Assembly (NCBI GenBank): GCA_903824515.1
Contig: CAIJXA010000009.1
Coordinates: 1-34,497, forward strand
Length of the DNA stretch: 34,497 nt
Origin: an uncultured bacterium
GTDB taxonomy: Bacteria; Patescibacteriota; Minisyncoccia; Moranbacterales; GWC2-37-73
Direction of reading: 5' to 3'
Shown here piece after piece: positions 1-34,497 of the stretch. The position numbers and the translations under genes were made by a program. The notes below the pieces were generated by a model. It saw nothing but the letters and a program-made list of their open reading frames with translations. It made no database searches and was not told the origin of the DNA. Numbering within the stretch: position 1 is the stretch's first letter; each line of letters starts with the position of its first letter.

Positions 1-243
1 ATACTTTATTATTATATAAGGAATGATATTTAGTGGATAAGTAGTTCCTGTCTTTGTAATAGGGGTTAGTAGACTAATTGCCATGTGGATAAATGGATGG
101 TAGATTTGGTTATTAAGGTGTATTAAAATAATAATTTAACAAAATGTTGAGTGTGGGTAATTTTGTACACACTTAAGTTAAGAGGTTATTAACAGTAAAT
201 TAAGGTTAGAATATTAGTTATTAACAACATATGCACAGAGGGC

Positions 244-702
244 TCACTTTTTTGTAGTATTTGTAAAGATAAACAATAAAAAACCAATAAATATTTCTAT
301 ATCAGAAATATTAAAAAAAGGTAAATTAGTAATTTGTATGGATAGATAGTCTATAACGCAGCCATAAAAGATTCGATCAGCTAAATTTGAAATGACGCCA
401 CTAAAAAGAAGTGCAGTGTAGATAAAAGTTAGTAAATTTATTTGGTTTTTACGATAGTTATACAATAAATAAACCAAAAAAGTTAACAGCAACACAAACC
501 AAATGAGCCAATTTTGCCAAGAAAGCATAAAACTAAAAGAAATTCCTCTATTGCAAACATAAAATCCACTACTAGTGTGGATTTTATGAGAAATAAATTG
601 ATTTAGAAAAATAGGTATCAAAATCAATAAAATATTTGATTTTATAGCTATTTTACAAATCGATTGTTTTATTTGTTGCAACATTTTTAGCAAAGGGTGC
701 AT
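244..702 (-). CDS. lspA: Signal peptidase II (lipoprotein signal peptidase)
   Basis: Four hydrophobic segments with the catalytic-Asp motifs NLADR (in GVISNLADRIFYGCVIDYLSI) and FNISD near the C-terminus, typical of LspA. Confidence 0.85.
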   Translation of the reverse strand: MHPLLKMLQQIKQSICKIAIKSNILLILIPIFLNQFISHKIHTSSGFYVCNRGISFSFMLSWQNWLIWFVLLLTFLVYLLYNYRKNQINLLTFIYTALLFSGVISNLADRIFYGCVIDYLSIQITNLPFFNISDIEIFIGFLLFIFTNTTKK

Positions 703-1034
703 TTTCTGGCAGAAGGATAAGCCTTTAGTCTTTCAATGTTTATATCAGATCCGCAAATTTCACATTTTCCGTATGAATTTTGTTTGATTCGGATTAGAGC
801 AGCGTTAATCTCTTCAAGTTGTTTTTCAAGAGTATTCTCAATAGCTAAATTGTCAGTGTATTCTTCAACTTCGGTGGCATTTTCATCTTCATCTGTGCCT
901 ATTTCATTAAAAATAGTTTCTCGATTGCTAGATAATGATGGTTTAGTAATACAGTTAAGTTCGCCCTCAATTCGCTCTTTTTCACTGAGAAGTTTACTAT
1001 TAAGATTAAGTAGTGTGTCTTTTGTTAGCGGCAT
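687..1034 (-). CDS. DksA/TraR-type C4 zinc-finger protein
   Basis: Coiled-coil acidic N-terminus and C-terminal CEIC...CTLC zinc finger (YGKCEICGSDINIERLKAYPSARKCTLC). Overlaps the lspA start by 16 bp. Confidence 0.85.
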   Translation of the reverse strand: MPLTKDTLLNLNSKLLSEKERIEGELNCITKPSLSSNRETIFNEIGTDEDENATEVEEYTDNLAIENTLEKQLEEINAALIRIKQNSYGKCEICGSDINIERLKAYPSARKCTLC

Positions 1035-1080
1035 AGGATTGCAATATTAAGAGTTAATTTAATCAGTAGGTATGTTTTTA

Positions 1081-1207
1081 TTATCTAGTGAGGTGAGCGC
1101 CCTGATGTGTATCAGGACCGATTCAATGGAGGCAGTAAGGGGTATTTACCTCATGAGCCCGTAGTGTTCAGCGCTTGCTCTGGGGTATTAATACCCCATT
1201 TATTATA
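1081..1207 (+). repeat. Dispersed structured repeat, copy A (divergent)
   Basis: TTATCTAGtGAgGTGA...TCATGAGCCCGTAG.GTTCAGcGCTTGCtctGGGGTATTAATACCCCATTTATTAT, matching copies at 28311-28454, 31291-31387 and 33787-33927. Confidence 0.7.
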
Positions 1208-1227
1208 TCAACAAAAAAAAATTATGT

Positions 1228-1635
1228 CTACAAAAATATACTTTTCAAATGTTTAATAGTAAATATTTCTGTTTGTTGGTCATAAATCAATGAAATAGCA
1301 TCAAATCTATAGGAAACACCCCAGAGATTATTGGTTTTTATATAATATTCTGAAATCTTCTTTAATTTAAATAGTTTTTGGTAGCCAATATTTTCTTCTG
1401 GCAAGTTGGGATTATTGTAATGAGTTTTTTTTCTTGTTTTAACTTCGACAAAAACAATTTGTTTGCTATCTTTGGCAATAATATCAATTTCCCCAAGTCT
1501 CCTTCCTTGTTTATTTGTGAAATTAACACAGACTATTTTATATCCTAAATTCTTTAAATATATAGCTGCAGACCGCTCGCCTAATTGACCCAAAGATAAG
1601 GTGGTATTATTTTTAAAAAAATCTAACATAAACAA
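1228..1635 (-). CDS. yraN: YraN/UPF0102 family endonuclease-like protein
   Basis: GERSAAIYLKNLGYKIVCVNFTNKQGRRLGEIDIIAKDSKQIVFVEVKTRK: conserved GE-DIIA-VFVEVK(T)R motif. Confidence 0.88.
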   Translation of the reverse strand: MFMLDFFKNNTTLSLGQLGERSAAIYLKNLGYKIVCVNFTNKQGRRLGEIDIIAKDSKQIVFVEVKTRKKTHYNNPNLPEENIGYQKLFKLKKISEYYIKTNNLWGVSYRFDAISLIYDQQTEIFTIKHLKSIFL

Positions 1636-2108
1636 TGTTTATTAGAGGATAATGTAAGTATAGAATATTCTTACTATAAAAACAAAAAAACACCCAAGTG
1701 GTGCATTGATTAAACTTATTAAACCGAATTTCATAAAAGTATGGAAACCCGGCGCTGTAAAGCGCCCAATTAAATATAATATGGCGTACAGCGCCGAGTG
1801 TTATGCATGTATCAACATGTAAATTTGAAACTTATAGCAAGCCCGGGTGAAGGTGCATTGCATTTTCTGGTTTACGGATTACATGTATTTTGTATACATA
1901 CAACTCTTTGCTTGTATATTATTCTGAGCTTTTATTTTAATATACTATATGTGTACCTATCCTCTGGCATAAAGCCTTTATTTTATTTGAAAGAACTATT
2001 TTAGTCTTTTTTTATTTATTTTTATTTTTAAAAAAAGTTTTTGTTTTTGTTTTGTTTCTCCTCTCAGAATAGGAGCGTTTTAGCTGCGATGAACTAAAAC
2101 TTTGGACA

Positions 2109-2161
2109 GTACCCACGTTCCAATCACAAATAGGGGGAAATTGTGATTGGAACGTGGGTAC
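2109..2161. repeat. Perfect 21-bp inverted repeat with 11-nt loop
   Basis: GTACCCACGTTCCAATCACAA - atagggggaaa - TTGTGATTGGAACGTGGGTAC. Confidence 0.85.
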
Positions 2162-2395
2162 CGAGTTAAGAAGGTTGTTAAAGTTCACTTGATAAGTCAA
2201 TTATAGCAGAATAAATCATCTAAGTCAAAACAAGGAAGGAGAAAAAGGCTTATATAAGGACTTAAACAGATATTTATTGACGCTATTGCAGTATCTATTT
2301 ATTTAACTAAAAAATTACACCTGAAAAATAAATAATTTATTTTAACTAATTTGATTAAATCCTTGTTTTATCAACAGGTTATCCACAGTTATTAT

Positions 2396-3634
2396 TTAAG
2401 GAGTTTCGCTGGTTGAGGAGGGAACAACGGTGATATTATTATTTATTACTGGTTGGGTAGGTAAAGATCTTTGTTTCAAATAAATTACTCTTAGAGTATC
2501 CTTGCTGGAGCCAATAAATAAGGAGTCATTAGTGACCACATAGTCAACTGATAGACTTCTGTCTTGGTTAACATTTAGATATCTAATTAATTCATTATTA
2601 GTATTATAAACGCTCGTTGTAAATAGGCCCTCCTTTTTTTCAACCACTGAGTCTAGGAAAATAAAAGAAATATCACCTATAATTGTTTTTTCTTCTTTAG
2701 ACATTTCTGTTTCCAGTGGTTTTTTACTGTTGGCTAGGGTTGTTATTTTAATGCCTAAGCGAACATTGTTATTGTCATTGTAAAAAAATAAGGAAAAGTC
2801 TTGGCCTAATTTCTCAACTATAGAAGGTGCAAGGGTCATCTTAACAGCATCGGCAAAAGTTTTAAATGGTACACGATTATTGCTAGTGTCAACCACTACA
2901 AATTCATAAGGCACTGCAAGTGAAAGTGATTTTATTTCGCCAGCTATTTTTATTAATTGCTCTTCAATGTCGGTAGATGATTGTGTTGAGAAATTTATAG
3001 TTAAATAGTTGGGATTTGTTGGAGAATAAGTTGGAATAAGGTTAGTTGCATCTACTATGCATACTTGAGAGTTACATGTTTGTGAAATTGAACCAACGCA
3101 ATCTGACCCACCAGCTGCCGGAGAAGGATTATTGCAGGCTCTGGTTTGAGTACCGCCACCGCAAGTTTTACTGCAAGTGCTCCACTCGCTCCAGCCCCCC
3201 GCAATTTTTTTTGATTGGCTGCTGCTATAAAAGTAATATCCGGCACCGACAATAGCAATGATAGCCACAATGATTCCGGAAAAAACAAATTTGTAGACAG
3301 TGTTTCCACTAGGGACATTCATTTTATTTCCAGCTTCGACCTCAACTAGTTTAGGCGCGCCTTTTTGAGGAGCTGGCAAGATTGGTTGGGATGTTTGTCC
3401 CTGCCTTGGCGCAGGGACAGTTGCTCCAAAGGGTGAAATTGATTGAGATGGTGGATTGTTGATGGATATATTTGTTTTTGGTGTTTCAATATTAATTGGG
3501 TTTCGTGATTTATTGATGACAGAATTATTGCCAGTCAGATCATCTTGCATGGTGTGCATTATAAAGTCACCAACCGCAGGTATTGATTGTGAAGATATTG
3601 TTTCCGTTGAGTTTGTTTTTGTTTGATTATTCAT
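2396..3634 (-). CDS. Single-pass membrane protein with extracytoplasmic thrombospondin type-1 (TSP1) domain
   Basis: TM segment [19 protein letters not shown] followed by [47 protein letters not shown] (WSxWSxCSxTCGGG signature). Confidence 0.8.
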
Positions 3635-3736
3635 TTTTTTAAATTATATCAAATAATTGTTCTAGTTCTTTTTGCGAAGTTAAATAACCTTTTTATTATT
3701 TAATAAAGTAAGAGTTTATTATCTATTAATATAGTA

Positions 3737-3771
3737 AAAAATAAAAGCACCTGTAAGTGCTTTTATTTTAA
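3737..3771 (-). terminator. Rho-independent terminator downstream of pnp
   Basis: AAAATAAAAGCAC-ctgtaa-GTGCTTTTATTTT, 25 bp beyond the pnp stop; A/T-rich on both sides so possibly bidirectional. Confidence 0.75.
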
Positions 3772-3795
3772 CATAAATTGTTTTAGACTGCAAAA

Positions 3796-5934
3796 TTAAT
3801 CAGAAGTAGTTTTTGTTAAAACCTTTGCTGTGAGATTTATGCGTCCCTGATCATCAATTTGTTTAACTTTTACAGGAACAATGTCTCCAACTTTAACAAT
3901 ATCTTCAATTCGGTCAATTCGTTTGTCAGAAAATTCTGAAATATGAATTAGACCTTCTTGACCGGGAAGAATTTCTGCAAAAGCACCAAAAGTCATTAAT
4001 CTTGTAACTTTAGCATTGAAGGCCTCACCAGCTTTGACTTCATGGGTTAGGTTGTCAATCCATTGCTGTGCTTTATTAGCGGAGGCTTCATCAACTGAAG
4101 TGATGAAAATAGATCCATCATCTTCAATGTCAATTTGTACGCCAGTTTCATCGATAATTTCATTAATAATTTTTCCACCAGTGCCAATAACATTTCTAAT
4201 TTTGGCTGGGTTAATGTGCATTGTGATAATGCGTGGGGCATATTGTGACATATTTGTTCGATGTGTTGGCAGTGTTTCAAGCATTTTACCTAAAATTTCT
4301 TTGCGATTTTCTTTGGATTGCAATAATACCGCTTCAAGCATCTCAATAGTGATTCCATCAACTTTTACATCCATTTGAAGAGCCGTGATTCCATTTTCGG
4401 TTCCAGCAGCTTTGAAATCCATGTCACCATAATGATCCTCAAGTCCCTGAATGTCAGTCAAAACTTCAAATTTTCCATCGCTGCCAACAATGATTCCCAT
4501 AGCAATTCCACTAACTGGTCGTTTAATGGGCACGCCGGCGTCCATCAAAGAAAGTGTTGAACCACAAGTTGAAGCCATTGAGGACGAGCCATTTGATTCA
4601 AGAATTTCTGAAACCAATAAAATGGTATATGGAAATTCTTCTTTAGAAGGAATTACTGGAACCAAGGCTCTTTCAGCTAGGGCGCCATGTCCAATTTCTC
4701 TTCTTCCTGGTCCGCGCATTGGACGAACCTCTCCAACTGAAAATGGTGGAAAATTGTAGTGGTGAATGTATCTCTTTTTAATGTCAACCTCCATGGTGTC
4801 AATGACTTGTTCATCCCCAGGTGATCCAAGGGTGGTAACAGTCAACGCTTGAGTTTCTCCACGAGTAAACACTGCGCTACCGTGGGTGCGTGGAAGCAGG
4901 CCAACCAAACAAGAAATGCTACGAACCTCATTTAGTTTGCGTCCATCTGGGCGTTGACCATTTTCTAAAATATTTTTATGAACGATTTCATCTGAAGCTT
5001 CCTCGAAAACTTGCTCCGCAACTTCTTTGAGTTTGTCAATGTTTTCAGTGTAGTTTTCTTTAATGAAGGTGTTTATTTTTTCTTTAATCACCTTCATTTT
5101 TTCTTCAATCACTTGCTTATTTTTGTCATACAAAATTTCAGAAAGATTTTCTTGCAAGTATAAAGCCTTGATTTGAGCTTCAAATTCAGGTGTTGCCTGC
5201 AAAAGAGCTGGGGCAACTTTAACATTTCCAACCTCTGTCACAACTTGCTCAATTAAGGTAGTAATTTTTTTGATAGCCTCATATCCAAAGGCAAAAGCTT
5301 TAACCACGTCTTGTTCCGGAACCTCAATCATGCCAGCTTCAATCATGTTAATTTTTTCTTTAGTGCCTGCAATAATAAGGTCGACATCTCCCTCTTCTAT
5401 TTCAGCGTTGACTGGATTGAGAATAAATTCTCCATTTACGCGGCCAACTCGTACGGCGCCTATTGGGCCTGCCCAAGGAATATCGGAAATTGAAAGGGCT
5501 GTTGAAGCCGCAATCATTGAAACAATGGCAGGATCGTTTTCACCATCAATTGAAAGTACCGTGACAACAACTTGAACATCATTACGCATGCGAGGATTAA
5601 AAAGTGGTCGGATAGTTCGGTCAACAACTCTGCCAGTTAAAACTGCTTCATCAGAAGGACGACCCTCTCTTTTAATAAAGCGTGAGCCTTTGATTTTTCC
5701 AGCAGCGTAGTAACGCTCCTCGTAGTCAACCATTAGTGGAAAATAACCTCCAATTCTGGAAGCGTTTTTGCTCATTACGGCCGTTGCCAAAACAACTGTG
5801 TCGCCATAACGCACAGTTACTGCTCCATTGGCTTGTTTGGCTAATAGTCCAGTTTCAATTTCAAGCTCGCGTCCTCCGATTTGGAGGGACCATTTTTTTG
5901 CGGCCATAAACATTTTTAGTCTCAAGTTAGCCAC
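3796..5934 (-). CDS. pnp: Polyribonucleotide nucleotidyltransferase (PNPase)
   Basis: Two RNase PH domains, KH (MHINPAKIRNVIGTGGKIINEIIDETGVQIDIEDDG) and S1 (FGAFAEILPGQEGLIHISE). 712 aa, canonical layout. Confidence 0.97.
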   Translation of the reverse strand: MANLRLKMFMAAKKWSLQIGGRELEIETGLLAKQANGAVTVRYGDTVVLATAVMSKNASRIGGYFPLMVDYEERYYAAGKIKGSRFIKREGRPSDEAVLTGRVVDRTIRPLFNPRMRNDVQVVVTVLSIDGENDPAIVSMIAASTALSISDIPWAGPIGAVRVGRVNGEFILNPVNAEIEEGDVDLIIAGTKEKINMIEAGMIEVPEQDVVKAFAFGYEAIKKITTLIEQVVTEVGNVKVAPALLQATPEFEAQIKALYLQENLSEILYDKNKQVIEEKMKVIKEKINTFIKENYTENIDKLKEVAEQVFEEASDEIVHKNILENGQRPDGRKLNEVRSISCLVGLLPRTHGSAVFTRGETQALTVTTLGSPGDEQVIDTMEVDIKKRYIHHYNFPPFSVGEVRPMRGPGRREIGHGALAERALVPVIPSKEEFPYTILLVSEILESNGSSSMASTCGSTLSLMDAGVPIKRPVSGIAMGIIVGSDGKFEVLTDIQGLEDHYGDMDFKAAGTENGITALQMDVKVDGITIEMLEAVLLQSKENRKEILGKMLETLPTHRTNMSQYAPRIITMHINPAKIRNVIGTGGKIINEIIDETGVQIDIEDDGSIFITSVDEASANKAQQWIDNLTHEVKAGEAFNAKVTRLMTFGAFAEILPGQEGLIHISEFSDKRIDRIEDIVKVGDIVPVKVKQIDDQGRINLTAKVLTKTTSD

Positions 5935-6078
5935 AACTGGCTAAAGTCGAAATTCAAATCTCAAAAATTTTTGAGGTTTGTGTTTCGTTTTCAGCGCAGG
6001 CACTAATTAAGGCTTTTAATCTAATTATATTATTTTTTTAACTACTCAAACAATAGCTTGGTTTAAGTGTTTTGTCAA

Positions 6079-6108
6079 CAAAAAAACCGACTGAGTCGGT
6101 TTTTTTTA
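6079..6108 (-). terminator. Rho-independent terminator downstream of the NYN-domain gene
   Basis: AAAAAACCGACTgAGTCGGTTTTTTTT hairpin with U-tract. Confidence 0.8.
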
Positions 6109-6114
6109 AGCATT

Positions 6115-6624
6115 TTAATTTCTTGAATAAATCAAAAACTTCTTTTTATTCTCAGAAAGGTCAATGAAATCATCCAAGGCTTCTCCAAGTTTAGCACTAG
6201 TACTTTCACCAAAAGCCATACCTTCCACGCGACAACCAGTAGTACTTTGAATATATTGCACGAGTGGAATATAATCTCCGTCACCAGACACCAGCACGAT
6301 CACATCCAAACTTTTGGAAAGCTTGATGGCATCAACGGCAATGCCCACATCCCAGTCCCCTTTTTTGACGCCGCCAGGAAAAACTTGCAAATCTTTGGTC
6401 TTAACTTCAAAACCTTGCTTTTCGAGGGCTTCAAAAAATTTTTCTTCTTGGCCGTCTACAGTTTTGATTCCATAGGCGATGGCACGAATAAAAACTCGCT
6501 CGCCCACCGCTGCTTCCAGTACTTTTTGAAAATTTACTTTCTTGCCATATAGAGCTTTTGCGCTGTAATAAAGGTTTTGGATGTCCACCAAAACTCCCAC
6601 ACGCTGTTCTTTTGATCTGAGCAT
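6115..6624 (-). CDS. NYN domain (LabA/DUF88-like) protein
   Basis: VGVLVDIQNLYYSA ... GDWDVGIAVDAIKLSKSLDVIVLVSGDGDYIPLVQYIQ: NYN/PIN-like acidic motifs. Confidence 0.85.
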   Translation of the reverse strand: MLRSKEQRVGVLVDIQNLYYSAKALYGKKVNFQKVLEAAVGERVFIRAIAYGIKTVDGQEEKFFEALEKQGFEVKTKDLQVFPGGVKKGDWDVGIAVDAIKLSKSLDVIVLVSGDGDYIPLVQYIQSTTGCRVEGMAFGESTSAKLGEALDDFIDLSENKKKFLIYSRN

Positions 6625-6632
6625 ATTATTTT

Positions 6633-6734
6633 ATTACGGATTTAAACAAATTAAAAACGGATTTTCACGGATCACGGATTTTGCTGAAGCCAGGTTCATC
6701 CGTGATTCGTGTCCATCCGTCATTAATCCGTAAT
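6633..6734. repeat. Imperfect inverted repeat of iterated ATCCGTG units
   Basis: ATTACGGATT ... AATCCGTAAT ends. Left arm ACGGATTTTCACGGATCACGGAT, right arm ATCCGTGATTCGTGTCCATCCGT. Confidence 0.7.
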
Positions 6735-6745
6735 CATCTTTGGTT

Positions 6746-7015
6746 TTAGCCCTTAAGTCCAAGTTCTTTGATGATTTTTTTGTAAGTTTTTTCGTTGGTT
6801 TTTTCAAGATAGGAAAGTAATTTTCGTCTCTTGGCCACCATTTTGAGCAGTCCTCGGCGAGAATGAAAATCTTTTTTGTTCTTTTTCAGGTGAGAAGTTA
6901 ATTTCTTGATACGTTCAGTGAACATTGCAATTTGATATTCTGGAGAACCTGTGTCTTTCTCATGACGTTTAACTTCTTTTGTGACTTTCTCTTTTTGCTT
7001 GTGCGTTAGCGACAT
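6746..7015 (-). CDS. rpsO: 30S ribosomal protein S15
   Basis: 89 aa; [50 protein letters not shown] is S15 signature. Confidence 0.96.
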
Positions 7016-7133
7016 AGCGTTTGTTTGGCGATAGGCTCGTTTAAGCTTTATTTAAGCTAAAACCAACGTATGCTCAATAAAATAATTTAATTACCTTCAA
7101 ACCATAACACGTTAATTTGTTTTTGGCAAATGA

Positions 7134-9593
7134 TTAGATAACCGCTGCCGCTGCCACCTTATCCCCAGCCTTTGGTTTCATGATGCGAACTCCTTGAGTG
7201 GCGCGGCCAAGCACGGAGATGCTTTTAAGCGGAATTCGTATAATTTGACCTTGGAGTGAGGTGATAAACAAGTCACCTTCAATTTCGTCAATATTAATAA
7301 TGTGAGCTCCAACTAATCTGCCAATCTTGGCTGTGATGTTGGCAGTTTTGATTCCGGATCCGCCTCGCTTTTGAATTTTGTAAGCTGCTAGGTCAGTTCT
7401 TTTGCCGTAACCGTTTTCCGTGATGATTAAAAGTTGATTGCCTTTTTGCCCTTTCAGCACGATATCCATACCAACCACGAGGTCGCTGCCCTTTAGTTTG
7501 ATGCCACGCACACCGGCAGCGCTTCTTCCCATGGCTCTCACATCTGATTCTTTGAAGCGAATAGCTTGACCGCCGGCAGTACTAATGGTGATTTCATCGT
7601 TGCCAGTTGAAGGCAGTACCCAATTAAGGGTATCACCCTTGTCTAAAGTGATAGCGATGAGACCGCTGCGCCTTACATTGTCAAAATCCTCAATCTTTGA
7701 TTTTTTCACAACGCCGTGAGTGGTGGTCATAAAGAAAAACTTATAGCCATCATTCTTATTATACGGAATCATGGCAGTGATTTTTTCTTCCTGGGCAAGT
7801 TGCAAGAAATTAACCACGGCTTGTCCTTTACCAGTACGTGATGATTCTGGAATTTCGTAGGCCTTGGTTTGAAAAACTTTGCCGGTGTTTGTGAAGAACA
7901 TTAAATTATCATGAGTCATTACACTGGTAACTTTTTCGATTACGTCGCCTTCTCTTGTGGTAGCGCCTATTACTCCCTTGCCACCGCGATTTTGAACCTT
8001 ATAAACATTTGGATTCATTCTTTTTATGTAGCCATCTTGAGATATTGTCAAAATTGCTTCTTCATTTGGGATGAGGTCTTCTTGCTTGAATTCTTCAATG
8101 CCAGTGCGCAATACTTTGGTTTTGCGTTCGTCGCCGAATTTTTCTTTAAGCGCAATTAATTCATCTTTAACAACTGCTAAAATTTTAATTGTACTAGAGA
8201 GAAGATTTGTCAATTGGGCAATAGTTTCTAATTTTTCAGCTAACTCGTCCTCAATTTTTTTACGTTCCATTCCAGCAAGCGTTTGTAGGCGCATCTCAAG
8301 AATTGCACTTGCTTGCTTTTCAGACAATTTAAACTTCTTCATCAAGTTAATATGAGCCTCTTCCTTTGTTGGAGATTTTCGAATCGTTTCAATAACAGCG
8401 TCAATGTGGTCAAGTGCTATTTTTAGTCCCTCCAGAATATGTGCTCGATCTTTAGCCTTATTAAGCTCAAATTTAGTTCTTCTGGTGACTACAATATTTC
8501 TGTGAGCGATATAATGCTCAAGAATTGACTTCAAACTTAAAATTTGAGGGTCAATACCCCCTACCAAAGCCAACATGTTAACATTAAAATTCTTTTGTAA
8601 ATCAGTCGCATTGTATAGCTTGTTTAAAACTTTTTGGGCATAGGCATCTTTTTTTAGTTCAATCACGATTCGTACGCCATCCTTGTCTGATTCATCCCGC
8701 AAATCACGAATCCCTAGGATTTTGCCCTCTTTGACAAGGTCAGCAATTTTCATAATAAGGGTTGCCTTATTTGTAGCGTAGGTTATTTCAGTAATAATTA
8801 TATGAAAGGCTCCAGCCTTGGTTTCAATTATTTCAGCTTTAGCTCGAGTTACGATTTTGCCACGGCCAGTTGAATAAGCTTCTTTAATTCCAGGAGTGTT
8901 ATACATAATGCCACCAGTTGGAAAATCTGGACCTTTCACGAACTGCATTAGCTCGTCAATTGAAGCCTCGGGGTTATCAATTAAATGATTAATAGCATCG
9001 GCTAGCTCATTTAAGTTGTGAGGAGGGATATTTGTGGCCATTCCAACGGCGATTCCCATGGTGCCATTTAGCAAAAGTTGTGGGAGTTTAGCTGGCAAAA
9101 CTACGGGTTCTTTGTGAACCCCGTCAAAATTTGGAATAAAATCAACCGTGTCTTTCTCAATGTCGAAAAGCATTTCTTCTGCAATTGGTCGGAGTTTTGC
9201 TTCGGTGTAACGATAAGCGGCTGCGCTATCTCCATCCATTGAGCCAAAGTTTCCCTGACCCCAAACCAAGGGATAGCGAAGTGAAAAATCCTGAGCTAAG
9301 CGAACCATCGAATCATAAACTGCCGTGTCACCATGTGGATGATACTTTCCGAGAACTTCTCCAACCACTGTGGCTGATTTTCGAAATTTAGCAGAAGGTC
9401 GCAGACCTGATTCCCACATGGAATACAAAATTCGACGATGAACAGGCTTGAGTCCATCTCGGACATCAGGAAGCGCACGAGAAACAATCACACTCATGGC
9501 ATAGTCTAAATAAGATTGTTGAACTTCTTGCACCAAAGCGCGTGGCTGAATGTTCTCCACAAAAGGAACTACGATTTTTTCAGTTGATTTCAT
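7134..9593 (-). CDS. gyrA: DNA gyrase subunit A
   Basis: [33 protein letters not shown], catalytic Tyr context [12 protein letters not shown]-terminal beta-pinwheel with [10 protein letters not shown] (GyrA box-like). Confidence 0.97.
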
Positions 9594-9608
9594 ATGCAGA
9601 AAATGAAC

Positions 9609-9635
9609 CTCGAAAAGAGATTATTTCTTTTCGAG
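9609..9635 (-). promoter_or_regulatory. Perfect 10-bp hairpin in the gyrA leader
   Basis: On the minus strand: CTCGAAAAGA-aataatc-TCTTTTCGAG, ending about 16 nt before the gyrA ATG and overlapping the SD-like GAGG. Confidence 0.55.
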
Positions 9636-9717
9636 AATCCTATTATTAAAAAATATTTTAAATATTCAAAACACTAAAGAGCAAATTTGTTCAAACCCAC
9701 TTTTTAGTATTTTTAAT

Positions 9718-9934
9718 AATTTATGGGGTCATAAGCAATTTATGGTTCCAGTCAAAGACTATCTTTGAATTTTTACGAGCTTGTTTACTTTTTGGACCAC
9801 TGCGAGCGACAGTGAGTACTGAGCGATTGGTCTTAATTCCTGACCAAGAGTATGTCCTAAAAAGCAAACAAGCGAAGTAAAAATTTTCAACTTAACCTCC
9901 TAGAACCCTAATTTGCACATGACCCAATTTATGG
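9718..9934. mobile_element. MITE-like foldback element (no transposase)
   Basis: Near-complete inverted repeat. Outer AATTTATGGGGTCATaaGCAAtTTAtGGTT vs rc of right end ATAAATTGGGTCATgtGCAAATTAgGGTT; inner TTGAATTTTTACgaGCTTGTTTACTTTTTGGAC vs rc TTGAAAATTTTTACttcGCTTGTTTGCTTTTTAGGAC. Central mini-hairpins CACTG..CAGTG and TTGGTC..GACCAA. Confidence 0.65.
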
Positions 9935-9941
9935 GTTGATT

Positions 9942-10316
9942 TTATTTTGGCAGGTTCTTATATGAGTTAGACGAATTTGACGTGCTATTCGTAGAACCAC
10001 CAACTTGGTTAGGGTTAACCTCTTTTGAGGGCGCAATACCTTCCGACTCTATTGAGATAGAGTTGTTCTTAGTATAATCTTTTAGGGAATTAGATTGCGA
10101 GGGAGTATTACTGATTGTTTGATTCTGTGCATCGGTATTGCTATTGCTTGATTCTTGCGAGCTTTCATTTCTATTACTTTTGAACATTAGCGTAATAGAT
10201 AAGAGCCAGATAATAAGAATGATTAACATTGAAACAGCAACACTTCCCCAAACCCAACGAAGTCTGATGTGCTCTGGTTGTTGTTGTATCTCTTCAATTT
10301 TTTTTGCAATGTTCAT
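9942..10316 (-). CDS. Small single-pass membrane protein, Ser/Asn-rich C-terminus, unknown function
   Basis: 124 aa; one TM (VWGSVAVSMLIILIIWLLSITLMF) and low-complexity tail; collinear with the next gene. Confidence 0.55.
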   Translation of the reverse strand: MNIAKKIEEIQQQPEHIRLRWVWGSVAVSMLIILIIWLLSITLMFKSNRNESSQESSNSNTDAQNQTISNTPSQSNSLKDYTKNNSISIESEGIAPSKEVNPNQVGGSTNSTSNSSNSYKNLPK

Positions 10317-10324
10317 ATTTTTGA

Positions 10325-10987
10325 TTAGGCCTCATGATCCATAATAACAACTTCCATGCTCTTACCTTCCAGCTCTTTTTTCTTAATATTTAACTTGGTA
10401 ACCTTGTCTCCGGGGCAATTTCCCATTTCGTTGCAGAATTTTTGTAAATCATCTATTTCAAGAGTGCTGCCAGTCAACTTATAGTGCATCGGAATTACAA
10501 TAGCTGGTTCTATTTTTCTAATCAATTCAGTTGCTTTTTTGCCATCAATTGTGTAATTTCCACCAACTGGAATAAAAAGAACATCTACGCCGTCAATTTC
10601 TTCTAATTGCTTCCCATTGAGTTCGCCACCAATATCTCCGAGGTGACAAATCTTGAGCTCCTCGCTTTCAATTATGAAGATAGTGGAGCGCCCCCTCATA
10701 ACACCTTCTTGTGAATCATGAAAGGAGTCTATGCCTACCACGTTAATACCCTTGACTGCATATTCACCAGGCGTGTTTATGACAACAGGCTCACCCTTAA
10801 GAGCTTCAATGTTATTGTGATCATGATGATCATGTGAAACAAAAACAACATCAGCCTGACCTTGTGGTGGCTTTATTCCTAATTCTTTTCCGAAGGGATC
10901 AAAAAAAAGCGTAATATCTTCGGTTGCTCGTCCGCCTGGCTTACTGGTTATTTTGAAGCATGAATGACCATAATATTGAATAAGCAT
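10325..10987 (-). CDS. MBL-fold metal-dependent hydrolase (UlaG-like)
   Basis: MLIQYYGHSCFKI ... VVFVSHDHHDHNN ... HLGDIGGEL ... IPMHYK: metallo-beta-lactamase-fold motifs. Confidence 0.88.
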   Translation of the reverse strand: MLIQYYGHSCFKITSKPGGRATEDITLFFDPFGKELGIKPPQGQADVVFVSHDHHDHNNIEALKGEPVVINTPGEYAVKGINVVGIDSFHDSQEGVMRGRSTIFIIESEELKICHLGDIGGELNGKQLEEIDGVDVLFIPVGGNYTIDGKKATELIRKIEPAIVIPMHYKLTGSTLEIDDLQKFCNEMGNCPGDKVTKLNIKKKELEGKSMEVVIMDHEA

Positions 10988-11159
10988 CGTTTCTGATTGA
11001 TGAAAAAGTTATCCCCTTTGAAGGTGAAATGACTTATCAAGATGAATTATTAGTTTTGACTGCACAATTATAGTAGCATATCAAACTTGCTCTGTCGAGA
11101 TGGTTTTGCGCTGAAAAATTGCCATTTGGCGTAGTCAAAAAACTATTACCGTTTAGCTC

Positions 11160-11188
11160 TTGCCAGAATCTGCTTTAACGTGTACAAT
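11160..11188 (+). promoter_or_regulatory. Sigma70-type promoter for the S1-domain gene
   Basis: TTGCCA - 17 nt - TACAAT, about 150 nt upstream of the ATG. Confidence 0.6.
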
Positions 11189-11200
11189 AGTTAGGCAATT

Positions 11201-11257
11201 AATTATTTAAGAAAATTTAATAGTGAAATGCTTTAATTTCACGGTTTTTAAATAATT
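11201..11257 (+). promoter_or_regulatory. Nested hairpin in the 5' leader of the S1-domain gene
   Basis: Outer AATTATTTAA/TTAAATAATT, inner GTGAAAT/ATTTCAC; a second hairpin AACAAGT-gcgct-ACTTGTT lies just before the start codon. Confidence 0.55.
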
Positions 11258-11345
11258 TTCTCTTGCAAAGGAAAATTTTTGCGTTAATAGCGCTATTTAA
11301 TAATTAACAAACAAGTGCGCTACTTGTTAGTAGAAAATAATACAT

Positions 11346-12578
11346 ATGGCAATTAAGAAAAAAGACATTTTAGATAAACTCGCTGAGGAAGTTGATAAAA
11401 TGCAAGACAATAAGGAAGTCATTGAAACTAGTGCTCCGAAAAAACAAGTTTTGGAGACTGAAGAAGAAGTCGAGTTGTCAGCAATGGGAACTCTCTTGGA
11501 AGAAAATCCAATTAAGATTCCTCAGGTTGGAGATGTGCTCGAAGGAAGAGTTATTGACATTACTTCAAATTCACTATTACTGGACCTGGGTTGTTTTGGG
11601 ACAGGAATTGTTCTTGGAAAGGAGATTAAGGATGGTCTTGCAATTGGAAAGGTTAAACAAGGCGATACGGTTAGCGCAACATTGACTGACATCGAAAATG
11701 AGGACGGCTACATGGAACTTTCCATTCGGGAAGCCTCATATGAACGAGCTTGGGATGATCTTGAATCAAAACGCGATATTATGGGAGTGGTTATGACCAA
11801 GGTGCTGGATGCGAATAAGGGGGGGTTAATGGTGGAAGTCAATGGAATTATGGGCTTTGTTCCAGTTTCGCAACTCTCAAGTGAACATTATCCAAGAGTT
11901 GAGGATGGAGACAAAAATAAAATCCTGGAGTTGCTCAAGAAGCTAATCGGAAAAGAAATGCAAGTTAGAATTCTGGATGCCGATAGGGATAGTGAAAAAT
12001 TGATAGTCAGTGAACGAGCAGCTTCAAGCGAAAAAGAAAAAGAAGTTATTTCTCAACTTCAGGCTGGAGATATTATTGAAGGTGAGATTAGTGGGGTTGT
12101 TGATTTCGGTGCTTTTGTGAAATTTTTGCCAACTTCCCGTCAAGGATCAACTCGAGATAGCGACAAACTTGAAGGTTTGGTGCACATATCAGAGCTTGCT
12201 TGGCAGTTAATTGATGATCCTAGAACAATTGTTAAGACTGGTGATATTGTTAAGGCAAGAATTATTGGAATTGATGATACTAGAATTTCACTTTCAATGA
12301 AAGCTTTGGCGAAGGATCCTTGGAGTGAAATTGCTGAGAAATATAAAACCGGAGATATTGTGCAAGGCAAAATTGACAAAATTAATCCTTTTGGAGCTTT
12401 TGTTTATTTAGATAAAGACATCCATGGCTTGGCGCATGTTAGCGAATTTCAGGAGGTTTATCCTGGAAAAAAGATGGACGAAGTTCTTCGCGGAGGCGAG
12501 ACATATTCTTGGAAAATTCTTTCTATTGAGCCAAAAGATCATCGAATGGGTCTGATGTTGGTAAAAGAGGAAAAATAA
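11346..12578 (+). CDS. rpsA: 30S ribosomal protein S1 / multi-S1-domain RNA-binding protein
   Basis: Four S1 repeats (GDVLEGRVIDI..., VMTKVLDANKGGLMVEVNGIMGFVPVSQL, GDIIEGEISGVVDFGAFVKF, GDIVQGKIDKINPFGAFVYL). Confidence 0.9.
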   Translation: MAIKKKDILDKLAEEVDKMQDNKEVIETSAPKKQVLETEEEVELSAMGTLLEENPIKIPQVGDVLEGRVIDITSNSLLLDLGCFGTGIVLGKEIKDGLAIGKVKQGDTVSATLTDIENEDGYMELSIREASYERAWDDLESKRDIMGVVMTKVLDANKGGLMVEVNGIMGFVPVSQLSSEHYPRVEDGDKNKILELLKKLIGKEMQVRILDADRDSEKLIVSERAASSEKEKEVISQLQAGDIIEGEISGVVDFGAFVKFLPTSRQGSTRDSDKLEGLVHISELAWQLIDDPRTIVKTGDIVKARIIGIDDTRISLSMKALAKDPWSEIAEKYKTGDIVQGKIDKINPFGAFVYLDKDIHGLAHVSEFQEVYPGKKMDEVLRGGETYSWKILSIEPKDHRMGLMLVKEEK

Positions 12579-12599
12579 AAACATTTAAATGAGCTATCT

Positions 12600-12632
12600 T
12601 AAAAAGACCGTCAAGAGTGATGGTCTTTTTTG
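12600..12632 (+). terminator. Rho-independent terminator after the S1-domain gene
   Basis: AAAAAGACCgTCaagagtGAtGGTCTTTTTT. Confidence 0.8.
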
Positions 12633-12702
12633 TGCGCTTATTGTTGCTTTATGCTAATATATGCGTATACTTAGATAAAATAAGAAATAAATTAATAAAA
12701 CT

Positions 12703-13296
12703 ATGCAAAAATCAAATATTTTTATTATTTCAGGTCCTTCAGGCGCAGGAGAAGATTCCATTATAGAGGGCTTACGGTCGTATTTTAGTCTTCAACGCAT
12801 AATAACCACGACAACTAGACAAATGCGTCCAGGAGAAGATCAGGGAGAACCTTATTATTTTATTTCTGAAGAAGAATTTGAGGCTGGCTTGAAAATTGGG
12901 AACTTCGCAGAACACGCAAAGCAATATAATGGAAATTTCTATGGCGTAACAAAGTCGGAGCTGCAACGAGTTCAAAATTCTGGCAAGCTTGGATTGTGGA
13001 AAATTGAATACAAAGGAGTTATCTCTGTAAAAAAAATGTATCCCGAAATAATCTCAATATTTATAAATGCTCCAAGCTTGGAAATTTTAGAAAATAGGAT
13101 ACGGCGTCGCAGTAACGTTTCCAATGAATATGTGGCAGAAAGAATGTTATATACGAAAGAATGGCTCAAGCATCTGGATATCTATGACTACATAGTTATA
13201 AATGAGGAAGGAAAATTAATTGAGGCTGTTAAAGAAGTGGTTGAAATTATAAGAAAAAATGCAAACTTAGAAAATAAAATAAGTTTGAGCGTCTAA
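12703..13296 (+). CDS. gmk: Guanylate kinase-like protein with atypical P-loop
   Basis: IISGPSGAGEDSI P-loop (Lys replaced by Glu), GMP-binding TTTTRQMRPGE, YYFISEEEF, NFAEHAKQYNGNFYGV. Confidence 0.82.
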   Translation: MQKSNIFIISGPSGAGEDSIIEGLRSYFSLQRIITTTTRQMRPGEDQGEPYYFISEEEFEAGLKIGNFAEHAKQYNGNFYGVTKSELQRVQNSGKLGLWKIEYKGVISVKKMYPEIISIFINAPSLEILENRIRRRSNVSNEYVAERMLYTKEWLKHLDIYDYIVINEEGKLIEAVKEVVEIIRKNANLENKISLSV

Positions 13297-13366
13297 CTAT
13301 TTTTTAACTTAGCTGGCGCAATCGCAATATATTGCGTGGCGAGTGCAGCCTTGAATTTAAATAGCA

Positions 13367-14329
13367 ATGCAATTTATCAAAAATGTTCAAAATTTTTCAG
13401 TGCAATATAATCTTTGGAAAAAAGGTTCAAAGATTGTAATTGGTGTATCAGGCGGCCCGGACAGCGTTTGTCTTTTAAACGTGTTATTTTTTCTCTCAAA
13501 CAAATATGATTTCGAGCTTCAAATTGCCCATGTGAACTATGGGCTCCGTGGTCAAGATTCCCTTGAGGACGAAAAATTTACAAAAGAGCTTGCAAAAAAA
13601 TATGCTATTAAAGTTAATGTATTAAAGTTGAACGAGGTCCCTTTTACAGGAAACCTTGAAAACAAACTTAGAGATATTAGGTATCAGTATTTTGAAAAGT
13701 TGAGAAAAGAGCTCAAGTTTGATTTAATTGCGGTTGCGCACAATCAGAATGACCAAGCAGAAACGGTATTAATGAAAATGATCAGAGGTGCCGGGCTTAA
13801 TGGTTTGGGTGCCATGCGTCCAAAATCCTCATTGATTATCAGGCCACTTTTAAAGAGTAATCGGATAGAAATCATTGCTTATTTGAAAGAGAATCAGCTT
13901 CGCTACCGAATTGATAAATCCAATGAGCAAACAAATGTCGTGCGAAACAAAATTAGACACGAAGTGCTTCCCTATTTAGAAAAGAAACTTAATTTGCCAA
14001 TCATCAAAACATTGAGTGATTTATCGTATCCAATTAGTGATGATTATGATTTTATTAGAGAAAGCGCTGAAAAATTTGTAGTTTCTGTTTGTAAAAATAA
14101 GCGGGTCAATTTTGCTGATAGTGACTTTATGTCCCTACACGAAGCGATTCAACGACAATCAATTAGGCAAATATTTTTAATGTTAAAAGGTCAGTTTAAG
14201 GATATCGAATATGGTCATATTGAAGAGTTGAGAAAAATCATCAAAAGTGGCAAGAATAAAACGAAAGTTGCTATTGTTGGTGGCTTGAAGATATCAAAAA
14301 AGGGTGCTAATATTGAAATATTATCTTAA
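13367..14329 (+). CDS. tilS: tRNA(Ile)-lysidine synthase
   Basis: PP-loop GVSGGPDSVCLL, HVNYGLRG, AHNQNDQAETVLMKMIRGAGLNGLGAM. Confidence 0.94.
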   Translation: MQFIKNVQNFSVQYNLWKKGSKIVIGVSGGPDSVCLLNVLFFLSNKYDFELQIAHVNYGLRGQDSLEDEKFTKELAKKYAIKVNVLKLNEVPFTGNLENKLRDIRYQYFEKLRKELKFDLIAVAHNQNDQAETVLMKMIRGAGLNGLGAMRPKSSLIIRPLLKSNRIEIIAYLKENQLRYRIDKSNEQTNVVRNKIRHEVLPYLEKKLNLPIIKTLSDLSYPISDDYDFIRESAEKFVVSVCKNKRVNFADSDFMSLHEAIQRQSIRQIFLMLKGQFKDIEYGHIEELRKIIKSGKNKTKVAIVGGLKISKKGANIEILS

Positions 14330-14354
14330 GTAAATAAAATTAGAAATTAAAATT

Positions 14355-16196
14355 ATGGAAAAATTGCTAAAAAATATTGCAGTTGTTGTTTTTTTGTTCT
14401 TGCTTGTTTCGGGCTTAATGGTTCTTTACAGCTCCCCGACTCAAAAACCAATTGAAATATCCCTAAGTGAAGCGGCAAATCAAATTAATGATGGAAAAGT
14501 CAAGAACATCGCCGTAGATAATGATAATTTGAGCATTGAACTTAATGATGGAACAAAGGAAAAATCCGTCAAAGAGCCTCAGAGCTCCTTGACCGAGTCT
14601 TTGAGTAATTATGGCGTGGACAAGGAAAAAATTAAAGAAGTAAAAATCGATATCAAGCAGCTATCTGGTTGGGATTCTTTTTTGCAAGGAGTTTTGTTGC
14701 CATTTCTACTGCCCTTTGCTCTCATAGCGGTATTTATTTGGTTTATGCTAAAGCAAGCTCAAAGAGGAAATTCTCAAGCCTTGTCATTTGGACTTAGTAA
14801 GGCGCGCATGACTGACCCCAAAGACAAGAAAAAGCGCACAACTTTTGCAGATGTTGCTGGAGCAAAGGAAGCAAAGGAGGAACTTGGGGAAATTGTGGAA
14901 TTCTTGAAGCACCCAAAAAAGTTTATTGCGATTGGAGCTAAGATTCCAAAGGGAGTTTTACTCTTAGGTTCTCCGGGAACAGGAAAAACACTCATGGCAA
15001 GAGCGGTGGCGGGTGAAGCGGGCGTGCCATTTTTCAACATTTCAGGAAGTGAATTTGTGGAAATGTTTGTTGGTGTTGGAGCAAGCCGAGTGAGAGATCT
15101 CTTTAAGCAGGCCAAAAAAAGTGCACCAGCAATAGTGTTTATTGATGAAATTGATGCAGTTGGAAGGCATCGGGGTGCGGGTCTTGGAGGTGGCCATGAT
15201 GAAAGAGAACAAACCTTAAATCAAATCCTTGTTGAAATGGATGGTTTTGAAAGTGAAACAAGTGTTATTGTTGTTGCCGCAACAAACAGACCTGATGTCT
15301 TAGATCCAGCCCTTTTGCGCCCAGGTCGTTTTGACAGAAGGGTGGTTATGGATTTGCCAGACATAAGGGAGCGAGAAGAAATATTGAAAATTCACATGAA
15401 AAATAAGCCAATGGAAAAAAATGTTAATGTTCGTCAACTTTCTGAACGAACGTCTGGTTTTTCCGGTGCGGACTTGGCAAACTTGGTCAATGAGGCGGCT
15501 ATTTTGTCTGTTAGACGGGAAAAGAAGCAGATTTCAAGCAGCGAATTGAAAGAATCAATTGAAAAAGTTATCCTTGGACCAGAAAGAAGAAGTCGAGTTG
15601 TCAATGAAAAAGAAAAAGAAATTGTTGCCTATCATGAAGCAGGACATGCTCTTATTGCTGCTCTTCTTCCGAATGCTGATCCTGTTCAAAAGGTTTCAAT
15701 AATCGCTCGAGGACAGGCTGGTGGGTATACTCTTTCTGCCCCAACCGAAGATAGGCATCTTCATTCTAAGGCATATTTTATTGATGAACTCGCAACCTTG
15801 CTCGGTGGTCATGTGAGTGAGAAGCTGTATTGTGGGGACGTAACCACTGGACCATCCAATGATCTTGAAAGGGCAACACATATGGCGCGAGCAATGGTGA
15901 CACGCTATGGAATGAGTCCACTTGGACCCAGGACTTTTGGAAAAAAAGAAGAGTTGGTATTTTTAGGCCGTGAAATTAACGAAGAAAAGGATTATTCCGA
16001 AAATACTGCGCAAGCTATTGATAATCAGGTTTCTCATTTTATAAACCAAGCAGCCGCAACAGCAGAAAAAATATTAATTGACAAAAAGGATGTTTTGAAG
16101 AAGATAGTCGCTTATCTTATGGAAAATGAGACTCTCGAAAAAGAAGCGTTTGATGAAATTGTAGGCCTCAAGAAAACTGCAGAAGTCGTAGCATAA
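14355..16196 (+). CDS. ftsH: ATP-dependent zinc metalloprotease FtsH
   Basis: AAA+ [22 protein letters not shown]-type [23 protein letters not shown] zinc motif. Confidence 0.98.
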
Positions 16197-16227
16197 CAAG
16201 CCTCATAAATTATTTGTTATTAAGAAA

Positions 16228-17166
16228 ATGAAAGCAATTCAGTATTCCAATATATTGAAACAATCATTTCTCCTAACCTGGAAAAATAAATTCTTGTGGT
16301 TTTTTGGATTTATGATTTTTCTTAGTCTATTGATTGAGGAAGCGGTTAATCTTGTGGGTAGTCTCCCTTTTGGGGGTAGTGTCATTTTTGACTGGCTTCG
16401 ACCATTTGTTAATATGGATAATGACTCTAATTTGCTAGTTAGTATTTTAATGCTAACTATCATTATTGGATTTATGTTATTGCGAATCTTGGGAATTGGT
16501 TCGCTAATCAAGTCAATTAGTAATTTGCCTCTATATCGGCAAATAAAAATACAGCTAATAGTCAAAGATGCCTCGCAGTATTATTGGCGGCTGCTCGGAG
16601 TTGATTTTGTTCTTGGATTAGTTGTCTTCTTTCTTTTTTGTCTATTGGTTATTCCAATTGCTACCCTATTTACGCTTAAGGCTTATCTTTTTGGTAGCTT
16701 GACCATACTTTCTGCGCTAATTATCTTTGTTCCACTGCTTTTTTTGGTTTTTTTCTTGAGAAAGTTTTGCAATATTTTGATTGTGCTTAGTGGGATGAAC
16801 GTAAAAACTGCTTTTGAGTTTTCCTATTCAATTTTTCGACAAAATATCAAAGAGAGCTTATTGATGGGATTGATAATACTTGGAGTCAGGATTAGTTTTA
16901 TTTGTTTAATTGCACCAATAATATTTATTATGCTAAGCTTGCTATCTGTGATGCAAACGACTGCTGGATATATTATTTTTGCAAAAATAAGTTTACAAAT
17001 CATTGGTTCCTTGTTGATTTTTCTTTTGTTTTCTTTCTTAAACGTTTTAAATCAAGCTGCCTGGCTTTCATTTTTTTCACAAATATCAATGGAAAAAAAC
17101 AAAAAAAATATTTTAGTAAAAGAAAGAATGGTTAAAAGTGAAATCCCAAGTCCAGAAACAGCCTAA
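16228..17166 (+). CDS. Polytopic membrane protein, unknown function
   Basis: 312 aa with multiple hydrophobic segments; collinear with ftsH; stop codon 1 nt before tRNA-Val. Confidence 0.75.
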   Translation: MKAIQYSNILKQSFLLTWKNKFLWFFGFMIFLSLLIEEAVNLVGSLPFGGSVIFDWLRPFVNMDNDSNLLVSILMLTIIIGFMLLRILGIGSLIKSISNLPLYRQIKIQLIVKDASQYYWRLLGVDFVLGLVVFFLFCLLVIPIATLFTLKAYLFGSLTILSALIIFVPLLFLVFFLRKFCNILIVLSGMNVKTAFEFSYSIFRQNIKESLLMGLIILGVRISFICLIAPIIFIMLSLLSVMQTTAGYIIFAKISLQIIGSLLIFLLFSFLNVLNQAAWLSFFSQISMEKNKKNILVKERMVKSEIPSPETA

Positions 17167-17167
17167 T

Positions 17168-17241
17168 GGGTTTATAGCTCAGTTGGTTAGAGCGCTACAT
17201 TGACATTGTAGAGGTCTGCAGTTCGAGTCTGCATAAGCCCA
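17168..17241 (+). tRNA. tRNA-Val (anticodon GAC)
   Basis: Acceptor GGGTTTA/TAAGCCC, anticodon arm CTACA-TTGACAT-TGTAG, T-arm TGCAG-TTCGAGT-CTGCA, no encoded CCA. Confidence 0.95.
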
Positions 17242-18804
17242 CATATCAATACAAGCAGAAGTGTGAGCTTCTGTTTTTGTTTTGCTTAAAGCATAAACGG
17301 GCTCAAAATTTGGTACGAAGGTGGAATTTCCGCCTTTTGGCAAATTAAAGTTTTTCAAATCTTCAAGCAAACAACTAAAAGGCTCCTTTAAAGCAAAATC
17401 AAACACTTTTTTGTTCTTGATGATGAGGTTCGAAGATAAAATTGAAAGAACTTCTTTTTTGGTTTCATCGTCGCCATCTTTAAAAATTCTGCCAGCTAAT
17501 TTCAAAAACATTAGCATGGCCTGAATGGCTTCGAAAACTTTAACACTACTTCGCTCCATATTTTCGGTTTTGCAGTCCAGAGTGGCTTCTTCTTCGCGAA
17601 GCTCTTTAAGCGTTTGCTGGTAAAGATTTTCGGGAATCTTATCGTCAATATATTTTTCCACGAGAGCTTTCTGGCGTGAGCGATTGCGCTCAAGCAAAAA
17701 AGTATTTTTGTTTTCAATATCCTGCTCATATTCCCCCTGGCGTGTTCCATTTTCTTTGATTGCTTGAACAGCCACTTCCAGAATTTCATAATCAAAACTG
17801 AAGTCATCAACACTTTGGCCAATTTCAAGTATCAAATCTTTTTCGCTCACATATTTTCTTTGATCACACTGATCAAATCCTTTGGATTTTGTGCAATGAT
17901 AATATGTATACCAATGCACATTGTCGCCATGCACCTTTTTTCTGATTTCTGCTGTCATTCGCAAACCACAAGCACAATGCATAAATCCGCGAAACAGAAA
18001 GTGTTTCTTTTTGTCTTGTTTGCAGTGTTTCTTTGGCTCCATAATATCTTGCGCCTCATCAAAGAGATCTTTGGAAATCAGTGGCTCGTGCACTCCTTTT
18101 TGCAATATCCCTTTCCAAATGAAATAGCCGTAGTAAACAGGATTTTTGAGCATGGTATAAATTGAGCCATGATAAACTTTCTTGCCAGTGTGTGAACGCA
18201 ATCCTTCATCAAAAAGCAAATCCGCCAAAGATTTCAAAGAATAATTTCCAGTCACGTAAAGCTTGAAAGCTTTTACGACATATTGAGCTTCAATTTCGTC
18301 AACTTCCATTTTGCGAGTTTTGTAATTCGTCTTGTATCCCAACGGGGGACAAGTGGCATATTCTCCGCGTTTAACTTTTTCATCAAGTCCGCGCCTCACA
18401 TTTTTGGAAAGGTCACGCACATATTGATTAGCCATGCCAAATTCCACACTGGCGATCAAGGCATTGTCATCTGGCAGATAATCACGGTCGTTAGTTTTGA
18501 TGATTTTGATAATGCCTTTTTGTAGCATCCATTTTATGGTGCCTTCATCTTTGGGATTTCTAGCCAAGCGATCAATTTTCCAGCAAAGAATGGCATCAAA
18601 TTTTCCCTGCTCAAATTTCTTAATCATCTCATTGAAAATAGGACGTCCTGGGTCTTTGGCGGATTTTGATTCTTGAAAAATTTGCACAATCTCAATGCCA
18701 TCGCGCCTAGCGATTTCTCGCATAGTAGAAATTTGATCTTCAATTGATTTTGCTTGGCGGTCTTCGCTTTCAGAAGACTTGCGAGCATAAATGATATATT
18801 TCAT
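17179..18804 (-). CDS. Large serine recombinase (resolvase N-terminus, recombinase domain, zinc-ribbon/coiled-coil)
   Basis: MKYIIYARKSSESEDRQAKSIEDQ (catalytic Ser region), CWKIDRLARNPKDEG, FLFRGFMHCACGLRM...YYHCTKSKG...QCDQRKYV zinc ribbon. The last ~20 aa are antisense to tRNA-Val. Confidence 0.93.
   Translation of the reverse strand: MKYIIYARKSSESEDRQAKSIEDQISTMREIARRDGIEIVQIFQESKSAKDPGRPIFNEMIKKFEQGKFDAILCWKIDRLARNPKDEGTIKWMLQKGIIKIIKTNDRDYLPDDNALIASVEFGMANQYVRDLSKNVRRGLDEKVKRGEYATCPPLGYKTNYKTRKMEVDEIEAQYVVKAFKLYVTGNYSLKSLADLLFDEGLRSHTGKKVYHGSIYTMLKNPVYYGYFIWKGILQKGVHEPLISKDLFDEAQDIMEPKKHCKQDKKKHFLFRGFMHCACGLRMTAEIRKKVHGDNVHWYTYYHCTKSKGFDQCDQRKYVSEKDLILEIGQSVDDFSFDYEILEVAVQAIKENGTRQGEYEQDIENKNTFLLERNRSRQKALVEKYIDDKIPENLYQQTLKELREEEATLDCKTENMERSSVKVFEAIQAMLMFLKLAGRIFKDGDDETKKEVLSILSSNLIIKNKKVFDFALKEPFSCLLEDLKNFNLPKGGNSTFVPNFEPVYALSKTKTEAHTSACIDMWAYADSNCRPLQCQCSALTN
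17256..17279 (+). terminator. Terminator after tRNA-Val, lying within the recombinase 3' coding region
   Basis: CAGAAG-tgtgag-CTTCTG-TTTTTG. Confidence 0.6.
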
Positions 18805-18838
18805 ATTAGTTTTTTGTTAAAAATTTATATTTTTGCAT

Positions 18839-18967
18839 AACAAAAGGGCGACCCTGTCTGGACTCAAATCTTTGCAGAATTTGAAACAGAATCGCCCTTT
18901 AATCGAAACGATAAAGACATAGCAAAGCATCGCTTCAAAAAATTCTGCAATATTAATTTGAGTCCAT
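18839..18967 (-). promoter_or_regulatory. Candidate attenuator/alternative RNA structure upstream of the serine recombinase
   Basis: Minus strand: terminator-like AAAGGGCGAttCTGT...ACAGggTCGCCCTTTTGTT. Its loop AAATTCTGCAA-ag-ATTTGAGTCCA is perfectly complementary (11+11 bp) to upstream TGGACTCAAAT-taata-TTGCAGAATTT. Confidence 0.6.
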
Positions 18968-19156
18968 AAATATATTATCATATCCTTTTCAATATTTCTA
19001 GTGATACTTTTCGCGTGTACCTTCCGTGCTTCTACGTCTCTAAATAGGTCTTGGCTCGTTTCTGTTTCGTGAGTCAAATTAAGTTTTCATTCTCGCCAAA
19101 CTTTTAAATACCAAGCGGAGGTTATTTCAAAATCAACTCTGCGGAAAGCGGTCAAA

Positions 19157-19273
19157 AACATTTTTCCATTCGAAAATATTATTCTTATAACGGACAATTT
19201 GCCAGACTGATTTTTTTGGATTACCAAAAAAATCAGACAGGCAAATTTCATTCTTTCAAATAGAAAAATGTTT
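19157..19273. repeat. Nested inverted repeats
   Basis: Inner AATTTGCC-aga-CTGATTTTTTTGG-atta-CCAAAAAAATCAG-aca-GGCAAATT (19196-19247); outer AAACATTTTT ... AAAAATGTTT. Confidence 0.8.
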
Positions 19274-19400
19274 CACACCGCACAATTTATACAGATTTTG
19301 AAAAAACTTTTTTTTAGAACACAATGAGGAAAAGAAAAAGAGCAAGGGATTCGAAAAAACTTCTTTTAAAAACTTTCCTAGGGACTGTTTTTTCTTCACC

Positions 19401-19516
19401 TCTGACAAGACGACATTGTGCAACATGAGCACAAGCGTCAAACCAAGAAAGGTTCTGCGTACCCTCGCCCCTTTCTTGGGTCGCTTGGCATGTACGCACA
19501 ATACTGCCTTGTCAGA
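19401..19516. repeat. ~115-nt rod-like imperfect hairpin, possible structured ncRNA
   Basis: Collinear stems TCTGACAAG/CTTGTCAGA, ATTGTGC/GCACAAT, ACATG/CATGT, CAAGCG/CGCTTG, ACCAAGAAAGG/CCTTTCTTGGGT. Confidence 0.65.
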
Positions 19517-19554
19517 CTCATTTTCTTTTCACAATCTGATTTCAACTCACCCAA

Positions 19555-19574
19555 CCCTCTCAATCTTGAGAGGG
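19555..19574. repeat. Short perfect hairpin
   Basis: CCCTCTCAA-tc-TTGAGAGGG, extended by CTCAC/GTGAG. Confidence 0.75.
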
Positions 19575-20024
19575 CGTGAGATTGCCAAGATTCATGAACT
19601 GCGCCTCTTTTCTGTCTTGTGAATTTGCGAAAAACAGTGATTCGTTGCGGGGCGCGGCCGGCGGAACAATTTCTCCCCAATTCGGACCCACCAATCAATG
19701 TGAAACTAATGGCTCAACCAAGCCACAAAATAAAATATTGTCCGGCTTGTAGCGCTTATTGCGCGATATTTTGGTTTTTAAAAGTTCGTTTTGAATTTTT
19801 GATTTTTGTTTTTGCTTCGAATGGTTTATGATTCTTGAATTCCGTAATTTTCTGAAATTCAGTTGGATTTTGAATTTTGCATTGATGAATTTAATGATTC
19901 GTGGGTTTCGTTTTCTGATTGGATGTCACTAGTTAAGTTACGATACGAGTAACGAAACGTTAACGAATCGTTAAAGTCAAGTTTCGTTTAACTTACGATA
20001 CTTTTCTTTTCGCTTCCTTTTCTT

Positions 20025-20387
20025 TTAATAATTCTTCTCTGGCCTGTCGAATTTTCTGAAAGCAAAAGAGATCGAAGCAAGTTCCTGGAAGGGACATTCG
20101 AACCCTGCATTTTTTGGCGCATGCCTCCAAAGTTTGCATTGCGCATTGCAGGGAACATCGCAATATGGATCACTCCAAATTGGGCATACCTTGTCATCAC
20201 TTCGCACTGGTCGCAGGGGTTGTCTTTTTTGTGATTGACTCTGTTGAGGTTGAGGTTGCTGTGGTTGAGCGTTTTGAGGCTGGGCTTGTGAAGGTTGCCC
20301 AAGATCTTCCTTTTTGGCGTATTCATCAACTGGAAATTCGTACTTTTTGTTTTTGGCAGCTTCGCCAAAAGATTGAAATTCTGACAT
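20025..20387 (-). CDS. Small unknown protein, Pro/Gln-rich linker and Cys-rich C-terminus
   Basis: MSEFQSFGEAAKNKKYEFPVDEYAKKEDLG...QPQQPQPQQSQ...CPIWSDPYCDVPCNAQCKLW...CPF; preferred over the overlapping frame 19988-20368. Confidence 0.55.
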   Translation of the reverse strand: MSEFQSFGEAAKNKKYEFPVDEYAKKEDLGQPSQAQPQNAQPQQPQPQQSQSQKRQPLRPVRSDDKVCPIWSDPYCDVPCNAQCKLWRHAPKNAGFECPFQELASISFAFRKFDRPEKNY

Positions 20388-20399
20388 ATTTTTTTGTGC

Positions 20400-20660
20400 T
20401 TATTTTATTAGCTGTTTTTTATGTTTGCGGATACTTTCGTAGTTTAAATATTGATTGTAGGCTGGGCAGTTGAGAAATTCAGGACTGTGACAACATTTTT
20501 CTTCTCCTTTCTTGAGCGTGTGTCCCTTGAGCTTTTCACAGTGAAAGTTTTTGTTGGTCAAAAGCGTGCAATGTTTTCTTTTGATCGCTTCCTCTATTAT
20601 TGCTCTGTTGATTTTGCGGTCTTCTGATCTTTGAGACCATTTTTTCTGCGTCTGAGTCAT
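20400..20660 (-). CDS. Small Cys-containing unknown protein
   Basis: 86 aa, collinear with neighbours; C-rich HCEKLKGHTLKKGEEKCCHSPEFLNCPAY. Confidence 0.5.
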   Translation of the reverse strand: MTQTQKKWSQRSEDRKINRAIIEEAIKRKHCTLLTNKNFHCEKLKGHTLKKGEEKCCHSPEFLNCPAYNQYLNYESIRKHKKQLIK

Positions 20661-20743
20661 ATTTTTGATTGTTTAGTGATAAATGTATGCTTGATTAAGT
20701 TTAATCCCACCATGAAGCAGTTTTGCTTCAAAACGTGCAGTCC

Positions 20744-20953
20744 TCAGGGAGGTTTTGAGTTTTCCAAGTCGCGCAAAATCTGATATTTTTCTTTTTTGTT
20801 GTAGTCATCATTTTCAACAAGTCGAGAAAACCAATAACGGATAGTGCGTTTTTGGAAATTCTGGCCATCAATTGACAAACGAAAGCAAACCAGGGAACTA
20901 GTCAGGGAATTCCTTTTTGAAAAATGTTTAAAACGCCTTTGAATTGATCTCAT
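20744..20953 (-). CDS. Small basic unknown protein
   Basis: 69 aa; ATG overlaps the stop of the upstream ORF by 4 bp (20950-20953). Confidence 0.4.
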   Translation of the reverse strand: MRSIQRRFKHFSKRNSLTSSLVCFRLSIDGQNFQKRTIRYWFSRLVENDDYNKKEKYQILRDLENSKPP

Positions 20954-21171
20954 GGCTTTTTGTCTTTTAGGTGACTTATATCCGTCCTGCCTTCCACCAC
21001 ATTTTTGACAAAAAGCATTCCGAGTTGGCTGAGCCGATCAAGCCAAAGTTCAATTTCGCCGTCGCTTAAAGAACGCTTCGCTTTTCTTTCGAAGACGTCT
21101 TTGGCTTTTTTCATAAGTTGCTCTGAGTAGTGGCTTTTCATAGGAAATTGTGCGGAACTGCGTTTGCGCAA
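20950..21171 (-). CDS. Small unknown helical protein
   Basis: 73 aa, EQLMKKAKDVFERKAKRSLSDGEIELWLDRLSQLG; collinear with the 407-aa ORF. Confidence 0.5.
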   Translation of the reverse strand: MRKRSSAQFPMKSHYSEQLMKKAKDVFERKAKRSLSDGEIELWLDRLSQLGMLFVKNVVEGRTDISHLKDKKP

Positions 21172-21274
21172 GCTCCTCCTATGGGCTTACTTCTGAAATT
21201 TCAGGGCAAAACAAAAAACCCTTTTGGCAAAGGATTTTTTGAGATAAAGTTCACGGTAAAATATCGCTGAAATT

Positions 21275-22498
21275 TCAGTCCGTGTGTTCTAGTTTCGGTT
21301 GTTCATACAAACCAGGGGTCTGATCATTGAAGGAATCTTCCCAGTCAGCAAATTTGTCCACCTTTTTGTTTTTCATTCTTCGATCGAGATAATCATCGCG
21401 AAAGTCCCTGGGTGGGATTATATGAACCTTGATTTTGTATTCTTGTTTTTCCTTGTCCCATTTTTCAAAAGGATCCGCGTCTTTGATTGTGGGGAAAAAG
21501 TTTTTGAAAGTTTTTGTCAGCTCCTTTTTTCTTTGTTGATATTGCAGTCTTTCATGTGCTTTCAGTTTTCCAACTGCGAAAACGCCTTGTCCCGTACCAA
21601 GATAAAGCAAGAGATACCAACACTTTTTCAGTTCTTGCTTGCCGTTTCTTCTGATGTCAATAAGTCCGAATTTTTCAAAGTCACTGTAAAAAGTTTGATC
21701 TCCAATTTTTGCTCCGATTTCAAAATTGTCATAAAGGGTCAAAAAGATGTCTTGCCAGCGGGTTTTTGGTGGGAGATGGATTGCGTGAGGGTTAGCTATT
21801 GTTTTTTTGGCACCAGTCTTTGCTTTGGGCACTTTTTCACCAGAAGCCTCGGAAATCAATTTTTCCTTGGTCACTATTTTAGCCAAAAAACAGCCATCTT
21901 CGAAGGCAAGGCTTTGAAGCCCAAAATATCCTTGAGTTTCTAAAGCTAATGTAGTTTCAATAAACCTAAAATTATTCTCAAAATCGCAACTTTTCAGGCG
22001 GATGACTTTTTCGGTTTTATCCAAATACTTTTTGAGAAATTCCAGGATTTTTTCCTTGTGAAAAGAAAAAGAAGGATAAAGCTCATCCCCAAATTCCAAT
22101 TTTCCTTCAATGAAATTTTGGATATATTTTTCAATTCTTTGATGGATTTTTTCTTTGACTGTTTTTCCGATCTCCATTTGAAAATTCAAAATCTCGATGT
22201 TTTTGTCATGAAGTCCCGGTCTTTCTGACATATATGCGAGCAACTTTTCAAAGCTGTCTTCTTTCCAAGGCTCAATGCCTTCAAAAGTGAGGCTTCTTGG
22301 AATCAAATTGTATTTTTTGGATAATGCGACAATCCAGCCAAAAACTTTCTGCTTGCTGGCTTCCTTAAACTGAAATTTCTTGAACTGCATAAAATCCAAG
22401 GTCATTGGTGATCTGCTTGGATATTCGATGAGATTCAGCATCAGAAAGAGAAAATCTTCATCCATATATGGAGTTGACTCAGGGTCTTGATTTTGCAT
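21275..22498 (-). CDS. Unknown 407-aa element-encoded protein
   Basis: Long ORF with plausible composition (MDEDFLFLMLNLIEYPSRSPMTLDFMQFKKFQF...); no family recognised. Confidence 0.75.
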   Translation of the reverse strand: MQNQDPESTPYMDEDFLFLMLNLIEYPSRSPMTLDFMQFKKFQFKEASKQKVFGWIVALSKKYNLIPRSLTFEGIEPWKEDSFEKLLAYMSERPGLHDKNIEILNFQMEIGKTVKEKIHQRIEKYIQNFIEGKLEFGDELYPSFSFHKEKILEFLKKYLDKTEKVIRLKSCDFENNFRFIETTLALETQGYFGLQSLAFEDGCFLAKIVTKEKLISEASGEKVPKAKTGAKKTIANPHAIHLPPKTRWQDIFLTLYDNFEIGAKIGDQTFYSDFEKFGLIDIRRNGKQELKKCWYLLLYLGTGQGVFAVGKLKAHERLQYQQRKKELTKTFKNFFPTIKDADPFEKWDKEKQEYKIKVHIIPPRDFRDDYLDRRMKNKKVDKFADWEDSFNDQTPGLYEQPKLEHTD

Positions 22499-22721
22499 GG
22501 CTTAATGTTAGCAAAAATGGAGGGAACAAGTAAATATCGGGGCGCATAAATGGGCGGGGGCTGAAGTTTACTTTTAGTATACATGTTGATACTATATGGA
22601 TAAGATTGTTAAAATAAAAAAAGTACGAATTGAGGTAGTCCTCAAAAAATAGATGGCACCAAGTAACTGAAACGCCCCCAGTGTTAGATTACCAGAATTG
22701 AATCCAGAGAATACAGACTTG

Positions 22722-22753
22722 ATATTTTGAAAGTCAAAAGACTTTCAAAATAT
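22722..22753. repeat. Perfect 14-bp hairpin upstream of the nuclease cassette
   Basis: ATATTTTGAAAGTC-aaaa-GACTTTCAAAATAT. Confidence 0.85.
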
Positions 22754-22803
22754 ATAATAAAAAGTATTGATTATTTTTTGAAATAATTATTTTATTCAAC
22801 AAT

Positions 22804-23715
22804 ATGAAATCATTTAGAATGGAAAAGGAAACTAATCCAATTAATAATATTATTGGCTTAGTTGGTATTTTCATATTGATAGTAATTTTTGTAAGCTTTT
22901 TTCTGAATTTCAATAAAAAAGATGTAGCACCCAAGGAAAAAACAATCACCGACAAATCAACATCTGCCTTAGCAATATCGCAAAGTGAAATTGAAAAATT
23001 GAAATCAGCGGTTGATAAAAATCTAACCTTTAGCATAGTTGCGAGTAATCCAGAGGCATATAAGGGGAAAACTATTCAATGGGGTGCTAAAGTTTTTACG
23101 CAACCAGAAAAAGATAAGAATGGAGTTTATTTTCAAGCGTATGAAAGTGGAGAGGATAATAATTTTGCTATCTCATATGCGAAACCCGATTTTCAAATAA
23201 AAGATGGTGATTTTATTATTGTTACTGGAAAAGTTACTGGAAAATTCCAAGGTGAAAATGCGTTCGGTGCCAAGCTTGAAGTTCCAACAATTGAAGCTGG
23301 ATATGTAGAAATTGGAACAAGAAATGATGTCGTTGCTCCGACTGAAAATGAAGTCTTAGTAAATCAATTAAATACGCAACACGGCTTCACAGTTATTTTA
23401 AATAAGATTGAGTTAGCAAAAAATGAAACTAGATTTTTTTTCAAATTAAAAAATGAAGGTAAGGATAAGGTAAACTTTTATACATACAGCTCCAAAATAA
23501 CACAAGGAACCAAACAGTATGAGACCGAGAGCGCATATAATAACAACCAAAAACTTCCGAGCGAAATACTCCCAGGTGTTGAGGCGGATGGTGTGATTAC
23601 CTTCCCTGCAATTGAAAATGCTCCCAAGAAAATAACTATACATTTGGATGATCCAAGCAATGGCAATTATTCCATAAATTGGAACACTATAAAATTTGAC
23701 GTTGTACTACCATAA
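22804..23715 (+). CDS. Membrane-anchored protein with OB-like and DUF4352-like C-terminal regions
   Basis: N-terminal TM (IIGLVGIFILIVIFVSFFLNF), then NPEAYKGKTIQWGAKVF...DFIIVTGKVTGKFQGENAFGAKLEVPTIEAGYVEI; beta-rich C-terminus. Confidence 0.75.
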   Translation: MKSFRMEKETNPINNIIGLVGIFILIVIFVSFFLNFNKKDVAPKEKTITDKSTSALAISQSEIEKLKSAVDKNLTFSIVASNPEAYKGKTIQWGAKVFTQPEKDKNGVYFQAYESGEDNNFAISYAKPDFQIKDGDFIIVTGKVTGKFQGENAFGAKLEVPTIEAGYVEIGTRNDVVAPTENEVLVNQLNTQHGFTVILNKIELAKNETRFFFKLKNEGKDKVNFYTYSSKITQGTKQYETESAYNNNQKLPSEILPGVEADGVITFPAIENAPKKITIHLDDPSNGNYSINWNTIKFDVVLP

Positions 23716-23717
23716 AT

Positions 23718-24014
23718 ATGAATATAAATTTGGATAAATTTTGGGAATGGTTACAGCAATGGAGTGTTGGAAAAATCATAGTGACACTTTCTCTGCTCGT
23801 TATTATTTTTAAAGACTTTTTGTTTAACCCTAAAGTGCTAAGTTATTTTATTGCATTAGGTGTTTTTCTTCAGCTGTTTGATTTTTGTGATAATAGCCTA
23901 ACAAATTCATGCAAAAAGGATATTGGAAATATTCAAAAAATTGGGCTTAATATTTATATGTTAATAGCAATTATTTCTATGATTGTCATAACATATAATC
24001 TCCTACGACTTTAA
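23718..24014 (+). CDS. Small membrane protein
   Basis: 98 aa with about 3 hydrophobic segments; 2 bp after the previous stop. Confidence 0.65.
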   Translation: MNINLDKFWEWLQQWSVGKIIVTLSLLVIIFKDFLFNPKVLSYFIALGVFLQLFDFCDNSLTNSCKKDIGNIQKIGLNIYMLIAIISMIVITYNLLRL

Positions 24015-24034
24015 CTTGATTTTCAATTATAAAA

Positions 24035-25087
24035 ATGGAAATTTATAAAGACATAGACAAATTGGATGGAGTTGAATTTGAGGATTTAGTTGAAAAACTA
24101 ATTTCCAAAATGGGATTCATAACGGAACGAACCAAGCGTTCTTTTGATGGTGGGATTGATATTATTGCCATTAATGAGCAACCTCTTTTTGATGGGAAAT
24201 ACATAATTCAATGCAAAAGATATTCAAAATCAATTGGGGAACCGATTTTAAGAGATTTGTATGGGGTTGTAAATTCCGAACATGCAAATAAAGGCATTTT
24301 GATAACAAATTCATATTTTACAAAATCAGCAAAAGAATTTGCTAAAAATAAACCGATTGAACTAATCGCAGGGGAGAAACTAGCACAGTTGTTGGATAAA
24401 TATCTTGGTTTTTATTCAGAAAAGAAGCTTGGTGAACTAAAAATACCAGAGGCATATAAAATAACAGCTGATTTACTTGTTCCTGCCATAAAGGAAATCG
24501 AAAAAAGAAGAGCACAGATTAAAAGTGGTCTTATTTTCATCGACAAAAAAGACTTAACTAATGATAAAATTTTCTATAATTTTTTGCAAAAGAAGCAATC
24601 AACACTGTCATTACTAATTCAAACAATGACGAACCAATTTAATCACATGTACTTTTTGTGGGAAAATTCAAAAGGAGAAAATGAAAAATATACAAACTTA
24701 TTAGAACTAAAACAGCATTGCACAGAGTTTACCATGAGCATGCAAAAAATGGAAAAAGAATGGGAGGGCTTTTTCGGTGTTAAAACATCAGAAAATTTGC
24801 ATAGACTCCATGCGATAGCCTGTGAATTTTACGAAGCTATTTTTAAAGAAAATGAGAGGGTTATTTTAGAGCTAGCAAATATTATAAACATTCCAGATAA
24901 CCTCGTACCTGAAAATAATAAGGAGGTAAATCTTGCAGTAAATTACGATATAGGAAAATCTGCCGAGGAATTCGGCAAGGAAGTGGACTTGATATCTAAA
25001 AGAAATAACACGAATAACTCTCGTGGTGGGTGCGGGCTTATGACGGCCTTACTGTTGGTAATATTTTTTGTTATTATTATATTTTAA
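24035..25087 (+). CDS. Mrr-like restriction endonuclease with C-terminal transmembrane helix
   Basis: EFEDLVEKLISKMGF...GGIDIIAINEQPLFDGKYIIQCKRYSKSIGEPILRDLYGVVNSEHANKGILITNSYFTKSAKEFA (PD-(D/E)xK, GxD...QxK); C-term GLMTALLLVIFFVIIIF. Confidence 0.85.
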   Translation: MEIYKDIDKLDGVEFEDLVEKLISKMGFITERTKRSFDGGIDIIAINEQPLFDGKYIIQCKRYSKSIGEPILRDLYGVVNSEHANKGILITNSYFTKSAKEFAKNKPIELIAGEKLAQLLDKYLGFYSEKKLGELKIPEAYKITADLLVPAIKEIEKRRAQIKSGLIFIDKKDLTNDKIFYNFLQKKQSTLSLLIQTMTNQFNHMYFLWENSKGENEKYTNLLELKQHCTEFTMSMQKMEKEWEGFFGVKTSENLHRLHAIACEFYEAIFKENERVILELANIINIPDNLVPENNKEVNLAVNYDIGKSAEEFGKEVDLISKRNNTNNSRGGCGLMTALLLVIFFVIIIF

Positions 25088-25111
25088 ACTGATTTATATT
25101 TTTTCTAAAGA

Positions 25112-27265
25112 TTACAAATCAAAATTCTTCTTGTAATAGCTCAGCCTCTTTTTGAACAATCTTTCAAGATATTCAACTTTTGCGTCCCTGTAATCATAAA
25201 TCTTTCCGCTTCTGTTTTCTCCTCTTTGAATTCTGCCGATATATTGCGTGAGTTTTCCATGAAATGAAAATGGGTAGACCAGAAAAAGACAATCAAGATT
25301 GGCAAAATCAGTGCCTTCGCCAATGAGTTGTCCTGTGGCAATGATTATTTGAAAATTCCCAGCTTCAATCTCCGCGATTCTTTCCTTTCTTCTTTTGTCA
25401 GTCAGATTTCCAGTCAGCAAAACAACTTCATATTTGTCTTTCAAATATTCATTGAGTGTTTCAGCATGTTCTTTGCGTTCAGTCAAAACCAAACATTTGC
25501 GCATTTTGTCAGCTTCGATTTTGATGTCCTCGACAATTTGATTGTTTCGATTTGAATCAAAGATGATGATCTTAGAGGGTATTTCAAAATCTTCAGGTTT
25601 CACTTTGAATGGAATTTCAAGGGTTGTTTCTCTGATAATGACACTTGTCTTTGTATTCTTCAATATCGTTTTTGTTTTTTCATAATTTTTATCAACAACA
25701 TGCAAAATTTCTCCCAAATACATGTGAATCAATTTTTCATCATTGTTTTTGCGTTCTGGCGTGGCAGTCATGCCATAGAGATAATGCGGTCTTAATTTTG
25801 TGATGACGTTGCGAAACATTCTAGCTGGCACATGGTGGCACTCGTCGACAATAACTAATCCGACCTTGCTTGAAATATCATCAATATTTTCAATCTTATT
25901 AAGCGTCTGCACCATGGCAACTGTAATCTTTTTTCCAACAGTTCTTTTGCTGGCGCAAAATTGCCCGATGTCTCTTTTGGGAATTGCTAGAAAACTTTCA
26001 ATGCGATCAAGCCACTGATTGTAGATTTGCTTTTTGTGAACCAAAATCAAAGTTGGTTGCTTAAGCTTTGCAATCAAATCAATTCCCATGACAGTTTTAC
26101 CCGATCCTGGTGGCGCAACCAAAACGCCATTGTCAGCGTTCAGCATTGATTCCACTGCTTCGCTTTGATAGTCAAAGAGCTTGTATTTCGGACTGAATTC
26201 TATCGGCTCAGACTTGAAACGCTTATCCATTATTTCATATTTGATTGATTTTTCGTTCAAAAAATCAGTGAGCTGAGGCGAAAATCCTCTTGGCAGTGCA
26301 ACCAATTCGCCCTCTGAATGTATAAGTTTGAAATATTTTTCCAAGCCATATACACTCATGCCCATTTTCTTTTTGATCAGAAAATCAGCATTGATCAGAT
26401 TGAGATTGTCTTTCAAAAAAATAGCCACCGATTTTGGCAAATTATTTTTCAGAATATATAGTTGCTCTTTCAGGGTTATGGTCAATTTGTTTTTATGATT
26501 GCTAGAAACAAGTGGCGCTTCGCTATTGAATGATTGCCAAATGTTATCCAATTTTGCTGTTGAAATTTTCTTTGCTTGTTTCAAAAATTCCCACTGGTCA
26601 GCAACCATTTCAAAATTATTATCGTAGTTAATAAAAACAGAATTGCCAAGCTTTCTTGATTCTCCTTGCAGTGGCAGGGCAATGAGATTGCCCATGCCTT
26701 CTCCGCCGTGCATATCCTGATTGGGGAAAAGTCTGTCAAAAGAATCATCCTTGTCGAATTGATCAATGATTTCAGCTTCTTTCAAAATATTTGTCGCAAT
26801 TGATCTACTTTTATATGCAGGATATTTCTCTTCAAAAAATATCCAAACATGAGCGCCATTTCCAGAGCGTGACCTTTCAAGATAAGCTTCAATGCCGTGC
26901 TTTTGGCATTGCCTAGCAAATTTTGTGGCTTCTTCTTGCCAATGGTTTCCATCAAAATCAGCAGCTATAAAATATGAGCTATTGTCATCAAGCAAGGGGT
27001 AGACACCATAAACTTTATTGCCCCTCAAATGCTGTTCAATATGATAATCATCGAGTTTGGCATAATCTTTGTGCGGGCAGTCTTTGCATTTCTTTCTCAA
27101 AAGCTTGTTGCACAAGCCCTTTTTCCATTCATTGGTGCATACTGGCGTATATCCGCTTGCCGAACCATCTGCCTTTTGCCAGCGCACCGCAAAAACATCA
27201 TCCCTGCCTTTTAAAAGATTTTTGTAAATGTCTATTTTCTCTTGCGATGATAACTGGCTTTCCAT
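25112..27265 (-). CDS. AEP-family primase (TOTE-like) fused to SF2 DEAD/DEAH helicase
   Basis: Zinc-binding CTNEWKKGLCNKLLRKKCKDCPH, AEP motifs YFIAADFDG and RSGNGAHVWIFF, GNLIALPLQG; helicase GVLVAPPGSGKT, VIVDECHH, GMTATPER, QYIGRIQRGE. Confidence 0.87.
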   Translation of the reverse strand: MESQLSSQEKIDIYKNLLKGRDDVFAVRWQKADGSASGYTPVCTNEWKKGLCNKLLRKKCKDCPHKDYAKLDDYHIEQHLRGNKVYGVYPLLDDNSSYFIAADFDGNHWQEEATKFARQCQKHGIEAYLERSRSGNGAHVWIFFEEKYPAYKSRSIATNILKEAEIIDQFDKDDSFDRLFPNQDMHGGEGMGNLIALPLQGESRKLGNSVFINYDNNFEMVADQWEFLKQAKKISTAKLDNIWQSFNSEAPLVSSNHKNKLTITLKEQLYILKNNLPKSVAIFLKDNLNLINADFLIKKKMGMSVYGLEKYFKLIHSEGELVALPRGFSPQLTDFLNEKSIKYEIMDKRFKSEPIEFSPKYKLFDYQSEAVESMLNADNGVLVAPPGSGKTVMGIDLIAKLKQPTLILVHKKQIYNQWLDRIESFLAIPKRDIGQFCASKRTVGKKITVAMVQTLNKIENIDDISSKVGLVIVDECHHVPARMFRNVITKLRPHYLYGMTATPERKNNDEKLIHMYLGEILHVVDKNYEKTKTILKNTKTSVIIRETTLEIPFKVKPEDFEIPSKIIIFDSNRNNQIVEDIKIEADKMRKCLVLTERKEHAETLNEYLKDKYEVVLLTGNLTDKRRKERIAEIEAGNFQIIIATGQLIGEGTDFANLDCLFLVYPFSFHGKLTQYIGRIQRGENRSGKIYDYRDAKVEYLERLFKKRLSYYKKNFDL

Positions 27266-27327
27266 TGAATTTCAGCAATTATGAAATGCTTATTGTCCCC
27301 ACAAAATACCAGCAATATGCGAAAAAT

Positions 27328-27376
27328 GCAAACAAAAAAACAAGAGTTTAGGCTCCTGCTGATTTGTTTTTTTGTT
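27328..27376. terminator. Bidirectional-looking terminator between primase-helicase and hepT-like gene
   Basis: AAACAAAAAAACAAgagtttaggctcctgctgatTTGTTTTTTTGTTTT. Confidence 0.5.
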
Positions 27377-27388
27377 TTAAGTGAAAGT

Positions 27389-27739
27389 CTATTTCAAAAG
27401 AGATTTTACAATTTTTTTCAATTCTTTCAAATCATCCTGGCAAGTTTCCCAAACAATCTTTTTGCTCACTCCAAAGTATTCGTGAATGAGCTTATTTCTG
27501 ATTCCGATAATCAGCTTCCAGGGAATGTTGGGATTTTCTTTTTGAAATTCATTACTGATATTATTTGAGGCCTCTCCGATAATTTCAAGTTCCCGTATCA
27601 CAGCATCAAAGGCCATATCATTTTGGGAGAAATTTTCAAAATCACCAACATACTTGATGTATTTTTCAACCTTTTCTATGGCTTCCGAAATATGTTCAAG
27701 ATATGTTCTGTCATTTCTCATAGATAAGTTCAGCTTCAT
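27389..27739 (-). CDS. hepT: HepT-like HEPN (DUF86) toxin
   Basis: ELEIIGEASNNISNEF...IPWKLIIGIRNKLIHEYFGV with RX4HXY motif (RNKLIHEY). Confidence 0.9.
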   Translation of the reverse strand: MKLNLSMRNDRTYLEHISEAIEKVEKYIKYVGDFENFSQNDMAFDAVIRELEIIGEASNNISNEFQKENPNIPWKLIIGIRNKLIHEYFGVSKKIVWETCQDDLKELKKIVKSLLK

Positions 27740-28052
27740 TGATTACTTCATCGCGAAAAAATTTACTAAGACTATCAGGAGTGAGGAGGTCAACCTTTTT
27801 TTGAATGTGACCTTCCATAGTATATTGAATTTCAACAAGGTCAAAAAGGCTGATGTGGGCATCAGGCGTAAATTCCATCAAGACATCCACATCGCTGGTT
27901 TCCTTGGCATCACCGTGGAGATATGAACCGAACAAAGACACTTTCTGAATGTCTTTTTTAAATTTATTGAGTTCAATAGCTTTTCGAACCCGGTCTTTGA
28001 TTTCTTGTTTACTCATATATTTTTCCTTTAATCTCAGTATACCATAATACAA
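27711..28052 (-). CDS. mntA: MntA-like minimal nucleotidyltransferase antitoxin
   Basis: VSLFGSYLHGDAKETSDVDVLMEF (GSX9-10DXD); overlaps hepT by 29 bp. Confidence 0.88.
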   Translation of the reverse strand: MYYGILRLKEKYMSKQEIKDRVRKAIELNKFKKDIQKVSLFGSYLHGDAKETSDVDVLMEFTPDAHISLFDLVEIQYTMEGHIQKKVDLLTPDSLSKFFRDEVINEAELIYEK

Positions 28053-28264
28053 TGCAAAATCAACAGTTGGCTCATATTATGACACAAACTTTGCAAAATA
28101 CAAAAATATCAAACTTTAGCCATTAAATCCCTGATTTGATCCAGCTTAACCTTTGTCGGCTCCCAATTTTGCAAAATTTTGGTATATGATATACTAAACG
28201 GGCTGATGGGGTTACAAGAACTGTCTTGCTGTCCCCACAAAAAAAGTACACACTAAAAAAGAAA

Positions 28265-28293
28265 AAAAAGAACATCAATATGATGCTCTTTTG
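28265..28293. terminator. Terminator-like hairpin near the right edge of the putative island
   Basis: AAAAGaaCATC-aatat-GATGctCTTTT. Confidence 0.5.
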
Positions 28294-28310
28294 GCTTTAT
28301 AAGAGAGTCT

Positions 28311-28454
28311 ATTATCTAGCGAAGTAAATTAAATGAGAGTACTCTTTCATTTTCGAGCGAGCGACGATAACAAAAGGGTGATTTGCTCACGCAGCTTGCT
28401 GCGTGAGCAAAAGGGGTACAGGGCTTGCCACGGGGTATTAATACCCATTTATTA
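28311..28454 (+). repeat. Dispersed structured repeat, copy B
   Basis: ATTATCTAGCGAAGTaAA..AAATGAGAGTACTCTTTCATTTTCG..GCGACGATAACAAAAGGGTGATTTGCTCACGCAGCTTGCTGCGTGAGCAAAAGGGGTACAGGGCTTGCCACGGGGTATTAATACCC. Confidence 0.9.
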
Positions 28455-29528
28455 ATTGCAATTTGAACCTGTAGCCCCGGCGCTAATGTTAACTGCACAA
28501 CTATTACCTGTTTTTGCCGAGGTGTTGTATGATTTTAGTCCAGCGCTAAGATTTGTTCCACCAACACTAGCAGAAACGTTCCATCCAGCAGATTTGCTGT
28601 AGGATAAACTAAATGGAAGCGTGCTAAGTTTTTGATCAATTGAATTCTTGATTGGGTCTACAATACCGTAGTTACCAATTCTAGCTGCTGTGCTTATGGC
28701 AGTGCCCTCGGCAATCTGAAGCAAAGCTGAAGGTGTTTGTTCAAAAGCTCCGTTATTTGTAGCACTCATCGAGAGTTGAGTTCCCATCTTATCAACCTCC
28801 AGGAGAGCGTTTTGAGCAATTGAAGCTGGGTTGGTTATGCGACCATTTGATTTTGTTGGCATAAACCCACCAGAATTTTCGTGGATTGCAATTGTTTGTG
28901 CCTTAGTAAATTCAGCATTATACTTTTCAGTTGCTACCAATGTGTAGCAATAGGGATTATTTGAGCATTGAAAAAATGACATAACACCCTTCATATTTCC
29001 CCCCGAAAACATATTGGTGGCTGGATCTGTAACCTGAGACTGAATATCTGTCGTAAATGACTGTCCGTTTATTGCATTTTTCGCTTGAGCGATCAAATAG
29101 GCATCATAGTTTGTTCCAACACCCTCGTAGTTGAGCGATGATGCCCGACCTTGACTAGTGCTATTGAAAAATGCAGTCATTTGAGTCGTTGCTTCTCGCT
29201 TTGGAGCATTGTAAAGATAGTCAGCAAAATCTCGAATAATCGTAGAATTGCCACTCTCACCACCAACCAATGCCTTTACAAGAAGCTGTTCTGCCTTCAT
29301 TGCAAGTAATTTAGCAGCGACAATTGATCCTGAAGCGGCTATATTTGCTACTTTAGATAATACTCTTTCTATAACTGTTTCACTCGTTGCTACGTCAGTA
29401 AAAGTCGTTTGTCCTGCTGTGACAACACCTGGTCCTACATCTACAACTGGAATTGCTGCCTCAGCTTCGAGTTTAAATCCAAAAAGCATTACAAATAAAA
29501 GTATTAATAAGAGAATTTTCTTTTTCAT
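28452..29528 (-). CDS. Secreted protein, unknown function
   Basis: Signal peptide MKKKILLLILLFVMLFGFKLEAEAA; Ala/Ser/Asn/Thr-rich; C-terminal Cys pair. Confidence 0.7.
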   Translation of the reverse strand: MKKKILLLILLFVMLFGFKLEAEAAIPVVDVGPGVVTAGQTTFTDVATSETVIERVLSKVANIAASGSIVAAKLLAMKAEQLLVKALVGGESGNSTIIRDFADYLYNAPKREATTQMTAFFNSTSQGRASSLNYEGVGTNYDAYLIAQAKNAINGQSFTTDIQSQVTDPATNMFSGGNMKGVMSFFQCSNNPYCYTLVATEKYNAEFTKAQTIAIHENSGGFMPTKSNGRITNPASIAQNALLEVDKMGTQLSMSATNNGAFEQTPSALLQIAEGTAISTAARIGNYGIVDPIKNSIDQKLSTLPFSLSYSKSAGWNVSASVGGTNLSAGLKSYNTSAKTGNSCAVNISAGATGSNCN

Positions 29529-29550
29529 GAAACAATTTTTTTATATTTAA

Positions 29551-30510
29551 CTAATTGATTTGCTTGAGGTAATCTTGGAAATCATTTGCAAAAAATACAT
29601 TTAATAAACCCGTTAGGTCCTTTATTTTGGTTAAAATAAGCATTTTTCCTAACGGATCAGTTGTGTTGTCAGATGCGGGTAAGTTTTTTAAAAAAGATGT
29701 AGCACCAATTAATCTGGCAAATTTGAGGTGTAGGTCAATCATGGTTTCTGGTACCTCAAGTGTGTTATATTGTTGTAAAAAAAGTTCTAAACGGTTTCCA
29801 AGGTCAGAAAAATACTTAGTATTTTCTGGACTAGAAAAATCAGCAAGACGATTCATAAAATCGTTTTGGAAAGTATCTAGATCTTCAGTGGTTACTATGG
29901 ATATTGGTGCGTTGCTAATTAATAAGTAAGTAACTTGATTTATATATTGTGCGGCATCTTCTTGAATTTTTCGCTTTTTGTCCTCAGTTGAGAGTAAAGA
30001 ATATTGTTGATTCTTAATCTTTAATTGCGACCTGTCTATGGTTATCACATCATTAATGTCTGTGACGCTAAGTTTATCTGTTAGGGATGTATCTATGAAT
30101 GATTTAACATCTGTGGTTGAGATATTTTGTCCATTTTTTGAATTGATAAATGCTTGAAAATCAGCGCTAAAAGAGTCTGTCAAGGATGTTTCCGAAGTAG
30201 TTATTTTTTGTGCATCTGGCCCACTATTCGCAGTCACGATCTTATCTCCTGGCGCTGCTTTTAATGGGTTGTACCCGCTTTTCACTTCAACACCATCAGA
30301 ATATCCATCCCGGTCAGTATCCGGATTTCGCGGATCCGTACCGTATAGTGCCTCTTCGCTGTCGCTTAGGCCATCACTGTCCGAATCAAGAACCATTGCT
30401 TTTTGTGATGAATCATTGCTGGCAGCAAAGGATAATAAGTTAAAGCCAGCAAAAAAGACTATGCAAAGGATGAGTAATGTGAATTTTATATGTTTGATTT
30501 TCATATGCAA
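29551..30510 (-). CDS. Secreted protein with thrombospondin type-3-like Ca-binding repeats
   Basis: Signal peptide, then DSDSDGLSDSEEALYGTDPRNPDTDRDGYSDGVEV. Confidence 0.82.
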   Translation of the reverse strand: MHMKIKHIKFTLLILCIVFFAGFNLLSFAASNDSSQKAMVLDSDSDGLSDSEEALYGTDPRNPDTDRDGYSDGVEVKSGYNPLKAAPGDKIVTANSGPDAQKITTSETSLTDSFSADFQAFINSKNGQNISTTDVKSFIDTSLTDKLSVTDINDVITIDRSQLKIKNQQYSLLSTEDKKRKIQEDAAQYINQVTYLLISNAPISIVTTEDLDTFQNDFMNRLADFSSPENTKYFSDLGNRLELFLQQYNTLEVPETMIDLHLKFARLIGATSFLKNLPASDNTTDPLGKMLILTKIKDLTGLLNVFFANDFQDYLKQIN

Positions 30511-31057
30511 ATATTATACTATATTTTTAAATAATGCACCAATACTCAAATCTGGGCATGTAGCTTATACGTAGAAATAATATTATTGATTAATGTTAAT
30601 CAATGTTTTAGTGTGGATGAAGATATCTTTAAATTAACTTTATTAAAATATATTTATTTAAGTATATTTTAATATTAACATTAAATCCTGATTATTTTAA
30701 GCATGAAGGCCTCCATTCTTATGCTGGGCTAGTGCCGTCAGGAATCGGGATGCACTCAAGCAAATGTATTCACTATAAGAGTTTGTACATAACAGTTGCC
30801 CTATAAATTGGGATGCATATTACTTCTCGTAGCGTATGGCTTGCGTGTTATTATATATTATAAAATAAAACAGTAAATATGTCAATCTCTAAATATGCAT
30901 ATTTCTTCAATTATTCAGGTATACGGGAAAACCTAGTGCACTTTTTGACTATAAAGCTTAACTACATCAGTATTTTGTGATATTAAATATCTGATTAGTG
31001 ACACTTGTGAATTTTACGAGTATAATCTGTCTTTTGATGGCTATGTTTAATATGTAG

Positions 31058-31073
31058 TGTTCCACGTGGAACA
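31058..31073. promoter_or_regulatory. parS-like site 1
   Basis: TGTTCCACGTGGAACA, perfect palindrome. Confidence 0.85.
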
Positions 31074-31272
31074 GATTACTTTGAATCCAATAAAGCTGTA
31101 TTCTATTAATAATATTGCCGTCTACAAATGTAGACCTTAATTTTGATCAAGCCGATTAATTGATGATAATAATTAGTGAGGTTCTTGCAACTTCTTGAAT
31201 AGCGCCATAAGGTTAAGAGGACGCCTTGAAAAGTCGCTTAATTTTAGTGTGATTATAGAGTGACAAATTTTT

Positions 31273-31288
31273 TGTTCCACGTGGAACA
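31273..31288. promoter_or_regulatory. parS-like site 2
   Basis: TGTTCCACGTGGAACA. Confidence 0.85.
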
Positions 31289-31290
31289 AG

Positions 31291-31387
31291 ATTACGATAA
31301 CAAAAGGGTTATTTGTCTACGCAGTTTGTTGCGTGAGCCCAAGGGGTACAGGACTTGCCCTGTGATATTCATGCCCCTTTTATTAAT
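31291..31387 (+). repeat. Dispersed structured repeat, copy C (5'-truncated)
   Basis: TTACGATAACAAAAGGGTTATTTGTCTACGCAGTTTGTTGCGTGAGCCCAAGGGGTACAGGACTTGCCCTGTGATATTCATGCCCC. Confidence 0.85.
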
Positions 31388-31414
31388 CATGGCTACAAAT
31401 GGATGTTCTTGGTT

Positions 31415-31430
31415 TGTTCCACGTGGAACA
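31415..31430. promoter_or_regulatory. parS-like site 3
   Basis: TGTTCCACGTGGAACA. Confidence 0.85.
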
Positions 31431-31516
31431 AAATAGGCTTTATTGATTTAAATAATGATTTTTCTGCAAATATGTTATCTAGGTATTCTTGAGATAATTT
31501 TCTTTTTTCATAATAC

Positions 31517-31532
31517 TGTTCCATGTGGAACA
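31517..31532. promoter_or_regulatory. parS-like site 4 (variant)
   Basis: TGTTCCATGTGGAACA (one central change). Confidence 0.7.
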
Positions 31533-31564
31533 ATATTATGAAGAAAAGATGGTAAATTATTGAT

Positions 31565-31580
31565 TGTTCCACGTGAAACA
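31565..31580. promoter_or_regulatory. parS-like site 5 (variant)
   Basis: TGTTCCACGTGAAACA, within the TGTTNCACGTGNAACA consensus. Confidence 0.85.
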
Positions 31581-31659
31581 ATCTTGTTATTTAATTAATT
31601 CATTGCTGAGAATATATTTTGTGAAATGATTAACAGGAAACAAGATTATTAATCTATGC

Positions 31660-31675
31660 TGTTCCACGTGGAACA
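31660..31675. promoter_or_regulatory. parS-like site 6
   Basis: TGTTCCACGTGGAACA. Confidence 0.85.
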
Positions 31676-31765
31676 ATGTTTGATTGGATGCTTTTGTTTT
31701 GTATTTGTTGGATTGTAATGCGAACAATAAATATATATACATATGTGTTGCTACTGGCCTGCTAT

Positions 31766-31781
31766 TGTTCCACATGGAACA
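31766..31781. promoter_or_regulatory. parS-like site 7 (variant)
   Basis: TGTTCCACATGGAACA within a longer palindrome GCTATTGTTCCACATGGAACAATAGC. Confidence 0.7.
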
Positions 31782-31867
31782 ATAGCAGAAGATATTTGTA
31801 AAATATTAAAGTGCCATAAATTGTCATATTTATTATTTAAGTGCTGATTACATCAATTGAGGTATTT

Positions 31868-31883
31868 TGTTCCACGTGGAACA
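31868..31883. promoter_or_regulatory. parS-like site 8
   Basis: TGTTCCACGTGGAACA. Confidence 0.85.
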
Positions 31884-31912
31884 GGGCTTAAAAATAAAGA
31901 GGGAGTTCATAG

Positions 31913-31941
31913 TTGACAGAATAGTTAATAAATTGTATAAT
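31913..31941 (+). promoter_or_regulatory. Consensus sigma70 promoter for the tRNA-Ala/tRNA-Arg/cca operon
   Basis: TTGACA - 17 nt - TATAAT, an exact consensus match. Confidence 0.85.
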
Positions 31942-32063
31942 ATTTAAATATTGTGTCTTTAGGGTGTCGTTTTTGCTATTAAGCTATGAATTTAATATAT
32001 ATAATCCCATATAATCATTGACCGCCTGTTATTACATGATACTATGAAATGAGGTGATATTTT

Positions 32064-32134
32064 GGGCCCATAGTATAGCGGTAGAACAGATCCATGGCAT
32101 GGATCAAATCGGGGTTCGACTCCCCGTGGGTCCA
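32064..32134 (+). tRNA. tRNA-Ala (anticodon GGC)
   Basis: GGGCCCA/TGGGTCC acceptor with G3:U70 pair; anticodon arm GATCC-ATGGCAT-GGATC; no encoded CCA. Confidence 0.94.
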
Positions 32135-32176
32135 CCCTTTAAAACTCTTAAGGGATTGGGTATTTAATTAAAAAAT

Positions 32177-32249
32177 GCGCTTGTAGCTCAGTGGATAGAG
32201 CGCCGCCGTCCTAAGGCGGGCGTCGTAGGTTCGATTCCTGCCAAGCGCA
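32177..32249 (+). tRNA. tRNA-Arg (anticodon CCT)
   Basis: GCGCTTG/CAAGCGC acceptor; anticodon arm CCGCC-GTCCTAA-GGCGG; no encoded CCA. Confidence 0.94.
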
Positions 32250-32262
32250 CACTTGAAATCTT

Positions 32263-33786
32263 ATGACAAAAAAAATTCCTCAGGCAGTGATTGAGGTATT
32301 AAAAAAAATTGACATAGCTGGATTTGAAGCATTTATTGTGGGCGGCTGCGTGCGCGATTTGTTGTCTGATAAAATTCCAAAAGATTGGGACTGCGCAACA
32401 AATGCAAATCCAAGGCAAATAATGGAAATTTTTCCAGATAGCTTTTATGAAAATGAGTTCGGTACGGTTGGCGTAAAAGTTGAGCCATTTATAAATAATA
32501 ATTTAGTGAGGCCAGGAAGAGAACATGATGTAATCGAGGTTACAACATATCGAATTGAATCACAATATTCTGATCGAAGAAGGCCTGATGAGGTCAAATT
32601 TGCACAAACTTTGACAGAGGACTTGAGTCGAAGGGATTTTACAATGAATGCAATAGCTTTGAAAATTACAAATTACAAATTACAAATTACAAATACAGCT
32701 TCGGACGCAAGAAAAAAGAAAAACTGTGAATTTGAAATTGTGGATTTGTTTGACGGTCGGGAGGATATTAAAAATAAAATTATTCGGGCAGTTGGCGATG
32801 CAAATGCGCGATTTAATGAGGATGCCCTTCGAATATTGCGAGCAATTCGTTTTCATGCGCAGCTAAATTTTGAAATTGAAAATGAAACATTTAAAGCTTT
32901 AAAAAATAATGCCGCCCTCATCTCTCATGTTGCAAGTGAGCGAATAAAGGATGAGTTTGTAAAGATTATTCTTTCAGATAATCCTGCTGAGGGTGTTGAT
33001 ATGATGCAAAAGACGGGGGTTTTGAAAAACATCATTCCAGAGCTTGAAAATGGCGTTGGCATTGCTCAGAATAAACATCATATCTACACAATATATCAAC
33101 ACTGTCTGATGTCTCTCAAGCATTGTCCATCAAGAAAACTTGAAGTTCGCTTGGCAGCGCTTTTCCATGACATTGCCAAGCCGCAGACTAAAAGGGGAGA
33201 GGGAATTGATGCAACTTTTTATAATCACGATCATGTTGGAGCAAGAGTTGTGGAAAAAATGCTCAAGCGATTGAAATTTTCTAATATTATAATTGACAAA
33301 GTTGTATTACTGGTTGATAATCACATGTTCTATTATAATCCGGAGGAAGTTGGTGAGGCTAGCGTGCGTAAGTTAATCAAAAAAGTTGGACTAGAAAATG
33401 TGAAAGATTTGATCAATCTTCGAATTTCTGATCGCTTAGGAAGTGGAACGCCAAAAGCTAAGCCGTACAAGCTTCGTCATCTGGAATATATAATTGAAAA
33501 AGTTTCTAAGGATGCTGTTTCCGTCAAAATGTTGAAAATTAATGGAAACGATTTGATAATGGAATTGGGTCTTGCGCCTGGTCCAAAAATTGGGGCAATT
33601 TTAGATGTACTCTTGGCTGAAGTGATTGAAAAAGCTGAAAAAAATAACAAAGAAAGCCTTTTGATTCGAGCTAGGCAACTTGACGGAGAAGATTTGCAGA
33701 AACTTCGCGAGATGGCCAAGGAAAAAATTCAGGAGAAGAAGGAAGAAGATGATCAAGAGATAAAAGGAAAGCATTGGATAAAATAA
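32263..33786 (+). CDS. cca: CCA-adding tRNA nucleotidyltransferase / poly(A) polymerase family with HD domain
   Basis: FIVGGCVRDLLSDKIPKDWDCATNA, RRDFTMNAIAL, DALRILRAIRFHAQLNFEI, HDIAKP HD motif. Confidence 0.93.
   Translation: MTKKIPQAVIEVLKKIDIAGFEAFIVGGCVRDLLSDKIPKDWDCATNANPRQIMEIFPDSFYENEFGTVGVKVEPFINNNLVRPGREHDVIEVTTYRIESQYSDRRRPDEVKFAQTLTEDLSRRDFTMNAIALKITNYKLQITNTASDARKKKNCEFEIVDLFDGREDIKNKIIRAVGDANARFNEDALRILRAIRFHAQLNFEIENETFKALKNNAALISHVASERIKDEFVKIILSDNPAEGVDMMQKTGVLKNIIPELENGVGIAQNKHHIYTIYQHCLMSLKHCPSRKLEVRLAALFHDIAKPQTKRGEGIDATFYNHDHVGARVVEKMLKRLKFSNIIIDKVVLLVDNHMFYYNPEEVGEASVRKLIKKVGLENVKDLINLRISDRLGSGTPKAKPYKLRHLEYIIEKVSKDAVSVKMLKINGNDLIMELGLAPGPKIGAILDVLLAEVIEKAEKNNKESLLIRARQLDGEDLQKLREMAKEKIQEKKEEDDQEIKGKHWIK
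32663..32690 (+). repeat. In-gene tandem repeat (AAATTAC)x4
   Basis: aaattac repeated four times plus partial, encoding ITNYKLQITN within cca. Confidence 0.9.
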
Positions 33787-33927
33787 AAAGGGTATTAATA
33801 TCCCCGGGCAAGCCCTGTAACCTACGGGCTCACGAGGCAAGCCTCGAAGGCAAATCACCCTTTTGTTATCGTCACTCTCACGAAAATGAAAGAGTACTTT
33901 CATTTCGTTCACTTCGCTAGATAATAA
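33787..33927 (-). repeat. Dispersed structured repeat, copy D
   Basis: Reverse complement: TTATCTAGCGAAGTGAACGAAATGAAAGTACTCTTTCATTTTCGTGAGAGTGACGATAACAAAAGGGTGATTTGCCTTCGAGGCTTGCCTCGTGAGCCCGTAGGTTACAGGGCTTGCCCGGGGATATTAATACCC. Confidence 0.9.
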
Positions 33928-33954
33928 GCTTTAAATATTAGATTTTTTACTCTT

Positions 33955-34248
33955 ATGCAAATTAGAATCGAAGCTATTAAGGAAAATCCCGTTAGTTTGT
34001 TGCGAAGAGCTGGCTATGCTTTTCAGCGTAATGAACAAGATGAAATGAGTTTTGTGCGGCCACTGGCCAGAAGTGGTTATCCAAGATTTCATATGTATGC
34101 ACATTTGGAGGGTTCAACTCTGATAATTAATTTTCATTTGGATCAAAAGAAAGAAACCTACGGCAGTGGCACGCGGCACCAAGGAGAGTATGAAGATGAG
34201 GGCGCACTCAAAGTTGAAACAATTAGAATTCAGCAATTGTTGAATTAA
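33955..34248 (+). CDS. Small conserved-looking protein, unknown function
   Basis: 97 aa, good composition (MQIRIEAIKENPVSLLRRAGYAFQRNEQDEMSFVRPL...); intergenic context supports a gene. Confidence 0.65.
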   Translation: MQIRIEAIKENPVSLLRRAGYAFQRNEQDEMSFVRPLARSGYPRFHMYAHLEGSTLIINFHLDQKKETYGSGTRHQGEYEDEGALKVETIRIQQLLN

Positions 34249-34250
34249 CC

Positions 34251-34279
34251 TTGTCTGATTGCAATAAATAGTTTATACT
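34251..34279 (+). promoter_or_regulatory. Promoter for tRNA-Leu
   Basis: TTGTCT - 17 nt - TATACT, about 20 nt upstream of the tRNA. Confidence 0.7.
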
Positions 34280-34298
34280 CCTTTTATTGCAGTTAAAT

Positions 34299-34382
34299 GC
34301 CTTGGTGGCGGAATTGGTATACGCGCTAGTCTTAGGAACTAGTTCTCGTAAGGGATTGGGAGTTCGAGTCTCCCCCAAGGCA
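34299..34382 (+). tRNA. tRNA-Leu (anticodon TAG)
   Basis: Class II tRNA with long variable arm; GCCTTGG/CCAAGGC acceptor; anticodon arm CTAGT-CTTAGGA-ACTAG; no encoded CCA. Confidence 0.94.
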
Positions 34383-34497
34383 CAGAGGTTATAATAAAAA
34401 AAGACGAGAACCAGAAAGGGGGTCAGGGAAAGAAATTTCCCCGTTGCGGAAGTTTTGAAACCGCTCGGTTTCAAGGAGCGAAGCGACGTGAGACGTC

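What the first reader, a model, noticed from the sequence alone, without database searches (positions are those of the whole stretch)
18839..18967. Competing RNA structures upstream of the serine recombinase (candidate attenuator)
On the minus strand, AAAGGGCGAttCTGT...ACAGggTCGCCCTTTTGTT forms a terminator-like hairpin ~35 nt before the recombinase ATG. Its loop (AAATTCTGCAA-ag-ATTTGAGTCCA) is perfectly complementary over 11+11 bp to a segment ~60 nt upstream (TGGACTCAAAT-taata-TTGCAGAATTT). The interleaved pairings would compete or form a pseudoknot, a plausible switch for recombinase expression.
Basis: partly seen in the sequence, partly recalled or inferred. Interest (0 to 1): 0.8.

Follow-up and report, generated by a model that had tools for sequence, protein, structure and literature searches.

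The report
Pseudoknot RNA leader of bacterial recombinases
The sequence just before a DNA-integrating enzyme's gene folds into an RNA knot that recurs, with matching changes on both sides of its stems, before dozens of such genes (and a few Cas12a genes) in tiny Patescibacteria, so it is probably an undescribed control element of their mobile and defence genes.

Summary
On the minus strand, 18966-18843, two helices (A1, A2) interleave with a GC-rich helix (G): order A1-A2-G-A2'-A1'-G'. A covariance model built only from four compact relatives finds the window (E = 1.7e-5); a second model finds members in 38 of 380 Patescibacteria genomes. In 36 aligned members the A1 and G pairs are 99% formed, 18 of 20 pairs show compensatory changes (0/500 shuffles), and GU wobbles vastly outnumber AC mismatches (94 to 2 in 64 members), so the coding-sense RNA is what is selected. 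A -10 hexamer ends about 6 nt before A1, A1' usually abuts G' with no linker, a T-tract follows, and the gene starts about 26 nt later. Of 64 structure-checked members, 56 precede serine recombinases; others precede a Cas12a operon, a DNA methylase and a few unrelated genes. Rfam has no such family, and the papers searched report none. Best reading: a 5'-terminal pseudoknot leader gating read-through into DNA-modifying genes. The attenuator idea stands as the leading mechanism, but a stable pseudoknot is likelier than simple mutual exclusion. The signal is unknown and no transcript data exist.

The parts
18974..18979 (-). predicted -10 hexamer (GATAAT) of the leader promoter
   Evidence: TATAAT-like hexamer at a fixed distance (ending about 6 nt) before helix A1 across 64 members; 7 nt in the window
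18956..18966 (-). A1, 5' arm of the outer helix; predicted transcript start at or next to its first base
   Evidence: sequence; all 9 scored A1 pairs show changes on both sides across 36 members
18940..18950 (-). A2, 5' arm of the inner helix
   Evidence: A2 97% paired in 40 members against 47% with swapped arms
18886..18900 (-). G, 5' strand of the GC-rich helix, lying inside the A hairpin loop
   Evidence: G was not in the model that made the alignment, yet its pairs covary
18872..18882 (-). A2', 3' arm of the inner helix
   Evidence: sequence
18859..18869 (-). A1', 3' arm of the outer helix
   Evidence: sequence; covariation
18843..18857 (-). G', 3' strand of the GC-rich helix, directly behind A1'
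   Evidence: sequence; covariation; linker 0 nt in 55/64 members
18842..18845 (-). TTTT tract at the end of G' (terminator-like)
   Evidence: T at tail positions 13-15 in 52-60 of 64 members, also kept when unpaired
17179..18804 (-). large serine recombinase, 541 aa, the downstream gene; its 3' end runs through tRNA-Val
   Evidence: Pfam Resolvase, Recombinase and Zn_ribbon_recom

Best explanation
It is the 5' leader of the recombinase mRNA. Transcription starts at about the first base of A1. The leader folds at once into the A1-A2 hairpin, whose loop exposes G. When G' emerges directly behind the hairpin it pairs with G, giving a pseudoknot in which the A1 and G helices stack end to end with the RNA 5' end at their junction. 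Because G:G' is a GC-rich stem followed by a T-tract about 26 nt before the start codon, its formation stops or slows read-through, so the DNA-acting enzyme is made rarely unless something (a protein, a ligand, the recombinase itself, or the folding rate) resolves the knot. Shown by sequence comparison: a conserved pseudoknotted RNA, its sense strand, and its place between a predicted promoter and the gene. Inferred: transcription start, coaxial stacking, negative control, termination as the controlled step. Unknown: the signal.
For: Covariation: 99.0% of A1+G cells paired, 18/20 pairs with two-sided changes, 0/500 shuffles; sliding the partner drops pairing to 30-46%. GU 94 versus AC 2 over 64 members. 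The model without the window found the window, and the second model found held-out L072, L004 and L014. -10 hexamer and a purine start (50/64) fixed relative to A1. T-tract kept even when unpaired. Median 26 nt from G' to the start codon in 56 members, usually too short for a separate promoter. 56 of 64 downstream genes are serine recombinases. In the window the two nested folds differ by only about 4 kcal/mol (-42.3 and -38.6).
Against: No transcript, termination or probing data. Some members have poor T-tracts (L208 CCGCTAAGTG, L062 CCATTTGG) and several keep extra stem pairs through the T region, so the stem may matter more than termination. Translation or stability control would leave much the same signature. 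Most recombinases of the same host family lack a detectable leader, so it is dispensable for a recombinase.
Confidence: 0.52

Rival explanations
1. The leader is a translational or mRNA-stability element: the knot buries the 5' end and lies close to the ribosome site, controlling initiation or decay rather than termination.
For: 5' end predicted at the coaxial junction, 0-nt linker in 55/64; G' 10-50 nt from most start codons; compensated stem pairs in place of T in L134 (AAACGGGCGG/CCGTCCGTTT) and L208.
Against: T is retained in 72% of cells that have no pairing partner, which neither role needs; distance to the start codon is variable.
Confidence: 0.28
2. Simple competing hairpins: the A hairpin is an antiterminator and G a terminator, never formed together.
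For: Near-equal energies of the two nested folds in the window; T-tract behind G'.
Against: A overlaps neither G nor G', and the exact abutment of A1' and G' in 55/64 members is unexplained if the helices never coexist.
Confidence: 0.12
3. The RNA works in trans with the recombinase, for example as a guide or scaffold like the bridge RNA of IS110 elements.
For: Position upstream of a recombinase gene and strong association with one enzyme class.
Against: The variable parts are the paired arms; arms have no clear excess of matches elsewhere in their loci (A1 1 against 2.2 expected, A2 5 against 2.6). The same leader precedes Cas12a, methylase and other genes.
Confidence: 0.05
4. The repeats are DNA features (recombinase binding or attachment sites), and the RNA structure is incidental.
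For: Inverted repeats next to an integrase gene.
Against: GU/AC asymmetry (94 to 2) and a wobble at G pair 9 in 31/64 are RNA-strand signatures; the insertion site is at tRNA-Val, at the other end of the gene; non-recombinase genes carry the element too.
Confidence: 0.03

Closest known systems
Intrinsic-terminator attenuators (trp-type, T-box, riboswitch expression platforms; own knowledge)
   Same: promoter-proximal leader, GC-rich stem plus T-tract just before the gene, further pairing upstream
   Different: the upstream helices do not overlap the terminator stem but interleave with it; no leader peptide or known aptamer found; T-tract short or absent in some members
H-type pseudoknot autoregulatory leaders (S15 rpsO, T4 gene 32; own knowledge)
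   Same: pseudoknot in the 5' UTR near the start codon, possible product feedback
   Different: much longer stems, RNA 5' end predicted at the helix junction, spread over unrelated genes
Phage lambda int sib retroregulation (own knowledge)
   Same: an RNA structure controls an integrase
   Different: sib lies downstream of int and acts through RNase III; here the structure is the 5' leader
IS110 bridge RNA and TnpB omega RNA (own knowledge)
   Same: structured RNA beside a mobile-element gene
   Different: no variable guide loop; arms covary as helices; no tnpB found among the island genes scanned

Membership tests
Rfam 15 families (4227) | score above a family's gathering threshold | tested here: not met
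   window: only tRNAs at gathering level; leader regions gave only weak sub-threshold matches
Leader pseudoknot class defined here | A1-A2-G-A2'-A1'-G' order with covarying A1 and G | tested here: met
   window found by a model that did not contain it
Leader pseudoknot class defined here | -10 hexamer just before A1 and a gene shortly after G' | tested here: met
   window GATAAT 7 nt before A1, ATG about 38 nt after G'
Intrinsic terminator / attenuator | GC-rich stem directly followed by a T-tract | tested here: met
   window TCGCCCTTTTGTT; T-run of 4 or more in 50/64 members
Intrinsic terminator / attenuator | transcripts end at the T-tract and read-through is regulated | not testable with these tools
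   no RNA data
Riboswitch | conserved ligand-binding aptamer core | not testable with these tools
   some unpaired conservation (C, C, A, A after G) but no ligand and no metabolic gene link
Bridge-type guide RNA | variable loops complementary to target or donor DNA | tested here: not met
   no clear excess of exact arm or loop matches within loci; longer-range or imperfect matches not tested
Serine recombinase attachment site | located at the element-chromosome junction | tested here: not met
   the junction is at tRNA-Val; relatives without the island join the tRNA to sequence matching window position about 28650

The most novel reading that the evidence does not exclude
The leader is a shared switch by which Patescibacteria, or the mobile elements in them, hold integrases, CRISPR-Cas12a and DNA methylases silent and release them on one common cellular or infection signal sensed by the pseudoknot.
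Probability: 0.2. Interest if true: 0.88.

Novelty: new variant of a known kind. Interest (0 to 1): 0.68.

Why it matters
No member of this RNA class is in Rfam, and no report was found in the papers searched, yet it occurs in about 10% of sampled Patescibacteria genomes across many families. It ties the integration of genomic islands, and in some genomes Cas12a, to a defined RNA element that can be tested directly. It would give a handle on how these barely cultivated bacteria control foreign DNA, and a portable regulatory part.

Tried and rejected
(1) An echo of the A1 arm in the start of a small downstream ORF (seen in L004 and L072) as a competitor pairing: not kept in L214, L221, L216, L222 or L218. 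(2) Guide-like matches of the arms to flanking DNA: no clear excess. (3) Viral contigs: three scans with patterns or the recombinase gave nothing usable; the phage collection had no DNA match. (4) The pattern GGGCGGTTCT..AGAACCGTCC in all genomes also hits a common Bacillota inverted repeat; the covariance model separates it: in 49 genomes reached through such loci the best hit outside one Bacteriovorax MAG was 34 bits. (5) L199 passed the model weakly but lacks the conserved G helix sequence and a recombinase; excluded. (6) Known RNA families: none fit.

Full report
Observation. The described segments are present at the stated coordinates on the minus strand and are exactly complementary. The region folds much better than shuffles (z -4.1). 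The two pairings interleave: A1-A2-G-A2'-A1'-G'. Rfam has no family that matches.

Homologues. The closest recombinase found (L004, 62% identical, same host family) keeps both pairings although the arm sequences differ: TGGACACAATTC/GAATTGTGTCCA in place of TGGACTCAAAT/ATTTGAGTCCA, and TTACGGAAAC/GTTTCCGTAA in place of TTGCAGAATTT/AAATTCTGCAA. L033, from another family of the order, does the same. A scan for interleaved repeats found the same layout, in compact form, upstream of recombinases L008, L009, L011 and L012, and in L014. A model from the four compact ones alone (R1) recovered the window at E = 1.7e-5 and 14 other genomes of 380 sampled in the phylum, one of them a training member, then more in the class and order. 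A second model from 36 members (R2) found held-out L072, L004 and L014, 23 of 124 genomes in the order and 38 of 380 in the phylum. Named records with strong hits are Patescibacteria such as Falkowbacteria, Moranbacteria and Gracilibacteria, plus a few MAGs titled only 'bacterium' and one contig in a Bacteriovorax MAG, L133; 48 other genomes, reached through a look-alike inverted repeat, gave only weak matches.

Structure test. On 36 members, A1 (9 pairs) and G (11 pairs) are formed in 99.0% of cells, with two-sided changes in 18 of 20 pairs, and no shuffle of 500 reached any measure; sliding partners by one to three columns drops pairing to 30-46%. The alignment was fitted to A1 but not to G, so the G result is independent of the fit. 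A2 is 97% paired against 47% for swapped arms. Over 64 members GU pairs number 94 and AC 2, and pair 9 of G is a G-U wobble in 31. On the other strand these would be A-C mismatches, so selection acts on the RNA read in the gene's direction.

Placement. A TATAAT-like hexamer lies at a fixed distance before A1 (about 6 nt between), and the first A1 base is a purine in 50 of 64; A1' is followed by G' with no linker in 55 of 64; T dominates tail positions 12-15. The T's persist in 72% of unpaired cells, though some members replace them with compensated pairs. The start codon lies a median 26 nt after the 11th G' base.

Genes. 56 of 64 downstream ORFs are serine recombinases by phmmer against the window protein. 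The rest include a cas12a operon with cas4, cas1 and cas2 (L240), an N6/N4 DNA methylase, DUF4352, DUF4145 (gap 407 nt), a membrane protein without a Pfam match and a helix-turn-helix protein (gap 236 nt). L206 has no clear ORF and L133 ends at the contig end. Among other Cas12a genes of the order, two more leaders show the same layout by eye (L309, L316), although the model did not report them. So the leader is tied mostly to mobile and defence genes, not strictly to one enzyme.

Context in the window. The recombinase frame runs into tRNA-Val. In relatives the tRNA is followed directly by sequence matching window 28645 onward, so an island of about 11 kb (about 17243 to about 28250) is inserted there. 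Its cargo includes a TOTE primase-helicase and an Mrr-type nuclease, and two small ORFs at 27389-28052 that look like a HEPN/MNT pair (from reading the sequence, not tested).

Mechanism. Shown: a conserved pseudoknotted sense-strand RNA between a predicted promoter and the gene. Inferred: start at A1, coaxial A1-G stacking, and a negative effect on expression. Termination is favoured because of the kept T-tract and the lack of room for another promoter, but translation or stability control cannot be excluded. The exact abutment of A1' and G' argues for coexisting helices; the near-equal energies of the two nested folds in the window (-42.3 and -38.6) leave competition possible. The pseudoknot itself could not be scored by the folding tool.

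Literature. Searches of the open-access library found no report of such a leader; subscription papers and preprints are largely not covered.

Limits. Most members come from metagenome-assembled genomes; model E-values are rough; the 64 were chosen by models and a structure script, so pairing percentages lean upward, while the swapped-arm and shuffle controls show the arms match within, not between, members.

Noticed in passing
window 18990-19640 (minus strand): About 650 nt of noncoding, hairpin-rich sequence just upstream of the leader promoter is 73% identical in L004 and partly matched in L072 and L242; possibly a second structured RNA or a DNA-level site.
   Followed up: partly
window 17168-28250: Island of about 11 kb inserted at tRNA-Val; relatives L030 and L031 show the empty site. 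The recombinase reading frame ends inside the tRNA.
   Followed up: partly
L240:6211-6369(-), L309, L316: Pseudoknot leaders of the same layout precede Cas12a genes; L309 and L316 judged by eye only.
   Followed up: partly
L004, L072, L214, L216, L221, L222: A small ORF of about 40 aa with one likely membrane helix lies between leader and recombinase, overlapping the recombinase start in several; absent in the window.
   Followed up: partly
window 31056-31887: Eight copies of TGTTCCACGTGGAACA-like palindromes, one of them TGTTCCACGTGAAACA, which matches the parS consensus as remembered; looks like a ParB-binding cluster.
   Followed up: no
window 1146-1211, 28310-28450, 31294-31384, 33777-33926: An intergenic repeat family of up to 141 nt (about 80% alike), in both orientations.
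   Followed up: no
L133:29-175(-): A strong leader match (82 bits) on a short contig of a MAG named Bacteriovorax; may be a mis-binned Patescibacteria contig.
   Followed up: no

Follow-up and report, generated by a model that had tools for sequence, protein, structure and literature searches.

A tail-anchored Mrr-type nuclease and a relative of prophage lipoproteins as a possible envelope defence cassette on an integrative element

What might three closely packed genes for membrane proteins, one of them a nuclease, accomplish together in a bacterium of the Patescibacteriota? The question is raised by a stretch of 34,497 nucleotides (the window; contig CAIJXA010000009.1, order Moranbacterales). 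The host assembly spans 1.26 Mb at 99% completeness, which is the sole basis for calling the organism a reduced-genome bacterium. The locus consists of the following features, in window coordinates.

About 22590 to 22792, plus strand: remnant of an XRE/HTH_3 regulator gene, with in-frame stops and its start lost; the intact copy lies at 6440 to 6661 of a sister locus, L018.
22804 to 23715, plus strand: g1, a membrane-anchored protein of 303 residues, with a transmembrane segment at about 16 to 35 and a conserved core at 57 to 303, the C-terminal part of which is DUF4352-like.
23718 to 24014, plus strand: g2, a small membrane protein of 98 residues with two to three hydrophobic segments; an orphan, in place of which the sister cassette has an unrelated small gene.
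24035 to 25087, plus strand: g3, a nuclease of 350 residues, with Mrr_cat at 7 to 120 (E16, D42 and Q59xK61), a helical linker at about 125 to 325 and a C-terminal tail anchor at 331 to 350.

The original prediction described three tightly collinear reading frames, and all three do lie on the plus strand, with gaps of 2 nt between g1 and g2 and 20 nt between g2 and g3. Hydropathy likewise bears out the hydrophobic segments that it assigned to every product: one at the N-terminus of g1 (maximum 19-residue hydropathy 3.19), two or three in g2 and a single one at the C-terminus of g3 (2.88 for the terminal segment 328 to 350). Overlooked were the XRE remnant, the integrative element on which the cassette lies and the kinship of g1 with prophage lipoproteins. 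Sequence searches of the PDB yielded no relatives, and DNA-level comparison with E. coli genomes no matches.

Residues 7 to 120 of g3 match Mrr_cat in Pfam (PF04471; E 2.6e-35; 121.4 bits versus a curated cut-off of 21), in keeping with its earlier designation as an Mrr-like PD-(D/E)xK nuclease with a C-terminal transmembrane segment. Absence of the catalytic residues on alignment had been named beforehand as a possible refutation; when the catalytic domain of g3 is aligned with relatives within the phylum (40 rows), E16 is retained in 37 rows, D42 in 39, and Q59 and K61 in all 40, so this refutation does not apply. PADLOC profiles for type IV mREases cover residues 2 to 126 and, together with the strong Mrr_cat match, are consistent with a type IV-like restriction enzyme that would cut modified or foreign DNA in the cytoplasm, its tail incidental or toxicity-limiting and g1 and g2 accessory or passengers. 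However, no modified-base- or DNA-reading domain is recognised in g3, in which no Pfam, NCBIfam or PHROG match passes cut-off outside the catalytic domain. Residues 125 to 325 are unmatched in Pfam, PHROGs and plasmids, and this helical domain has no relative among 384 class genomes (the window aside) or in plasmids. Moreover, g1 is kept with g3 under equal purifying selection while the surroundings change. Type IV-like restriction is thus somewhat unlikely, although it gains from the finding that the phylum has many membrane-bound Mrr proteins that do not resemble g3 along their full length.

That finding also undercuts the premise, on which the original prediction leaned, that Mrr proteins are usually soluble. 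By the same crude hydropathy measure, 23 of 40 further Mrr proteins of the phylum carry N-terminal hydrophobic segments, as counted on stop-to-stop segments, a few of which possibly begin upstream of the true start; several of these relatives end C-terminally in a zinc-ribbon-like part. What is unusual in g3, as read from its sequence, is the reverse order, in which the catalytic domain is followed by a helical stretch of about 200 residues and then by a tail anchor that runs to the last residue. Among the Mrr matches found, this order occurs only in the window and in one further genome, G110. The domain that precedes the anchor of a tail-anchored protein is cytoplasmic, and because no residues follow the anchor of g3, its nuclease domain is predicted to face the cytoplasm. 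AlphaFold models of g3 and g1 had two-row alignments as input and were of unusable quality (mean pLDDT 38 and 49).

Only one full-length relative was found. It lies at locus L018 of genome G110, which belongs to the same order but another family, and the cassette is thereby present in 2 of the 131 genomes of the order. The same gene order and close spacing recur there (g1 at 6711 to 7703, small gene at 7724 to 7990, g3 at 8001 to 9077). Between the two loci, the g1 core (from residue 57) is 75% identical and g3 73% identical, and similarity at the DNA level breaks off at either edge of the small gene. At its N-terminus, g1 has a different anchor at each locus, with one hydrophobic segment in the window and two in L018, and the C-terminal transmembrane segment of g3 is retained despite its changed sequence. 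As judged from substitution rates, the g1 core and g3 are under strong purifying selection, with a dN/dS of about 0.1 for both genes (dN 0.15–0.16; synonymous divergence 1.4–1.5, which is near saturation) and a dN of 0.06 in the catalytic domain of g3.

The expectation that the genes would be found together elsewhere holds for g1 with g3, which co-occur in two genomes, but not for g2, a homologue of which is missing from the other locus. Nothing matches g2 above a cut-off, its alignment with the product of the L018 small gene scores no higher than shuffled sequence, and no convincing homologue was found in 124 genomes of the order. Conservation of all three genes as a set was consequently rejected. 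On this comparison, the unit is a selected pair of g1 and g3, accompanied by a small membrane gene that changes and a regulator that is optional. The last of these is intact upstream of g1 in L018, where it encodes 73 residues; the remnant in the window is 82% identical to it.

The turnover of g2 bears on an abortive-infection or toxin-antitoxin-like arrangement, in which g3 would be a DNase toxin restrained by g1 and/or g2, freed on envelope damage and lethal to the infected cell. Such an arrangement could draw on the tight operon, the tethered nuclease, the fast-changing small membrane gene and the toxin-antitoxin neighbours on the element, as well as on the toxicity of the membrane-bound nuclease SNIPE once it lacks its tether (PMC13190303). 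However, an antitoxin specific to g2 is unlikely because the small gene is swapped while g3 stays 73% identical, and in relatives the g1 core belongs to a lipoprotein of the outside type; this arrangement therefore appears improbable. A lack of any functional unit, with selfish or decaying genes brought together by chance on a mobile element, might explain the broken XRE gene, the orphan g2 and the occurrence in two genomes only, but it is hard to reconcile with an order and near-contact spacing shared in two families and with a dN/dS of about 0.1 on g1 and g3, and we regard it as quite improbable.

The cassette of G110 adjoins SMEK-CTD10 and DUF2326 genes, which belong to an ABC-3C type system. 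Because it is 73% to 75% identical to that of the window in unrelated surroundings, where the background divergence of the two genomes is such that FtsH is 71% and TilS 49% identical, the cassette has probably moved laterally. More widely, the flanks at L018 2391 to 6080 and 9370 to 10224 hold a RhuM fragment, a BRO-N gene and the ABC-3C-type genes already named. A tRNA-like 3ʹ fragment (L018 9157) served to look for the left boundary of a comparable element in G110; it proved to be single-copy in that genome.

In the window, the features of the vehicle are as follows.

17168 to 17242, plus strand: tRNA-Val(gac), the insertion site; its 3ʹ end reads CATAAGCCCAC, versus CATAAACCCAC in relatives.
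17179 to 18804, minus strand: large serine recombinase (Resolvase, Recombinase and Zn ribbon domains), overlapping the 3ʹ part of the tRNA gene.
17243 to 28236, no strand: integrative element of about 11 kb that carries the cassette and is missing from seven relatives; its right end is approximate (28.20 to 28.45 kb).
25112 to 27265, minus strand: AEP-TOTE primase fused to an XPB-like helicase, on the element and convergent to g3.
27389 to 28052, minus strand: toxin-antitoxin pair of type VII (HepT-MntA), at the element's right end.

In seven relatives from the same genus and family, homologues of window positions 28452 to 29528 come immediately after the membrane-protein gene and tRNA-Val, and homologues of 29551 to 30510 are likewise present in most of these insert-free genomes. 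The last bases of tRNA-Val differ between the window and the five relatives whose junction was compared, as would follow from a tRNA end supplied by the element itself. The only candidate core at the right end is a short shared CCCACA, which leaves that boundary approximate.

The minus strand of the element also carries five reading frames without family matches between 20025 and 22498, among them one for a 407-residue protein and one of 120 residues that is weakly TraV-like, below cut-off. Outside the element, an 87-nt repeat (28364 to 28450 and 31294 to 31380; 82% identical) flanks the gene pair at 28452 to 30510. Eight parS-like 16-bp palindromes (TGTTCCACGTGGAACA and variants) occupy 31058 to 31883, and five relatives have clusters of six to nine such palindromes at the corresponding position; this pattern suggests a conserved chromosome-partition site near the tRNA-Ala and tRNA-Arg genes.

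A membrane nuclease in a bacterium with a small genome of 1.26 Mb might instead serve DNA uptake or nutrient scavenging by processing DNA that the cell has taken up. That role is very improbable for a cassette that occurs so rarely (in 2 of the order's 131 genomes), is mobile and adjoins defence-type genes.

The remaining evidence comes from g1, which had been described as OB/DUF4352-like. For the DUF4352 half of that description, PF11611 aligns with residues 214 to 280 at 23.9 bits, just under the curated cut-off of 25.9, and a phage homologue of g1 passes that cut-off with 27.5 bits. The OB-like half matched no library. Outside the order, the g1 core has three convincing matches: a protein on an Aneurinibacillus plasmid (L049; 35%, E 1e-32), the phage homologue just mentioned, from a human-gut phage fragment (L098; 34%, E 5e-30), and one on an IMG/VR contig (L099; 34%, E 2e-40 within candidates), which was found with a deeper g1 alignment. 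Each of the three has a hydrophobic leader at its N-terminus, with a lipobox-like cysteine. In 11 further genomes of the order, a g1 profile of two rows matched the anchor region only; these matches were not counted as homologues. A Foldseek search with g1 returned nothing below E 0.001, and scans of IMG/VR with exact peptide patterns, which miss distant relatives, found no close relatives of g1 or of g3.

The gene order around these homologues is that of lysogeny modules. In L098, an XRE repressor, an ImmA-type peptidase and a short lipoprotein-like gene precede the g1 homologue, and a tyrosine integrase follows it. In L099, a CI-type repressor and a 68-residue hydrophobic gene lie on one side, and an ImmA-type peptidase and then a serine integrase on the other. 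On the plasmid, the homologue adjoins HTH and S24/LexA-type repressors. The position near repressor and integrase is a property of the homologues in L098 and L099, not of g1 itself, and no g3-type nuclease stands beside the g1 homologue at any of the three phage and plasmid loci. The 68-residue gene of L099 (4585 to 4791), directly upstream of the g1 homologue, is a possible positional counterpart of g2. In Streptococcus phage TP-J34, the same lysogeny-module position is held by ltp, which encodes a lipoprotein of the cell surface that prevents the injection of DNA (PMC3952083). With lipoproteins as relatives, the g1 core would be expected to face outside. However, lysines around the g1 transmembrane segment are more numerous after it than before it, and the g1 of L018 has two hydrophobic segments; these leave doubt, and the core could be inside.

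From sequence, there is good support for the nuclease nature of g3, for its anchor and for its link to g1; a defence role for the cassette is likely, and DNA-entry surveillance is plausible. Surveillance of this kind had been proposed from the supposed solubility of Mrr proteins and the membrane tethering of all three genes, an argument that proved weak, but purifying selection on g1 and g3, carriage with defence-type genes on a mobile element in the window and beside an ABC-3C system in G110, and the lysogeny-module homologues of g1 support the conclusion independently. We infer topology, physical interaction, DNA-entry specificity and defence itself from two genomes. Our preferred reading, held tentatively, is that of a mobile defence cassette at the cell envelope that detects or stalls foreign DNA and cuts it at entry. 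The tail anchor at the inner face of the membrane would confine Mrr-type catalysis next to the membrane and so spare the chromosome; g1 would present its DUF4352-like domain outside, as kin of lipoproteins in prophage lysogeny modules; and g2 would be a changeable membrane partner. Together, the three would detect or stall phage, plasmid or transforming DNA as it enters and cut it there.

Several results count for envelope defence: the intact Mrr_cat site, the retained C-terminal segment and the low dN/dS of g1 and g3; their presence in unrelated neighbourhoods (the tRNA-Val element with TOTE and HepT-MntA, and ABC-3C in L018); identities of 75% (g1 core) and 73% (g3), set against 71% for FtsH and 49% for TilS; and lipobox homologues between repressor and integrase (L098 and L099) or beside repressors (L049), with SNIPE (PMC13190303) and Ltp (PMC3952083) as precedents. 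Counted against it are the restriction to two cassettes, the lack of conservation of g2, g1 homologues without an adjoining nuclease, the doubt over g1 topology and the poor AlphaFold models. A more specific version, rather doubtful as it stands, is a two-sided DNA-entry trap on integrative elements of small-genome bacteria, in which a surface g1, kin of phage lipoproteins at the superinfection-exclusion position, acts with a tail-anchored cytoplasmic Mrr nuclease, and which would have reached a SNIPE-like strategy independently.

Membrane-localised nucleases that sort foreign from own DNA by the site of entry rather than by sequence have recently been established with SNIPE (PMC13190303). If envelope defence is correct, a second, unrelated design built from a nuclease and kin of prophage surface lipoproteins would suggest that the strategy arose more than once. 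It would also offer a simple, testable system of two or three genes and a hint to the function of an uncharacterised family of prophage lipoproteins.

Known systems resemble the cassette in parts. Like Mrr and type IV restriction endonucleases (PF04471), g3 has the catalytic domain and its active-site residues; unlike them, it has a C-terminal tail anchor, a helical domain without relatives, no recognised modified-base reader and a g1 neighbour in both known copies. Ltp of phage TP-J34 (PMC3952083) shares with the g1 homologues a place between repressor/ImmA genes and integrase and the character of a surface lipoprotein, but neither g1 nor its homologues match an Ltp family in Pfam, and g1 has a transmembrane anchor and no cysteine. 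Zorya and Kiwa, further precedents for spatial specificity (PMC12904381), likewise pair a membrane protein with a DNA-acting one, and ZorD of Zorya ends in an Mrr-like nuclease, the part that g3 matches. However, the cassette lacks the ZorAB motor, ZorC, KwaA and KwaB, and g3 lacks a helicase; a PADLOC search for ZorA, ZorB and ZorC gave only a ZorB match to the g1 transmembrane region (E 0.01).

SNIPE is a membrane-bound nuclease with DUF4041 and GIY-YIG domains that cuts DNA during injection, and its inner-membrane tether both prevents self-damage and positions the nuclease where phage DNA is injected (PMC13190303). The cassette shares with it a membrane-tethered nuclease (by hydropathy for g3, in L018 as well), a variable membrane part and the proposed cutting at entry; the poor conservation of the N-terminal membrane region of SNIPE (PMC13190303) resembles the swapped g1 anchor and swapped small gene. 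Unlike SNIPE, the cassette has neither DUF4041 nor GIY-YIG by Pfam, and its nuclease is of the Mrr-type PD-(D/E)xK class, with catalysis first and anchor last, and is accompanied by a separate g1. By this analogy, the best reading of the cassette is a system that would be SNIPE-like in concept and unrelated to SNIPE in its domains.
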